A DNA stretch of 64,000 nt from an uncultured Oscillibacter sp. (GCA_950097265.1 CATNDJ010000010.1:1-64000); one strand, 5' to 3'. Positions 1 through 64,000 are shown, numbered from the stretch's first letter. Numbers and translations: made by a program. The notes: generated by a model not told the origin, from the letters alone.

Positions 1-426
1 GTCCCGCTCCTTCGGTTCCCGCTTTGGCGGGTCCCGGCGGGGAGCGTCCTTCCGCTCCTTGGCCCGGCGGCGCTTCAGGTCCATCCGGGCGGCGGCCTCG
101 CCGTAGCGCTCCGGGTCCAACTGCGCCAGCCGCTCCGCCACGGCGGCGGCCAGCCCCAAGTCCGTCAGGGCCGCGATGGCGGCGCTGCCCCGGCCCAGGG
201 CCCCGCCCAGCTCCGCCTTCGTAAAGGGGAGGACCAGCCACAGGCAGTGCCCCTCCTCCGCCAGGTGCTCCGCCCGGCGGAGGGTGTTTCCCGCCGCGTC
301 GGAGGCGATCAGCAGCAGCCGCGCCTGTCCGGCCTTGGCGGCCAGGGCCGCGGGCTCCTCCCCCACGGCCAGCCTCCCGCCCCGGAGGGCGAGGCCCAGC
401 AGGGACAGTACGTTGTTTCCGCTCAT
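1..426 (-). CDS. Ribosomal L7Ae/L30e/S12e-like protein (YlxQ-type), C-terminus beyond window edge
   Basis: Minus-strand ATG at 426; reads MSGNNVLSLLGLALRGGRLAVGEEPAALAAKAGQARLLLIASDAAGNTLRRAEHLAEEG...; directly follows ylxR as in nusA-infB operons; open to the left edge. Confidence 0.8.
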   Translation of the reverse strand, partial: MSGNNVLSLLGLALRGGRLAVGEEPAALAAKAGQARLLLIASDAAGNTLRRAEHLAEEGHCLWLVLPFTKAELGGALGRGSAAIAALTDLGLAAAVAERLAQLDPERYGEAAARMDLKRRRAKERKDAPRRDPPKREPKERD

Positions 427-695
427 GTCCCGCCTCCCAGCTCCGCCTCCATGGCGTCGTAAACCTCCGGGGGGATGGCGGTCTCAAAGGCCCGCTCCAG
501 GGCCCGGGACTTCCGGGCCTTTTTCAGGCAGGACGGGTCCTGGCACACGTAGGCCCCCCGGCCGGGCTTCTTCCCGGTGAAGTCCAGGCTCACCGCTCCC
601 TCCGGGGAGCGGACCACCCGCAAGAGGGCTTTCTTATCCTTCATCTCCCGGCAGCCGACGCACTGGCGCTGGGGAATCTTTTTCACCTTGGGCAC
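423..695 (-). CDS. ylxR: YlxR family RNA-binding protein (DUF448)
   Basis: PQRQCVGCREMKDKKALLRVVRSPEG..GRGAYVC motif; between nusA and the L7Ae-like gene. Confidence 0.9.
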   Translation of the reverse strand: MPKVKKIPQRQCVGCREMKDKKALLRVVRSPEGAVSLDFTGKKPGRGAYVCQDPSCLKKARKSRALERAFETAIPPEVYDAMEAELGGGT

Positions 696-742
696 CTTGG
701 GTCCCCCCCTTTCCGTTCAAACCGGCGGCGCTCCGCCGCGTC

Positions 743-1930
743 TTATTCCTCGGAAGCCTCCGTTCCCTCTCCGGGGATCTCCTCCGGAGCCGCCGGGCGC
801 TCCGCGGCGAAGAACTCCTCATCCTCCCCGGGCTGATAGCTCTGAGGCTTGATGTCGATTTTATATCCGGTGAGCCGGGCCGCCAGGCGGGCGTTCTGGC
901 CCTCCTTGCCGATGGCCAGGGAGAGCTGGTCGTCGGGCACCACGCAGCGGCAGGCCTTGACCCCCTCTTCCGCCATGCGGACCTCCACCACGTCGGCGGG
1001 AGCCAGGGCGGCGGCGATGAACTCCGCGGGATCCTCGCTGTACTTGATGATGTCGATTTTTTCCCCCCGGAGCTCGTCGACGATGGAGGCCACCCGCTGG
1101 CCCCTGGGGCCAACGCAGGCGCCGATGGGGTCCACGTTCTCCTCCCGGGACCAGACGGCCATTTTCGTGCGGCTGCCCGCCTCCCGGGCGATGGACCGCA
1201 CCTCCACGGTGCCGTCGAAGATCTCCGGAACCTCCAATTCAAAGAGGCGCTTCACCAGGCCCGGGTGGGTCCGGGAGATGAGCACCTGGGGCCCCCGGGT
1301 GGAGTGGCGCACGTCCACCACGTAGACCTTGATGTGCATGCCCTCCTCCAGGTCCTCGCCGGGGACCTGCTCCCCGGCCAGCAGCAGCGCCTCGGTGGAC
1401 TCCGCGCCGGTGCCGATGCGGAGGGAGGCCGCCCCGTTCCGGGGGTCGATGCGGGTGACCACGCCGGTGAGAATCTCGTGCTGCTTGGAGTTGAACTCGT
1501 CGTAGACCTTGCCCCGCTCGGCCTCCCGGAGGCCCTGGATGATGACCTGCTTGCCGTTTCCGGCGGCGATGCGGCCGAACTCCATCTTGTCCACGGGGAT
1601 GTTCACCACATCCCCGATCTCATACCGGGCGGAGAGGGCCTTGGCCTCCTCCAGGGGCATCTCGTTGAAGGGGTCCACGTAGTCCTCCTCGTCCACCACG
1701 GTCTTGCGGATGAACATGCGGAGCTCCTTGTGTTCCTCGTCCGCCTCCACGACGATGTTTTCCTCTTCCACGTCCTTGTGGTCCCGCTGGTAGGCGGTGG
1801 TGATGGCCTTGATGACCTTTTCCAGCATGGCCTCCTTGGGGATGCCCCGTTCCTGCTCCAAAAGCTCCAGGGCGGCGAAGATTTCCCCGGGATTCATGCC
1901 GGCGGGTTCCTTCTGCTTCTTGCCTCTCAT
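743..1930 (-). CDS. nusA: Transcription termination/antitermination protein NusA
   Basis: MNPGEIFAALELLEQERGI...S1 and KH motifs (GACVGPRGQRVASIVDELRGEKIDII); alternative start at 1897. Confidence 0.95.
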   Translation of the reverse strand: MRGKKQKEPAGMNPGEIFAALELLEQERGIPKEAMLEKVIKAITTAYQRDHKDVEEENIVVEADEEHKELRMFIRKTVVDEEDYVDPFNEMPLEEAKALSARYEIGDVVNIPVDKMEFGRIAAGNGKQVIIQGLREAERGKVYDEFNSKQHEILTGVVTRIDPRNGAASLRIGTGAESTEALLLAGEQVPGEDLEEGMHIKVYVVDVRHSTRGPQVLISRTHPGLVKRLFELEVPEIFDGTVEVRSIAREAGSRTKMAVWSREENVDPIGACVGPRGQRVASIVDELRGEKIDIIKYSEDPAEFIAAALAPADVVEVRMAEEGVKACRCVVPDDQLSLAIGKEGQNARLAARLTGYKIDIKPQSYQPGEDEEFFAAERPAAPEEIPGEGTEASEE

Positions 1931-1978
1931 CTTTGCCGATTCTCCTTATCACTGAAATACACTTAAAATAACAACACG

Positions 1979-2440
1979 TTAAAATTCCACCCGCAGGCGG
2001 ACCAGGGCTACGTCCTTTTTCTCAAAGGTCCGGGACCCGCCCCCCGCCTCCACGGTGACGGCCCCGCTGTCCTCGTCGTAGCCCGCGAGAACGCCGGGGA
2101 TCTCCTTCTGCCCGTCCAGGGCGCGGTAGAGCTTCACCAGCACGGGGCTGCCCAGAAAGCGGGCGAAGTCTCCGGGCCGCTTCAGCGCCCGCTCCGCCCC
2201 GGCGGAGCCCACCTCCAGGGTGTAGCTCCCCTCGATGGGGTCCGCCTCGTCCAAAAGGTCCGACAGCGTCCGGGACACGGCCTCGCAGTCCAGAATGTCC
2301 ACGCCGCCCTCCTTGTCCAGGAGAACCCGGAGGTACCAGGTCCCGCCCTCCTTGACATACTCCACATCCCAGAGGGTGCAGCCCGCCTCTTCAATGGCGG
2401 GAGCGGCCAGCTCCGCGGTGAGTTCGGTTACTTTTTTCAT
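1979..2440 (-). CDS. rimP: Ribosome maturation factor RimP
   Basis: MKKVTELTAELAAPAIEEAGCTLWDVEYVKEGGTWYLRVLLDKEGGVDILDCEAVSR; upstream of nusA. Confidence 0.93.
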   Translation of the reverse strand: MKKVTELTAELAAPAIEEAGCTLWDVEYVKEGGTWYLRVLLDKEGGVDILDCEAVSRTLSDLLDEADPIEGSYTLEVGSAGAERALKRPGDFARFLGSPVLVKLYRALDGQKEIPGVLAGYDEDSGAVTVEAGGGSRTFEKKDVALVRLRVEF

Positions 2441-2714
2441 AAATGGACGGTCCTCCGAAAAGATTTTGAGGAAGGGAAAATGGTCAACAAAAAGAGCGGA
2501 CCGCCGGTCCACTCTCCACCTTAGCTTCCATCTTACTCTAACATATGCAATATACCACAGCCTATGAAAAAGCGCAAGCCTTTTTACAAATTTTTGTTCC
2601 CGTTTCCAGGCTCAAAACCCGGTTCCCTTTATTTGGAAAGTAAAATCCCTCTTGTAAAAAGCCGGAAGATGGTGTATGATGGTTTCGATTTTGGAACATT
2701 AGGAGGAAGCTGCT

Positions 2715-2900
2715 ATGAGCAAAACCGCGAGCATGGTCATGAAGATCATCGGCGCCAGCCTGGCCTTCGCCGCTTTCGTCTGCCTGCTGATCGGCGGCTG
2801 GCACGACCTCAGCGTGGGGTACTGCGGCATGAAGAACCGCCTGAGACAAAGATTCAGCTCCGAATACGACGACTACGCCGACGAGGAACTTTACGAATAA
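2715..2900 (+). CDS. Small membrane protein of unknown function, 61 aa
   Basis: RBS aggagg upstream; one hydrophobic segment (MKIIGASLAFAAFVCLLIGGW) and an acidic tail; followed by a terminator. Confidence 0.7.
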   Translation: MSKTASMVMKIIGASLAFAAFVCLLIGGWHDLSVGYCGMKNRLRQRFSSEYDDYADEELYE

Positions 2901-2906
2901 GCGGTC

Positions 2907-2936
2907 CTCCCGTCCCTCCGGGGCGGGAGATTTTTT
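2907..2936 (+). terminator. Intrinsic terminator after small membrane protein gene
   Basis: ctcccgtccc-tcc-ggggcgggag then attttttc. Confidence 0.75.
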
Positions 2937-2948
2937 CGCCCCGCCCGG

Positions 2949-2977
2949 TTGACAAAGCCGCCGTTTTCGGCTATCAT
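2949..2977 (+). promoter_or_regulatory. Sigma-70-like promoter of pyr operon
   Basis: TTGACA (2949-2954), 17-bp spacer, TATCAT (2972-2977), 32 bp upstream of pyrC. Confidence 0.7.
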
Positions 2978-3009
2978 ATTTCTTCGAGAAACTGGAGAGG
3001 AGAACGTCT

Positions 3010-4347
3010 ATGCGTCTGCTGCTGACCGGCGGGGCCGTCCTTTGCGGCGGGGAGTTCCAGCCCCTGGAAATTGCCGTTTCCGAAGGGCGTATTGTTTCCG
3101 TTTCCCCCCGCCTTCCCCGGGACGGCGCCGCCGTCATTGAATTGAATCATGGTTTCGTCGTTCCAGGTTTCGTTGATGTGCACACCCATCTTCGACAGCC
3201 TGGTTTTTCTTATAAGGAGACCGTGGCGTCCGGGACCGCCGCCGCCGCCGCGGGGGGCTATACCGCCCTCTGCGCCATGCCGAACCTGGACCCGGTGCCC
3301 GACAGCCCGGACCATCTCCAGCCGGAACTGGAGGCCATCGCGCGGGACGCCGCCGTCCGCGTCTATCCCTACGGGGCCATCACCCGGGGGGAGAAGGGAG
3401 CGGACCTGGCGGATATGGAGGCCCTGGCCCCCTTTGTCCCCGGCTTTTCCGACGACGGCCGGGGCGTGCAGTCGGAAGAGCGGATGCGGGCCGCCATGCT
3501 TCTGGCGAAGAAGCTGGACCGGCCCATCGCGGCCCACTGCGAGGACGAGTCCCTGCTGACCCCGGGCTGGTGCGTCCACGACGGGGAATTTGCCCGGAAG
3601 CACGGCCTCCCGGGCAACGACTCCGCCAGCGAGTGGCGGCAGGTGGAGCGGGATATTCAACTGGTCCGGGAGACGGGCTGCCGCTACCACGTCTGCCACG
3701 TCTCCACGAAAGAGAGCGTGGCCCTGATCCGGGCCGCCAAGGCGGAAGGCCTTCCCGTCACCTGCGAGACCGGGCCCCACTACCTCTGCCTCTGCGACGG
3801 GGACCTGGAGGACGACGGGCGCTTTCGGATGAATCCCCCCATTCGCTCCGCCGCGGACCGGGACGCGCTGGTGGCGGCCCTGCTGGACGGGACGGTGGAC
3901 TGCATTGCCACGGACCACGCCCCCCACTCGGCGGAGGAAAAATCCCGGGGCCTCCGGGGGAGCCTGAACGGAGTCGTGGGCCTGGAGTGCGCCTTCCCGG
4001 TGCTGTACACGGAGCTGGTGAAGACCGGCAGGGTCCCCCTGAAAACCATACTGAACGCCCTGTGCGTGAACCCCCGGAGCATCTTCCGCCTGCCCGGCGG
4101 GAAAATTGAGGAGGGACAGCCCGCCGATCTGACGGTGCTGGACCTGAACCGCCCCGGCGTTGTGACCCCGGAGGGCTTCCGCTCCCTGGGCCGGGCCACG
4201 CCCTTCGCCGGGCGGCGGGTGGACGCCGCCGTCTGCATGACGCTGGTGGACGGAAACATCGTCTTCCCGGAGGGGCTGAAGCCGTCCCCCAACGGCACTA
4301 TTGGAATCGTCCGGGGCTTTGACCGCCAGTCAGGAGGGCCGGTATGA
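3010..4347 (+). CDS. pyrC: Dihydroorotase
   Basis: VPGFVDVHTHLRQPGFSYKET; AHCEDESL; ATDHAPHS motifs. Confidence 0.96.
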   Translation: MRLLLTGGAVLCGGEFQPLEIAVSEGRIVSVSPRLPRDGAAVIELNHGFVVPGFVDVHTHLRQPGFSYKETVASGTAAAAAGGYTALCAMPNLDPVPDSPDHLQPELEAIARDAAVRVYPYGAITRGEKGADLADMEALAPFVPGFSDDGRGVQSEERMRAAMLLAKKLDRPIAAHCEDESLLTPGWCVHDGEFARKHGLPGNDSASEWRQVERDIQLVRETGCRYHVCHVSTKESVALIRAAKAEGLPVTCETGPHYLCLCDGDLEDDGRFRMNPPIRSAADRDALVAALLDGTVDCIATDHAPHSAEEKSRGLRGSLNGVVGLECAFPVLYTELVKTGRVPLKTILNALCVNPRSIFRLPGGKIEEGQPADLTVLDLNRPGVVTPEGFRSLGRATPFAGRRVDAAVCMTLVDGNIVFPEGLKPSPNGTIGIVRGFDRQSGGPV

Positions 4348-5093
4348 AGCAAGGTATTTTTACGCTGGAGCAAGCCCGGCAATTGACCGGCGACGTGTGG
4401 GAGCTCCGCCTGTCCGGGGACGCCGCCGCCATTGCCGCCCCGGGGCAGTTCGTCAATGTCGAATTGCCCGGCAGGTTCCTCCGCCGCCCCATCTCCGTCT
4501 GCGACTGGACGGAAACCGGCCTGATCCTGCTGGTGAAGGAGGCGGGGGAGGGAACGAAAGAACTGGTCCGCCTCCCCGCCGGGACAGAGCTGGACGTGCT
4601 GTCCGGCCTGGGGAACGGCTTTGATTTCTCCGCCGCGCAGGAACCCGCCGTGCTGGTAGGCGGCGGTATCGGCATCGCCCCCCTCTACGGCCTGGCGAAG
4701 CGGATGCTGGCGGCGGGCCGGGAAGTGAAGGCCGTCCTGGGCTTCCGCTCGAAAGAGGACGCCTTTTACCTGGAGGAGTTCGCCGCCCTGGGCCTGGAGG
4801 TCCGTGCCGCCTCGGAGGACGGGAGCCTGGGGACCCGCGGCTTTGTGACGGATGTGCTGAAGGAGCTTCCCAGCTGCGCCTATGTCCTGGCCTGCGGCCC
4901 CACGCCCATGCTGAGGGCCGTCTGCGCCCTGCCTCAGCTTTCCGGGGGCCAGTTCAGCTTCGAGGCCCGGATGGCCTGCGGCTTCGGGGCCTGCGTGGGC
5001 TGCACCATCGAGACAAAACAGGGCCTGCGCCGGGTGTGTAAGGACGGCCCCGTGTTCCGAAAGGAGGACATTCTGTGGCAGACCTCTCTGTGA
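4344..5093 (+). CDS. pyrK: Dihydroorotate dehydrogenase electron transfer subunit
   Basis: RRPISVCDWTE flavin motif, FEARMACGFGACVGCTIET 2Fe-2S motif; overlaps pyrD. Confidence 0.93.
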   Translation: MKQGIFTLEQARQLTGDVWELRLSGDAAAIAAPGQFVNVELPGRFLRRPISVCDWTETGLILLVKEAGEGTKELVRLPAGTELDVLSGLGNGFDFSAAQEPAVLVGGGIGIAPLYGLAKRMLAAGREVKAVLGFRSKEDAFYLEEFAALGLEVRAASEDGSLGTRGFVTDVLKELPSCAYVLACGPTPMLRAVCALPQLSGGQFSFEARMACGFGACVGCTIETKQGLRRVCKDGPVFRKEDILWQTSL

Positions 5094-5995
5094 CCCTGGC
5101 GGGGGTGCGGCTGAAAAACCCCGTCATCCCCGCCTCCGGGACCTTCGGCTACGGCCGGGAGTTCGCGGAAGCCTATGACCTGGATATCCTGGGCTCCTTC
5201 TCCTGGAAGGGGACCACCCGGGACCCCCGCCCCGGCAACCCCCAGCCCCGCATCGCCGAAGTTCCCTCCGGCATGCTGAACGCCGTGGGGCTCCAGAACC
5301 CCGGCATGGAGGCGGTGCTGCGGGAGGAGCTCCCCTACATCGCCGGGATTTTCCACGGCCCCGTCATCGCCAACGTCTGCGGCTTCTCCCTGGAGGAATA
5401 CGCGGAGAACTGCCGCGCCCTGGAGGACACGGAGCAGGTGAAGATCCTGGAAGTGAACATCTCCTGCCCCAACGTCCACGCCGGGGGGAAGAACTTCGGA
5501 TCGGACCCCCAGAGCGCCGCCGCCGTCACCCGGGCCGTCCGGGCGGCCACCAGGAAACCCGTCTTCATGAAGCTCAGCCCCAATGTGACGGACATTGCGG
5601 AGATCGCCCGGGCCTGCGCGGACGAGGGGGCCGACGGCCTCTGCCTCATCAACACCCTGCTTGGCATGCGCATCGACCTGAACACGAAGCGCCCGCTTCT
5701 CGCCAACCGCACCGGGGGCCTCTCCGGCCCCGCCGTGTTCCCGGTGGCGCTGCGGATGGTCTGGGACGTGTACGAGGCCGTTCCCAAGCTGCCCATCATC
5801 GGCTGCGGCGGCGTGAGCTCCGCGGAGGACGCCGCCGAGATGATGCTGGCGGGGGCCTCCGCCGTGGAGGTGGGGGCGGCGAACCTGCGGGACCCCTGGG
5901 CCTGCAAAACCATCATCGAGAATCTGCCCGCCGTCTGCCGGCGGCTGGGCGTGGAGAAACTATCTGACTTGACAGGAGGAGCGCACCATGGCTAA
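5075..5995 (+). CDS. pyrD: Dihydroorotate dehydrogenase, catalytic subunit (class 1B)
   Basis: GTG start; [60 protein letters not shown]. Confidence 0.95.
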
Positions 5996-6692
5996 GGACG
6001 TCATCATCGCCCTGGACTTTCCCACACGCAGGGAAACCCTGAACTTTCTGGACCGCTTTCCCAACGGAGAGGGAAAACCCTTTGTGAAGATCGGCATGGA
6101 GCTTTACTACGCGGAGGGCCCGGCCGTCGTCCGGGAAATCAAGGCCCGGGGGCACAAGGTTTTCCTGGACCTGAAGCTGCATGACATTCCCAATACCGTG
6201 AAGCGGGCCATGGCGGTCCTCTCCGGGCTGGACGTGGACATGGTGAACCTCCACGCCGCCGGGACCTCCGCCATGATGAAGGCCGCTCTGGAGGGCCTGA
6301 CCCGGCCCGACGGCACGAGGCCCCTGCTCATCGCCGTCACCCAGCTCACCAGCACCGACGCGGCCGCCTTGAAAGACGAGCTGCTGATTGAAACCCCCAT
6401 GGCGGAGACGGTGCTGTCCTACGCCAAAAACGCCGCCGCCAGCGGCCTGGACGGCGTGGTCTGCTCCCCCCTGGAGGCGGCCCTGGTCAAGGAGCGCTGC
6501 GGAGAGGGCTTCTGCACCGTCACCCCCGGCGTGCGCTTCGCCGGCGGGGACGCGGGAGACCAGAAGCGGGTGATGACCCCGGAGCAGGCGGCGAAAAACG
6601 GCTGTGACTACATCGTCATGGGCCGCCCCATTACCCAGGCGGCGGACCCGGTGGAAGCCTACCGCCGGGCGGTAAACGAATTTTTAGGATGA
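5988..6692 (+). CDS. pyrF: Orotidine 5'-phosphate decarboxylase
   Basis: [37 protein letters not shown]. Confidence 0.95.
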
Positions 6693-6707
6693 GAAAGGAG
6701 CGTTCCC

Positions 6708-7343
6708 ATGACCCGTGAACAGACCATTGCCCACGACCTTTTGTCCATCGGCGCGGTGTTCCTCCGCCCCGGCGAGCCCTTCACCTGGGCCAGCGGCATC
6801 AAGAGTCCCATCTACTGCGACAACCGCCTGACCCTCACCGCCCCGGAGGTCCGCACCCACGTGGAGGAGGGTCTGGTGGACCTCATCTGCAAGCGCTATC
6901 CCAATGTGGAGGTCCTCATGGGCACCTCCACGGCGGGCATCGCCCACGCCGCCATCGTGGGCCACCTCATGGGCCTGCCCATGGGCTACGTCCGCTCCAG
7001 CGGCAAGGACCACGGGCGGCAGAACCGCATCGAGGGGAAGCTGGAGCCCGGCCAGCGGGTTGTGGTCGTCGAGGACCTCATCTCCACCGCCGGGAGCTGC
7101 ATCGAGGTTGTGGAGGCTCTTCGGGAGGCCGGAGCGGAGGTGCTGGGCGTCGTGTCCATCTTCACCTACGGGCTTCAAAAGGGCCTGGACCGGCTGGCGG
7201 CGGCCAAGGTGACCAATTTCAGCCTGTCTAACTTCGACGCGGTGTGCGAGATCGCCGCGGCGGAGGGGAAAATTCGGCCGGAGGACATTGACCGCCTGAA
7301 AAAGTTCCGGGCGAACCCCTCGGATGAGAGTTGGAGAGACTGA
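6708..7343 (+). CDS. pyrE: Orotate phosphoribosyltransferase
   Basis: [40 protein letters not shown] motif. Confidence 0.95.
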
Positions 7344-7366
7344 CCGCACAAGGGAAAGGAGCCTGT

Positions 7367-8287
7367 ATGCCCAGAAACATCATTGACGTGACCGACCTCA
7401 CCGTGGAGGAAATCGACCAGCTCATCTCCACAGCGGAAGACATCATCGCAAACCCCGCCAAATACCAGGACGCCTGCGCCCACAAGCAGCTGGCCACCCT
7501 CTTCTTCGAGCCCTCCACCCGGACCCGGCTCAGCTTTGAGTCCGCCATGCTGGCCCTGGGGGGCGGCGTGCTGGGCTTCTCGGAGGCGGCCTCCAGCTCC
7601 ACGTCCAAGGGGGAGACCGTGGGGGACACCGTCCACACCGTGAGCTGCTACGCGGATATCATCGCCATGCGGCACCCCAAGGAGGGCGCGCCCTACGCCG
7701 CCGCCCAGTTCAGCGAGGTCCCCATCATCAACGCCGGGGACGGCGGGCACAACCACCCCACCCAGACCCTGACGGATCTCCTCACCATTCACCGGGAGAA
7801 GGGGCGGCTGGACGGCTTCACCATCGGCTTCTGCGGGGATTTGAAATTCGGCCGGACGGTTCATTCCCTGGTGAACGCCCTGAGCCGGTATGAAAACGTC
7901 AAGTTCGTCCTCATCTCCCCGGCGGAGCTGAAGCTGCCCCGCTACGTGAAGGAGGAGGCCCTGAAAAAGCGGGGCATCCCCTACCGGCAGACGGAGAGCC
8001 TGGAGGACGTCATGCCGGACCTGGACATCCTCTACATGACCCGGGTCCAGCGGGAGCGCTTCTTCAACGAGGAGGACTATCTGCGCTTGAAGGACAGCTA
8101 CATCCTCACTCCGGAGAAGCTGGAGACCGCCAGGCAGGACCTCTCCATCCTCCACCCCCTGCCGAGAGTCAACGAGATCTCCGTGGCGGTGGACAGGGAC
8201 CCCCGGGCCGCCTACTGGAAGCAGGTGAAAAACGGCAAGTTCATCCGCATGGCATTGATTCTAAAATTGCTGGACATCCATGTCTAA
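7367..8287 (+). CDS. pyrB: Aspartate carbamoyltransferase catalytic subunit
   Basis: [31 protein letters not shown]. Confidence 0.96.
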
Positions 8288-8305
8288 AGGAAAGGGGAGG
8301 ACTCT

Positions 8306-8734
8306 ATGAACATCGACAGCATCCAAAACGGCGTGGTCCTGGACCACATCCAGGCCGGAAAGAGCATGGACATTTACAAGTACCTCCACCTGGACCGGCT
8401 GGACTGCTCCGTGGCCATTATCAAAAACGTCCGCTCCGGCCGGATGGGGAAAAAGGACATCATCAAAATTGACTCCCCCCTGGAAGTGGACGTGGACGTG
8501 CTGGGCTATATCGACGACAAAATCACCGTCAACATCATCCGGGACGGCGAGCGGGTGGAAAAGCGCCGCCTCCATCCCCCCAAGAAGCTGGTGAACATCA
8601 TCCGCTGCAAGAACCCCCGGTGCATCACCGTAGCGGAGCCTCAGCTGGACGCGGTGTTCCTCCTCAGCGACCCGGAAAAGCACGTCTACCGCTGCGCCTA
8701 CTGCGACACGGCCAAGGGCAAAAAGAGCTTCTGA
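8306..8734 (+). CDS. pyrI: Aspartate carbamoyltransferase regulatory subunit
   Basis: Follows pyrB; IDHI-type N-terminus and C-terminal Cys4 zinc domain (CKNPRC...CAYC). Confidence 0.93.
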   Translation: MNIDSIQNGVVLDHIQAGKSMDIYKYLHLDRLDCSVAIIKNVRSGRMGKKDIIKIDSPLEVDVDVLGYIDDKITVNIIRDGERVEKRRLHPPKKLVNIIRCKNPRCITVAEPQLDAVFLLSDPEKHVYRCAYCDTAKGKKSF

Positions 8735-8736
8735 CC

Positions 8737-9258
8737 GTGGAACCCTACGAACTCATCCGTTCCCGGCGGAAGACCCTGGCCCTGGAAATCACCCCTGACG
8801 GGCGCTTATTGGTCCGGGCCCCCCTGCGGTGCTCCCAGGCGCGGGTTGACGCCTTTGCGGCGGCCCACGCCGCCTGGATTGAAAAGCACTTAGGGCTCCA
8901 GCGGGACCGGGCCGCCCGCCGTCCTCCCGCCCCCACGGCGGCGGAAATCGAGGCCCTGAAGTCCCGGGCCCGGGCGGAGCTGCCGGGAATCATCGCCCGG
9001 TGGAGCGAACAAATGGGCGTGCGCCCCGCCGGCTTTAAAGTCACCGCGGCCCGGAAGCGCTACGGGAGCTGCTCGGCGAAAAACAGTCTGTGCTTCTCCT
9101 GCTTCCTCATGAACTGCCCGGCGGAGGCCGTGGAGCTGGTGGTGGTCCACGAGCTCTGCCACATCCGGGAGAAGAACCACGGGCCGAAGTTTTACGCCCT
9201 GCTGGAACAGTACCTTCCCGACTGGCGGGAGCGGAAGAAGCTGCTCTCAATGAGCTGA
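8737..9258 (+). CDS. YgjP-like metallopeptidase domain protein (DUF45/SprT-like)
   Basis: GTG start immediately after pyrI; SRRKTLALEI...YGSCS...VVVHELCHIREKNHGPKFYALLEQYLPDWRERKKLL. Confidence 0.88.
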   Translation: MEPYELIRSRRKTLALEITPDGRLLVRAPLRCSQARVDAFAAAHAAWIEKHLGLQRDRAARRPPAPTAAEIEALKSRARAELPGIIARWSEQMGVRPAGFKVTAARKRYGSCSAKNSLCFSCFLMNCPAEAVELVVVHELCHIREKNHGPKFYALLEQYLPDWRERKKLLSMS

Positions 9259-9282
9259 ACATTTTTACGACGGAGGACGGAT

Positions 9283-9987
9283 ATGGAAAAGCTGAATCTT
9301 ATGGACCTGCTGAAAGGCAACCCCTATCCCGGCCGGGGCATCGTCCTGGGAAAGAGCGCGGACGGAAAACAGGCCGTGGCCGTGTACTTCATCATGGGCC
9401 GGAGCGAAAATTCCCGGAACCGGGTGTTTGTCCCCACGGAAGACGGTATCCGCACGGAGGCTCACGACCCTGCCAAGATGACGGACCCCAGCTTGATCAT
9501 CTACCACCCGGTGCGCAAAGTCGGACAGGGCCTGATCGTCACCAACGGCGACCAGACGGACACCGTCCGGGACTACCTGCTGGAGGGCCGGACCTTCGCC
9601 GAGGCGCTTAGACAGCGCACCTTTGAGCCCGACGGGCCCAACTGGACCCCCCGCATCTCCGGCCTGCTGAGCCCCGACGGCAGCTTCCAGCTCTCCATCC
9701 TTAAGAGCGCCGAGGGAAATCCGGATTGCTGCTGCCGGTACTTCTACCACTACGACGCGCCCCTGGCGGGGGAGGGCCGCTTTCTCCACACCTACATGGG
9801 GGACGGGAATCCCCTGCCCTCCTTCGCCGGGGACCCGGAGCGGGTCGGCCTGGACGCGGAGAACCCGGAGTCCCTGGCGGACCAGGTCTGGGAGGCCCTG
9901 CACCCCGAGAACAAGGTGTCCCTCTTCGTCCGGTTCGTGGACCTGGGAGACGGGAGCCACAGGGATGTGATTCGGAATCGGTACTGA
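9283..9987 (+). CDS. purO: IMP cyclohydrolase, archaeal PurO type
   Basis: NPYPGRGIVLGKSADGKQAVAVYFIMGRSENSRNRVF resembles the PurO-type IMP cyclohydrolase family. Confidence 0.82.
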   Translation: MEKLNLMDLLKGNPYPGRGIVLGKSADGKQAVAVYFIMGRSENSRNRVFVPTEDGIRTEAHDPAKMTDPSLIIYHPVRKVGQGLIVTNGDQTDTVRDYLLEGRTFAEALRQRTFEPDGPNWTPRISGLLSPDGSFQLSILKSAEGNPDCCCRYFYHYDAPLAGEGRFLHTYMGDGNPLPSFAGDPERVGLDAENPESLADQVWEALHPENKVSLFVRFVDLGDGSHRDVIRNRY

Positions 9988-9996
9988 GACCAGGAA

Positions 9997-10027
9997 GCCG
10001 TCTCCCGGCCGGGAGGCGGCTTTTTTT
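9997..10027 (+). terminator. Intrinsic terminator of the pyr/purO gene cluster
   Basis: gccgtctccc-ggcc-gggaggcggc followed by ttttttt. Confidence 0.88.
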
Positions 10028-10115
10028 GCGTTCCCCCTTCCCCCCGGGGGCCAAGTGCGGTATACTGGGTCTATCAAAAAATCACCGGCCCTCTCCGGGC
10101 GGAACGGAGGCACCC

Positions 10116-13100
10116 ATGGAACAGCTCTGCCGGAACCTGACCCGCGCCTTTCAAGAGGAGGCGTTTCTGCAAAAGCTCTCCCGTCCCGAGGCGGAGGACC
10201 GCTTCGGCGGCTTGGACTGGTCCGCCCTGACGGCTCCCCTGCTGCCCATCCGGGAGAGGATTTCCGCCCTCCGGGCCCTGGAGGCGTTCCGCCCCGTTTT
10301 GGAGGGCGTTGCCCAAGAGCCGGAGAAGGGCTGGGCCCTCTGTGCCTACCGGACGGCGGTTTCCCTCCTGTACCCCCAGGCGGACCCGGGCTATCCCCCC
10401 CCGCAGCGGGATGGGGCGCTGTGCTTCCTCCACTTCCTCCGGACCCTCTACGACGCGGAACGGGAGGCCCTGCCCTTCGACTTCTGGCTGGACTTCGCCT
10501 TCTGCACGGAGGAGGAATTGAAGACCAGCGCCGTGGCCGAGGACTACCGCCTCTTCCTCCGCCGCTGGCGGGAGGAGTACGTGTACGAGCTCCTGCGCCT
10601 GGGCCGGGAAGTGACTCCCTTCCGCACCTGTGAGCACATCGCCGGGGTCCACCACGTGTCCATGACGGTCTCCCGGGCCTTCAAGGCCGGGGGCGGGAAG
10701 ACCGACCTGGGGCTCATCTCCGCCGCCGCCGCGGGACACGACATCGGGAAGTTCGGCTGTAAGCCCGGGGAGCGGGTGCCCTACCTTCACTACTATTACA
10801 CGGACCAGTGGTTCTCCTGGCGGGGCCTGGGGACCCTGGGCCGGGTGGCCGCCAACCACTCCGTCTGGGATTTGGAGCTGGAGAACCTGTCCTCCGAGTC
10901 CCTGGTGCTGGTCTACGCGGACTTCCGGGTGAAGCAGGAGCGCCTTCCCGGCGGCGGGGAGGAGGCCCGGCTCTTCTCCCTGGAGGACGCCTTTGACGTG
11001 ATTCTCTCCAAGCTGGACAACGTGGACGCCGCCAAGCGCAAGCGCTACCGCTACGTCTACGTGAAGCTCCAGGACTTCGAGGGCTATCTCAAGACCTTCG
11101 GCGTGGACGTGACGCTGAAAACCGCCGGGGGGCCCCCTCTGCCTCGGAAGGACCCCTCCCTGATGGACGAGGACGAGGTAGTCCTGGGCCTCCGCCGGAC
11201 GGCGGTGGACCACAACATCCGCCTGATGCACCGGCTGAGCCGGGAGCGGCTCTTCGTGGCCACATTGGAAGCGGCCCGGGGGGAGAAGGACCCGGGCCGC
11301 ATCCGGGCCTATGTCTCCGTCTTCCGGGAGTACTTCACCTACTGGACCGTGGAGCAGAAGGAGCAGACCCTGGAGTTTCTCTACGAGCTGCTGCTTCAGC
11401 CCGACGGGGACATCCGCCGTCAGGCGGCGGGGCTCATGGGGCGCATCCTCTCCAAGTTCCTCTCGGGCTACAAAAAGGAGCTGCCCCAGGGCACGGCCCC
11501 CAGCTCCCAGGAGGACCGGCCCTTCGAGCTCTGGGCGGAATACCTGGAAAAGCTCATTCACCCGGACCGCCGCCTGACTCCCCGGCAGATCAGCATGATC
11601 CGCTACCAGGCCAAGACGGCGGCGGACTCCCTGCTGGGCGGCTGCGACCACGAGGACTTCCCCCGCTTTGCCGAGCTCCTCTTCCGCCACTACCAGGACC
11701 CCGCCGCCGAAGACGCGGAGGGGGCCTTCGCCCTGCTGAACACGGCGCTGAACCTCCCCATGGAGCGGATAAGTCCCCGGGACGCCGCCCGGCTGGCGGA
11801 TTACGCCGTCTGGTGGCTGGAACGGGGCGAGGCCCCCCAGAAGGCCGCCGCCATGCGTCTGGCCCGCCGCCTGCTCCCCGTCCTGGGAGCGGACTCCCCC
11901 GAGCGGGAGGCCGTGAAGCGGGCCGTGGAGACCGCCGGCTGCACTTCCTCCACGCCCCTGCTGTACCTTCAGTCCCGGCTGGGGGCCCTCCTGGGCCTGG
12001 ACGTATCCGGCTTCCGCGCCCTGCTGGACCAGGGGGAGGCCGCCGCCGGCGTGTTCCTGGACAATCTGAAGACCGCCACCCCCTGGGTGCTGAAGGCCGT
12101 GGGCGTGGAGTACCTGCTGGACCAGGCCCGGCGGGGGGAGGGGGAGGCCGCCCTGCACATCGCCACTCACTTCTCCAATTTGATGAAGGTCAGCGAAAAC
12201 GTGGTGGTCCGCCGCCTGGCGGGCAGCGCCCTGCTGGACGTGGCCCCCATGCTGACGCCCCCCCGGCGCAACGAGGTGGCCGTGGAGCTCTGCGAGGCCC
12301 TGGAGACCGGCCAGTCGGAGATCTCCCAGTATATCCCCCCCTACCTGGGGCAGTTCCTCCTGTGGCTCACCCCCCGGGAGCTGGACGAAATTTTAGACGA
12401 GCTTCTGCGCTTCCTGTCCTCCTCCAGCCCCAGCGTGGCGGCGGGAGCCCTGGGCACCATAGGGTCCCTGCTGGAGCACTACCGGGTCTACGGCAGGCGC
12501 TTCCACGAGCCGGTGGAGGCCCTGGAGCGCCGCCGCCGGCGCATGGCGGGATTGCTCCTCAAGGGCCTGGCCTCCTGCATGGAGCCCGTACGGCAGGAGG
12601 CCCTGCGGGTTTTGGGCGAGGGGCTCTTTGCCTCGCCGTTTTTGAGCTACGCCGACAAGACCGGACTTTTCACTTTGGTTGCCAAAAAGCTCCTCTTCCT
12701 CATCGGCGAACAGCCGGGGGGCGAGCTGACCTTCTTCCACACCGCCGCCGCCCTCTCCCACATCTACCGCTTCGCCGTGAAGCACCGCATTGAAAGCGGG
12801 CCCTTCCGCTTTGAGTGGCGGGACAAGGCCGCCGCCTTCTTCCCCGGCACCTTCGATCCCTTCTCCCTCTCTCACAAGGGCATCGTCACCGCCATCCGGG
12901 ATTTGGGCATGGAGGTGTATCTGGCCGTGGACGAGTTCTCCTGGTCCAAGAAGGCCCAGCCCTCCCTGATCCGGCGGCAGATCGTCAGCATGTCCGTGGC
13001 CGACGAGTTCGGCGTGTACCTCTTCCCCCACGACATCCCCGTGAACCTGGCCACCCCCGACGACCTCCGCCGTCTGCGGCAGGTCTTCGCGGGGCGGGAG

Positions 13101-14900
13101 CTCTACCTGGTGGTGGGGTCCGACGTGGTGGCCGGGGCCTCCTCCTACAGGGCGGCGCCCAGCCCGGGCTCCGTCCACTCCCTGAACCACATCGTGTTCC
13201 GCCGCTCCAGCGACGCGGAGGGCCGGGAGATTGAGGCGGACCTCTCCTGCATCACCGGCCGGGTCATTCAGCTTCAGCTCCCCACCCACCTGGAGGACAT
13301 CAGCTCCACCCGCATCCGGGAGAACATCGACCTGGGCCGGGACGTGTCCAACCTGGTGGACCCCACGGTCCAGGACCTGATCTACCGGAACAGCCTCTAC
13401 CTCCGGGAGCCCCAGTACAAGCAGTTGGTCCGGGCCAGCCTCCTGGACTTCGACCGCGCCGCCTCCCCCTCCCCGGCCCTGTGGGCGGAGTTGGAGGAGG
13501 CCCTGGGCCCCCTGCCGCCCCCGGATCCCCGGGACAGCGTGTTCCTCCTCCGGGCCGCGGGCCCCCGGCCCCGGATCCTGGGCTGCCTCGCCACCCGGGT
13601 GGTCAACTCCGGGGAGCTGTACAACGCCTTCGGCAGTGAGGAGCTGGCGAACCTGGTCCGCACCCGGACGGCGGGGCGCATCCAGCTCCTGACGCTGCTC
13701 CGGGCCGTCAAGACCCCCGGGGGGAACTACGACGCGGCCCAGCTCCTTTTGACCGAGGTGCTGACCCGGGCGGCGGAGGACGACTGCGGCTACGCCGTCT
13801 GGTGGGGCCCTGCGGAACAGGGGGAGCTGGACATGCTCCGCCGCCAGGGCTTCGTCCCCGCAGAGCCGGAAACCCCGCAGTCCCTGCTGCTGGTGGACAT
13901 GCGGTCCCCGGCGGTGCTGGTGCAGAACATCCCCACCACCTTGAAGGAGCCCTTCGCCTCGGACCGGCAGGTGCTCTCCGCCATGGGGGCGGCCCATCTC
14001 CGCCTCCAGGAGGCGGTGTGCGGCCTCTACCCCGGCACCCTGGTGCTGTCCCTCAACGCCGAGGTCATCTACCACCGCCTGGTCCGGAAGCTGACGGAGG
14101 AAAACGGCGTCCCCGCCGAGCCCCAGACCCCCCGGGTCCTGGGACCCAAAATGTGCGTCCCCTTCGGCAAGATCCTCCGGGGCAACGCCGTGCCCAACAC
14201 CGTGACGAAAACCATCCACACGGACAAGGTCTTCGCCCCGGACCTCCACTCCTTTACCATTGCCGCCTTCCCGGGCTACGCCCCCCTGGAGAGTCAGATT
14301 CGGACCATCCGGTCCTTCCGCCGCCCCGTCATGCTGGTGGACGACCTGCTGCACACCGGCAACCGGATGAACGTCCTGGACCCCCTCTTCCGGCGGGAGG
14401 AACTGGACATCGACCGCTGCGTGGTGGGCCTCCTCTCCGGCCGGGGCCGGGACCTGATGGCCGCCCGGGGGCGGAAGGTGGACAGCGTCTACTTCGTCCC
14501 GGACCTCCGGGCCTGGTTCGTGGAGTCCACCATGTACCCCTTCATCGGCGGGGACGCCGTGGACAAGGGCATGGTCTCCGTTCCGGGGCTGACCCCGGCG
14601 GTGAACCTGATCCTGCCCTACGCCTTCCCCCGGTTCTACAGCCGGTGCGGCCGGGAGGCCGTGTTCCGCTTCTCCCGGACCTGCATCGAAAACAGCCGGG
14701 ACATTCTGCTGGCCCTGGAGCGGGCCTACCGGGAGCGCTTCTCCCGGAACCTGACGCTCTCCCGGCTCAGCGAGGCGGTCATCCTCCCCCTGAGCCCCGA
14801 CAAGGGCTCCGCCCTCCGGTACGACCCCAACCTCTCCGCCTCCGTGTGCCTGGAGAGCGACCTCAGGCAGCTGGACCGGATGCGGGAGCTGCTGAAATGA
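10116..14900 (+). CDS. 1594-aa multidomain protein: HD phosphohydrolase-like region, long alpha-helical/HEAT-like region, cytidylyltransferase/NadD-like nucleotidyltransferase, C-terminal phosphoribosyltransferase-like domain
   Basis: Likely ATG at 10116 (track ORF begins upstream at 9726); AAAGHDIGKFGCK (HD), FFPGTFDPFSLSHKG...EDISSTRIREN (nucleotidyltransferase), RPVMLVDDLLHTGNRM (PRPP-loop-like). Confidence 0.8.
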   Translation: MEQLCRNLTRAFQEEAFLQKLSRPEAEDRFGGLDWSALTAPLLPIRERISALRALEAFRPVLEGVAQEPEKGWALCAYRTAVSLLYPQADPGYPPPQRDGALCFLHFLRTLYDAEREALPFDFWLDFAFCTEEELKTSAVAEDYRLFLRRWREEYVYELLRLGREVTPFRTCEHIAGVHHVSMTVSRAFKAGGGKTDLGLISAAAAGHDIGKFGCKPGERVPYLHYYYTDQWFSWRGLGTLGRVAANHSVWDLELENLSSESLVLVYADFRVKQERLPGGGEEARLFSLEDAFDVILSKLDNVDAAKRKRYRYVYVKLQDFEGYLKTFGVDVTLKTAGGPPLPRKDPSLMDEDEVVLGLRRTAVDHNIRLMHRLSRERLFVATLEAARGEKDPGRIRAYVSVFREYFTYWTVEQKEQTLEFLYELLLQPDGDIRRQAAGLMGRILSKFLSGYKKELPQGTAPSSQEDRPFELWAEYLEKLIHPDRRLTPRQISMIRYQAKTAADSLLGGCDHEDFPRFAELLFRHYQDPAAEDAEGAFALLNTALNLPMERISPRDAARLADYAVWWLERGEAPQKAAAMRLARRLLPVLGADSPEREAVKRAVETAGCTSSTPLLYLQSRLGALLGLDVSGFRALLDQGEAAAGVFLDNLKTATPWVLKAVGVEYLLDQARRGEGEAALHIATHFSNLMKVSENVVVRRLAGSALLDVAPMLTPPRRNEVAVELCEALETGQSEISQYIPPYLGQFLLWLTPRELDEILDELLRFLSSSSPSVAAGALGTIGSLLEHYRVYGRRFHEPVEALERRRRRMAGLLLKGLASCMEPVRQEALRVLGEGLFASPFLSYADKTGLFTLVAKKLLFLIGEQPGGELTFFHTAAALSHIYRFAVKHRIESGPFRFEWRDKAAAFFPGTFDPFSLSHKGIVTAIRDLGMEVYLAVDEFSWSKKAQPSLIRRQIVSMSVADEFGVYLFPHDIPVNLATPDDLRRLRQVFAGRELYLVVGSDVVAGASSYRAAPSPGSVHSLNHIVFRRSSDAEGREIEADLSCITGRVIQLQLPTHLEDISSTRIRENIDLGRDVSNLVDPTVQDLIYRNSLYLREPQYKQLVRASLLDFDRAASPSPALWAELEEALGPLPPPDPRDSVFLLRAAGPRPRILGCLATRVVNSGELYNAFGSEELANLVRTRTAGRIQLLTLLRAVKTPGGNYDAAQLLLTEVLTRAAEDDCGYAVWWGPAEQGELDMLRRQGFVPAEPETPQSLLLVDMRSPAVLVQNIPTTLKEPFASDRQVLSAMGAAHLRLQEAVCGLYPGTLVLSLNAEVIYHRLVRKLTEENGVPAEPQTPRVLGPKMCVPFGKILRGNAVPNTVTKTIHTDKVFAPDLHSFTIAAFPGYAPLESQIRTIRSFRRPVMLVDDLLHTGNRMNVLDPLFRREELDIDRCVVGLLSGRGRDLMAARGRKVDSVYFVPDLRAWFVESTMYPFIGGDAVDKGMVSVPGLTPAVNLILPYAFPRFYSRCGREAVFRFSRTCIENSRDILLALERAYRERFSRNLTLSRLSEAVILPLSPDKGSALRYDPNLSASVCLESDLRQLDRMRELLK

Positions 14901-14911
14901 CGGGAGATACT

Positions 14912-16078
14912 ATGTGTATTACAAAACATTTTCTATACAAAACGGAGCATGACCCCGCCCTGGGCCCCGCCGTCTGGCGGGTGACGGACCCCCGGCAGCT
15001 TTCCGGGGATCCGGACGTCCGCCGCCTGGACCCCCGGCGGCTGGGGGAGGCCCCGGCCCTGACGGAGGGCCGGAGGTCCGCCCTGGCGGAGGGGCGGCTC
15101 ACCGCCGTCAACGTTCTCCACCCCCGGCACGAGGCGGCCCTGGACTTCGTGACCCCCGGTCCCGCGAAAAAGCGGGTCCACCTCCTGGCCCTGGGGGACG
15201 TGGGGGGAACCCTGCTCCTGGCCCTGAAGCTGCTGGGCGGGGATGTGATTTCCTCCATCGGCGTCTGCGATTTGAACGAGAAGGCCGTGGCCCGGTGGAC
15301 GGCGGAGGCGGGCCAGATCGCCTGGCCCTGGGACTACGGCGCCCTGCCCGAGGCGGAGCCCGTGGGACCGGGGGAGCTCTTTGACTGCGACGTATTCATC
15401 TTCGCCGCCACCAGGGCCGTTCCCCCCGTGGGCAGCGCCGTGGAGGACGTGCGCATGGCCCAGCTGGAGGCCAACCGCCCCCTGGCGGAGTCCTTCGCCC
15501 GGCGGGCCCGGGAGGCGGGCTTTCGGGGGCTCTTCATCGTCCTCAGCGATCCGGTGGATCCCCTGTGCCGGGCGGTCTGGCGGGCCTCCAACCTGGGGCC
15601 GGACGGGGAGCTGGACTACCTCGGCCTCCTGCCTGAACAGGTCCAGGGCTTCGGCCTGGGGGTGATGAACGCCCGGGCGGCGTACTTCGCCAGGAGGGAC
15701 CCCCGCTTTGCCTCCTTCCTCACCGAGGGGCGGACCTTCGGCCCCCACGGAAAGGGGCTCGTGGCCGCCAACTCCATCGCGCATTACGACGACGGTCTCT
15801 CCCGGGAGCTGACCCGCCTGACCCTAGAGGCCAACCTGCGGATACGGGACCTGGGTTTTAAGCCGTATGTTGCCCCCGCCGTGTCCTCCGGGGCCATGCA
15901 GCTGCTGCTGGCCCTCCGGGGCCAATGGCACTGCGGGTCCGTGCCCTTGGGGGGCGTGTGGTTCGGGTGCAAAAACCGCTTCACCCCCTGGGGGCTGGAG
16001 GTGGAGACCCTGGAGCTGCCGGACGCGCTCTTCGCCCGCCTCCGGGAGACGGAGCGGACCCTCCACGAAATTTCCTGA
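14912..16078 (+). CDS. Lactate/malate dehydrogenase-like Rossmann-fold protein
   Basis: VHLLALGDVGGTLLLALKLLGGDVISSIGVCDLNEK; DVFIFAATRAVPPVG; FIVLSDPVDPLCRAVW; alternative start at 14897 overlapping the previous stop. Confidence 0.72.
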   Translation: MCITKHFLYKTEHDPALGPAVWRVTDPRQLSGDPDVRRLDPRRLGEAPALTEGRRSALAEGRLTAVNVLHPRHEAALDFVTPGPAKKRVHLLALGDVGGTLLLALKLLGGDVISSIGVCDLNEKAVARWTAEAGQIAWPWDYGALPEAEPVGPGELFDCDVFIFAATRAVPPVGSAVEDVRMAQLEANRPLAESFARRAREAGFRGLFIVLSDPVDPLCRAVWRASNLGPDGELDYLGLLPEQVQGFGLGVMNARAAYFARRDPRFASFLTEGRTFGPHGKGLVAANSIAHYDDGLSRELTRLTLEANLRIRDLGFKPYVAPAVSSGAMQLLLALRGQWHCGSVPLGGVWFGCKNRFTPWGLEVETLELPDALFARLRETERTLHEIS

Positions 16079-16093
16079 CGGCAGGAGGACGCT

Positions 16094-17140
16094 ATGGAAC
16101 GGGAATTGACTCTGGTCACGGGCCCCGCCCCCCTGACGGGGCGGCTGGGGCAGACTTTGAACGCCGCCCTGGCGGGGCGGGCGTTCCAGCTTTACCAGGA
16201 GGGCCGGCCCTTGGAAAACCGGCGGCTGCTCTTCGCTTTCTCCCTGCCGGAAAACGGGGTCAATCCGGACCTGTACGGCCTCCTGTCCCATTTGCGGGAC
16301 CATCCCGGCTGCCTCCGGGGCAGCGTGGGGGGCGCGGTTATCGACGGGGCCGGGGACCTGTACACCAAGGCGGCGGGGCGGGACCTCATCCTGGCCGCCC
16401 ATCTGGCGGGCTGCGCCTTTCCGGGGCGGCCCTTGGCGGAGGCCACGGGAAACCTCCAAAACTTCTCCGTCCAGGCCCGGAACGCAGGCTGTGATTTGCA
16501 GGCGGCCTACCGCCTGGCGGTGAAGGACCTGGCGGGGCGGGTGCTGGACTTCGCCCCTCCCCGGCGGCGGCGGCCCAGGGTGCTGGCCCTCCACGCCTCC
16601 AGCCGGGCCACCTCCAACACCCTGGACCTCTGGGGCCGGGTCCGGGCGCGGATCGAGGGGGCCTGCGAGGTCCGGGAGATCGGCCTTCGGAACGGGACGC
16701 TGGAGGACTGCGCCGGGTGCCCTTACACCACCTGCCTCCACTTCGGGGAGCGGGGGGGCTGCTTTTACGGCGGCGTCATGGTCCAGGAGGTCTTTCCCGC
16801 CCTCCGGGAGGCGGACGCGGTGGTCCTCCTCTGCCCCAACTACAACGACGCCCTCTCCGCCAACCTCACCGCCGCCGTGAACCGCCTGACGGCCCTCTAC
16901 CGCGCCGCCTCCTTCGAGGACAAGGCGGTCTTCGCCATCGTGGTCTCCGGCTACTCCGGGGGGGACATCGTGGCCGGCCAGGTGGTCTCCGCCCTGTGCG
17001 TGAACAAGGGCTTCCGGCTTCCCCCCGGGTCCATCCTCATGGAGACCGCCAACGACGCCGGGGCGGCCCTCCGCCTCCCCGGTGTGGAGGAGCGGCTGGA
17101 GCGCTTCGCGGAGAATCTGCTGGGGGAGCTGAAACTGTAA
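16094..17140 (+). CDS. NAD(P)H-dependent FMN reductase/flavodoxin-like protein with an extra N-terminal region
   Basis: RVLALHASSRATSNTLDLWGRV...DCAGCPYTTCLHFGERGGCFYGG...ADAVVLLCPNYNDALSANLTAAVNRL; RBS aggagg. Confidence 0.75.
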   Translation: MERELTLVTGPAPLTGRLGQTLNAALAGRAFQLYQEGRPLENRRLLFAFSLPENGVNPDLYGLLSHLRDHPGCLRGSVGGAVIDGAGDLYTKAAGRDLILAAHLAGCAFPGRPLAEATGNLQNFSVQARNAGCDLQAAYRLAVKDLAGRVLDFAPPRRRRPRVLALHASSRATSNTLDLWGRVRARIEGACEVREIGLRNGTLEDCAGCPYTTCLHFGERGGCFYGGVMVQEVFPALREADAVVLLCPNYNDALSANLTAAVNRLTALYRAASFEDKAVFAIVVSGYSGGDIVAGQVVSALCVNKGFRLPPGSILMETANDAGAALRLPGVEERLERFAENLLGELKL

Positions 17141-17227
17141 CCAGATTTTGAACTCTGCCGGGGGAGCCTTGCGGTTTTCTCCGGGGCGTGGTAAGATGGG
17201 GATAACTCATTGAAAAGGAGCGCCCCT

Positions 17228-18406
17228 ATGAAAAGAATTTTCCTGCCCCTGCTGGCCGCTCTCTGCCTGATCCTCCCGGCCCGGGCGGCGGACTTTTACG
17301 ACCTCCCGGAGGACCACTGGGCCCATGCGGAAATTCAGCGGGCCCTGGACGCCGACGTGGTGAACGGCTACGGCGACGGCTCCTTCCAGCCCACCCGGGA
17401 GGTCACCGCCGCCCAATTCTGCGCCATGCTCACCCGGTCCTTCCTGACGGAGGAATACGCCGCCGCCAAGGAGGGGAAGTACCAGGCCATGGAGGCCTGC
17501 CGCCCCGTTCTCGCGGGCACGTCGGTGGAGAAGACCTGGCGGGACCTGGGGAAGCGCTGGGACCGCTATGTGAATGAGCCTCTCAGCCGCTATGACATGG
17601 CCCAGATCATCTACAACCTCGCCTCTAAAAAGGACGCGGCCCCCGGCGAGAAATCCGCCCAGGCCGCCGTGCCGGAGATCGGAGACTGGAAGGAAATTCC
17701 CCAGGACTTCCGTGCCGCTGTTTCCACCTGCTGGTCTATGGGTCTCCTCCGAGGCCAAAGCGACGGCCGCTTCGCCGGGGAGGGCCACCTGAACCGGGCC
17801 CAGGCCGCCGTCATCTGGTTCCGGCTGGACGATCTGTTCAACGGTCCCTACAGGGGCCCGGAGGACCCGGACGCGGGGGTGGAGGTCCAGGAGATGCCCG
17901 CCTTCGGCCTCCAGGGGGACGAGACGGTCCAGGAGATGATGAGCCGGGTGAACCGGGCCACGCCCCCCTGTGAGGAGGGCCGCCTGCCCAACGGCAAGGC
18001 CCGGACGGAAGAGAACGTCCGGGAGCTGCTGGACCTGGCGAAGCAGGGCTGCCCCGGCGGCACGGTCTGGAGCGACACCCTGCGCTACGACTACCGCTGC
18101 CCCCGGTTCGCCCCCACCCGGGGCTGCCTGGCCTTCGGGCTGGCGGTCAGCGACTTCGTCTTCGGTGAGGAAGCGCCCTTCACCCAGTACCGGGAGATTC
18201 CCGCCCTGTCCGTGGGCGACGTGCTCCACATTCGGGGCGGCGACGCGGAGCGGGTGCTGATCCTCACCGGCGTGGACCGGGAGGGAGATTCCTACACCGC
18301 CTGTGAGCTGGAGAAGAACGGGAAGGTGAACTGGGACGAATGGGGCTCCCTCTCCGGCCTGATCGACATCACCGGCTTTACCATGGTATACAGCCGCTGG
18401 AAGTAA
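17228..18406 (+). CDS. Secreted S-layer homology (SLH) domain protein
   Basis: Signal peptide MKRIFLPLLAALCLILPARAA; SLH-like EDHWAHAEIQRALDADVVNGYGDGSFQPTREVTAAQFCAMLTR. Confidence 0.85.
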   Translation: MKRIFLPLLAALCLILPARAADFYDLPEDHWAHAEIQRALDADVVNGYGDGSFQPTREVTAAQFCAMLTRSFLTEEYAAAKEGKYQAMEACRPVLAGTSVEKTWRDLGKRWDRYVNEPLSRYDMAQIIYNLASKKDAAPGEKSAQAAVPEIGDWKEIPQDFRAAVSTCWSMGLLRGQSDGRFAGEGHLNRAQAAVIWFRLDDLFNGPYRGPEDPDAGVEVQEMPAFGLQGDETVQEMMSRVNRATPPCEEGRLPNGKARTEENVRELLDLAKQGCPGGTVWSDTLRYDYRCPRFAPTRGCLAFGLAVSDFVFGEEAPFTQYREIPALSVGDVLHIRGGDAERVLILTGVDREGDSYTACELEKNGKVNWDEWGSLSGLIDITGFTMVYSRWK

Positions 18407-18407
18407 A

Positions 18408-18650
18408 AAAGAAGGGCCGCCCTGAGGGCGGTCCTTCAGGCTGTCAAAAAAGTATTTTTGACAGCCTGAGCAAGTTTTCAAAACCCGTGGGAAGTTTTGA
18501 AAACTTAGAATTTGAATGGCGCAGGAAACCCTTCCTGGGTTTCCCGCGCATACCCTTCCTTCCCGTCGAATCGGTCTTCAGCGCTTTCCGGCAAACGGGG
18601 AGGGCCGCCCCTGGGGCGGTCCTTTCCGTTTGCCCTTGCAAACCTCTTTT
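18408..18650. repeat. Cluster of consecutive inverted repeats between SLH and Hsp70 genes
   Basis: Perfect 14-bp IR caggctgtcaaaaa/tttttgacagcctg (18437-18450/18455-18468); perfect 13-bp IR aagttttcaaaac/gttttgaaaactt (18472-18484/18494-18506); further IRs gcgcaggaaaccc/gggtttcccgcgc and gcaaacgg...ccgtttgc. Confidence 0.8.
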
Positions 18651-18695
18651 TCTGGTGCTATGATATCCACAGCAAGCAATGAGAGGGGGCGCGGC

Positions 18696-20426
18696 ATGGC
18701 AATCATCGGCATCGATCTGGGCACCACCAACTCCCTGGCCGCCGTCTGGCGGAACGGAAAAAGCGAGCTCATCCCCAACGCCGCCGGGGAGGTTCTGACG
18801 CCCAGCGTGGTCAGCGTGGACGGGGACGGCAGCGTCCTGGTGGGCCGGGCGGCCCGGGACCGCCTCATTTCCCATCCGGAGCGCACCGCCGCCCGGTTCA
18901 AGCGCTTCATGGGCACGGACAAGACCTACGCCCTGGGCGGCCGGACCTTCACGCCGGAGGACCTGTCCTCCCTGGTGCTCCGCTCCCTCCGGGAGGACGC
19001 GGAGGCCTACCTGGGAGAGCCGGTGGACGAGGCGGTGGTCAGCGTTCCCGCCTACTTCGCCGAGGCCCAGCGGGCCGCCACGAAGCGGGCCGCGTCTCTC
19101 GCGGGCCTGAAGGTGGAGCGGCTGGTAAACGAGCCCTCCGCCGCCGCGGTGGCCGGGCACATCGGCCAGGGGGAGGAAGACAAGGTCTGCCTGGTCTTCG
19201 ACCTGGGGGGCGGCACCCTGGACGTGTCCCTGGTGGAGCGCTTCGGAAACGTGGTCAGCGTCACCGCCGTCAGCGGGGACAACCGGCTGGGGGGCGCGGA
19301 CTTCGACCTGGCCGCCGCCCGGGGCTTCTGCGAGGACTGCGGGCTGGACTTCGAGAGCCTGGCCCCCCGGCAGCGGGAACTGCTGATCCGCCAGGCGGAG
19401 ACCTGCAAAATGGCCCTGACGAACCAGGAGCTGGTCATTATGTCCGTGGACGACGGGACCATCTCCGCCGCCCTGACCCTCTCCAACGAGTGGCTGATCC
19501 GCAAGTGCGGGGCCCTCTTCCGGCGGATGGCGGCCCCCATCCAGCGGGTCTTCCTGGACAGCGGCGTCTCTCCCCAGGAGCTGGACGACCTGGTGATGGT
19601 GGGCGGGTCCAGCCATATGCCCGCCGTCCGGCGCTACATCGCCCGGACGCTTCACAAGGAGCCCGCCAAGGACAGCCGCCCCGACACCGCCGTGGCCCTG
19701 GGGGCCGGAATCTGCGCCGGGATGAAGGCCCGGGCGGGGGACCTCCGGGAGCTGGTGCTCACCGACGTGTGCCCCTTCACCCTGGGGGTGGCCCGGTACA
19801 ACGAGAGCGAGCGGGACCGGGACCTGATGAGCCCCATTATCGAGCGCAACAGCGTCCTGCCCTCCAGCAAGATGGGCGTTTACTACACCGTTCGGGACGG
19901 CCAGGACAAGGTGGACATTCTCATCTACCAGGGGGAAAACCGCTACTGCGCGGACAACACCCTGCTGGGAAAGCTCCAGCTCCCCGTGCCTCCCGCCCCC
20001 CGGGGGAGGCAGTCGGTGCGGGTCCGCTTTACCTACGACATCAACGGACTTCTGGAGGTGGAGGCGGTCAACGAAACCGGGCGGGCGGAACGCCTGGTTC
20101 TCCAGAACAAGGACATGACCCCCCAGGAGGCGGAGCGCCGCCTGAAGGAGCTGGCCCGCCTGAAGCTCCACCCCCGGGAGCAGGAGGAATACCGGGCCAT
20201 GACGGCCCGGGGCGAGCGGCTGTACGCCGTCACCGTGGGCGGCCTCCGGGAGCAAGTGGGAGCCCTGCTGGATTGGTATCAGAGGGTCCTCTCCACCCAG
20301 GAGGCCCTGAAAATCGCCAAGGCCACGAGGCGCCTGGACCGCTTCTTCGACCAGGCGGAGGCCTATCTGGGGGACGCGGCCCTGCCGCCGCCGGAGCCCC
20401 TGGGCGATGAGGAGGAGGACCTGTGA
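18696..20426 (+). CDS. hscC: Hsp70 family chaperone, HscC type
   Basis: IIGIDLGTTNSLAAVWRNGKSELIPNAAGEVLTPSVVSVD; VISVPAYF-like VVSVPAYFAEAQRAATKRAA; LVFDLGGGTLDVSLVE; resembles HscC more than DnaK. Confidence 0.88.
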   Translation: MAIIGIDLGTTNSLAAVWRNGKSELIPNAAGEVLTPSVVSVDGDGSVLVGRAARDRLISHPERTAARFKRFMGTDKTYALGGRTFTPEDLSSLVLRSLREDAEAYLGEPVDEAVVSVPAYFAEAQRAATKRAASLAGLKVERLVNEPSAAAVAGHIGQGEEDKVCLVFDLGGGTLDVSLVERFGNVVSVTAVSGDNRLGGADFDLAAARGFCEDCGLDFESLAPRQRELLIRQAETCKMALTNQELVIMSVDDGTISAALTLSNEWLIRKCGALFRRMAAPIQRVFLDSGVSPQELDDLVMVGGSSHMPAVRRYIARTLHKEPAKDSRPDTAVALGAGICAGMKARAGDLRELVLTDVCPFTLGVARYNESERDRDLMSPIIERNSVLPSSKMGVYYTVRDGQDKVDILIYQGENRYCADNTLLGKLQLPVPPAPRGRQSVRVRFTYDINGLLEVEAVNETGRAERLVLQNKDMTPQEAERRLKELARLKLHPREQEEYRAMTARGERLYAVTVGGLREQVGALLDWYQRVLSTQEALKIAKATRRLDRFFDQAEAYLGDAALPPPEPLGDEEEDL

Positions 20427-22228
20427 GCTGGCCCTGGAACGAGCTGGGACTCTCCGGCCCGGCGGGCCTGCCGGAAATCCGGAAAGCCTACGCCGAAAGG
20501 CTGAAGGCCGCCCACCCGGAGGAGGACCCGGAGGGCTTCCAGCGCCTCCACGCCGCCTATCAGGAGGCCAGCCGCTATGCCCGCCGGAGCGCCCGGCAGA
20601 CCGCTGAGGAGCCCGCCTTGGAAACGGAGGCCCCGCCGGAGGAGGAAGCGGCGGCCGGGCGGGACTATGGCGGGCCTCCGGAGGAAGAAGCGAAGGCCCC
20701 GGAGCCCCAGGACCCCCAGTGGGACTACGACGAACTCCTGGAAGCGGAGGCCGGGCCCGCCGGAGCGCCGGAAGCGCCCCCGGCCCCGGAGTGGGACTTC
20801 GAGCGCCTCTTCGCCGAGGGGGAAGAGGAAGCCCAAGAGGCCCGCCGCCGGAGGCTGGAGGACCTGCGCCACAAGAACTGGGCCCGCTACGCCCCTCAGG
20901 CCCGGCTGCGGCGGGAGGGGGAGGACGCCTGGCCCGCCGTGCTGGCGGCGGTCCGGGCCCTGGAGCTTCTGGAGCGCTCCGGCGCGCCGCCGTCTCAGTG
21001 GCGGCGGTTTCTGGACAGCTCCGTCTTTTTGAGCGTCCGGGCCGACATGGACTTCGTCTTTTTGCTGGAGGACTTTCTGGAGCAGCACCCGGACCTGTCC
21101 CCGGAAATCCGCCGGGCCGTCTTCAACGCCTACGAGGCCCAGAACGCCTCCAAGTACCCGGCCTACAAGCCCCTCTACCGCCTCCTGGGCGTCAAGCGGG
21201 AGGACACGCGGCGGGCCGCCAGGGCGAAAAGCGGCTGGCGGAACGCCTGGCGGAGCTATCCCCCCTGGCGGAAAGCCGCCGTCGTAGTCTGCTTCACCAT
21301 CCTGGCGGTGTTCCTCTCCATCGGCATCGGCGTCAACCTGCAAACCGCCCGGGAGGACCGCGCCGCCCGGCGAGAGGCCGAACACTGGACGGAGACGGCC
21401 CCCCAGTGGCTGGAGGAGGACTTCGGCGAGCCCTTCGTCCACGCCGTGTCCGGGGATATCTTCGCCCCGGCGGCGGACCCGGACCTGTACTTCCACGCCT
21501 CCCCCCGGGGGGAGCGGTCGGAGGGCTGGCCGGGCTATCAGACCAATTACCCCCACATCCTGGTGAGGCGGGCCCTGGAGGACTTCGCCCGGGAGCGGGA
21601 GCTGGACCTGGACCTTGCCTCCTACTCCCACGAGATCGGGGACGCGCCGGGGGCCTACCTCCTGAACCTCCCCCTGCTGGGGGCGGAGGAGGACGTGGCC
21701 GCCCTGGGGGCCTTGCTGGAGGACCTCTCCCGCCAGGACTGGTATCAGGTTCCCCTGGTTTCCCCCCAGGGCGAGGCGGAAATTTTGGCTCGGGAGCCGG
21801 TGAAGTACACGGTGTTCCTGTGCCACCGGGGCCTGGCCTTCTACGAAGCCCCGTCCCAGGAGGGCTTTGACACGGAGGAGGCCCTGGGGCTCTACGCCCA
21901 GGCGGGCCCCGCCCTCTGCCGCTATATCTTGGAGCAGAGCGGCCTGGCGGATGAGCACCTGGGAGAGGGAACCTACGTCCTCCAGGACCGGGAGCCGGTG
22001 GAGCTGGGAGACGGGACCTTCTTTCAGGTTCACGGCGTGGACAAGGACACCGGGGAACTCAAGGTGCAGTATCTCCTGGCCTCCGGCGGCGGGACGCTCT
22101 TCTGCGTCCCCCGGGAGAAGATGGAGGGAATCCGCTCCGTCATTGATCTGTACCGGGGCACGCCCCGGACTCTGGAGCTGAACAAGCTGGGCCTCGTCAT
22201 GGTGACGGACCAGGTGCCCGGCGAATAA
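20423..22228 (+). CDS. J-domain-like protein with a transmembrane segment, putative HscC partner
   Basis: GTG start overlapping the hscC stop; N-terminus LPEIRKAYAERLKAAHPEEDPEGFQRLHAAYQEA; TM region AAVVVCFTILAVFLSIGIGV. Confidence 0.72.
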   Translation: MSWPWNELGLSGPAGLPEIRKAYAERLKAAHPEEDPEGFQRLHAAYQEASRYARRSARQTAEEPALETEAPPEEEAAAGRDYGGPPEEEAKAPEPQDPQWDYDELLEAEAGPAGAPEAPPAPEWDFERLFAEGEEEAQEARRRRLEDLRHKNWARYAPQARLRREGEDAWPAVLAAVRALELLERSGAPPSQWRRFLDSSVFLSVRADMDFVFLLEDFLEQHPDLSPEIRRAVFNAYEAQNASKYPAYKPLYRLLGVKREDTRRAARAKSGWRNAWRSYPPWRKAAVVVCFTILAVFLSIGIGVNLQTAREDRAARREAEHWTETAPQWLEEDFGEPFVHAVSGDIFAPAADPDLYFHASPRGERSEGWPGYQTNYPHILVRRALEDFARERELDLDLASYSHEIGDAPGAYLLNLPLLGAEEDVAALGALLEDLSRQDWYQVPLVSPQGEAEILAREPVKYTVFLCHRGLAFYEAPSQEGFDTEEALGLYAQAGPALCRYILEQSGLADEHLGEGTYVLQDREPVELGDGTFFQVHGVDKDTGELKVQYLLASGGGTLFCVPREKMEGIRSVIDLYRGTPRTLELNKLGLVMVTDQVPGE

Positions 22229-22237
22229 AGCGCGAAC

Positions 22238-22265
22238 AAGGGCGGGCCCTTACGGGCCCGCCCTT
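22238..22265. terminator. Bidirectional terminator between convergent genes
   Basis: aagggcgggccc-ttac-gggcccgccctt. Confidence 0.8.
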
Positions 22266-22273
22266 TGGCGTAT

Positions 22274-23227
22274 TTATTGGCAGGTAAAGGCATACCAGCC
22301 GTTGTCCTCCCGCCGCTCCCGGATGGTTACTCCGTTGGCGGTCAGGGCGTTTGCCGTCTCGTCCGCCCGGCCCTCGATGATGCCGGAGCAGAGGAAGGTC
22401 CCGCCGGGGGCCAGCAGCCCCCGGACCCGGGGAGCCAGGGCGATGATGACGTCCGCCACGATGTTGGCCAGCACGATGTCATAGCCTCCGCCGGTTTTCT
22501 CCGCCACAGTCTCGTCCGTCAGGATGTTCCCCACCAGGATGTCCAGCCGGTCCGGGCCGATGCCGTTCAATCCGGCGTTCTCCCGGGCGGCGGTGCGGCA
22601 CTTGTCGTCGATGTCCACCGCCAGGGCGGACCCGGCCCCCAGCCGCAGAGCCGCCACGGACAAAATACCGCTGCCGCAGCCCAGGTCCAGCACCCGCTCC
22701 CCGCCCCGGACCAGGCCTTCCAGGGCCGTCAGGCACAGGCGGGTGGTGGCGTGGGCCCCGGTGCCGAAGGTCAGCCCCGGGTCCAGGTAGAGGGGCGCCC
22801 GGTCCCCCGGGTCCGCCTCCTCCCACTGGGGGACCACCAGCAGCCGCTCCCCGATTTCCATGGGCTTGTAGTACTGCTTCCAGTTGTTCTCCCAGTCCGC
22901 GTCCTCCACGTCCTCCAGGGTCATCAGCAGGGTTCCCAGGTCCCGGCCCTCCCGCTTCAGGCCCTCCAGGGCGATGCGGACCTCTCCCAGCTTGGCGAAG
23001 CCCGCCTCCCGGGCCTCCAGGTAGAAGGTGATCCGGGACCGGCCCACCATGCGGCGCTCCAGGTCCTCGTCCACGTAGTCCCAGTAGTCGCGGTTGTTCT
23101 CCAGGAAGTCCTGGAACTCCTCCCCGTCCTCGACCATCACGCCGTCCACGTCCAGGGAGGACAGCAGGGCCTGGACCGTGTCCAGCCCGGCGTGGTTCGT
23201 GTCGATGTGCACTTCCAGCCAGCGCAT
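22274..23227 (-). CDS. prmA: Ribosomal protein L11 methyltransferase
   Basis: LDPGLTFGTGAHATTRLCLTALE; VLDLGCGSGILSVAALRLGA; YDIVLANIVADVI. Confidence 0.95.
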   Translation of the reverse strand: MRWLEVHIDTNHAGLDTVQALLSSLDVDGVMVEDGEEFQDFLENNRDYWDYVDEDLERRMVGRSRITFYLEAREAGFAKLGEVRIALEGLKREGRDLGTLLMTLEDVEDADWENNWKQYYKPMEIGERLLVVPQWEEADPGDRAPLYLDPGLTFGTGAHATTRLCLTALEGLVRGGERVLDLGCGSGILSVAALRLGAGSALAVDIDDKCRTAARENAGLNGIGPDRLDILVGNILTDETVAEKTGGGYDIVLANIVADVIIALAPRVRGLLAPGGTFLCSGIIEGRADETANALTANGVTIRERREDNGWYAFTCQ

Positions 23228-23247
23228 GTCAAACCGCCTTTCTCATC

Positions 23248-24126
23248 TCAGCGGCTCCGCCCCACGAAGAACAGGGCCATGACCCCCGCCCCTGTGTGGC
23301 TGCCGATGACCGGGCCCACGTAGCTGATATGGATGGTTTTGGTGCCGAAGCGGCGGCGGATCTCCTCCGCCAGGAACTCCGCCTCCTCCAGGCAGTCCCC
23401 GTGGCTGATGAAGACGGGCCCGTGCTCCGGGTCCAGAGCGTCCTTTTCCATATGGTCCGCCAGGGCCAGCAGGGAGGCCTTCCGCCCCCGGCACTTCTCC
23501 ATGGGGATCAGCCGCCCCTGGTCGTCCACGTGGAGCACGGGCTTGACGGACAGCATGGTCCCGAACAGGGCCGCCGCGGCGCTGACCCGGCCGCCCCGCT
23601 TCAGGTGGTTTAGGTCGTCCACGGTGAACCAGTGGCAGACGCGGCCCTTGGTCCTCTCGACGTAATCCCAGAGCTCCTCCAGGGTCGTTCCCCGTTTCTT
23701 CTCCCGGGCGCAGAGCCAGACGAAGAGCCCCTGGCCCATGGAGGCGCACAGGCTGTCCACCACCCGGACCTTCCGCCCCGGGAAGGACTCCTCCAGCTCC
23801 CTGGCGGCGATGACGGCGGACTGGTAGGTGGTGGAGAGGGCGGAGGAAAAGCACAGGCAGAGGATGTCCTTCCCCGCCTCCAGAACGGGACGCATGGCGG
23901 CGTCGAACTCCCCCACGTTGACGGCGGAGGTCACCGGCATGGCCCCGTCCCGTACCCTATCGTAAAATTCCCGAAAACCGATCTCGCTGCCGTCCAGCAG
24001 GTTCCGGTACTCCTTTCCCTCCAGCTCCAGCCGCAGGGGCAGCACCTCCAGCCCCAGCTCCTCCGCCATGCCGGCGGGGAGGTCGCAGCAGCTGTCGGTC
24101 ATGATCACATACTCAGACACGTTCAC
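23248..24126 (-). CDS. DegV family fatty-acid-binding protein
   Basis: YVIMTDSCCDLPAGMAEELGLEVLPLRLELEGKEY; PVTSAVNVGEF; GPVIGSHTGAGVMALFFVG. Confidence 0.93.
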   Translation of the reverse strand: MNVSEYVIMTDSCCDLPAGMAEELGLEVLPLRLELEGKEYRNLLDGSEIGFREFYDRVRDGAMPVTSAVNVGEFDAAMRPVLEAGKDILCLCFSSALSTTYQSAVIAARELEESFPGRKVRVVDSLCASMGQGLFVWLCAREKKRGTTLEELWDYVERTKGRVCHWFTVDDLNHLKRGGRVSAAAALFGTMLSVKPVLHVDDQGRLIPMEKCRGRKASLLALADHMEKDALDPEHGPVFISHGDCLEEAEFLAEEIRRRFGTKTIHISYVGPVIGSHTGAGVMALFFVGRSR

Positions 24127-24680
24127 TCACGCTCCTTTTCTTTTTTCCCTTTCGCGGCGGGCTCCTTCCTCTCCCGGAGGAGGGCCACGCAGCGGCTCCC
24201 CGCCACGCCGGCGGCATAGCTCAGCAGGGCAAAGTGGATGGCGGCGTCCGCCAGGGCGGGGTCGTCCAGCTCCCGGTCCCCCACCCGGGACGCCAGCTCG
24301 TCGGCAGTGATGTTCAACGCCTGATCCAGACTCCGGCAGAAAGCGCCGTAGCCCTCCCGCACCGGGCGGTCCTGAAGCTCCTCCCGGATAAGCAGGTCCA
24401 TGTCCCGGGTGGACATGACCCGCTTTAAGACGCAGATGGCGGTAAAGTAGGCCAGGTGCTCCCGGCCGTACTTTTTCCCCTCGGCCCGGGGGGCCAGGCC
24501 GCTTTTCGTGTAGTTGTTCACCATGGCGGCGGTGAGCCCGTCATCCCCGTCAAAGCGGATAACCTGCCGGTCCATGTAGGAGAGAACCTGGTCCATGTAC
24601 AGGGAGAAGTCCGGAAGCTGCTCCCAGTCCACGGGCCGCTGGTCCCGGAGGCGGGCTTGAAGGTCGGTCAAATCGTTCAT
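24123..24680 (-). CDS. DUF1836 domain protein
   Basis: LYMDQVLSYMDRQVI...LTAAMVNNYTKSGLAPRAEGKKYGREHLAYFTAICVLKRV; overlaps degV by 4 bp. Confidence 0.82.
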   Translation of the reverse strand: MNDLTDLQARLRDQRPVDWEQLPDFSLYMDQVLSYMDRQVIRFDGDDGLTAAMVNNYTKSGLAPRAEGKKYGREHLAYFTAICVLKRVMSTRDMDLLIREELQDRPVREGYGAFCRSLDQALNITADELASRVGDRELDDPALADAAIHFALLSYAAGVAGSRCVALLRERKEPAAKGKKEKERE

Positions 24681-24724
24681 GCCTCGTCCTTTCTTGAAGT
24701 TCCGTTTTCTTCACAATCGGAAAA

Positions 24725-24745
24725 CCGCCCGGCGGGGCCGGGCGG
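24725..24745 (-). terminator. Hairpin with T-rich tail between mnmE and DUF1836 gene
   Basis: On the minus strand: ccgcccgg-ccccg-ccgggcgg followed by ttttcc. Confidence 0.65.
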
Positions 24746-24816
24746 CTCACAATGGTTATTGTAACACCGGGACGCGGTTTTGTAAACCACATTTTGGGGG
24801 ATTGAAAAACATATTT

Positions 24817-26220
24817 TCACTTCCCCACGCAGAACCGGGAGAAGATGCGCTCCACAATCTCCTCCTTGGCCGTCCGGCCCGTCAGCTCCCCGATGGCGTC
24901 CAGGGCCTCCTCCGCGTCCGTCAGGGCCGCGTCGGGGGTCAGCCCGCCCTCCAGAGCCTCCAGCGCCCGGCGGACGGCGCTTCGCGCCCGGGAGGCCGCC
25001 TCCTCCTGCCGCCGGTCCGTGAGGAGGCTCCCCGCCTCCCCCGGATCCCCGGCGGGGAACAGGGCCGCCACGGCCTCCTCCAGCTTGTCCAGCCCCTGGC
25101 CGGTAACGGAGGAGACGCAGAGGCAGGCGGCGGGGTTGTTGGCGTCCTTTTGGATAAGCCCGATGGAAAAGGCGTGGGGCCCGGTCAGGTCGCATTTGGA
25201 CTCGATACAAAGCCAGGGCTTCCCGGTTTCCGCCACCTGGCTCAGGAGGAGCGCCTGCGCCTCCAGGTAAGCCCGGTTTTCCGGGCAGGCCTCCGCGGCC
25301 CCGTCCTTTACCAGCAGAATCAGTTCCGCCTCCTCCATGGCCCGGCGGGACCGCTCCACGCCTAAGCGCTCCACCTGGTCCTCCGTCTCCCGGAGGCCCG
25401 CCGTGTCGACGAGGCGCAGCAGCACCCCGCCGCAGAGGACGGACTCTTCCACCGTGTCCCGGGTGGTCCCCGGAATGTCGGTGACGATAGCCCGGTCATA
25501 CCCCGCCAGGGCATTCAGCAGGGAGGACTTCCCCGCGTTGGGCAGGCCCACGATGGCCGTCCGCACCCCCCGCTTCAGCACCCGTCCCCGCTTGCAGGTG
25601 TCCAGCAGGGCCGTCAGGGCCTCCTCCGCGCCCCGGAGGGCGGAGACGATCTCCTCCGGCCCCGCGTCCTCGATGTCCTCGTCGGGGTAGTCTACCACGG
25701 CGTAAAACCGGCTGGCCACGTCCAGCAGGGCCTCCTGCATCGGCTCCAGCCGGCGGCGCAGCCCCCCGTCCAGCTGGGCGGCGGCGTTCCGGGCGGCGGC
25801 GGCGGTCTCCGCGTCGATGAGGTCCACCACGGCCTCCGCCTGGGTCAAATCCAGCCGCCCGTTCAGAAAGGCCCGCTTGGTGAACTCCCCCGGCCCCGCC
25901 TGCCGGGCTCCCGCGGCAAAAAGGGCCGCCAGCAGCTCCCGGAGGACCACCGGGGACCCGTGGCAGTGGAACTCCGCCGAGTCCTCCCCGGTGTAGCTGC
26001 GGGGCCCGGGGAAGCGCACCGCCAGCCCCCGGTCGATGACCCGGCCCCCGCCGTCCAAAATCTCCCCCAGGACCATCCGCCGGGCCTCCAGCTCCCCGAA
26101 GGGCCGGGAGGCCCGGAAGACCCGCCCGCAGACGGCAAAGCACTCCGGTCCGGAGACCCGGACGACCCCGATGGCGGAGGGAGCGCCTCCCCCGGCGGCG
26201 ATGGCGGCAATGGTATCCAT
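24817..26220 (-). CDS. mnmE: tRNA uridine-5-carboxymethylaminomethyl(34) synthesis GTPase MnmE
   Basis: DTIAAIAAGGGAPSAIGVVRVSGPE; GLPNAGKSSLLNALAGYDRAIVTDIPGTTRDTVEE; C-terminal FCVGK. Confidence 0.97.
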   Translation of the reverse strand: MDTIAAIAAGGGAPSAIGVVRVSGPECFAVCGRVFRASRPFGELEARRMVLGEILDGGGRVIDRGLAVRFPGPRSYTGEDSAEFHCHGSPVVLRELLAALFAAGARQAGPGEFTKRAFLNGRLDLTQAEAVVDLIDAETAAAARNAAAQLDGGLRRRLEPMQEALLDVASRFYAVVDYPDEDIEDAGPEEIVSALRGAEEALTALLDTCKRGRVLKRGVRTAIVGLPNAGKSSLLNALAGYDRAIVTDIPGTTRDTVEESVLCGGVLLRLVDTAGLRETEDQVERLGVERSRRAMEEAELILLVKDGAAEACPENRAYLEAQALLLSQVAETGKPWLCIESKCDLTGPHAFSIGLIQKDANNPAACLCVSSVTGQGLDKLEEAVAALFPAGDPGEAGSLLTDRRQEEAASRARSAVRRALEALEGGLTPDAALTDAEEALDAIGELTGRTAKEEIVERIFSRFCVGK

Positions 26221-26240
26221 AGGCTGCTCCTTTCAAAAGC

Positions 26241-26265
26241 AGGGGCGGGCTGTCCGCCCGCCCCT
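26241..26265 (-). terminator. Intrinsic-terminator-like hairpin after surface protein gene
   Basis: aggggcgggc-tgtcc-gcccgcccct. Confidence 0.6.
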
Positions 26266-26270
26266 GTCGG

Positions 26271-29174
26271 TTATATTCTTTGACTGTAGCGGTAGAGAAT
26301 CACCGCGAACTGAGCCCGGGTCAGGGACCCGTTGGGATTCAAGCTCTTGTCGGCGGTGCCGCTGACGATGCCGTTGGCCAGGGCCCAGGAGAACGCGTCC
26401 CGGGCCACGGCGGGCACGGTGCGGCTGTCGTTGTAGCCCGCCAGGCTGGTGGTGTTCCGGTTCGTGCTGCCCGAGAGGCGGGCGCAGCGGTACAGGGCCG
26501 TTACCAGCTGATGGCGCTTCACTGCGCCGGTGGGCGCGGAGCCGTCGGCAAAGCCCCCCTGAACGGCCCAGCGCCGGGCCTCCTCCATGCTGCCGGGGTT
26601 GGACCCGGTGAGGCGGGCCAGCACCATCCAAAGCTGCTGGTGGGTGATGGTCCCGTCGGGGTTAAAGCGGCCTCCGGAGCCGTTCATATAGCCCATCTGG
26701 TTGGCCCAGTTGATCTCCCCCGCCGCCCAGTGGCTCATGGGGATGTCCCGGAAGAGCTGCTGGGACGCGTCGGTCCGGGGCGCGTCCAGGGTGGGGTTCT
26801 GGGTGGGCACCACGTCCGTGGTCCGCCGGGGGTCCCCGCCGGAGGCGCTGTCCCCCGGGGCGGTGGCCCAGCTGGGCCCGGAGCTCTTGCGCTCGAAGGT
26901 GGCCCGGATTTCCACGTTGGACGCGGGCATGGTGAAGCGGTACTGCCCGCCGCCCAGGTCCGTCAGCTCGGGGACCTTGCCGTCGGCGCCGACCACCCGC
27001 ACCATGTCCAGCACATAGCCGGAGCTGGGGGAGACGGTGACGGTCACCTTGTCCCCCGCCTGGCCGGTGGTCCGGTTGGCGGAGGCGGTGCCTCCCGCCC
27101 CCTGGACGATGGTAATCTGATAGCTCTTGGGCTTCTCCGGCTCCGAGGGGTTGTCGGGGTCCTCGGGCTTGGAGGGCTCCCCGGTGGCGGGGAGGACGAT
27201 TTTGTCTTCCTTGCCGCAGGTCTTGCAGGTCCGCTTTTTCTCTCCCGCCTGGGTGAGGGTGGGTTCCTTAGTCGTCCACTCGCCCCAGTCGTGCTGCCCG
27301 GTGGCGGGGAGGGTGATGGCCCGGTGCTCCGTCTCGCCGCAGAGGGTGCCGTCGGACAATTTGTTCTGGCAGGTAACGATCACGTATTCCACGCCGGGCT
27401 CGCCGCAGGTGGGGGCCTTGTCCTCCTTCCCCTCTCCGGGGTTCTCGTCCTTGACGGGCGCGCCCCAGTCGTGGCCCTTCTTGGGGAGAATCACCTTTAC
27501 CGGAGCAATCGTCTTGCCGCAGGCGGAGCAGATCTGCCCGGCGGTCCGCGTCTCGCCCTCCTCCTGGCAGGTCGGCTCTTTGATGGGCTTATCCGGCGCC
27601 GGGTGGTCCTTGTCTTCTATCCACGTGTGCTCCCCGGAAATCTCTCCCGTCTCAATTCTCTCGGGCACGTCCTCGCCGCAGACCGTACACGTGTATGCCG
27701 GGTACTTCGTCTTCTTGGGGGTCTCGCAGTCCCCCGGCTCTATGACTTCTTCCTTGTACCCCTCCGGCGGCGTGTGGGGCAGTTTGTCGACGGTCTGGGT
27801 GTCGTCGTCGTCCCATTCCTTCGCGCCGCAGACCGCGCAGGTTTTCACCGCCGTCTTTTTGCCCTCCGCCGTACAGGTGGGCTCGTCATCGGGCGTCGTC
27901 TTGTAATCGTAGGTCTTTTCGCCAAAACTGTGATCCGGCTTAGTGATTTCTTCCAGGGAAGCGTGCTCGTCGGTGTTCTCCAAATGGGCCTTGTAAGCGC
28001 CCGTAATTTCTCCGCCGTCGTACTTTTCGCACTCCTCGCACACCCGGATTTCTCCGCACGTGTCGCAGACGTAGTCCACAACCTGATAGCCCACCTGTGA
28101 GCAGGTGGCCTCCCGGATAACGCGGGGCTCGTCGGCTTCTTTTTTGCCGTCGTACTTGTGCCCCGTCGCCTTGTCTGCCGGGCCTGTCGATGGCTCCGTC
28201 GTCACCGCGCGGCAGTCCGGGCACTGCTTTCCGCCGGAGGAACCGTCCTTCGTGCAGGTGGGCTTCACCGCCGGGATATCAAGATGGTTGGCCTCGGGAG
28301 TTTTGTGGTTCTTCGGGTCAATCTCAAGGACCTCCAGGCCCTCGGCGGGCTTGCCGCACACGGTGCAGTATTTTCCCGCCTTCCGCCCGGTCTCCACGCA
28401 GTTGGCGGGGACCTCGGCCACCTCCGCTCCAGGCTTGTGGCCTGTGGCCGGGATGGAATGCTCTTCTGTAATGATATCACGATTGCACTTTTCGCAGGAA
28501 GCGACAACCCGTTCCCTTCCGTCCGCCGTACAGGTGGCCGCCTTGAGTTCCTCGGGGTGGCTTAACAGGGAAAAATGGACAATCCGCGGTTCAGCATCCT
28601 TTTGAGCGGGTTCCTTTGTCATATCCCCGTAGTGCAGAAACGCCAGCTTTGTATCCATATAAAAGGCCGTCGCCTCAATTGTAGTGACCTTGGCGGGAAT
28701 GTAAATCGTGTCCAAATCGCCGCATCTGCTGAACGTCCCCGCTTTAATGGTGGTCAGCTGCGCCGGCAAAATCACATCGTTCAGGCTTGAGCAGCCCGCA
28801 AAGGCGTCTTTCTCAATGGTGGTAACTTCACAGTTCTTGGAAAAATATACGTTATCAAGATTCACGCAGGTATTAAACGCGCCTTCACCGATGGTAACGA
28901 CTTTTTTGCCAATCTCCACGGTCCTCAATATGCCGCACCCTTGAAAGGCGTTGGCGGCGACCGACGTGATGGGTACGCCGTTGACCTCCGCCGGAATGAC
29001 TGCGTTTACAATCGCAGATTTGCTGACCGGCCCCAGGGCCGTGCCGGTGTCCAAATCGTACAGGATGCTGTCGCTTCCGCTGGCGGGATACTTGACCTGC
29101 GCCGCCGAAGCGCCCACCGTCAGCGCCGCCATAACGGCCACCGTCAGAAGCACTCTCCAAATCCAACGCCTCAT
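26271..29174 (-). CDS. Large secreted surface protein: BspA-type LRRs, Cys-rich CxxC repeats, a bacterial repeat domain and C-terminal SLH repeats
   Basis: Signal peptide MRRWIWRVLLTVAVMAALTVGASA; LRRs TTIEKDAFAGCSSLNDVILPAQLTTI; about nine CxxC modules; YQITIVQGAGGTASANRTTGQAGDKVTVTVSP; SLH AGEINWANQMGYMNGSGGRFNPDGTITHQQL. Confidence 0.88.
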   Translation of the reverse strand: MRRWIWRVLLTVAVMAALTVGASAAQVKYPASGSDSILYDLDTGTALGPVSKSAIVNAVIPAEVNGVPITSVAANAFQGCGILRTVEIGKKVVTIGEGAFNTCVNLDNVYFSKNCEVTTIEKDAFAGCSSLNDVILPAQLTTIKAGTFSRCGDLDTIYIPAKVTTIEATAFYMDTKLAFLHYGDMTKEPAQKDAEPRIVHFSLLSHPEELKAATCTADGRERVVASCEKCNRDIITEEHSIPATGHKPGAEVAEVPANCVETGRKAGKYCTVCGKPAEGLEVLEIDPKNHKTPEANHLDIPAVKPTCTKDGSSGGKQCPDCRAVTTEPSTGPADKATGHKYDGKKEADEPRVIREATCSQVGYQVVDYVCDTCGEIRVCEECEKYDGGEITGAYKAHLENTDEHASLEEITKPDHSFGEKTYDYKTTPDDEPTCTAEGKKTAVKTCAVCGAKEWDDDDTQTVDKLPHTPPEGYKEEVIEPGDCETPKKTKYPAYTCTVCGEDVPERIETGEISGEHTWIEDKDHPAPDKPIKEPTCQEEGETRTAGQICSACGKTIAPVKVILPKKGHDWGAPVKDENPGEGKEDKAPTCGEPGVEYVIVTCQNKLSDGTLCGETEHRAITLPATGQHDWGEWTTKEPTLTQAGEKKRTCKTCGKEDKIVLPATGEPSKPEDPDNPSEPEKPKSYQITIVQGAGGTASANRTTGQAGDKVTVTVSPSSGYVLDMVRVVGADGKVPELTDLGGGQYRFTMPASNVEIRATFERKSSGPSWATAPGDSASGGDPRRTTDVVPTQNPTLDAPRTDASQQLFRDIPMSHWAAGEINWANQMGYMNGSGGRFNPDGTITHQQLWMVLARLTGSNPGSMEEARRWAVQGGFADGSAPTGAVKRHQLVTALYRCARLSGSTNRNTTSLAGYNDSRTVPAVARDAFSWALANGIVSGTADKSLNPNGSLTRAQFAVILYRYSQRI

Positions 29175-29264
29175 CTTCCGCTCCTCCTATTCTCAAACAC
29201 GCGCCATGCGCCATTTTTACTTCTACAGCATAGCACAAACTTCCCTTCCATGCAAGGGCAAAAA

Positions 29265-29288
29265 AGGGCGGACCTTCCGGTCCGCCCT
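29265..29288 (-). terminator. Terminator after pnp
   Basis: agggcggacc-ttcc-ggtccgccct with A-run/T-run flank. Confidence 0.75.
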
Positions 29289-29300
29289 GGAAAAGTTTGC

Positions 29301-31451
29301 TTACTTAATCCGCTCGCCCGCGGCCTCCTTGGCCTTGATTTCCCGGACGGCGTCCTTGTGGCTCAGGTTCACCCGGCCCTTTTCGTCGATGTCGGTGACC
29401 TTCACCCACATCATGTCCCCGATTTTGCAGGCGTCCTCCACCTTCTCAATCCGGTGTTCCGCCAGCTTGGAGATGTGGACCAGGCCGTCCTTCCCCGGGG
29501 CCAGCTCCACGAACGCGCCGAAGGTCATCAGGCGCACCACCCGGCCGTAGTACAGCGCGCCGATCTCCGGCACGAAGACGATGTCGTCGATGCATTTTTT
29601 CGCCGCGTCGCAGCTGGCCGCGTCCACGCCCGCGATGAAGATGGACCCGTCGTCGTTGATGTCGATTTTCGCTCCCGTGTCCGCCACGATTTTCTGGATG
29701 ACCTTGCCGCCGGAGCCGATGACTTCCCGGATCTTGGAGGGGTCGATGTGCATGGTCAGCATCTTGGGGGCGTACTTGCTGACCTCCTTCCGGGGCTCGG
29801 CGATGGCGGGGAGCATAATCTGATCCAGAATCTGGCAGCGCCCGTCGTAGGTGATGTCCAGGGCGTTTTTGATGATCTCCATGGTGAGGCCGTCGTTTTT
29901 CAGGTCCATCTGGATGGCCGTGATGCCCTTTTTCGTGCCCGCCACCTTGAAGTCCATTTCGCCGTGGAAGTCCTCCACGCCCTGGATGTCGATGAAGGTG
30001 GTGAAGCCGCCGTTATCGTCCTGAATCAGGCCGCAGGAGATGCCCGCCACGGGGGCGGAGATGGGCACGCCCGCGTCCATCAGCGCCAGAGTGGAGCCGC
30101 AGATGGAACCCTGGGAGGTGGAGCCGTTGGAGCTCACCACCTCGCTGACCACCCGGATGGCGTAGGGGAACTTTTCAACGTCGGGAATCACGGGCAGCAG
30201 GGCCCGCTCGGCCAGAGCCCCGTGGCCGATTTCCCGCCGCCCCGGAGAGCGGGCGGGCTTGGCCTCGCCGACGGAGTAGCCGGGGAAGTTGTAGTGGTGC
30301 ATATAGCGCTTCTCCGTCTCCTCCCAGATGGTGTCCAGCTTCTGGTTGGCGGAGAGGGTGTCCAGGGTGACGACGGAGAGGACCTGGGTCTGCCCCCGGG
30401 TGAAGAGGCCGGAGCCGTGGGCCCGGGGCAGCACGCCGACCTCGGAGGCCAGGGGACGGATCTCGTTTTTCTGCCGTCCGTCCACCCGGTGGCCCTCCAG
30501 CAGCCAGGCCTTCACGATTTTCTTCTGGAACTTGTAGGTGATCTCGTCCAGGTACTTGTCCATCTCCGGGTACTCGTCCAGGAAGAGCTCGTGCCACTTC
30601 TCAATGAGGGCGTTCCACCGGGTCTCCCGGACGTTTTTGTCGTCGGTGTCCATGGCGGCCTTGGCGTCCTCCATGGTGGCGGAAACGATTTTTTCAAACA
30701 GCTCCTCGTCGAAGTCCGCGTGGGGGTAGTCGAACTTCTCCTTGCCGATTTCGGCTACCATCCGGTTGATGAGCTCCACTTGCTTCTGGTTTTCCTCGTG
30801 GGCCATCTGGATGGCTTTGAACATGGTGTCGTTGTCCACTTCGTTGGCCCCGGCCTCGATCATGACCACCTTGCTCCCCGTGGAGACCACGGTGACGTCC
30901 AGGTCGGAGACCTTCCGTTCCTCGCTGGTGGGGTTGAAGATCAGCTTGCCGTCCACGAGCCCGACCTTCACCGCGCCCACGGGGCCGTGCCAGGGGATGT
31001 CGGAGATGGCAAGCGCCGCGGAGGCGCCGATGAGGCCGCAGATCTCGGGAGAGCAGTCGTGGTCCACGCTCATCACCGTGGCCATGATGGAGACGTCGTT
31101 GCGGAAGTCGTGGGGGAACAGGGGCCGGATAGGCCGGTCGATGACCCGGCTGGTCAGCACGCCCTTCTCCCCCGGGCGGCCCTCCCGGCGGTTGAAGCTG
31201 CCGGGGATGCGGCCCACGGAGTAGAGCTTCTCCTCAAAGTCCACGCTGAGGGGGAAGAAATCGATGCCGTCCCGGGGCCGGGCGGAGGCCGTGGCGCAGA
31301 CCAGGACCCGGGTGTCGCCGTAGCCCACCATAACGGCGGCGTTACTAAGCTCCGCCAGCTTCCCGACCTCCAGGGTCAGGGGCCGGCCCGCCAGCTCCAT
31401 TTCGTACTTGCGGTAGTTGGGAAACTGCCTCTGGGTGATGATGGTAGACAT
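29301..31451 (-). CDS. pnp: Polyribonucleotide nucleotidyltransferase
   Basis: Two RNase PH domains, KH (IDPSKIREVIGSGGKVIQKI) and S1 domain; start MSTIITQRQFPNYRKYEMEL at 31451. Confidence 0.96.
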   Translation of the reverse strand: MSTIITQRQFPNYRKYEMELAGRPLTLEVGKLAELSNAAVMVGYGDTRVLVCATASARPRDGIDFFPLSVDFEEKLYSVGRIPGSFNRREGRPGEKGVLTSRVIDRPIRPLFPHDFRNDVSIMATVMSVDHDCSPEICGLIGASAALAISDIPWHGPVGAVKVGLVDGKLIFNPTSEERKVSDLDVTVVSTGSKVVMIEAGANEVDNDTMFKAIQMAHEENQKQVELINRMVAEIGKEKFDYPHADFDEELFEKIVSATMEDAKAAMDTDDKNVRETRWNALIEKWHELFLDEYPEMDKYLDEITYKFQKKIVKAWLLEGHRVDGRQKNEIRPLASEVGVLPRAHGSGLFTRGQTQVLSVVTLDTLSANQKLDTIWEETEKRYMHHYNFPGYSVGEAKPARSPGRREIGHGALAERALLPVIPDVEKFPYAIRVVSEVVSSNGSTSQGSICGSTLALMDAGVPISAPVAGISCGLIQDDNGGFTTFIDIQGVEDFHGEMDFKVAGTKKGITAIQMDLKNDGLTMEIIKNALDITYDGRCQILDQIMLPAIAEPRKEVSKYAPKMLTMHIDPSKIREVIGSGGKVIQKIVADTGAKIDINDDGSIFIAGVDAASCDAAKKCIDDIVFVPEIGALYYGRVVRLMTFGAFVELAPGKDGLVHISKLAEHRIEKVEDACKIGDMMWVKVTDIDEKGRVNLSHKDAVREIKAKEAAGERIK

Positions 31452-31583
31452 AGATACGCTCCTTTTCATTTGTCGTCCGGGAGCGGTCCTTTTCGTATTT
31501 GAACCTTCGTCCAGGGGCCCTGGGCAAACGTTCAAACACAAAAAGCGGCGGCTCCCGCGCGGGGTGGATAGGGACTTGAAAAA

Positions 31584-31604
31584 GGGCGGCGGAGACCGCC
31601 GCCC
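31584..31604 (-). terminator. Terminator between rpsO and pnp
   Basis: gggcggcgg-aga-ccgccgccc flanked by A- and T-runs. Confidence 0.75.
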
Positions 31605-31613
31605 TTTTTTCTC

Positions 31614-31880
31614 TTATTTCCGGATGCCCAGCTTGGCGATGAGGGCGCGGTAACGCTCCACGTCCTTCTTCTGGAGGTAGTCCAGGAGGCTGCGGCGCTT
31701 GCCGACCATCTTCAAAAGCCCCCGGTTGGAGTGCTTGTCCTGGGGATTGGCCCGCATGTGCTCGGTGAGCACGTTGATGCGCTCGGTCAGAATGGCGATC
31801 TGAACCTCGGGAGAGCCGGTGTCGGTCTCGTGGGTCCGGTTGGCGCTGATGATAGCGGTTTTTTCTTCCTTGCGAAGCAT
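31614..31880 (-). CDS. rpsO: 30S ribosomal protein S15
   Basis: [55 protein letters not shown]. Confidence 0.97.
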
Positions 31881-32091
31881 GTGTGGTTTCCACCTTTCAA
31901 AATGATTCCCCGCGGGGCTGTGCTTCGGGCCGGTGAAGCTCCGCGAAACAAAGCTCCGGGGATGATATTGTCCGCCTGGCGGACTCCGTTACTATATCAT
32001 AGTGATTTCCCATTGTAAAGGGTCAATTCATGATTTTTCCGCCCGACCGGGAAATTTTTCCCCGCCGGTAACAAAAATCCCCCTCCGCCTC

Positions 32092-32141
32092 TTGACAAAC
32101 CCGGCATACTGTGTTAATTTTCTTAATACAGTTAATACAGT
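32092..32141 (+). promoter_or_regulatory. Promoter with overlapping palindromic operator upstream of GntR gene
   Basis: TTGACA (32092-32097), 17 bp, TAATTT; IR actgtgttaa-ttttc-ttaatacagt and a tandem second ttaatacagt (32132-32141). Confidence 0.7.
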
Positions 32142-32193
32142 TTACCAAACACAGCAGCGGCGGGGCCTCCCGCCGCGGAAGGGAAGGTATGCG

Positions 32194-32592
32194 GTGATCA
32201 GCCTCAATTACCGGGACTCCCGGCCCATCTACGAGCAGATCAAGGACGGGCTCCGCAAGCTGATCGTCACCGGGGCCATCGGGACGGACGAGAAGCTGCC
32301 CTCGGTCCGGTCCCTGGCGACGCAGCTGTCCATCAACCCCAACACCATCCAGCGGGCTTACAACGAGCTGGAGGGCGAGGGGTACATCTATTCCGTCCCC
32401 GGCAAGGGCAGCTTCGCCACCGGGGACCCGGATGCCGACGCGTCCCGCCGGGAGGAGCTCCGGGAAAAACTCCGGGAGCTGCTGGCGGAGCTCCGCTATC
32501 TCGGCGTCAGCCAGGAGGAGCTGATGGCTCTTCTTGAGGAAGAGCCATCCGGCGGGGCCCCCGCCGGGGGCGCAGGGAGGGAAGGTTTATGA
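32194..32592 (+). CDS. GntR family transcriptional regulator (YtrA type)
   Basis: GTG start; VISLNYRDSRPIYEQIKDGLRKLIVTGAIGTDEKLPSVRSLATQLSINPNTIQRAYNELEGEGYIYSVPGKGSF. Confidence 0.92.
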   Translation: MISLNYRDSRPIYEQIKDGLRKLIVTGAIGTDEKLPSVRSLATQLSINPNTIQRAYNELEGEGYIYSVPGKGSFATGDPDADASRREELREKLRELLAELRYLGVSQEELMALLEEEPSGGAPAGGAGREGL

Positions 32593-33482
32593 TTCAAATT
32601 CAAAACGCCGTCAAGCGCTTCGACGGCTTTGCCGCCCTGGACGGGGTGAGCCTCAGCGTCCCCGCGGGGAGCGTGTACGGCCTGGTAGGCCCCAACGGCG
32701 CGGGAAAGTCCACCCTCATCCGGTGCCTGACGGGCATCTACCGCCAGGACGAGGGAGCGCTCACCATAGACGGAGAGCCCGTCTGGGAGAACGAGGCCCT
32801 GAAGGCCCGGGTGGCCGCCATCGCCGACGACTGGTACTACTTCCCCCAGGCCAGCATCCGGGACATGGCCAGGTTCTACCGGGGCTTCTACCCGAACTTC
32901 TCTGCGGAGCGCTACGAGAAGCTGAAGGAGGTCTTCGAGATCGACGAGCGCCGGCCCCTCCGCCGCCTGAGCAAGGGCATGCAGAAGCAGGCCGCCTTCT
33001 GGCTGGCCCTCAGCGCTATGCCGGACTACCTCATCCTCGACGAGCCCGTGGACGGCCTGGACCCCGTCATGCGGCGGCAGGTCTGGTCGTTGGTGCTGGG
33101 GGACGTGGCCCAGCGGGGGACCACGGTTCTCGTCTCCTCCCACAACCTCCGGGAGCTGGAGGACGTGTGCGACCACGTGGGCATTCTGGACCACGGGAAG
33201 GTTCTGCTGGAGCGGTCCCTGGCCCAGCTCCAGGACAACATGGTGAAGCTCCAGGTGGTCTTCAAGGACGGCGGCGGCGTGCCGGAGGACCTGGAGGTCC
33301 TCCACGCCTCCAAGGTGGGGCGCATTCACACCCTCATCATGCGCATGGGCGCGGCGGAGGCGCAGAACCGCCTGGCGGTTTACGAGCCCATGCTGGTGGA
33401 CGCCGTGCCGCTGACCCTGGAGGAAATCTTCATCTACGAGTTAGGAGGCGCCGACTATGCGGTCAAAGACATCGTACTTTAA
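32589..33482 (+). CDS. ABC transporter ATP-binding protein
   Basis: Walker A GLVGPNGAGKSTLIR, LSKGMQKQ signature, YLILDEPVDGLDP. Confidence 0.93.
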   Translation: MIQIQNAVKRFDGFAALDGVSLSVPAGSVYGLVGPNGAGKSTLIRCLTGIYRQDEGALTIDGEPVWENEALKARVAAIADDWYYFPQASIRDMARFYRGFYPNFSAERYEKLKEVFEIDERRPLRRLSKGMQKQAAFWLALSAMPDYLILDEPVDGLDPVMRRQVWSLVLGDVAQRGTTVLVSSHNLRELEDVCDHVGILDHGKVLLERSLAQLQDNMVKLQVVFKDGGGVPEDLEVLHASKVGRIHTLIMRMGAAEAQNRLAVYEPMLVDAVPLTLEEIFIYELGGADYAVKDIVL

Positions 33483-35505
33483 CGGGACCCTGTTCCGGAA
33501 GAACCTGGCCCGCTTCTGGCCGCTGTGGGGCGGCGCGTCCCTCATCGGGGCCCTGTTCCCCCTGGCCTTCCTCACCATCCTCATCCGGGAGCACAGCTTC
33601 CTCGGGGAGCCCATGAACGACCCCCTGTCCATCACCGCGGGCTATTACTCGGTGGTCGCCTGGATCATCCCCATTCTCTCCCTGCTGTACGCGGCGCTCT
33701 GCGCCCTGGCGGCCTGGGGCTGGCTGTACAATCCCCGGAGCGTGGGCATGTATCATTCCCTGCCCATCACCCGGAAGGGGCTCTTCCTCACGGATTTCCT
33801 CTCCGGCATGGCCATGATGCTGATTCCCTACGCCGTCACCGGGGGCCTGGCCATCCTGGTCTCCGCCGCGGTGGGCGGCGTGGAGCCCGTGGGCCTGGCG
33901 GTGACCATCCTGGCCGTGGCGGGGCAGAGCTTCTTCTACTTCGCCTCCGCCACGGCGGTGGTCTTCATCACCGGCAACCCCTTCGCCTTCGCCGGGTTCT
34001 ACTTTATCTTCCATTTCATCGCCGCCGGAGCCGAGTGGATGGTCACCCGGCTCATGACCATGTTCTACTTCGGCGTGGAGCGGTCCTATCAGGGCGTGGC
34101 GGAGTTCCTGAGCCCCACCATGTACCTGACAAGGAAGCTGAACGTGGACACGACGTCCCGGCAAATTGTCAATTCCGAGGGCTGGGAGGAAACCGTCCTG
34201 GAGTCCGTCACGCTGGCAAACGGCTGGCTCATCGCCGTGTACGCCCTGGCAGGCGCGGCCCTGCTGGCCTTCGCCTGGGGCCTGTACCGCCGGAGGAGGA
34301 GCGAGAGCGCCGGGGACGTGGTGGCCGTGGGCTGGATGAAGCCCGTTTTCCGCTACGGCGTGGCCCTCTGCGCCGCCTTCACCGGGGGCATGGCCCTCTA
34401 TGACCTCTTCTGCGAGAGCGGCCGGACCACCGCCGCCGCCCTGCCCATGGCCGTGTGCATGGCCGTCGCCGGGCTCATCGGGTACTACATCGCCTCCATG
34501 CTCCTGGCCAAGTCCCTCCGGGTCTTCCGGGGTACCTGGAAGGGAGCCCTGGCCACGGTGCTGGCCTCCATTGTCCTGTGCTTTGGCGTGGCGGCGGACC
34601 CCTTCGGCATGGAGCGCTGGACTCCCCAAGCGGAACAGGTCCAGCAGGTCCGTCTCTGGCTTCGCGGGTGGAACGGCCGCGGCGTCACCGTCGTGCTGGA
34701 GGACCCCGCCGCCATCCGGCAGGTCCTGGAGGTCCACCGGGCCATCGTGGCGGAGCGGGAAACTCTGGACCGGGACCGCTTCGAGGGCGAGACCCATTAC
34801 GCCTATTTCGACCTGGATTACTACGAGGACCCGGAAGACTTCAGCGGGCGGGTCAACCGCAGCTATAACCTCCCCTGCAACGATATCCTGATGGACAAAT
34901 CGGAGGCCCTGCAAAAGCTGGCGGCCCTGGCCTCCGACCCCCTCATCCAGGAGGCCAACATTTTCGACCAAATCTCCGGGGAGAACGTCGAGACCCGCCT
35001 CACCGGCGGCTACGCCTCCAACCTCTACAACCTCGAAACCAAGGACAGGGAGCAGATGGACCTGACCCTGGAGCAGGCCAAGGCCCTGGAGGACGCCGTC
35101 CGGCGGGACATCCAGGCGGGGCACTTCGGCCGGACCCTGTTCATGCTGGACGGCCGCTATGAGAAGGCCGCCTACTCCGGAGACCTGGACCTCTATTACT
35201 CCGTCACCTACCTGGACCGTCCCCAGACGGGTTCCCACTCCTGCAGCGTCTCTCTGAGCCTCTCCGTCTACTGCACGGAGACCCTGAAGGCCCTGGAGGA
35301 CCTGGGCGTGGTGAACGAGACCCGAAGGCTCCTGACCTACGCGGAGCGGGACGCCCTGGAAAACGAGGAGAAGGGGATTCCCTACACTTACGACGACCCC
35401 TACAGCGGCTATTACGACGAGGGCTTCTACCCCGCCGACACGGTCTATCCCGGGGACGCCTACGTCTACCCCGGGGAAGAGGTGGACGCCGCGCTGCTCC
35501 ACTGA
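33457..35505 (+). CDS. ABC transporter permease-like membrane protein
   Basis: Multiple hydrophobic segments; overlaps the ATPase gene. Confidence 0.82.
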   Translation: MRSKTSYFNGTLFRKNLARFWPLWGGASLIGALFPLAFLTILIREHSFLGEPMNDPLSITAGYYSVVAWIIPILSLLYAALCALAAWGWLYNPRSVGMYHSLPITRKGLFLTDFLSGMAMMLIPYAVTGGLAILVSAAVGGVEPVGLAVTILAVAGQSFFYFASATAVVFITGNPFAFAGFYFIFHFIAAGAEWMVTRLMTMFYFGVERSYQGVAEFLSPTMYLTRKLNVDTTSRQIVNSEGWEETVLESVTLANGWLIAVYALAGAALLAFAWGLYRRRRSESAGDVVAVGWMKPVFRYGVALCAAFTGGMALYDLFCESGRTTAAALPMAVCMAVAGLIGYYIASMLLAKSLRVFRGTWKGALATVLASIVLCFGVAADPFGMERWTPQAEQVQQVRLWLRGWNGRGVTVVLEDPAAIRQVLEVHRAIVAERETLDRDRFEGETHYAYFDLDYYEDPEDFSGRVNRSYNLPCNDILMDKSEALQKLAALASDPLIQEANIFDQISGENVETRLTGGYASNLYNLETKDREQMDLTLEQAKALEDAVRRDIQAGHFGRTLFMLDGRYEKAAYSGDLDLYYSVTYLDRPQTGSHSCSVSLSLSVYCTETLKALEDLGVVNETRRLLTYAERDALENEEKGIPYTYDDPYSGYYDEGFYPADTVYPGDAYVYPGEEVDAALLH

Positions 35506-35508
35506 CCC

Positions 35509-36186
35509 GTGTTCCAGGAGAGAAGGCGCCGCGCTCCCGCGCCGGAGGAGCGGCGGAACATCATAGGGCTCTGCGCCCTGCTGGCGCTGCTGACGGCGGC
35601 GGTCCTTGTGACCGCCGCCCTCCGCCGTCCCTCCCCGGCGGAGGCCGAGGAGAATGTCCCGGACTACGTGACCCGGGACCTGCTGGAGGTCAATGAGTGG
35701 TCCCGGCCCGGGGACCCCTTGAAAAAGGTAACGGGCGTGGTCCTCCACTACGTGGGCAACCCCGGCACCTCCGCCCGGGCCAACCGGAACTACTTCGACT
35801 CCCTGGCCTCCGGGGAGTTGGGGGTGTACGCCTCCAGCCACTTCATCGTGGGCCTGGAGGGGGAGGTGATCCAGTGCGTCCCCATGACGGAGATCGCCTA
35901 CGCGTCGAATACCCGGAACGAGGACACCATTTCCGTGGAGGTCTGCCACCCGGACGAGGGCGGGGAATACTCCCCCGCGTCCTACGCCCGGGCGGTGGAG
36001 CTGACGGCCTGGCTGTGCCGGGAGTTCCGCCTGGACCCGGCGGAAGACGTGATCCGCCACTACGACGTGACGGGGAAGCTCTGCCCGCTGTACTACGTGG
36101 AGCACCCGGAGGCGTGGGAAACCCTGCTGGCGGACGTGGCGGCGGAGATGAAGGCCCAGGAGGCGGCGGACGCGGCGGAGGGCTGA
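35509..36186 (+). CDS. N-acetylmuramoyl-L-alanine amidase (PGRP/amidase_2 family), membrane-anchored
   Basis: GTG start; VTGVVLHYVGNPGTSARANRNYF...SSHFIVGLEGEVIQCVPMTEIAYAS...DVIRHYDVTGKLCPLYY. Confidence 0.9.
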   Translation: MFQERRRRAPAPEERRNIIGLCALLALLTAAVLVTAALRRPSPAEAEENVPDYVTRDLLEVNEWSRPGDPLKKVTGVVLHYVGNPGTSARANRNYFDSLASGELGVYASSHFIVGLEGEVIQCVPMTEIAYASNTRNEDTISVEVCHPDEGGEYSPASYARAVELTAWLCREFRLDPAEDVIRHYDVTGKLCPLYYVEHPEAWETLLADVAAEMKAQEAADAAEG

Positions 36187-36278
36187 AAAAATTTTTTCAA
36201 ATTTTTCCCGGAGGAATGAAACAAAACCGCCCTCTGAAACGTCTTATAATATAGACGAAGAGAAAGGAGACTCCCCCT

Positions 36279-36449
36279 ATGGAGCAAACAACTACCGCCC
36301 AGAATCTGTGGCGCGTCTGGGTCGACACCCGGCGCCGCATCGTGTCCTTCCATGAGGAGGAGGACTGCAAGCTGCTGGAGTTCCGGAACCGGGATCTGTT
36401 TTTCAGCTGCATCGAGCAGTATACCGGGATGCAGTACCGGTATCAATAA
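36279..36449 (+). CDS. Small ORF, 56 aa, unknown function
   Basis: Strong RBS gaaaggaga; MEQTTTAQNLWRVWVDTRRRIVSFHEEEDCKLLEFRNRDLFFSCIEQYTGMQYRYQ; followed directly by a terminator hairpin; absent from the supplied ORF track. Confidence 0.7.
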   Translation: MEQTTTAQNLWRVWVDTRRRIVSFHEEEDCKLLEFRNRDLFFSCIEQYTGMQYRYQ

Positions 36450-36487
36450 ACGCAAAACGGGGGCCGGAAAGGGCCCCCGTTTTGCGT
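36450..36487. terminator. Perfect 16-bp inverted repeat terminator
   Basis: acgcaaaacgggggcc-ggaaag-ggcccccgttttgcgt. Confidence 0.8.
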
Positions 36488-36562
36488 TATATAGCCCCCC
36501 GTCTCTCGTCCCCCGCAGGGGGTGGGGGTTACTCAAGGGGGAGCCTGCTCCCCCTTGAAGGA

Positions 36563-36633
36563 GTATGAAGGAATGGAGCGGGCGGAGTCCTCGCCATCAG
36601 GCGGGGACGCAGCAGAGCGGAATTTCTTCATAC
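36563..36633. repeat. Structured intergenic element (outer IR enclosing a GC-rich hairpin)
   Basis: gtatgaaggaat (36563-36574) / atttcttcatac (36622-36633), internal gtcctcgcc-atca-ggcggggac; right arm overlaps the downstream SDR gene stop codon. Confidence 0.6.
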
Positions 36634-37362
36634 GATAAATCCCCCGTCGGCGGCCAGCACCTGCCCGGTGATGAACGCCGCCCTTTCCGAGGCCAGGAAG
36701 GCCACGGCCTCCGCCACCTCCTCCGGCGTCCCCAGGCGGCCCAGGGGGGTCTCCTCCGCCAGCATGCGGCGGGTGTCCTCCCCCAGGATCCGCACCATGT
36801 CCGTCTCAATGCACCCGGGGGCCACGCAGTTCACCCGGATGCCCGAGGGGGCCAGCTCCAGGGCCAGGGAGCGGGTCAGGCCAATCAGCCCCGCCTTGGT
36901 GGCGGCGTAGGCCGCCTCGCAGCTCGCCCCCCGGAGCCCCCACATGGAAGAGATATTGACGACGCAGCCCCGCTTCTCCCCCAGCATGTGGGGCAGAACC
37001 GCCTGAATCGCGTTCCGGGGCCCGGTGAGATTCACCGCCAGGAGCCGGTCCCAGTCCTCATCTCCCAGGTCCTGAAAGAGGCCCTGGCGGGAAATCCCGG
37101 CGTTGTTCACCAGCAGCTCCACGGGCCCCAGCGCCTCCGCCGCGGCCCGGACCATGGCCTCTACGGCCTCCCGGTCCGCCACGTCCGCCTGAAAGGCCAT
37201 GGCCGCCCGGCCCTGGGCCCGGAGCTCTGCAACCAGGCTCTCGGCGGCCTCCCGGCGCTCCAGGTAATTGACGCAGACGGGCCAGCCCTCCCGGGCCAGC
37301 GCGGCGGCAACGGCCCTCCCAATGCCCCGGGAGGCCCCGGTGGCCAGGGCGCATCTTCTCAT
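36628..37362 (-). CDS. 3-oxoacyl-ACP reductase-like short-chain dehydrogenase
   Basis: ALATGASRGIGRAVAAALAREGW; LVNNAGISRQG; YAATKAGLIGLTRSLALEL; C-terminal VLAADGGFIV. Confidence 0.9.
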   Translation of the reverse strand: MRRCALATGASRGIGRAVAAALAREGWPVCVNYLERREAAESLVAELRAQGRAAMAFQADVADREAVEAMVRAAAEALGPVELLVNNAGISRQGLFQDLGDEDWDRLLAVNLTGPRNAIQAVLPHMLGEKRGCVVNISSMWGLRGASCEAAYAATKAGLIGLTRSLALELAPSGIRVNCVAPGCIETDMVRILGEDTRRMLAEETPLGRLGTPEEVAEAVAFLASERAAFITGQVLAADGGFIV

Positions 37363-37428
37363 GGAACCAGCTCCTTTTCCTTGATGGGGGCAGTATAGCA
37401 GAAAAAAAAGAAAAGCGCAAGAAAGGGC

Positions 37429-37457
37429 TTGACAAAAGGAACCGGTTCGTGTATCTT
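37429..37457 (+). promoter_or_regulatory. Promoter of tRNA-Val
   Basis: TTGACA, 17-bp spacer, TATCTT, 15 bp before the tRNA. Confidence 0.7.
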
Positions 37458-37472
37458 ATATATGTTCGTTTC

Positions 37473-37549
37473 GGACGATTAGCTCAGCTGGCTAGAGCAC
37501 CTGCTTGACGTGCAGGGGGTCACAGGTTCGAGTCCTGTATCGTCCACCA
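37473..37549 (+). tRNA. tRNA-Val (GAC)
   Basis: GGACGAT...ATCGTCC acceptor stem, anticodon arm cctgc-ttGACgt-gcagg, GTTCGAGTC T-loop, encoded CCA. Confidence 0.93.
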
Positions 37550-37550
37550 A

Positions 37551-37583
37551 AAGGAAAAGCACGCCAACGGCGTGCTTTTCCTT
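37551..37583. terminator. Bidirectional terminator tRNA-Val/ilvE
   Basis: aaggaaaagcacgcc-aac-ggcgtgcttttcctt, perfect 15-bp stem. Confidence 0.85.
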
Positions 37584-37593
37584 TATGCCATTC

Positions 37594-38670
37594 TCAGCCC
37601 TTGCACACGGGGACGATCCAGCCCTTGGTGTCGGGGAGCTTGCCCCACTGCATCCCGGTCATGGTGTCGTAGAGCTTCTGGGTCAGGGAACCGATCTTCC
37701 CGTCGTTGATAAAGACCTTGTCCCCCTTCCAGTCCAGCTCCTTCACCGGGGAGACCACGGCGGCGGTGCCCGTGCCGAAGACCTCCTCCAGCTTGCCCTC
37801 GTGGCCCGCCTTCATCACGTCTGCGATGGCCAGGGGGCCCTCGATAACCTCATAGCCCCAGTCCCTCAAAAGCTCGATGCAGCTCCGGCGGGTCACGCCG
37901 GGGAGCACCGTGCCCGTGCAGGCGGCGGTGTAGATCTTCCCGTCGATTTTGAACATGATGTTCATGCTGCCCACTTCTTCGACGTACTTCTTTTCCACGC
38001 CGTCCAGCCACAGCACCTGGGCGAAGCCCTTCTGCTCCGCCAGCTCCCCGGCCTTGATGGACGCGGCGTAGTTTCCGCCGCACTTGGTGAAGCCCGTCAG
38101 GCCCGGGGCGGCGCGGATGTACTCGTCCTCCACGTAGATGCGCACCGGGTCGATGCCCTCGGCGTAATACGCGCCGGAGGGGGCGCAGATGATGCAGAAG
38201 GTGTACTTCTTGCTGGCGTGGACGCCCAGCCCCACGTCCGTCGCGAAGACGAAGGGGCGGATGTACAGGGAGGTTCCGTCGGCGTGGGGCACCCAGTCCT
38301 TCTCAATTTCCACCAGGGCCTTCACGGCCTGGACGAAGTCGTCCACGGGGACCTGGGGGATGCACATGCGGTCGGAGGAATCCTGCATCCGCTGGGCGTT
38401 GCACTCCGGGCGGAAAAGCTGGATCTGATTGTCCACGGAGCGATAGGCCTTCATGCCCTCGAAGAGCTCCTGGGCGTAATGGAAGACGACGGTGGCGGGG
38501 TCCATGGCGAAGGGGGCGTAGGGGACGATGCGGGGGTCGTGCCAGCCCTGGCCGTCGGTGTAGTCCATCAGGAACATGTGGTCCGTGAAGATTTTGGCGA
38601 AGCCCAGTTTTTCCTCGTCGGCGGGCTTGGCCTTGGGGGCGGTGTTTTTGGTGATCTTGATATCCAGCAT
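37594..38670 (-). CDS. ilvE: Branched-chain amino acid aminotransferase
   Basis: LFEGMKAYRSVDNQIQLFRPECNAQRMQDSS; alternative start at 38679. Confidence 0.93.
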   Translation of the reverse strand: MLDIKITKNTAPKAKPADEEKLGFAKIFTDHMFLMDYTDGQGWHDPRIVPYAPFAMDPATVVFHYAQELFEGMKAYRSVDNQIQLFRPECNAQRMQDSSDRMCIPQVPVDDFVQAVKALVEIEKDWVPHADGTSLYIRPFVFATDVGLGVHASKKYTFCIICAPSGAYYAEGIDPVRIYVEDEYIRAAPGLTGFTKCGGNYAASIKAGELAEQKGFAQVLWLDGVEKKYVEEVGSMNIMFKIDGKIYTAACTGTVLPGVTRRSCIELLRDWGYEVIEGPLAIADVMKAGHEGKLEEVFGTGTAAVVSPVKELDWKGDKVFINDGKIGSLTQKLYDTMTGMQWGKLPDTKGWIVPVCKG

Positions 38671-38739
38671 GGCGAACACTCTCCTGTTTGTGTATTGGGG
38701 GCGGAGCCCCCGGCCGGGCCCGAGGCCCGGTTTTCTGCT

Positions 38740-38865
38740 TTAAATGATTATATGCTTGCCGCCCGGCAAAGTCAAGCGGCAAACGGGCAAAAAGGAGAGC
38801 GAACCGCTGAGATGAGAAGATACCGTAGCGGTGAGCACAAGCGCCGTCATCAGGAAAACCGGCAT
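38740..38865 (-). CDS. Small hydrophobic ORF, 41 aa
   Basis: Minus-strand RBS ggaggggtttgca-ATG, 17 nt after the ADH stop; MPVFLMTALVLTATVSSHLSGSLSFLPVCRLTLPGGKHIII. Confidence 0.45.
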   Translation of the reverse strand: MPVFLMTALVLTATVSSHLSGSLSFLPVCRLTLPGGKHIII

Positions 38866-38882
38866 TGCAAACCCCTCCCTTT

Positions 38883-40127
38883 TTATTCCGCGGGACCGGC
38901 GGCATGGAGAGCCGGCGCGCCCTCGCGGCCGCTCTGCCCGGAGCCGCGGGCGTTCTCATAAATGCGGATCATATCTTCCCGGGTCAGCTTTTTCGCGGAT
39001 CCGGTGCGGCCTCCGCAGGCCGCCAGGCACCGCTCCGCCATTTCCCCGATTTGACCGTCCGTGGGACGGACGCCCAATTCCTCCAGATTCACGGGCATTT
39101 CAATGCTGCGGTAAAATTCCTCCATGGCCCGGATGCCGGCCTCGGCGGTTTCCTCATCGGAGCCCCCGGCGGCGACGCCCATGACGTTCCGGGCGTAGCG
39201 GACAAAGCGGGGCAGACAGTCCCGATAGACATATCTCGCCCAGCTGGGCCAGACGGCGGCCAGCCCCGCCCCATGGGTCACGTCGAACATGCCGCCCAGC
39301 TCGTGCTCCAGCTTGTGGGACATGAAGTCCCCGCCGTCGTTTCCGCAGCCGGTCAGGTCGTTGTGGGCCAGGCTTCCGGCCCACATGATCTCCGCCCGGG
39401 CGTCATCGTCCCCCGGGTTGTGGTGGAGCGTCACGGCGTTTTTCATCACCGTGCGGAGCAGCCCTTCCGCCAGGGCGTCCGTGATTTCCATCGTTCCGCC
39501 GTTGGTGAAATACCGCTCCATGGTGTGCATCATAATGTCCACGCAGCCGGATTCCGTCTGGTAATCCGGCAGGGTTTTAGTATAATCCGGGTTCATCACG
39601 GCGAATTTGGGCCGGGCCAGGTTGTCGTCGTAGGCCCTTTTTTCGCCGGTCCGCTCGTTGGTGATGACGCAGCCCTTGGAGGTCTCGCTTCCCGCGGCGG
39701 CGATGGTCAGTACGCTGGCAACCGGGAGGCATCTTTTCGCCGTCCGGGTATGGGCGAACAGCTCCCAGACGTCATATTCCGGTTCCGCAAGGCCGTAGGC
39801 CACGGCCTTCGCCGTGTCGATGACGCTGCCGCCTCCGACGGCCAGCAGGAAATCCACCCGCCGCTCCCTGCCGGTCCGGATGCCCTCATAGACCTTGTCC
39901 AGCCGCGGGTTGGGGACCACGCCGCCCAGCTCGCAGAAGGCGATCTTCTCCGCGTCCAGGGCGCTCTCCACCTTTTCCAGCAGGCCGGAACGCCTGGCGC
40001 TTCCCCCGCCGTACACCACCATTACGCTGGACGCGCCGCAGGCTTTCGCCTCTTTTCCGATTTTGCCCTCGGCGTCCTTTCCAAAAATCACTTTCGTGGG
40101 CGAATAGAACTCAAAGCTGTGAGCCAT
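38883..40127 (-). CDS. Iron-containing alcohol dehydrogenase
   Basis: MAHSFEFYSPTKVIFGKDAEGKIG; VDFLLAVGGGSVIDTAKAVAYG; HKLEHELGGMFDVTHGAGLAAVWPSW. Confidence 0.93.
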   Translation of the reverse strand: MAHSFEFYSPTKVIFGKDAEGKIGKEAKACGASSVMVVYGGGSARRSGLLEKVESALDAEKIAFCELGGVVPNPRLDKVYEGIRTGRERRVDFLLAVGGGSVIDTAKAVAYGLAEPEYDVWELFAHTRTAKRCLPVASVLTIAAAGSETSKGCVITNERTGEKRAYDDNLARPKFAVMNPDYTKTLPDYQTESGCVDIMMHTMERYFTNGGTMEITDALAEGLLRTVMKNAVTLHHNPGDDDARAEIMWAGSLAHNDLTGCGNDGGDFMSHKLEHELGGMFDVTHGAGLAAVWPSWARYVYRDCLPRFVRYARNVMGVAAGGSDEETAEAGIRAMEEFYRSIEMPVNLEELGVRPTDGQIGEMAERCLAACGGRTGSAKKLTREDMIRIYENARGSGQSGREGAPALHAAGPAE

Positions 40128-40268
40128 TTCTGTTTCCTCCGTTACATTTGATGGTTCTATCATAGAGGAAATCCGGCGGAAAAGAAATCAATATCGGGAC
40201 CAGATATAGAAGAATCCGGACAGATATGGTATAATCCTTCTAACAATCCGGACAGGAGGCGTCAGCAT

Positions 40269-41165
40269 ATGCGTTTGTTTGAGACAGATGAAAACCAGGT
40301 GGAACAGATAGAGGGAATGACGGTGGAATACCCCTACTGCCTCCATGAGCGGGACTTGACGGATTTTGTAATCCCCTGGCATTGGCACGAGGAATTGGAG
40401 CTGGGCTATATTCAGGAGGGCGTCAGCAAAATCGTCACGGTTGGGGCGGAATATACGGTCCGCCAGGGCGACGGCTTTTTCATCAACAGCAACGTCATGG
40501 ACATGAAGCGGAACGGAACGCCGGGAGCCAGGACGCTGGAAGTCAATCACATCTTCCATCCGGTTTTCCTGAGCGGGCATTTCAAAAGCCTCTTCGAGGC
40601 GAAGTACCTGAATCCGGTTATTAAGAACCGGCGGATAGAGGTTCATGTAATCCGGCGGGGACACCCTTCCTCCAACCAGATCTTGAGGAATCTGTATCAA
40701 CTCAAGGAGCTGCAAAGCCGCCCGGATACGGAATTTCAGACAAGAAGCCTCCTCTCCGAGACGTGGCTTCTTCTGCTGGAGGAGCTTCGCAGCCACCCGG
40801 GAGAAAGCCCCCGGACGGGAGCGGAGCAGCGGGACCGGCTGCGCAGTATGATTGCGCACATACACCGGCACTACGGGGAAAAGCTCTCGCTGCCGGAAAT
40901 CGCGAAGGCCGCCGGGGTGAGCGAACGGGAGGCCTCCCGCTGTTTCAAAAAAAGCGTCGGGCAGAGCCCCGTGGAATACCTGACTGCCTTCCGCCTGAAC
41001 GAATCGAAAAAGCTGCTTCGGGAGAGCGATTTGTCCATTACGGAAATCGGCCTGCGGTGCGGCTTTTCGGGGGGCGCCTATTTTGGAAAGCTGTTCCGGG
41101 CCGCCTTCGGCGTAACGCCGGGGGCCTACCGCGCCGGCGGGCGCGCCGGGCAGCCCGCGCCTTGA
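40269..41165 (+). CDS. AraC family transcriptional regulator
   Basis: N-terminal cupin-like region (FVIPWHWHEELELGYIQEG) and C-terminal HTH (LSLPEIAKAAGVSEREASRCFKKSVGQSPVEYLTAFRLNESKKLL). Confidence 0.93.
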   Translation: MRLFETDENQVEQIEGMTVEYPYCLHERDLTDFVIPWHWHEELELGYIQEGVSKIVTVGAEYTVRQGDGFFINSNVMDMKRNGTPGARTLEVNHIFHPVFLSGHFKSLFEAKYLNPVIKNRRIEVHVIRRGHPSSNQILRNLYQLKELQSRPDTEFQTRSLLSETWLLLLEELRSHPGESPRTGAEQRDRLRSMIAHIHRHYGEKLSLPEIAKAAGVSEREASRCFKKSVGQSPVEYLTAFRLNESKKLLRESDLSITEIGLRCGFSGGAYFGKLFRAAFGVTPGAYRAGGRAGQPAP

Positions 41166-41242
41166 TGACGCCCTGAACCGCCATGTTGTTCCTGCAAAGA
41201 AAGAGGGGGAGGGGCTTCCGCCCCTCCCCCTTCGGCTCTTTT

Positions 41243-41785
41243 TCAGGCGGGCTTCCCGCACGCCATGCCCCGTTTCAGGGCCTCCAGGTTCAGCGGGACC
41301 AGCTTGGCCTTTTTCCCGGTGAACATCTCGGCGATCATGGTCTCGATGGTTTCCTGCTTCAGGGCTCCCGTGGCGGCCACGTAGGCCCCCAGCATGACCA
41401 TGTTGGCCACCTTGGCGTTCCCCAGCTCCGCCGCGATCTCGTCGCAGGGGACGTAGACGGCGGACACGTCCTCCCGGCTCACCTTGTCCGGGATGATGCT
41501 GCTGTTGACGAAGACCGTGCCCCCCGGGGCCACCCGCTTTTCAAACTTGGCCAGGGCCGCCCGGTTCATGGCGATGACCTCGGAAGGGCTCTCCACCAGA
41601 GGGGCGCCGATCCGCTCGTCGCTGATGATGACCGTACAGTTGGCCGTGCCGCCCCGCATCTCCGGGCCGTAGGAGGGAACCCAGGACGCCTCCAGGTCCT
41701 CCGCCACGGCGGCCTCCACCAGGTTCTTTCCGATGGACATGACGCCCTGGCCGCCGAAGCCGGACAGAATGACTTCCTTTTTCAT
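41243..41785 (-). CDS. 2-oxoacid:ferredoxin oxidoreductase, gamma subunit
   Basis: [52 protein letters not shown]. Confidence 0.92.
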
Positions 41786-41786
41786 A

Positions 41787-42530
41787 TCACGTCGCCTCCG
41801 TATCCTTGATGACCCCCAGGGGATAGTACGCCGCCATGTTCTCCATCAGCCATTGGTTGGCCTCGTCAATCTCCATGCCCCAGTTCGTCGGGCAGGCCGC
41901 CAGCACCTCCACGAAGGTGAAGCCGTCCCCGGCCATTTGCCGGGCAAAGGCCTTCTTCAGGGCCTTCTTGGCCTTGTTCAGGTGGGGGATGTCCGTGACG
42001 CAGACCCGCTCGGCGTAGACGCAGCCGTCCAGGGTGGAGAGCATCTCGGCAACCCGGATGGGCATGCCCGCCTGCTCCTTGGTGCGGCCCAGGGGGGCGG
42101 TGGTGGCCTTCTGGCCGATGAGGGTGGTGGGGGCCATTTGGCCTCCCGTCATGCCGTAGATGGCGTTGTTGATAAAGATGGTGGTGAATTTCTCTCCCCG
42201 CATGGCGGCGTGGACAATCTCCGCCGCGCCGATGGAGGCCAGGTCCCCGTCCCCCTGGTAGGTGAAGACGGGCTGGGCGGGATGGGTGCGCTTCACCGCC
42301 GTGGCCACCGCCGGGGCCCGGCCGTGGGCGGCCTCGATGGTGTCGAAGGAGAAGTAGTTCCCCGCGAAGACGGCGCAGCCAACGGGACAGATGCCGATAG
42401 CGGTCCCCAGGGCGTCCATCTCCTCCAGCACCTCGCCGATGAGCTTATGTACGATGCCGTGGGCGCAGCCGGGGCAGTAGTGCAGCTCCGTGTCCTGGAG
42501 GCCCTTGGTCTTCTGATAAACGGTTGTCAT
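41787..42530 (-). CDS. 2-oxoacid:ferredoxin oxidoreductase, TPP-binding beta subunit
   Basis: HYCPGCAHGIVHKLI; YQGDGDLASIGAAEIVHAAMRGEKFTTIFINNAIYGMTGGQMAPTT. Confidence 0.93.
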   Translation of the reverse strand: MTTVYQKTKGLQDTELHYCPGCAHGIVHKLIGEVLEEMDALGTAIGICPVGCAVFAGNYFSFDTIEAAHGRAPAVATAVKRTHPAQPVFTYQGDGDLASIGAAEIVHAAMRGEKFTTIFINNAIYGMTGGQMAPTTLIGQKATTAPLGRTKEQAGMPIRVAEMLSTLDGCVYAERVCVTDIPHLNKAKKALKKAFARQMAGDGFTFVEVLAACPTNWGMEIDEANQWLMENMAAYYPLGVIKDTEAT

Positions 42531-42531
42531 G

Positions 42532-43599
42532 TCACTTGACCTCCTTCCAGGCTTCCAGCGCGGCCCGCTCCACCTCGGACACGTGGGGGATGGCGCCGCC
42601 GCAGCGGCCGTAGAACTTGACGGGCTTCCGCTCGCCCACGGCCAGGTTCACGTCGTCCAGCATCTGGCCCAGGCTCATCTCCACGGTGAGGAAGGACTTC
42701 ACCCGGTCCAGCCCGGCGATTTCCCGCAGCCGCGCGTAGGGGTAGGGCCATACGGTGACGGGGCGGAACACGCCGGCCTTGATCCCCTGTTTCCGCAGGT
42801 TCTCCGCCGCGGTCTGGGCCACCCGGGAGGGGGTGCCGTAGGCCACCAGAACCAGCTCCGCGTCGTCCATCAGGATCTCCTCCCAGCGGCACTCGTTCTT
42901 CTCCATCTCCAGGACCTTTTTGTGAAGCTCCAGGTTGTGGGCCTCGCAGGCGGGGGCGTCGATGAGCAGGGAGGTGATGAAGTTGTTGTGGTCCCGGTCC
43001 CCCCGTCCGCAGGCGGCCCAGGTCTTCTCCGGAAGCGCTCTGGGGGTCCGCTCCTTCCAGACGATGGGTTCCATCATCTGACCGATGAGCCCGTCCGCCA
43101 GCACCACCACGGGGTTCCGGTACTGGTCGGCGATGTCGAAGGCCTCCTGGGTCAGATCCACGGCCTCCTGAATATTGGCGGGGGCCAGGACCACCGTGCG
43201 GTAGTCCCCGTTGCCGCCGCCCCGGGTGGCCTGGAAGTAGTCTCCCTGGGCGGGCTGGATGGACCCCAGGCCCGGGCCGCCCCGCATCACGTTCACCACC
43301 ACGGCGGGGAGCTGGCAGGCGGCCATGTAGCTGATGCCCTCCTGCTTCAGGCTCACGCCGGGGGAAGAGGAGGAGGTCATGGCCCGCACGCCGGAGGCCG
43401 CCGCGCCGTAGACCATGTTGACGGCGGCCAGCTCCGACTCCGCCTGGACAAAAACGCCCCCGCTCTGGGGCATGTGGAGGGACATATACTCGGGGATCTC
43501 GTTCTGGGGGGTGATGGGATAGCCGAAGAAGCAGCGGCAGCCCGCCCGGATGGCGGCCTCAGCGATGGCCTCGCTGCCCTTCCAGATTTCTCGTTTCAT
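42532..43599 (-). CDS. 2-oxoacid (2-ketoisovalerate-type) ferredoxin oxidoreductase, alpha subunit (VorB-like)
   Basis: EIWKGSEAIAEAAIRAGCRCFFGYPITPQNEIPEYMS; MTSSSSPGVSLKQEGISYMAACQLPAVVVNVMRGGPGLG. Confidence 0.92.
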   Translation of the reverse strand: MKREIWKGSEAIAEAAIRAGCRCFFGYPITPQNEIPEYMSLHMPQSGGVFVQAESELAAVNMVYGAAASGVRAMTSSSSPGVSLKQEGISYMAACQLPAVVVNVMRGGPGLGSIQPAQGDYFQATRGGGNGDYRTVVLAPANIQEAVDLTQEAFDIADQYRNPVVVLADGLIGQMMEPIVWKERTPRALPEKTWAACGRGDRDHNNFITSLLIDAPACEAHNLELHKKVLEMEKNECRWEEILMDDAELVLVAYGTPSRVAQTAAENLRKQGIKAGVFRPVTVWPYPYARLREIAGLDRVKSFLTVEMSLGQMLDDVNLAVGERKPVKFYGRCGGAIPHVSEVERAALEAWKEVK

Positions 43600-43613
43600 G
43601 GGACCGGCTCCTT

Positions 43614-43823
43614 TCAGTCTTTTTCAATGGTGATGATGGAATCTGGGCACATCTTCGCGCAGCTCGCGCAGCCGATGCAGGCGGCCTCGTCCGTGCAGGC
43701 CGCCGGGTGGTAGCCCTTCACATTGGTGCCGCCCTCCAGGGCCAGGATGTGCTTGGGGCAGGCGGTGACGCAGAGCCCGCAGCCCTTGCAGCGGTCCTGA
43801 CGGAAGGTGAGGTGGATTGCCAT
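43614..43823 (-). CDS. 4Fe-4S ferredoxin (delta subunit of oxidoreductase)
   Basis: Two CxxCxxCxxxC motifs: CKGCGLCVTACP and CIGCASCAKMCP. Confidence 0.93.
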   Translation of the reverse strand: MAIHLTFRQDRCKGCGLCVTACPKHILALEGGTNVKGYHPAACTDEAACIGCASCAKMCPDSIITIEKD

Positions 43824-43866
43824 GGCGCAAAATCTCCTTTCCTCTATATCTTAAAAATTGCCAATT

Positions 43867-44592
43867 TCATTCCCAGGGTTTCTTCATCCGAATTTCCATC
43901 GGAAACAGCTCCAGGTCCCGGAGCCGATCCTGAAACCGGGCCTCCGCCGCGTGGCAGATCAGGGGAACGCCGGTGATCCGGGAGACCTCCTCCGCCAGGG
44001 CTCCGCCCTCCCGCACCGTCTCCGGGGCGGTCTCATGACAGAGGTGGGTGTTGTTGACAAGCCCTGTGCACCGAAGGCCCGTCACGGCCTCGATGGCCCG
44101 GAGGACCTCCGTGCTGCGCTCCGCCGTCCGGACCTCCGGGCGGGCGGCGTTGACCACGTACAGCAGCTGATAGTCCTCCTTCAGGATCTTCGGCCGGTAA
44201 CGGGCCAGCACCCGGGCCCCGGAGGGGTCCCCGCCGATGTCCAGCACGCCCCGGACCGCCCGGTCCTCCAGCACGGCGTGGAGCTCCGCCGGCAGAGCGG
44301 GCACGTCCGCGTCCGCCAGGGCCTGGGGCGTGGCGACGAGCCGGACTCCCGCCGCCTCCAGCAGCTCCCTCCGCTCCCGGCTGCGGAAGTAGGGGTTCAC
44401 GATGTCCAGGTCCGCCAGGGCCACCCGGGCCCCCTCCCCCGCCAGGGCCAGGGCCAGGTTCACGGAAAACTCGGTCTTCCCCGTGCCATAGTGCCCGGTG
44501 ACCAGGGTCAGCCGGTGGGGGAAGCGTTCCAGGGCAGTCAAGGGGAAAACCCCTCCTTCCAGAAAATAGTAAACAAGTTGTCTAGTTCGCAA
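43867..44592 (-). CDS. P-loop ATPase (CobQ/MinD/ParA-like)
   Basis: LTLVTGHYGTGKTEFSVNLALALAGEGARVALADLDIVNPYF; start uncertain, a TTG near 44541 has a good RBS. Confidence 0.78.
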   Translation of the reverse strand: MRTRQLVYYFLEGGVFPLTALERFPHRLTLVTGHYGTGKTEFSVNLALALAGEGARVALADLDIVNPYFRSRERRELLEAAGVRLVATPQALADADVPALPAELHAVLEDRAVRGVLDIGGDPSGARVLARYRPKILKEDYQLLYVVNAARPEVRTAERSTEVLRAIEAVTGLRCTGLVNNTHLCHETAPETVREGGALAEEVSRITGVPLICHAAEARFQDRLRDLELFPMEIRMKKPWE

Positions 44593-44721
44593 ATGCGTTG
44601 TATGATGTCATTTTATACTAAATCTCGTGGGCTGTCAAGAGACTTCTTGTTTTTTCTGGTAAAAGGCGGTATAGTAAGGAAAACGCACTCCCGGCGGGGC
44701 CGCCGGAGGATGGAGGTATCT

Positions 44722-45402
44722 ATGGAAGGCAAACGCGCCAAGCTGTCCGAGCAGACGGCGGACCGGCTTTACGAGTGGATTGTGGAGGAGCGCCGCTATC
44801 CCCCCGGCAGCAAGCTGCCCAACGAGAACGAGCTCAGCGCGGCCATGGGAGTCAGCCGCACCACCCTGCGGGAGGCCATTTCCTTTTTAGTGGCCCAGGG
44901 GGTGCTGGACATCCGGCGGGGGAAGGGCACCTTCGTGGCCGAGAGCCTCCCCGCTCCGGGGATGGACCTGACGGCCCTGGCGGGAGTCCGGTCCCGGGTG
45001 CGGGCCAAGGACCTCTTCGAGATGCGACTGATCTTCGAGCCCGCCACCGTGGCCCTGGCCTGCCTGCGGGCCGGCGACGAGGAGCTGGAGCAGATCCGCA
45101 AGAAGGCGGAGCGGGTGGAGCGCATCGCCGCCGAGGGGGGCAACTGGCCCCTGGCGGACCAGGAGTTCCACTGGGCCATCATCAAGGCCTCCCACAACGA
45201 GTATATGCGGCGGCTGTACCCTATCATCAACAGCGCCGTAGACGAGATTTTACAGATCTCCCCCAGCCGCCAGCGGATGCTGGACATCGCCCTGGGGGAC
45301 AACCGGACCATCCTGGACTTCCTCCTCAAGCGGGACGAGGAGGGGGCCCGCTGCGCCATGAGCATCCACATGAAGCACCTCATTAACACCCTCCAGGACT
45401 GA
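44722..45402 (+). CDS. FadR/GntR family transcriptional regulator
   Basis: LSEQTADRLYEWIVEERRYPPGSKLPNENELSAAMGVSRTTLREAISFLVAQGVLDIRRGKGTFV plus FCD domain; alternative start 44710. Confidence 0.93.
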   Translation: MEGKRAKLSEQTADRLYEWIVEERRYPPGSKLPNENELSAAMGVSRTTLREAISFLVAQGVLDIRRGKGTFVAESLPAPGMDLTALAGVRSRVRAKDLFEMRLIFEPATVALACLRAGDEELEQIRKKAERVERIAAEGGNWPLADQEFHWAIIKASHNEYMRRLYPIINSAVDEILQISPSRQRMLDIALGDNRTILDFLLKRDEEGARCAMSIHMKHLINTLQD

Positions 45403-45546
45403 GGGCCGCCCCGCCGGAGGCAGGTTTGCCAAAGTCTCCGTCGAAACAGACAAATAAACTGTAGAATTTTTGTCTAGTTTGACGCCCGCTGTTCCGTTTT
45501 CTCCCAATCCGCCTTGTCGAAACCCACAATTCCACCGGCCTCATTC

Positions 45547-45606
45547 ACAAATTGTACACAAATTTGTTCAAACCCTCTTAACAAATTGCCGGGGAGGGTG
45601 TATAAT
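45547..45606 (+). promoter_or_regulatory. Promoter with repeated ACAAATT-type sites upstream of the 45666 gene and cstA
   Basis: TTAACA (45578-45583), 17 bp, TATAAT (45601-45606); acaaattgt, acaaatttgt and acaaattg at 45547, 45558 and 45581. Confidence 0.65.
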
Positions 45607-45665
45607 GCCTACGCAAGCTGGGGGTCCTTCCGGATGCCCGATTCTTAAGAGAAGCGGAGGACGCT

Positions 45666-46181
45666 ATGGAGAGAACCCCCCAGGAGTGCTTTGAGAAGCT
45701 GCTGAACGCCTATTCCCACAACTACGACCTCACACGCGGCGTGGAGACGGAAGAGGGCGGCTCCTTCCCCGCCATGGCCCACTACTTCCTCCGGGACGAG
45801 CACTATCTGGTCCGGCGGGATAAGCAGTTCTACGCCACGGAGCAGCACGACTACACCTATTTCTATGTGGCGGACCATCTGGACGCCGCCGGGGCCAAGG
45901 ACCTGACGGAGCGGACCCTGAAGGCGGGGCTGGCCGCCATCCGCCCCCACAAGGAGCACATGAGCTCCTTCGTCACCCTGGTGGTCCTGGCGGAGACCAT
46001 CGACCCGGAGGCGCAGAAGGTTTTGAAAAAGACCCGCTTCCACAAAAACTACAGGCTGGCACTCCATGGCTGGATGGAGTATCACATAGCCGCAATGGAA
46101 TGTTCCACCCGCACGTTCCTCTCCAATCCAGCCGGGAGGGGGGCCCGCAAAACCCTGGAGGCCAACTTCGGCCCCAAATGA
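45666..46181 (+). CDS. Conserved-looking protein of unknown function upstream of cstA
   Basis: Strong upstream promoter and ORF; MERTPQECFEKLLNAYSHNYDLTRGVETEEGGSFPAMAHYFLRDEHYLVRRDKQFYATEQHDYTYFYVADHLD. Confidence 0.75.
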   Translation: MERTPQECFEKLLNAYSHNYDLTRGVETEEGGSFPAMAHYFLRDEHYLVRRDKQFYATEQHDYTYFYVADHLDAAGAKDLTERTLKAGLAAIRPHKEHMSSFVTLVVLAETIDPEAQKVLKKTRFHKNYRLALHGWMEYHIAAMECSTRTFLSNPAGRGARKTLEANFGPK

Positions 46182-46239
46182 CCCCGGGGACGGGACCCGT
46201 CCCCAAAATCAAGAATCATGAAAGAGGGAGAGTGTTTTC

Positions 46240-47958
46240 ATGAACGGATTAGTACTTCTGATTATCAGCATTGTCGTGCTGGTCGCCGGCTATATCTTCT
46301 ATGGCCGCTGGCTGTGCAAGCAGTGGGGCGTCGGCGAGCTCGACAAGCCCACCCCTGCCCACGCCCTGGAGGACGGCATTGACTACGTCCCCGCCAAGGC
46401 TCCCATCCTGATGGGCCACCACTTCTCGTCCATCGCCGGCGCGGGCCCCATCACCGGCCCCATCGGCGCGGCGGGCTTCGGGTGGCTTGCCTGCACCCTG
46501 TGGATTCTGATCGGCGGCATCTTCTTCGGCGGCGTCCATGACTTCGGCGCCCTGTTTGCCTCCGTCCGCCACGACGGCAAGTCCATCGGCGAAATCATTT
46601 CCACCAACATGAGCAAGCGGGCCAAGATGCTGTTCCTGATCTTCGCCTACCTGACCCTGATCCTGGTGGTCGCGGCCTTTGCCTCCATCGTGGCCGGCAC
46701 CTTCGGCGCCACCTTCACAGAAAGCGGCGCGGTGGATTACGCCGCCTCCGAGGCGAACGCCCGGGTGGCCATGGTCTCCCTGCTGTTCATCGCCATCGCC
46801 ATCGTCTTCGGCTTCCTGGTGTACCGCCGGAACGCCCCGATGAGCGTGGCCAGCGTCGTCGGCGTCATCGCCATCGTGGTCATCATCGCCATCGGCATGA
46901 ACTTCCACCCCATCTACCTGAGCAAGGACGCCTGGATGTGGATCTGCGGCATTTACATCGCCATCGCCTCCGTCACCCCGGTTTGGATTCTGCTCCAGCC
47001 CCGTGACTACCTGAGCTCCTTCCTGCTGTACGCCATGCTGGCCCTGGCTGTGGTGGCGGTCGTCCTGGCCCGGCCCGACATGGGCAGCATGGCCGTGGTG
47101 GCCCCCAAGAACCCCGCCGGCAGCCCCATCTTCCCCGTGCTGTTCACCACCATCGCCTGCGGCGCCATTTCCGGCTTCCACTCCCTGGTGTCGTCGGGCA
47201 CCACGTCGAAGCAGCTGGATAAGGAAACCGACGCGAAGCCCATCGCCTACGGCGGCATGCTTCTCGAGTGCGTCCTGGCCATCCTGACCCTGTGCGCCGT
47301 GGCTTATGCCTACAGCTGGAACGCGGCCAACCCCGACTCCCAGCTGGCGGGCGCCACCGCCATCTTCGGCGGCGGCCTGGCCCACATGATCGACGATACC
47401 ATCCCCGGCACCTACAGCATCCTGTACACCCTGCTGGTGCTGACCTACTCCGCCTTCTGCCTGACCTCCCTGGACACCGCCACCCGTCTGGCCCGGTTCA
47501 TGTTCCAGGAGTTCTGGCTGGATTCCAGCAAGGGCGAGACCCCGGAGAACGTCACCGGCTACAAGAAGGTCCTGTCCAATATGTACGTCTCCACCGCTAT
47601 CACCGTGGTGCTGGGCGTGCTGCTGGGCCTGAACGGCTATGAGAAGATCTGGGCGCTGTTCGGCTCCGCCAACCAGCTCCTGGCGGGCCTGGGCCTGCTG
47701 GCCGTGGCCACCTGGCTGGGCAACATCGGGAAGAACAACAAAATGTTCCTGATTCCCATGGTCTTCATGATCATCGTCACCATCTGCTCCCTGCTGGTCA
47801 ACACCAAGGCGCAGATCGGCCTGATCAGCGCCGGCGGCGCGGACTGGGGCCCCTATGTCCAGGCCATCCTGGGCGTGCTGCTGATCGTCCTGGCGGTCAT
47901 CCTGGCCATCGAGGGCTGCATGACCATTGCCCATCCCAAGAAGGGCCAGAAGGTCTGA
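46240..47958 (+). CDS. cstA: Carbon starvation protein A (CstA family transporter)
   Basis: PTPAHALEDGIDYVPAKAPILMGHHFSSIAGAGPITGPIGAAGFGWLACTLWILIGGIFFGGVHDF. Confidence 0.96.
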   Translation: MNGLVLLIISIVVLVAGYIFYGRWLCKQWGVGELDKPTPAHALEDGIDYVPAKAPILMGHHFSSIAGAGPITGPIGAAGFGWLACTLWILIGGIFFGGVHDFGALFASVRHDGKSIGEIISTNMSKRAKMLFLIFAYLTLILVVAAFASIVAGTFGATFTESGAVDYAASEANARVAMVSLLFIAIAIVFGFLVYRRNAPMSVASVVGVIAIVVIIAIGMNFHPIYLSKDAWMWICGIYIAIASVTPVWILLQPRDYLSSFLLYAMLALAVVAVVLARPDMGSMAVVAPKNPAGSPIFPVLFTTIACGAISGFHSLVSSGTTSKQLDKETDAKPIAYGGMLLECVLAILTLCAVAYAYSWNAANPDSQLAGATAIFGGGLAHMIDDTIPGTYSILYTLLVLTYSAFCLTSLDTATRLARFMFQEFWLDSSKGETPENVTGYKKVLSNMYVSTAITVVLGVLLGLNGYEKIWALFGSANQLLAGLGLLAVATWLGNIGKNNKMFLIPMVFMIIVTICSLLVNTKAQIGLISAGGADWGPYVQAILGVLLIVLAVILAIEGCMTIAHPKKGQKV

Positions 47959-48033
47959 GCATACCTCCCGGGCGGAGTGCCAGTCTCCGCCGGGCGCAAG
48001 GCTCTTTGTATCGGATGAAAAGAAGTTGTTGAG

Positions 48034-48066
48034 AAGGACCCGGCGGACACTGCCCGCCGGGTCCTT
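48034..48066 (+). terminator. Terminator between cstA and parB-like gene
   Basis: aaggacccggcgg-acactgc-ccgccgggtcctt. Confidence 0.75.
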
Positions 48067-48149
48067 CGATTTTCCCGCCGCCGACAGATTCCCCCTGCAT
48101 TTTCGCGGCCTCTGCTGTAAAATGGGACAAATTGGAAGGAGGCGTTTCC

Positions 48150-48956
48150 ATGGGAGAGGAAAAGCGGGTGCTGCGGCTGGAGGTGGAGGCCATCCACCCC
48201 AACCCCCGCCAGCCCCGGAGGCTGTTCGACGAGGGGGCCCTGCGGGAGCTGGCGGCGTCCATCCGCCGCCACGGCGTGGTCCAGCCCCTCATCGTCCGGC
48301 GGCGGAGCGACGGCTGGGAGCTGGTGGCGGGGGAACGGCGGCTCCGGGCGGCGCGGCTGGCGGGCCTGACGGCGGTGCCCTGCGTGGAGGCGGAGGTGGA
48401 CGAGCGGGAGTCCGCCCTGCTGGCCCTGGTGGAGAATTTGCAGCGCCGGGATCTTCACTACTTCGAGGAGGCGGCGGCTATCGCGGACTACCTCCGCCGC
48501 AGCGGCGTCACCCAGGAGGAGGCGGCGGCCCAGCTGGGGCGGTCGCCCTCGGCGGTGGCCAACAAGCTGCGGCTCCTCCGGCTGTCCCCGGCCTGTCAGG
48601 CGTTTCTTTTGGAGAAGGGGCTGACGGAGCGCCACGCCCGGGCCCTCCTCCGGCTGGAGGACGAGGAGGAACGGCTGGCGGCGGCGCGCCGGGCGGCGGA
48701 GCGGGGCTGGAACGTGGCCCAAACGGAGCAGTACGTGGAGCGGCGGCTCCAGGAGCTCCAGGCGGCGGTCCCGGCGGGGCGGAGGACGTACATCTTGAAG
48801 GACGTGCGGCTGTTCCTGAACAGCGTGGACCGGGGGCTGCGCATCGTCCGGGAGGCGGGGGTGGAGGCCAAGTGCCTCCGGGAGGACACGGAAGAGGAAA
48901 TCGTCATGACCATCCGCATCCCCAGGCGGCCGGGGAGCCGGGCCGCGGGGGGATAG
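48150..48956 (+). CDS. ParB/Spo0J/Noc family DNA-binding protein
   Basis: LRLEVEAIHPNPRQPRRLFDEGALRELAASIRRHGVVQPLIVRRRSDGWELVAGERRLRAARLAGL; no parA adjacent. Confidence 0.92.
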   Translation: MGEEKRVLRLEVEAIHPNPRQPRRLFDEGALRELAASIRRHGVVQPLIVRRRSDGWELVAGERRLRAARLAGLTAVPCVEAEVDERESALLALVENLQRRDLHYFEEAAAIADYLRRSGVTQEEAAAQLGRSPSAVANKLRLLRLSPACQAFLLEKGLTERHARALLRLEDEEERLAAARRAAERGWNVAQTEQYVERRLQELQAAVPAGRRTYILKDVRLFLNSVDRGLRIVREAGVEAKCLREDTEEEIVMTIRIPRRPGSRAAGG

Positions 48957-49058
48957 CCATTCTTGTTACTATATTGTAATCACTTTTTCCGGGAATCTGT
49001 GTTAGAATACCCAAAGAGAGAAACGGCCCCAGGTGTGGAGGCCGAAAAGGAGGGCTTC

Positions 49059-50864
49059 ATGGGACAGATGACAAATGAAGTCGGGACCGGAGGCGCGCGG
49101 CTGAAGAAGGGCTCCGCCGCCCCGGTGTTTATCGCGCTGGCTCTGACCGCCGCCATCATGGCCGCGGGCTACGCCGGCCTCTGCGCCTGGGCGGGGTCCC
49201 GGACGACCTTTTACCCCAGGGAGACCATCGGCGGCGTGGACGTGGGGGGCCTCACCGTGGAGCAGGCCGGGCAGGTGCTGGCCGGGTCCCTGCCGGGGCG
49301 GACGCTTTCCGTCTCCCCCGTCCAGACGGCGGAGGACGAGGGCTGGCCCCCGGAGCCGGTTGAAAGCTCCGTCACTTTGGGGGAGCTGGGTTACACCGCC
49401 GAGCAGTGCCCCGGCATCGCCCAGCGGCACTTTGAGGAGCAATCCGCCGCCCCCTTCCTCACCCGGGGGGCCCGGGTGCTGTCCCTCCTCACCGACAGCA
49501 CCGGGGACGCCCTGACGGCCCAGGACCGGGACGAGGAGATCTTCCGCCAGGGCGTGGCCCAGGTGGCGGAGGACCTGACCCTGGAGCCGGCGGACGGCAG
49601 CTTTGAGGTCCGGGACGACGAGATTTTGCTGACCCGCGAGGCCAACGGCCGCTCCGTGGGAGAAGAGGGCCTGGCCCTGGCCCTGGAGCGGGCCGCCGCC
49701 GGGGGGGAAACGGAGATTCAGGTGGACGTCACCACCCGCCCCGCGGAGGTCCTGTCCATCCAGGAGGTTCACGGGGCCGTCTCCGGCGAGATGGAGAACG
49801 CCCGCTACGACCAGGCCACCGGGGGCATCCTGCCGGAGAAGCGGGGGGCCTCCTTCGACACCGTGTCCGCCCAGCGGATGCTGAATGCCGCCGCCCCCGG
49901 GGAGACCGTCTCCATTCCCGCCGATATCCAGGAGCCGGAGATTACGGCGGAGGAGCTGAAAAGCGTCCTCTTCCGGGACCTTTTGGGGGAGTGCACCACC
50001 CATGTCGGCGGCACTGCCGCCCGGGTCAGCAATGTGAAGCTGGCCTCCGCCGCTTTCGACGGGACGGTGATGAACAGCGGAGACGTGTTCTCCTATAACG
50101 AGACCGTGGGCCAGCGGACGGAGGCCAAGGGCTACAAGGCCGCTCCCGCTTACGTCCAGGGGGAGACCGTGGACGAGATCGGCGGCGGCGTGTGCCAGCC
50201 CTCGTCGACGCTGTACTACGCCTGCCTGCTTGCCAACATGGAGATTACGGAGCGCTACGCCCACCGTTATATCCCCGCCTACATCACCCGGGGCATGGAC
50301 GCCACGGTCTCCTGGGGCGGGCCGGATTATAAGTTTACCAACAACACCAAGTACCCCTTAAAAATCGTGGCCAGCTACGACAAGGGCTATCTCACCGTTC
50401 AGCTCTGGGGCACCAAGACCGACGACCTGACGGTGAAGATGACCTATGAAACGCTGTCCACCACCCCCTTCGAGGAGGTGGAGCAGCTGGATCCCGCCCT
50501 GGCCCCGGGCCAGCGGCAGGTGAAGGTCACCCCCTACACGGGCTATAAGGTGAAAACCTACCGGAACATCTTTGACGGCAGCGGAGCCCTGATTTCCAGC
50601 GACGTGGAGGATACCAGCGACTACAAGCACCGGGACCGCCTGGTCCTGGTGGGCCCGCCCAAGGAGGACACCCCGGCCGCCTCCGTTCCCGTGGTGCCCG
50701 GCACCCCGGCGGAGCAGACCCCCGCCCAGCCCGGCACAACGGAGCCCAGCGTGCCCGCCGCCGCCCCGGCGGAGGTCCCGGCCAATCCCCCGGCAGAGCC
50801 GGAGACTCCGGCGGAGCCCGCGGAGCCGCCCTCCATCGTGGTCATCCCCCCGTCGGAGGAGTGA
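49059..50864 (+). CDS. VanW family protein with putative peptidoglycan-binding (PG_binding_4) region
   Basis: N-terminal TM; VSNVKLASAAFDGTVMNSGDVFSYNETVGQRTEAKGYKAAPAYVQGETVDEIGGGVCQPSSTLYYACLLANMEITERYAHRY; Pro-rich C-terminus. Confidence 0.93.
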   Translation: MGQMTNEVGTGGARLKKGSAAPVFIALALTAAIMAAGYAGLCAWAGSRTTFYPRETIGGVDVGGLTVEQAGQVLAGSLPGRTLSVSPVQTAEDEGWPPEPVESSVTLGELGYTAEQCPGIAQRHFEEQSAAPFLTRGARVLSLLTDSTGDALTAQDRDEEIFRQGVAQVAEDLTLEPADGSFEVRDDEILLTREANGRSVGEEGLALALERAAAGGETEIQVDVTTRPAEVLSIQEVHGAVSGEMENARYDQATGGILPEKRGASFDTVSAQRMLNAAAPGETVSIPADIQEPEITAEELKSVLFRDLLGECTTHVGGTAARVSNVKLASAAFDGTVMNSGDVFSYNETVGQRTEAKGYKAAPAYVQGETVDEIGGGVCQPSSTLYYACLLANMEITERYAHRYIPAYITRGMDATVSWGGPDYKFTNNTKYPLKIVASYDKGYLTVQLWGTKTDDLTVKMTYETLSTTPFEEVEQLDPALAPGQRQVKVTPYTGYKVKTYRNIFDGSGALISSDVEDTSDYKHRDRLVLVGPPKEDTPAASVPVVPGTPAEQTPAQPGTTEPSVPAAAPAEVPANPPAEPETPAEPAEPPSIVVIPPSEE

Positions 50865-50879
50865 CGCGCGCATGATAAA

Positions 50880-50912
50880 AAGGCCCCCGGTCCCATGCGG
50901 ACCGGGGGCCTT
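50880..50912. terminator. Bidirectional terminator between convergent VanW and HAD genes
   Basis: aaggcccccggtcc-catgc-ggaccgggggcctt. Confidence 0.85.
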
Positions 50913-50923
50913 CGGCGTTCTGG

Positions 50924-51571
50924 TCATTCCGCCGCCGTCATCTCCTCGAAGCTTTGGATATAGTATTCCGCCAGGCGGCGCAGCTCCTCCTGATTGGGCT
51001 CCGAGGGGTCGTACACCGCCGCCGTGCGGAAGCCGGCCTCCTTCGCCGTCCGGAGGGCGTAAAGGGCGTCCTCGAAGACGACGGTGTCCCTTTTGTTGGA
51101 CCGGAGGCGGCGCAGGGCCCGCTCGTAGACCTCCGGCCCGTCCCGCTTTCCCTGGCCCGCCTCCCGGGTGGTGACGATTCCCCGGAAGAAGCCGTCAATG
51201 CCCGCGGTCTTCAGAGCCGCCTCCGCCAGGGGGCGGTCCGTGGCGGTGGCCACGTACATCCAAACGCCCTCCATCTTCAAAATGGAGAGGAAGGGAATCA
51301 GCCCCGGCTTGGGCCGGACGTCCCGGCGGTAAAACCGCTCAATCTGGGCCCAGACCTCCGCCGCCAGCTCCTCCGGCGTGCCGGGGAGGCCGCAGAGCTC
51401 CCTGCACAGGGCGCAGCCCTCCAAAAGAGAGAGGGCGTTGACCTTTTCATTTAAGTCCGGCGGGGGGACCAGGCCGTGGCTCCGGACCAGGGTTTCCGCC
51501 CGGCTCCGCCACATGGGCATGGAGTCCAGCAGGGTCCCGTCCATGTCGAAAATCGCGCTTTGCAGTCTCAT
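50924..51571 (-). CDS. HAD family hydrolase/phosphatase
   Basis: QSAIFDMDGTLLDSMPMWRSRAETLV; VFEDALYALRTAKEAGF. Confidence 0.92.
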   Translation of the reverse strand: MRLQSAIFDMDGTLLDSMPMWRSRAETLVRSHGLVPPPDLNEKVNALSLLEGCALCRELCGLPGTPEELAAEVWAQIERFYRRDVRPKPGLIPFLSILKMEGVWMYVATATDRPLAEAALKTAGIDGFFRGIVTTREAGQGKRDGPEVYERALRRLRSNKRDTVVFEDALYALRTAKEAGFRTAAVYDPSEPNQEELRRLAEYYIQSFEEMTAAE

Positions 51572-51584
51572 GATAAAATCCCCC

Positions 51585-52877
51585 TCACTCCGGCAGCTTC
51601 ACAAGGCCCGCCTCCGCCAGCTTCTGGAGGCTCATTAAGATCCCCAGCTTGGCGTGCTGCCAGGTGAGCCCGCCCTGAAAGTACACGGCGTAGGGCGGGC
51701 GGATGGGCCCGTCGGCGGAGAGCTCGATGGAGCTGCCCTGGACGAAGGCCCCGGCGGCCATGACCACCTCGCTGTCATAGCCCGGCATGGCCCAGGGCTC
51801 CGGGGTCACATAGCTGTCCACCGGCGCGGCGGCCTGGATGCCTTTGCAGAAGGCCAGCATGGCCTCCCGGCTTCCCAGGGTGACGGCCTGAATGATGTCG
51901 CAGCGGTCCTCCGCCGCGCCGGGCACGCAGGGGAAGCCCAGGCCCTCGTACAGGCTGGCGGCGAAGACGGCCCCTTTCAGCGCGCCCGCCGTCACCGTGG
52001 GAGCCAGGAAGAGCCCCTGGTAAAAGGCGGGCATCAGCCCCAGGTTGGCCCCCACCTCCTGCCCCAGGCCCGGGGCGGAGAGGCGGTAGGCGCAGCGCTC
52101 CACGCATTCCTTCGTTCCGCAGATGTACCCGCCGATGGGGGCAAGACCCCCGCCGGGATTCTTGATAAGGCTGCCCACCACCATGTCGGCCCCCAGGTCC
52201 GAGGGCTCCCGGGTCTCCACGAACTCGCCGTAGCAGTTGTCCACCATCACCTTCACGTCCGGCTTCACGGACTTGCAGAAAGCGGTAAGCTCCCCGATCT
52301 GCTCCACGGAGAAGCTGGGCCGGGTGGCGTAGCCCTTGGAGCGCTGGATGGTGACGAGCTTGGTCCGGGAGTTGATTTTGGACCGGATGGCCTCGTAATC
52401 AAAGCCGCCCTCCGGCGTCAGGTCCGCCTGGGCGTAGGTGACGCCGTATTCCCTCAGGGAGCACTTGCCGGGCCGGATGCCGATGACCTCCTCAAGGGTG
52501 TCGTAAGGCGCCCCCACGGGGGAGAGGAGCTCGTCCCCCGGCAGGAGGTTGGCGGACAGGGCCACGGCGAGGGCGTGGGTGCCGCAGGTGATCTGAGGCC
52601 GGACCAGGGCGGCCTCCGTGTGAAAGACGGAGGCGTAGACCCGCTCCAGGTTGTCCCGGCCCTCGTCGTCGTAGCCGTAGCCGGTGGTGGCGGCGAAGTG
52701 GGTGGCGTTGACCCGGTTTTCCTGCATGGCCCGGAGGACCTTGGCCTGGTTGTATTCAGCGGTGCGGTCGATGGCGGCGAAGCGGTCCCGGAGGCGCTCC
52801 AGGGCCGCCTCCCCATAGCGGTAGACGGCCGGGCCGACGCCCAGGGCCTGATACATGGCTTGCAGTTCCATATCCAT
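51585..52877 (-). CDS. Methionine gamma-lyase/aluminium resistance family PLP enzyme
   Basis: NQAKVLRAMQENRVNATHFAATTGYGYDDEGRDNLERVYASVFHTEAALVRPQITCGTHALAVAL; TIQRSKGYATRPSF; MVDNCYGEFVE. Confidence 0.9.
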   Translation of the reverse strand: MDMELQAMYQALGVGPAVYRYGEAALERLRDRFAAIDRTAEYNQAKVLRAMQENRVNATHFAATTGYGYDDEGRDNLERVYASVFHTEAALVRPQITCGTHALAVALSANLLPGDELLSPVGAPYDTLEEVIGIRPGKCSLREYGVTYAQADLTPEGGFDYEAIRSKINSRTKLVTIQRSKGYATRPSFSVEQIGELTAFCKSVKPDVKVMVDNCYGEFVETREPSDLGADMVVGSLIKNPGGGLAPIGGYICGTKECVERCAYRLSAPGLGQEVGANLGLMPAFYQGLFLAPTVTAGALKGAVFAASLYEGLGFPCVPGAAEDRCDIIQAVTLGSREAMLAFCKGIQAAAPVDSYVTPEPWAMPGYDSEVVMAAGAFVQGSSIELSADGPIRPPYAVYFQGGLTWQHAKLGILMSLQKLAEAGLVKLPE

Positions 52878-52960
52878 AAATAAGAGGGCTCCTTCTCGTT
52901 TGTTTTCAACAGAGCCTATCATAGGCGATGGGGCCGGGGCTGTCAAGGGGAGAGTGAGAA

Positions 52961-52984
52961 GGCCCGCCGTAAAAACGGCGGGCC
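52961..52984. repeat. Terminator-like inverted repeat
   Basis: ggcccgccgt-aaaa-acggcgggcc. Confidence 0.7.
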
Positions 52985-53002
52985 TGAGAAACAGCCCGGG
53001 GC

Positions 53003-53032
53003 TTGACAGGAGGGGGAGCCCTGGGCTATAAT
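53003..53032 (+). promoter_or_regulatory. Strong consensus sigma-70 promoter reading toward dnaD-like gene and antisense to the 25-aa ORF
   Basis: TTGACA (53003-53008), 18-bp spacer, TATAAT (53027-53032), both hexamers perfect. Confidence 0.8.
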
Positions 53033-53112
53033 ATAGACAGGCACCGCGGCAAGCGGGCGGCCCTTAGGGTTAGGGTTTAAAGCAAAGTTTTAAAAACCGT
53101 CACTAGAAACCG

Positions 53113-53190
53113 TCACCGTGCCGGGTGGCGGTTTCTGCGTTTCACGACAATCGTAACCGTAAAGGCCCCGATGTGTAATGTAATCCGCAT
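53113..53190 (-). CDS. 25-aa small ORF (MRITLHIGAFTVTIVVKRRNRHPAR), candidate toxin/leader peptide
   Basis: Minus-strand RBS gaaaggaggtgagctgc-ATG (near-perfect Shine-Dalgarno); hydrophobic N-terminus and basic tail; stop lies inside the hairpin gaaaccgccacc/ggtgacggtttc; not in ORF track. Confidence 0.6.
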   Translation of the reverse strand: MRITLHIGAFTVTIVVKRRNRHPAR

Positions 53191-53306
53191 GCAGCTCACC
53201 TCCTTTCGGAGGGGGCCTCCCGCCTGCCGCTTAGAGCGGCGCCTGTTGACACGATATCACATTCTTCGCGGAAAAGCAAGGCTTACAAGAGAAAGGAGGC
53301 GCTCCC

Positions 53307-54245
53307 ATGCCCAGCGTCCTGGTTCATGCCCCCGACGAACCCGTCACCCTCTCCGCCCAGGCGGTGAAGCGCCTTCTGGAGCGGGGGGACGGGGACGCCG
53401 CCCTGCTGTACCTGGCCCTGCTCCGCCGCCATGGGGACGCGCCCCCCCGGTCTCTCGCGGGGGAGCTCCGCTGGGACCGGGGCCGCATCGAGGCGGCGGA
53501 GGCCGCCCTGCGGGACCTGGGGCTGATCGCCCCTGAGGCTCCTCCCGCCGAGCCCGCCGACGAGCCCCCCTCCTACCGCCAGGAGGAGCTGGCCGGGAAG
53601 CTGGAGGAGAGCGCCGACTTCCGCCGCCTCACCGCCGAGGTGGAACGGAAGCTGGGCAAGCGCCTGACCACGGCGGACCTCTCCGCCCTGCTGGGGCTGT
53701 ACGACTATCTGGGGCTTCCCTCCGACGTGATCTATCTCCTGGTCTGCCACTGCGCGGAGCGCACCGCCGCCCGCTTCGGCCCGGGCCGGAGGCCCACCCT
53801 CCGCCAGATTGAGCGGGAGGGCTACGCCTGGGCCCGGCGGGGCGTGGATACCCAGGCCGCCGCCGCCGCGTACCTCCGGGACTACGGGCGGAAACAGGGA
53901 GCCCTGCCGGAGTTCATGCGGGCTTTGCAGCTGGGGGACAGGCCCCCCGCCGCCGGGGAGGAAAAGTACCTCCTCCAGTGGCTGGAGTGGGGCTTTTCCC
54001 CGGAGGCCGCCGCCCTGGCCTATGACAAGACCATCCTCAAATGCCACGAGTTCAAGTGGAGCTACTGCAACGGCATCCTGCGCCGCTGGCACGAGGCGGG
54101 GCTCCACACCGTGGAGGAAATCGAGGCGGGGGACAAGCGTCCCGGGCAGCCCCCGGCGGTTTTCAACATCCAGACCTCCAGCGGCAAGGCCGCGGGGAAC
54201 GCCTGGATGCGCAAGTACATCCAGCAGCGAGAGAAGGAGGGATGA
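53307..54245 (+). CDS. DnaD domain protein
   Basis: LIAPEAPPAEP...YRQEELAGKLEESADFRRLTAEVERKLGKRLTTADLSALLGLYDYLGLPSDVIYLLVCHC; paired with DnaI/DnaC-like ATPase. Confidence 0.88.
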   Translation: MPSVLVHAPDEPVTLSAQAVKRLLERGDGDAALLYLALLRRHGDAPPRSLAGELRWDRGRIEAAEAALRDLGLIAPEAPPAEPADEPPSYRQEELAGKLEESADFRRLTAEVERKLGKRLTTADLSALLGLYDYLGLPSDVIYLLVCHCAERTAARFGPGRRPTLRQIEREGYAWARRGVDTQAAAAAYLRDYGRKQGALPEFMRALQLGDRPPAAGEEKYLLQWLEWGFSPEAAALAYDKTILKCHEFKWSYCNGILRRWHEAGLHTVEEIEAGDKRPGQPPAVFNIQTSSGKAAGNAWMRKYIQQREKEG

Positions 54246-54248
54246 GCC

Positions 54249-55244
54249 GTGGCTTATGACGGGAAAATTGTCCGCCGGGCCCTCCGGCGGTTCGAAGAGG
54301 ACAAGAAGGACCGGGAGGACCGGACCCGGGACCGCCGGGAAAGCGTCTTCCACCGCCAGCCCCGGCTTCGGGAGATCGACGCCGAGCTGCGGGCCACCAT
54401 GAGCCGCATCCTCTCCACGGCCCTCCGGCGGGGAACGGACCCCCGGGCGGCGGTGGAGGCCCTGAAAAAGCAGAATCTGGGGCTTCAGGAGGAGCGGAGG
54501 CTGCTGCTGGAGGGCCTGGGCCTCCCGGCGGACTGCCTGGAGGACAAGCCCGCCTGCCCCCTCTGCGGGGATACCGGCTGGCGGGAGGGGCGGATGTGCC
54601 GGTGCCTGAAGGCCTACTGCGCCCGGGAGCAGCAGAAGGAGCTCTCCCGGATGCTGGACCTGGGGAGCCAGAGCTTCGAGACCTTCTCCCTGGAGTGGTA
54701 CGGCCAGGCGGAGGACCCGGCCCTGGGGGTCTCCCCCCGGGAGAACATGGACTGGATTTACCGGACCTGCAAGCGCTACGCCGCGGGCTTTGGCCCGGGG
54801 AGCGGAAGCCTGCTCCTCACCGGGGACCCGGGACTGGGGAAGACCTTCCTGTCCGCCGCCATCGCCCGGGAGGTCAGCGCCGAGGGCTTCTCTGTGGTCT
54901 ACGACACCGCCGCCCACGTCTTCGACCGCTTCGAGGCCCGGAAATTCGGCCGGGAGGCGGGGGAGGCCGTGGAGGCCGACGTGGACCGGGTGCTGGACTG
55001 CGACCTGCTCATCCTGGACGACCTGGGCACGGAGCTCACCACCCCCTTCGTCCAGAGCGCCCTGTACACCATCGTCAACAGCCGCATCACGGACCGGCGG
55101 CCCTCCATCCTCAGCACGAATTTAAAGCTGGAGGACCTTGCCCGGCGCTACACGCCCCAAATCGTCTCCCGGCTTGAGGGAGAGTATCAGGTCCTGCCCT
55201 TCTTCGGGGAGGATGTCCGGCGGCTGAAGAAGGAGCGGGGCTGA
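54249..55244 (+). CDS. DnaC/DnaI-like helicase-loader ATPase
   Basis: CPLCGDTGWREGRMCRCLKAYC; LLLTGDPGLGKTFLSAAIAREV; LLILDDLGTELTTPFVQSALYTIVNSRI; GTG start. Confidence 0.93.
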   Translation: MAYDGKIVRRALRRFEEDKKDREDRTRDRRESVFHRQPRLREIDAELRATMSRILSTALRRGTDPRAAVEALKKQNLGLQEERRLLLEGLGLPADCLEDKPACPLCGDTGWREGRMCRCLKAYCAREQQKELSRMLDLGSQSFETFSLEWYGQAEDPALGVSPRENMDWIYRTCKRYAAGFGPGSGSLLLTGDPGLGKTFLSAAIAREVSAEGFSVVYDTAAHVFDRFEARKFGREAGEAVEADVDRVLDCDLLILDDLGTELTTPFVQSALYTIVNSRITDRRPSILSTNLKLEDLARRYTPQIVSRLEGEYQVLPFFGEDVRRLKKERG

Positions 55245-55876
55245 GGACTCAAAGCCCATCCCCGCCCCCAAACCAGCAGCGCCGCCCCCGTCAGCGCCCA
55301 GCCGAAGGCGCAGGAGGCCCAGAAGCGCGTCCCGTCCCGGCTCCACAGCGCCGCCCCCAGCGCGGTGGCGGACAGCACCCGGGGAAAGCTCCCCAGCAGC
55401 CCCCCGGCGAAGTAGGCCCGCCAGGGCGTGCCCGCCGCCCCCAGCCAGAGGCTCACCAGCTCCACCGGCAGCACCCCCGCCAGGCGCAGCAGGAACACCT
55501 CCCGCCCCGCCGCCGGGCCCGTCTCCAGGGCGGCCAGCCGGGGATGCCGGGCGGCCAGCTCCGCCAGGGCGCCCTCCCGCCGCCTGCCCGCAAGGTACGG
55601 CCCCGCCTGGGCCGCCGCCATGCCGCAGAGATTCGTCCCCAAAGCCAGGGGAAAGGGGAGCGCCAGCCCCGCCGCCGCGGCCAGGGCCGTGGAGGGCAGG
55701 GCCGCCGTCAGGCCCTTGAGAACATACAGCGCCAAAAGAATCAACGCCGCCGCCCAGGACCGTTCCGCCGTCCAGGCGGCGGCGTTTTCCGGCCTGAGCC
55801 CGGCCCGGCAGGACCAGGCCGCCAGGCCCAGCAGGGCCCACAGCAGCAGGGGGACGAGGCGTTTTTTCACAGGCAC
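55187..55876 (-). CDS. TVP38/TMEM64 family (VTT domain) membrane protein
   Basis: LKGLTAALPSTALAAAAGLALPFPLALGTNLCGMAAAQAGPYLAGRR; RLAGVLPVELVSLWLGAAGTPWRAYFAGGLLGSFPRVL; 3' end overlaps the DnaI-like gene tail-to-tail. Confidence 0.8.
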   Translation of the reverse strand: MPVKKRLVPLLLWALLGLAAWSCRAGLRPENAAAWTAERSWAAALILLALYVLKGLTAALPSTALAAAAGLALPFPLALGTNLCGMAAAQAGPYLAGRRREGALAELAARHPRLAALETGPAAGREVFLLRLAGVLPVELVSLWLGAAGTPWRAYFAGGLLGSFPRVLSATALGAALWSRDGTRFWASCAFGWALTGAALLVWGRGWALSPQPRSFFSRRTSSPKKGRT

Positions 55877-56096
55877 CCTCCTTTCAGGGAAGTTCCCTTA
55901 GTATGCCCAAAGGGCTTCATCGTCCCGGTGCAATCTTTGCGCCTCCGGCGGCGCAAATCTTGAACAAAGGCCCTCCATCTCTCTTCTTGACAAGGTAATC
56001 GTTTGCCGATATAATATGAAGCGCGCGAAGCTCCGGAACGCCCGCCCCTCCGGCGGGTTTCCGAACGAATACAAAAAAGGAAAGGATTGGACGACT

Positions 56097-56789
56097 ATGA
56101 TCTATTCCACCGAAGTGCAGAACATGTGCCCCGTCGCCAAGGGCGCGTACCACGGTCCCGCCCCCATTCCCGAGGAGGGCAAGTGGGTCCAGGCCAAGGA
56201 GATCCAGGACATCTCCGGCCTCACCCACGGCGTGGGCTGGTGCGCCCCCCAGCAGGGCGCGTGCAAGCTGACCCTGAACGTCAAGGACGGGATCATCGAG
56301 GAGGCCCTGGTGGAGACCCTGGGCTGCTCCGGCATGACCCACTCCGCCGCCATGGCCTCTGAGATCCTCATCGGCAAGACCCTGCTGGAGGCCCTGAACA
56401 CCGACCTGGTGTGCGACGCCATCAACACCGCCATGCGGGAGCTGTTCCTCCAGATTGTCTACGGCCGGACCCAGACCGCGTTTTCCGAGGGCGGCCTGCC
56501 CGTCGGCGCCTCCCTGGAGGACCTGGGCAAGGGCCTGCGCAGCCAGGTGGGCACCATGTTCGGCACCAAGGCCAAGGGGCCCCGCTACCTGGAGATGGCC
56601 GAGGGTTACGTCACCCGCATCGCCCTGAACAAGGACGACGAAATCGTGGGCTATGAGTTTGTGAACCTGGGCAAAATGATGAACTCCATCAAAAAGGGAC
56701 TGGACGCCAACGCCGCCCTGGAGAAGGCCAAGGGACACTACGGCCAGTTTGAGGGGGCCGCCAAATATATCGACCCCCGTCACGAGTAA
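56097..56789 (+). CDS. NifU/IscU-like iron-sulfur cluster scaffold-type protein
   Basis: GWCAPQQGACKLTLNVKDGIIEEALVETLGCSGMTHSAAMASEILIGKTLLEAL; immediately upstream of GGGtGRT gene. Confidence 0.83.
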   Translation: MIYSTEVQNMCPVAKGAYHGPAPIPEEGKWVQAKEIQDISGLTHGVGWCAPQQGACKLTLNVKDGIIEEALVETLGCSGMTHSAAMASEILIGKTLLEALNTDLVCDAINTAMRELFLQIVYGRTQTAFSEGGLPVGASLEDLGKGLRSQVGTMFGTKAKGPRYLEMAEGYVTRIALNKDDEIVGYEFVNLGKMMNSIKKGLDANAALEKAKGHYGQFEGAAKYIDPRHE

Positions 56790-56808
56790 GAAAAGGAGGA
56801 ATTGAGAA

Positions 56809-57807
56809 ATGGCTCTGTTTGAAAGCTACGAAAGAAGAATCGACAAGATCAATTCCGTCCTGTCTCAGTACGGAATCAAGAGCGTGGAGGAGTGCCGGGA
56901 GATTTGCCAGGCCGCCGGCTTCGACCCCTATGAGATCGTCAAGGGCATCCAGCCCATCTGCTTTGAGAACGCCGCCTGGGCCTACTGCGTGGGCGCGGCC
57001 ATCGCGCTGAAAAAGAACGTGGCCACCGCCGCCGAGGCGGCCGAAGCCATCGGCGAGGGCCTCCAGGCCTTCTGCATCCCCGGCTCCGTGGCCGACGACC
57101 GGAACGTGGGCCTGGGCCACGGGAACCTGGGTGCCATGCTCCTGCGGGACGAGACCAAGTGCTTTGCCTTCCTGGCGGGCCACGAGTCCTTCGCCGCCGC
57201 CGAGGGGGCCATCGGCATCGTCCGCAACGCCAACAAGGCCCGGAAAGAACCCCTCCGGGTCATCCTGAACGGCCTGGGCAAGGACGCCGCCCAGATCATC
57301 AGCCGCATCAACGGCTTCACCTATGTCCAGACCCAGTTTGACTACTCCACCGGCGAGGTGAAGGTGGTCAAGGAGTACAAGTACTCCGAGGGCGAGCGGG
57401 CGAATGTCCGCTGCTACGGCGCCGACGACGTCCGGGAGGGCGTGGCCATCATGCACCTGGAGGGCGTGGATGTGTCCATCACCGGAAACTCCACCAATCC
57501 CACCCGGTTCCAGCATCCCGTGGCGGGCACCTATAAGAAGGAGTGCTGGGAGCAGGGGAAGAAGTATTTCTCCGTGGCCTCCGGCGGCGGCACGGGCCGC
57601 ACGCTGCACCCCGACAACATGGCCGCCGGCCCGGCTTCCTACGGCATGACCGACACCATGGGCCGGATGCACTCCGACGCCCAGTTCGCCGGATCCAGCT
57701 CCGTCCCCGCCCATGTGGAAATGATGGGCTTCTTAGGGATGGGCAACAACCCCATGGTAGGCGCGACGGTCGCCGTGGCCGTGGCGGTGTCCGAGAGCAA
57801 GAAGTAA
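56809..57807 (+). CDS. GGGtGRT protein
   Basis: Contains the eponymous SGGGTGRTLHPDN motif; MALFESYERRIDKINSVLSQYGIKSVEECREICQAAGFDPYEIVKGIQPICFENAAWAYCVGAAIALK. Confidence 0.9.
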   Translation: MALFESYERRIDKINSVLSQYGIKSVEECREICQAAGFDPYEIVKGIQPICFENAAWAYCVGAAIALKKNVATAAEAAEAIGEGLQAFCIPGSVADDRNVGLGHGNLGAMLLRDETKCFAFLAGHESFAAAEGAIGIVRNANKARKEPLRVILNGLGKDAAQIISRINGFTYVQTQFDYSTGEVKVVKEYKYSEGERANVRCYGADDVREGVAIMHLEGVDVSITGNSTNPTRFQHPVAGTYKKECWEQGKKYFSVASGGGTGRTLHPDNMAAGPASYGMTDTMGRMHSDAQFAGSSSVPAHVEMMGFLGMGNNPMVGATVAVAVAVSESKK

Positions 57808-57840
57808 TCCCCCGCGCCGGAGCGAAAGAACAGGAAAGGA

Positions 57841-57870
57841 CAAGGCCCCGTCCGAATGGACGGGGCCTTG
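57841..57870. terminator. Bidirectional terminator
   Basis: caaggccccgtcc-gaat-ggacggggccttg. Confidence 0.85.
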
Positions 57871-57891
57871 TTTTGTGCGGATGAAACGGGC

Positions 57892-58827
57892 TTATTTCTT
57901 CGGCTCGTCGGGTTCCAGCACCGCCTTGGCGCTGGCGGCCAGGCCCGCCAGGCCCTGGAGCTCGCTGGGGATGATGATTTTCGTGGCCTTGCCGTCGGCT
58001 ACCTTCTGCATGGCCTCCAGGGCCTTCAGCTTCACGACCTGGTCGTTGGGGGCGGCGGCGTTCAAAAGGCGCAGGGAGTCCGCCAGGGCCGTCTGGACCC
58101 GGGTGATGGCCTCGGCCTCCGCCTCGGCGGCCATGATGCGGGCCTGCTTCTCGCCCTCCGCCTGGAGGATGGCGGCTTCCTTGGCCGCCGTGGCCCGGAG
58201 AATGGCCGCCTGCTTCTCGCCCTCGGCCACCAGCACCTGGGACTCCTTCTGGCCCTTGGCCTGGAGGACGGATTCCCGGCGCTCCCGCTCGGCCTTCATC
58301 TGCTTTTCCATGGCGTTTTGGATGTCCTTGGGGGGAATGATGTTCTTCAGCTCCACCCGGTTGACCTTGATGCCCCAGGGGTCCGTGGCCTCGTCCAGGA
58401 TGGCCCGCATCCGGGAATTGATGATGTCCCGGCTGGTGAGGGACTGCTCCAGGTCCATGTCGCCGATGATGTTCCGCAGGGTCGTGGCCGTCAGGTTCTC
58501 AATGGCGTTCATGGGGTGCTCCACGCCGTAGGTATAGAGCTTGGGGTCCGTGATTTGGAAATAGATGACCGTGTCGATCTGCATGGTGACGTTGTCTTTC
58601 GTGATGACGGGCTGGGGCGGGAAGTCCGCCACCTGCTCCTTCAGGGAGACCTTCTTGACCACCCGCATGACGAAGGGGACCTTGACGTGAGGGCCCTGGT
58701 TCCAGACTGCGTGGAACTGACCCAGCCACTCCACCACATAGGCCCGGGACTGCTGGACGATATGGACGTTGGAGATGATCAGGATGACCAGCAGGACGAT
58801 GACGACGGAAACGGGAATCCACCACAT
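57892..58827 (-). CDS. SPFH domain/band 7 family protein
   Basis: IVQQSRAYVVEWLGQFHAVWNQGPHVKVPFVMRVVKKVSLKEQVADFPPQPVITKDNVTMQIDTVIYFQITDPKLYTYGVEHPM. Confidence 0.95.
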   Translation of the reverse strand: MWWIPVSVVIVLLVILIISNVHIVQQSRAYVVEWLGQFHAVWNQGPHVKVPFVMRVVKKVSLKEQVADFPPQPVITKDNVTMQIDTVIYFQITDPKLYTYGVEHPMNAIENLTATTLRNIIGDMDLEQSLTSRDIINSRMRAILDEATDPWGIKVNRVELKNIIPPKDIQNAMEKQMKAERERRESVLQAKGQKESQVLVAEGEKQAAILRATAAKEAAILQAEGEKQARIMAAEAEAEAITRVQTALADSLRLLNAAAPNDQVVKLKALEAMQKVADGKATKIIIPSELQGLAGLAASAKAVLEPDEPKK

Positions 58828-59300
58828 TACTTTGTTACCTCCACTTTCTCTGAATATTGGACCAGGAGCTTGACGCCCTCGATCTTCTCAACTTTCACCT
58901 GGGTTCCGGCGGGGATGGGATCCCCGTTTACGCTGCGGGCGGTCCAGGTCTTTCCGTCCACGTAGACCGCGCCGGAGGCCCGCTGGTTGTCCACGGCCTC
59001 GGTGACCTTGGCCGTCATGCCCAGGACCCGGTCGGAGTTCGTGGGAATATGGGGTCTGCTCATAAAGCGCCGGACCAGGGGCCGGGTAATGACCAGGGCC
59101 AGGGCGGACACCACCGCGAACACCAGCACCTGGGTGGCCTCCGGGGTCAGGCTCCCCAGGGACCAGCCGGACATACAAGTGACGAGGGCCGCCAGGGACC
59201 CGGCCACGAACCAGATGGAAACCATGTTCTCCGTGACCACCTCGGCCACGCCGAAGAGGACGATGGCCCCCAGCCAGAGCCAAATAAAAACGTTCATCAA
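58827..59300 (-). CDS. NfeD-like membrane protein
   Basis: IWLWLGAIVLFGVAEVVTENMVSIWFVAGSLAALV; C-terminal OB-like region; overlaps the SPFH gene. Confidence 0.9.
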   Translation of the reverse strand: MMNVFIWLWLGAIVLFGVAEVVTENMVSIWFVAGSLAALVTCMSGWSLGSLTPEATQVLVFAVVSALALVITRPLVRRFMSRPHIPTNSDRVLGMTAKVTEAVDNQRASGAVYVDGKTWTARSVNGDPIPAGTQVKVEKIEGVKLLVQYSEKVEVTK

Positions 59301-59485
59301 AATGCCTCCTTTCCAAAAAGGCCTTGGCTTTCATTATCAGTATAGCATACCTGCCGGGGGAAAAGTGTTTCATTTCAGTAACAATTCACAAAGGACCCGG
59401 AGAGCGCCCCGCCGGGGAGTTGAAAACCCCGGGAACTCCTGCTATACTGAGCAAAAGACTGCGGAAGCGAAAGGAGGCGTCCCCC

Positions 59486-60595
59486 ATGATCTTGACCGTT
59501 CCCTGCCTCCTGGGCCTGGAGGCCCTGGTGGCCGGCGAGATGAAGCGCCTGGGCCTGAAGGAGGTCCGGGCGGAAAACGGCCGGGTCCACTGCGACGGGA
59601 CCATGGCCGATATCGCCCGGCTGAACATCGGCCTGCGCTGCGGGGCCCGGGTGCTGATGGAGCTGGGGTCCTTCCCGGCCCCGGACTTTGAGGCGCTGTT
59701 TCAGGGCGTGCTGGCCCTGCCCTGGGAGGACTTCATTCCCCGGGAGGGGGAGTTTCCCGTGAAGGGCTATTCCCTGCACTCCGCCCTGCACTCCGTCCCC
59801 GCCTGTCAGGCCATCGTGAAAAAGGCCGCCGCCCGGCGGCTGGGGAACGCCTATGGCTGCGAGACCCTGCCGGAGACGGGGGGCCGCTATCAGATTCAAT
59901 TTGCCATCGTCAAGGACCGGGCCTCCCTCTACCTGGACACCTCCGGCGAGGGGCTCTATAAGCGGGGCTACCGGGCGCAGAACATGGGCGCGCCCCTGCG
60001 GGAGACCCTGGCGGCGGCCCTGGTGACCCTCTCCCGCTACCGGGGGAAGGACCCCTTCTGCGACCCCTTCTGCGGCTCCGGCACCATCCCTATCGAGGCG
60101 GCGCTCATCGCCAGGAACCGGGCCCCGGGCCTGGACCGGCGCTTTGCCGCCCAAAAGTGGAAGGCCATGGACCCCAAGCTGTGGATGGACGCGGCGGAGG
60201 AAGCGCAGGACAAGGAGTTCCATGGAAACTACGACATCTGGGGCGGGGACGTCGACCCGGCGGCGGTGGAGCTGGCCCGGCACAACGCGGCTCTGGCGGG
60301 AGTGGAGGACTGCGTGCGCTTTGAGGTGGCGGACGCGGGGAAGTTCCATCGAAGCAGCGAGTACGGCCAGCTGGTGACGAACCCGCCCTACGGCGAGCGG
60401 CTGCTGGAAAAGGAGGAGGCGGAGGCGCTGTACCGGAGCTTCGGGAGAGCGCTGGAGGACCTGCCGCCGAAATGGCGGGTGATTGTGCTGAGCTCCCACA
60501 CGGAGTTCGAGCGGTGCTTCGGCCGCCCGGCGGACAGGAAGCGGAAGCTGTACAACGGGATGCTGAAGTGCGACGCGTTCTTCTACGGGAAGTGA
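59486..60595 (+). CDS. THUMP-domain class I SAM-dependent RNA methyltransferase (RlmL/YpsC-like)
   Basis: PCLLGLEALVAGEMKRLGLKEVRAENGRV; FCDPFCGSGTIPIEAALIARNRAPGL; LVTNPPYGERL. Confidence 0.94.
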   Translation: MILTVPCLLGLEALVAGEMKRLGLKEVRAENGRVHCDGTMADIARLNIGLRCGARVLMELGSFPAPDFEALFQGVLALPWEDFIPREGEFPVKGYSLHSALHSVPACQAIVKKAAARRLGNAYGCETLPETGGRYQIQFAIVKDRASLYLDTSGEGLYKRGYRAQNMGAPLRETLAAALVTLSRYRGKDPFCDPFCGSGTIPIEAALIARNRAPGLDRRFAAQKWKAMDPKLWMDAAEEAQDKEFHGNYDIWGGDVDPAAVELARHNAALAGVEDCVRFEVADAGKFHRSSEYGQLVTNPPYGERLLEKEEAEALYRSFGRALEDLPPKWRVIVLSSHTEFERCFGRPADRKRKLYNGMLKCDAFFYGK

Positions 60596-60598
60596 AAA

Positions 60599-60622
60599 AG
60601 GGGCGGGAATTTTCCCGCCCCT
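60599..60622 (+). terminator. Terminator after methyltransferase gene
   Basis: aggggcgggaa-tt-ttcccgcccct. Confidence 0.7.
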
Positions 60623-60666
60623 CTTGCAACGGGGGAAAAAGTGTGGCATAATAAGGGACGGTTTAT

Positions 60667-60757
60667 GCAGCGGTATCGAAGTGGTTATAACGGCCCTGAC
60701 TCGAAATCAGGTGTACCCGCAAGGGTACCGTGGGTTCGAATCCCACCCGCTGCGCCA
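60667..60757 (+). tRNA. tRNA-Ser (CGA)
   Basis: GCAGCGG...CCGCTGC acceptor stem, anticodon arm cctga-ctCGAaa-tcagg, long variable arm, GGTTCGAATCC T-arm, encoded CCA. Confidence 0.9.
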
Positions 60758-60798
60758 GCTCGGACTCGCTTCGCTGGACTCGGGGCTGAGGGGGACGG

Positions 60799-60840
60799 GC
60801 GAAAGGGCGGCGGGGTGTTCCCCGCCGCCCTTTCGCTTTT
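60799..60840. terminator. Terminator between tRNA-Ser and pcrA/uvrD
   Basis: Perfect 17-bp stem gcgaaagggcggcgggg/ccccgccgccctttcgc with T tail. Confidence 0.88.
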
Positions 60841-60893
60841 GCTGCTTTTATTTGGGGCTTCCTTCTGGATTCCTCTATAGCCTATAGTTGCTT

Positions 60894-63341
60894 CTACAGC
60901 TTCTTCAGGTGCTTGGAGGCGGCTTTTAGCATCAGCTTTTTGCGGCCGGCCGCATCGAAGTCCACTTGGATCAGGGCGTCGCCGCCCATGGGCTGGACGG
61001 ACAGCACCGTCCCGGGGCCGAAAACGCCGTGCTCGACCCGGTCCCCTTCGCTTAAGGCGATGGGGGGCGTCGCCGCCGGGCTCGCCGCCGGGCGGCGGGA
61101 CTCTTGGTAAGACGGGCGGGCGGGACGGACGTAGACGGGGCGGCGGGCGCCGCCGGAGAAGTCTCCGCCGCCGTAGGAGCCGCTGCCGTAGGAGGAGCCG
61201 CCGTATCCGCTGAAGCTGCCGCCGGGCTGGAGGTCCTTCCCCACCCAGTTCAGGGTTTCCTCGGGAATTTCCTCCAGGAAGCGGGAGAGGCGGTTGCTGG
61301 CCGTCTTGCCGTAGAGCATCCGCTGGCGGGCGTGGGTCAGGGTCAGCCGCTGCTTGGCCCGGGTCATGGCCACGTAACACAACCGGCGCTCCTCCTCCAG
61401 CTCCTCCTCCTCGAACTGGGCGGAGCTGCCGGGGAAAACGCCCTCCTCCATGCCCACCACGTAGACCATGGGGAACTCCAGGCCCTTGGCGGCGTGGATG
61501 GTCATGAGGGTCACGCAGTCGTCCCCGCTTTCCAGGGAGTCCAGGTCCGTGTACAGGGCGATCTCGTTCAAAAAGCCCGAGAGGGTGGCGTCCTCCGGCC
61601 GGCGGTCCAGGAAGCCCAGGATGTTGGATTTCAGTTCCTGGACGTTCTCCAAACGGCCCCGGCTCTCCAGGTCGTTCTTGTCCCTCAGGGCCTGGGCGTA
61701 GCCCGTCCGCTCGCAGACCTCGTCGTAGAACTCCGGCAGGGCCAGGGTCCCCCCGGCCTTCCGGAGGCCGTCGATCATGTCCGCGAACTGGAGGAGCTTT
61801 TTCGCCGGGGTCTTCAGCTCCAGGAAGAGGTCCGCGTTGCGGATGATTTCATACAGGGAGGCCCCCTGCTGGGCCGCCAGGGCCGCCACCTTGTCCAGGG
61901 TGGTCCCCCCGATGCCCCGGGGCGGGTTGTTCACAATGCGCCGCAGGCGCAGGTCGTCCAGGGGGTTGTTCAGCACGCAGAGGTAGGCCAGCATGTCCTT
62001 TACCTCCGCCCGGTCGAAGAACTTCATGCCCCCCACCACCCGGTAGGGCACGCCGCTGCTCCGCATGGCGTATTCCAGGGCGTTGGATTGGGCGTTCATC
62101 CGGTAGAGCACCGCCGCGTCCCGGAAATGGGCCCCCCGGCCCACCGCCGAGAGAATATCCCCCGTCACGAAGGCGGCCTCGTCGCTCTCGTTCAGCGTGG
62201 TGCGGACGCTTACCTTTTCCCCGCCGCCGTTTTCCGTCCAGAGGGTCTTCCCCTTCCGGCCGGCGTTGTTCTCTATGACGGCGTTGGCCGCGTCCAGGAT
62301 GTTCTGGGTGGAGCGGTAGTTCTGTTCCAGGCGGATGGTCCGGGCATCCTCGTACTGCGTTTCAAAGTTCAGGATGTTCTCAATATTGGCCCCCCGGAAG
62401 CGGTAGATGGACTGGTCGTCGTCCCCCACCACGCAGAGGTTCCGCCGCCCCCCCGCCAGCAGGCCGGTCAAGAGGTACTGGAGGTGGTTGGTGTCCTGGT
62501 ACTCGTCCACCAGCACATAGCGGAATTTCCGCTGGTAGTACTCCAGCACCTCCGGCTCCTGACGGAGCAGGGTGACGGTGTGGTAGATGATGTCGTCGAA
62601 GTCCAGGGCGTTGGCGGAGGCCAGCTTCTTCTGATAGGCGGCGTAAATTTTGGCGATGCGGCCCATGCGCCAGTCGGTCTCCGCGCTGTACTTCCGGGAA
62701 AATTCCTCCGGCCCTATGTACTGGTCCTTGGCGGCGCTGATGACGGAGAGGACGTTTTTCGGCGGGAAGGCCTTGTCGTCCAGGTTCAGCTCCTTCACCA
62801 CGTCCTTGGCCACCCGGCGGGAGTCGTCGGTGTCGTAGATGGTGAAATCCTTTCCGAAGCCCAGGCGGTCGATATCCCGCCGGAGGATGCGCACGCAGGC
62901 GGAGTGAAAGGTGGAGGCCCAGACATCGCCCGCCTCCGGCCCCAGGCGGGCGGCCAGGCGGTCCTTCAGCTCCCCGGCGGCCTTATTGGTGAAGGTGATG
63001 GCGATGATCTCCCAGGGCCTGGGCGGGTCCACGGCGCACAGACGCTTTGCCCGGTCGAAGTCCTGGGGGGCGGGGTCCTCCGGGAAGTTCTCTAAAAAGG
63101 CCAGGTCCTCCCCGGACGCGTCCTCCGGGACGAAGTCGGAGTCGCCGCCCCGGCCGTAGGTCAGCAGGTTGTAGATCCGCTGGATCAAAACGGTGGTCTT
63201 GCCGCTGCCCGCCCCGGCCAGGAGGAGCAGAGGCCCCTCGGTGGTCATGGCGGCCTCCCGCTGGGCGGAGTTCAGCCGCTGGAGGTCCCCGGCGATGACC
63301 CGCCGCCGGGCCGCGATGTAGCGCTGGTGAAAGTCGTTCAT
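60894..63341 (-). CDS. pcrA: ATP-dependent DNA helicase PcrA/UvrD
   Basis: LNSAQREAAMTTEGPLLLLAGAGSGKTTVLIQRI; LVDEYQDTNHLQYLL; MTIHAAKGLEFPMVYVVGMEEGVFP; start MNDFHQRY at 63341. Confidence 0.95.
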   Translation of the reverse strand: MNDFHQRYIAARRRVIAGDLQRLNSAQREAAMTTEGPLLLLAGAGSGKTTVLIQRIYNLLTYGRGGDSDFVPEDASGEDLAFLENFPEDPAPQDFDRAKRLCAVDPPRPWEIIAITFTNKAAGELKDRLAARLGPEAGDVWASTFHSACVRILRRDIDRLGFGKDFTIYDTDDSRRVAKDVVKELNLDDKAFPPKNVLSVISAAKDQYIGPEEFSRKYSAETDWRMGRIAKIYAAYQKKLASANALDFDDIIYHTVTLLRQEPEVLEYYQRKFRYVLVDEYQDTNHLQYLLTGLLAGGRRNLCVVGDDDQSIYRFRGANIENILNFETQYEDARTIRLEQNYRSTQNILDAANAVIENNAGRKGKTLWTENGGGEKVSVRTTLNESDEAAFVTGDILSAVGRGAHFRDAAVLYRMNAQSNALEYAMRSSGVPYRVVGGMKFFDRAEVKDMLAYLCVLNNPLDDLRLRRIVNNPPRGIGGTTLDKVAALAAQQGASLYEIIRNADLFLELKTPAKKLLQFADMIDGLRKAGGTLALPEFYDEVCERTGYAQALRDKNDLESRGRLENVQELKSNILGFLDRRPEDATLSGFLNEIALYTDLDSLESGDDCVTLMTIHAAKGLEFPMVYVVGMEEGVFPGSSAQFEEEELEEERRLCYVAMTRAKQRLTLTHARQRMLYGKTASNRLSRFLEEIPEETLNWVGKDLQPGGSFSGYGGSSYGSGSYGGGDFSGGARRPVYVRPARPSYQESRRPAASPAATPPIALSEGDRVEHGVFGPGTVLSVQPMGGDALIQVDFDAAGRKKLMLKAASKHLKKL

Positions 63342-63416
63342 AGTTCTCCCGTTCCTTATCCTTGTACTGGAGCCTATTTTAAGGCAACTCCGGCGGCAAA
63401 TCAACATAATTTTTTA

Positions 63417-63446
63417 TTGACACCCTTCCCGCCCGTATGGTATACT
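63417..63446 (+). promoter_or_regulatory. Promoter of rpmH
   Basis: TTGACA (63417-63422), 18 bp, TATACT (63441-63446). Confidence 0.7.
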
Positions 63447-63580
63447 ATCCCATACGCCGAATCGGCGTTTGAATTTGTCTGCCGCGCCGCCCGCCCCCCG
63501 GGGCTTGGGCGGCGTTGGGAAAGCGCCGCCCCGTGACCGAATGCCGGGGCGGACGGAATATGGACAGGAGGTGTCTCAGC

Positions 63581-63721
63581 ATGGCAACGAAACGTACCTA
63601 TCAGCCCAAGAAGCTCCACGGCCAGAAGGTCCACGGCTTCCGCAAGCGCATGGCCACCGCCAACGGCCGCAAGGTCCTGGCCCGCCGCCGCGCCAAGGGC
63701 CGCGCCCGCCTCTCCTATTGA
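63581..63721 (+). CDS. rpmH: 50S ribosomal protein L34
   Basis: [46 protein letters not shown]. Confidence 0.96.
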
Positions 63722-63821
63722 GAAGCAGGAGACACTTGAACACGAGTCCTGACAGGGGCGGCTGGAATTTTCTGGATTCCTCCGTCCCTTGTGCTGGTTC
63801 TCCGGCCTGGGGGGATGGGTT

Positions 63822-64000
63822 ATGAAGCCCGCGGTGACGCTGAAAAAGAATCACGAGTTCCGCCGGCTGTATCAGAAGGGCGCGTCGGCGGTGGCGGGGA
63901 GCATGGTGCTCTACTGCCGGAAAAACCGCCTGGGCCACAACCGCCTGGGGGTCACCGTCTCCGTGAAGCTGGGGAACGCCGTGAAGCGCAACCGGGCCCG
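63822..64000 (+). CDS. rnpA: Ribonuclease P protein component, truncated by window end
   Basis: MKPAVTLKKNHEFRRLYQKGASAVAGSMVLYCRKNRLGHNRLGVTVSVKLGNAVKRNRA; follows rpmH. Confidence 0.94.
   Translation, partial: MKPAVTLKKNHEFRRLYQKGASAVAGSMVLYCRKNRLGHNRLGVTVSVKLGNAVKRNRA

Follow-up and report, generated by a model that had tools for sequence, protein, structure and literature searches.

An HD–HEAT–NadD-like–GNAT-like–PRT-like megaprotein and two redox-type partners form a co-inherited gene triplet that may synthesize and edit a nucleotide

The window, by which we mean the whole 64,000-nucleotide stretch of DNA analyzed here, derives from contig C10 of an Oscillibacter-like MAG (G000; assembly 2.49 Mb, 91.5% complete). 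It carries three consecutive genes on one strand, flanked on either side by a terminator-like stem:

10007–10021, + strand: terminator-like stem with a T run, upstream border, 3′ of the IMP cyclohydrolase gene
10116–14900, + strand: megaprotein gene, 1594 aa (HD / HEAT solenoid / NadD-like nucleotidyltransferase / GNAT-like / PRT-like)
10533–11105, + strand: HD domain, residues ~140–330
11106–12815, + strand: HEAT/ARM-type helical solenoid, residues ~331–900
12816–13427, + strand: NadD-like nucleotidyltransferase domain, residues ~901–1104, motifs GTFDPFSLSHK and ISSTRIR
13428–13931, + strand: GNAT-like domain, residues ~1105–1272
13932–14675, + strand: type I PRT-like domain, residues ~1273–1520, PRPP-loop-like LVDDLLHTGNR
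14912–16078, + strand: LDH-like gene, 388 aa, an LDH/MDH-superfamily protein with its own N-terminal extension
16094–17140, + strand: FMN-reductase-like gene, 348 aa, two-domain
17159–17171, + strand: terminator-like stem, downstream border, 3′ of the FMN-reductase-like gene

The open frame of the megaprotein opens at 9726, and its homologues support the ATG at 10116 as the start; the ATG of the LDH-like gene (14912) is preceded by GGGAG, and a further in-frame ATG at 14897 overlaps the megaprotein stop. Gaps of 11 nt (megaprotein to LDH-like) and 15 nt (LDH-like to FMN-like) separate the genes, matching exactly the coordinates, shared strand and spacings of about 11–15 nt given in a preliminary description of the locus. 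No terminator-like sites were found on the + strand between the three genes, such sites being in any case frequent by chance. All three ORFs are under purifying selection and intact in dozens of species (dN/dS against close relatives: megaprotein ~0.16, LDH-like 0.23–0.31, FMN-like 0.28–0.30). Upstream of the triplet, window positions 9283–9987 code for an archaeal-type IMP cyclohydrolase-like protein (PF07826), which is found near the triplet in close relatives only. Downstream, positions 18693–22228 code for an Hsp70-type protein scoring far under the cut-offs of the DnaK models, with a 601-aa neighbor that shows a weak DnaJ match; an Hsp70 gene is also near the triplet in two other loci.

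Structure prediction for the megaprotein with AlphaFold2 gave models with a mean pLDDT of 91.1 (residues 1–903) and 88.5 (residues 893–1594). The HD domain is matched by Pfam HD in 23/31 members (best 1.8e-6), and the alignment and motif table show the invariant residues H174, H208-D209, K212, H225, H248, and D269. The region that follows, previously described simply as long and helical, proved to be a HEAT/ARM solenoid: its model is all-helical and resembles HEAT/ARM proteins, and Pfam HEAT is recovered in 16/22 members. The nucleotidyltransferase domain matches Pfam CTP_transf_like in 61/61 members and NadD structures in Foldseek searches (TM(target) up to 0.79). Copies linked to the partner genes keep the H-HD-H-H-D and GTFDPFxxxHK/ISSTxIR motifs; the first nucleotidyltransferase motif, GTFDPF(S/T)xx(H)K, varies as SLSH, TLSH, SLGH, and TLGH. 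Beyond it lies a domain whose modeled topology fits GNAT, with weak Pfam GNAT matches (best 0.01–0.017) and no recognizable acetyl-CoA loop. The C-terminal PRT-like domain is detected by Pfam Pribosyltran in 25/35 members (best 4.6e-5) and matches xanthine PRT in Foldseek (5.1e-5, TM(target) 0.47); against PDB sequences, the GNAT and PRT profiles gave weak matches only. The earlier domain calls were therefore right in outline, with HD, nucleotidyltransferase, and PRT confirmed by Pfam and Foldseek, and had overlooked the GNAT-like domain between the last two. Mean pairwise identity by domain is 57% for HD, 55% for the nucleotidyltransferase, 45% for PRT, 36% for HEAT, and 25% for the GNAT-like domain, the least conserved of all. 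The acidic pair of the PRPP loop is present in most members; however, its second acid is lost in two and the pair is altered in two others, and on account of these substitutions catalysis by the PRT-like domain appears doubtful.

The LDH-like protein shows Pfam Ldh_1_N in 26/26 members and aligns along a canonical LDH of the same genus with an hhalign probability of 97.4. Three of the four residues of the LDH catalytic set are kept (equivalents of R109, R171, and H195), the fourth, D168, being an invariant Met, and the equivalent of N140 (NPVD) is Asp throughout (SDPVD). Accordingly, the proposal of an NAD-linked dehydrogenase stands for fold and profile, which are those of the LDH superfamily, but not for the catalytic D168. 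From these residues, 2-hydroxy-acid-like chemistry on another substrate and binding without turnover are both possible. The FMN-like protein contains a full flavodoxin-fold FMN_red domain (5.7e-19 in the window copy; 27/27 members), with a PF03358 score of 68.6 against a gathering threshold of 24 bits, and the alignment reveals in this domain a conserved Cys motif, CxGCxYxxC…C. Searches with its N-terminal domain (residues 1–158) detected no relatives; the idea that this is a duplicated flavodoxin is not supported, the two halves of the protein giving an hhalign probability of 7%.

We scanned one genome per species for relatives of the megaprotein, found 200, and kept 80 loci. All three genes are present in 59 of these, in the same order and strand in 58 of the 59, and several of the loci without the full triplet are cut by contig ends. 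Profile searches of 52 genomes recovered the megaprotein in 32; of these, 30 also carry the LDH-like and FMN-like genes, and both genes are missing from all 20 genomes without the megaprotein. The remaining two of the 32 are genome G027 and a 56%-complete draft in which a contig end cuts the copy. In four genomes the triplet genes lie on different contigs, yet all are in the same genome. Among divergent copies (down to ~29% identity), the order megaprotein > LDH-like > FMN-like is retained in 20/25 loci from Clostridia and a second class. Full-length copies were found in 8/399 genomes sampled across the phylum, in 21/245 of the class of the window and in 18/251 of the second class; Acetoanaerobium noterae carries one. 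About five changes are needed to place the triplet-negative genomes on an RpoB tree of the genus, so that the whole triplet has probably been lost several times, although strongly supported branches by themselves force a single change. Pairwise distances among the three proteins correlate at 0.78–0.84, a figure inflated by shared ancestry. The triplet is hence a real, old unit, whose genes are gained and lost together. The linkage originally proposed from gene spacing is borne out very strongly by the conserved order, the all-or-none co-occurrence, and the probable whole-unit losses, and across the kept loci finding all three genes together is the common condition rather than the rare one.

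This unit does not belong to a larger conserved operon: the genes flanking it vary from clade to clade, and the one recurrent neighbor, in a few clades, is a gene for GDH, accompanied in some cases by a GlnL-type two-component system. GDH is downstream of the triplet in five loci and in one further genome, and in three of the five loci a histidine kinase and a YcbB/GlnL-type response regulator lie between the triplet and GDH. In one genome (G710; L198, 7918–13236), the megaprotein and LDH-like genes are separated by an insertion of ammonium-transporter and glutamate-synthase-type genes. Since GDH is close in just 3 of the 35 triplet genomes searched, we treat this neighborhood as a lead and not as evidence of function. 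Other settings were also considered. A link to sporulation was set aside, as Spo0A scores over its cut-off in clostridial genomes that carry the triplet as well as in ones that do not, and fails to exceed it in three triplet genomes. A mobile or phage element was likewise rejected: there was no phage match, and the sole "plasmid" match was to a chromosome-sized 2.6-Mb record. The record in question (L197; NZ_CP154629.1), a 2.63-Mb circular sequence of A. noterae, bears a plasmid label and four annotated features; its size and content make it look chromosomal. Anti-phage defense was rejected as well, the proteins of the window giving no PADLOC match up to E 0.01.

Two genomes each possess an extra megaprotein copy without LDH or FMN genes nearby (L201, 3827–8722; L204, 2197–7113). 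These are the sole copies seen with clearly degraded nucleotidyltransferase motifs (ASPAQIR; FYTDIFDPFTTVHK and ILSCETK), and their HD and PRT motifs are intact. As both unlinked paralogues lost the former and kept the latter, these two cases, few as they are, tie nucleotidyl transfer more closely than the HD or PRT function to having the partners present. A gene for a divergent APH-type kinase (phosphotransferase) adjoins both copies.

We then considered how the megaprotein relates to NadD. NadD models are its best sequence matches, and this is what favors reading it as an ordinary NadD or NAD-salvage protein with two unrelated neighbors; yet all these matches fall under the curated cut-offs (31–59 bits against 112.45 for the curated NadD model; 38.9 against 150 for NF000840; TIGR00482 aligning end to end with the nucleotidyltransferase domain, again below cut-off), a separate NadD above the curated cut-off exists in 20/20 triplet genomes tested, and the neighbors are co-inherited. 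As stated, that reading is refuted, and we regard any form of it as scarcely credible; for the same 20/20 genomes we reject a role as the housekeeping NadD. The linked copies do carry the (T/H)xGH and ISSTxIR signature motifs of NadD. In the NaMN-binding segment, the NadD of the same genome reads SYTADTLARL and the megaprotein PVNLATPDDLRRL, that is, without SYTxDTL, and as this canonical segment is absent the product need not resemble NAD. On the HD side, the metal ligands found in YqeK are all invariant in the megaprotein (H174, H208-D209, H225, H248, and D269), but no YqeK model was among the NCBIfam matches up to E 0.1, and the domain was recognized by the general Pfam HD model only. The genome of the window also codes for a canonical NadD fused to a C-terminal, YqeK-like HD domain (399 aa; L172, 1997–3196, contig C8), and NadD with the HD hydrolase YqeK is an established synthesis and proofreading pair (PMC9426524). 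By analogy, the megaprotein family may act like such a NadD/HD pair; given the separate true NadD, the sub-cut-off scores, and the replaced SYTxDTL, it is a member of neither family.

On this basis we tentatively favor, as plausible, a reading in which the three gene products together build and edit an NAD-like (di)nucleotide with a pyrophosphate link. PRPP would be bound by the PRT-like domain, which would make, or sense, a ribotide; the NadD-like domain would couple this ribotide to a nucleotide supplied by an NTP. At the N-terminus, the HD domain could then hydrolyze the product, or erroneous products, much as YqeK acts alongside NadD, with the HEAT solenoid keeping the two active sites within one chain; the LDH-like and flavin-reductase-like proteins might carry out redox chemistry on or with the product, or make use of such chemistry. 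Several observations argue for this: conservation is highest in the HD and nucleotidyltransferase domains, whose motifs are kept in linked copies; clearly degraded nucleotidyltransferase motifs are confined to the unlinked L201 and L204, and the partners co-occur in all-or-none fashion; and there is the proofreading precedent (PMC9426524), together with the NadD-HD fusion in the same genome. A redox step also fits the FMN_red domain and the NAD-type Rossmann domain of the partners. Against it stand the variation of the PRPP loop and the absence of SYTxDTL; the scheme also gives the GNAT-like domain no part to play, and the GDH and GlnL-type neighbors of some clades would fit a regulatory role equally well. 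A broader proposition, that the triplet serves to make, edit, and use a cofactor or signal of nucleotide type not yet known in Bacillota, is possible if somewhat doubtful. As for the nucleotide or cofactor salvage or signaling route first suggested for these genes, the linkage and domains partly support a linked nucleotide/cofactor system, and nothing recommends salvage over synthesis, editing, or repair.

The regulatory role would be that of a bifunctional synthetase/hydrolase of a nucleotide signal, following the logic of RelA/SpoT or GlnD and possibly linked to nitrogen status: the nucleotidyltransferase would make the signal and the HD domain destroy it, with the PRT-like and GNAT-like domains sensing metabolites and the two partners being redox-responsive. 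The pairing of a transferase with an opposing hydrolase along one solenoid-bearing chain, the degenerate look of the putative sensory PRT-like and GNAT-like domains, and the presence downstream, in a few clades, of GDH, joined in three loci by the two-component system of GlnL (YcbB) type, are all consistent with this, and we count in its favor that NAD synthesis is linked to nitrogen signaling elsewhere (PMC7196632). Nevertheless, GDH is close in a minority of triplet genomes only, and the FMN_red and LDH-like domains keep more catalytic-type residues than pure sensors would need; we consider such a signaling function rather unlikely.

The NadD/YqeK proofreading precedent, the two redox proteins, and the separate canonical NadD could also be read as pointing to repair of damaged NAD(P)(H) or flavin nucleotides, in which the HD domain would cleave, the NadD-like and PRT-like domains rebuild, and the redox proteins convert aberrant reduced forms. 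Such damage is universal, whereas the distribution of the triplet is patchy (as in the phylum-wide sample above), and its nucleotidyltransferase is without the substrate segment of NadD; we consider repair to be distinctly unlikely. Less probable still is the modification of a macromolecule: the HEAT solenoid would hold a protein or RNA for nucleotidylation, which the HD domain would reverse. Proteins or nucleic acids are the usual ligands of HEAT/ARM solenoids, and the presence of this fold in the megaprotein is what speaks for the proposal, but the transferase domain fits the fold of the small-molecule NadD family over its whole length.

The very long retention of a large multi-domain enzyme alongside two redox partners, all three being kept or lost together, provides good evidence that a pathway not yet described exists in these organisms; our search of the open-access full-text literature found no published description or experimental characterization of the triplet. 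Its hosts include common gut anaerobes such as Oscillibacter, Flavonifractor, Pseudoflavonifractor, Fournierella, and others, as well as members of the second class. The degraded paralogues and the triplet-negative sister species offer natural comparisons for a search for the product by metabolomics.

Compared with known systems, the LDH-like protein has in common with L-lactate/malate dehydrogenases the Rossmann domain, the acidic residue after β-2, R109, R171, and H195; it differs in the D168-to-Met and N140-to-Asp replacements, its own N-terminal extension, and scores far under the LDH cut-offs. With the NADPH-dependent FMN reductases (PF03358), the FMN-like protein shares the full FMN_red domain, over the gathering score, to which it adds the 158-residue N-terminal domain and the Cys motif, and its co-occurrence ties it to the megaprotein. 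Type I PRTs, such as xanthine PRT, have the same fold and a comparable PRPP-loop-like motif; in the megaprotein, by contrast, the PRT is embedded in a large chain, with the loop LVDDLLHxGxR and a variable acidic pair. In RelA/SpoT and GlnD, a single chain unites a transferase, the HD hydrolase that opposes it, and regulatory domains. The megaprotein has this logic alone in common with them and is not a member: its transferase has an unrelated, NadD/CTP_transf fold, with no match to RelA/SpoT or pol-beta-type transferase models, and its accessory domains are different. A further parallel is the NadD-YqeK pair or fusion, in which a NaMN adenylyltransferase accompanies an HD diphosphatase/Ap4A hydrolase; shared with it is the combination, within one polypeptide, of a nucleotidyltransferase of NadD fold with an HD hydrolase. 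Unlike in that pair, the HD domain of the megaprotein is N-terminal, ~570 residues of HEAT solenoid intervene, and GNAT-like and PRT-like domains follow; moreover, it is without SYTxDTL, resides beside a true NadD in the same genome, and has two dedicated partner genes. If our favored reading is correct, the triplet would extend the NadD-YqeK idea of synthesis and editing in one chain to a different substrate.
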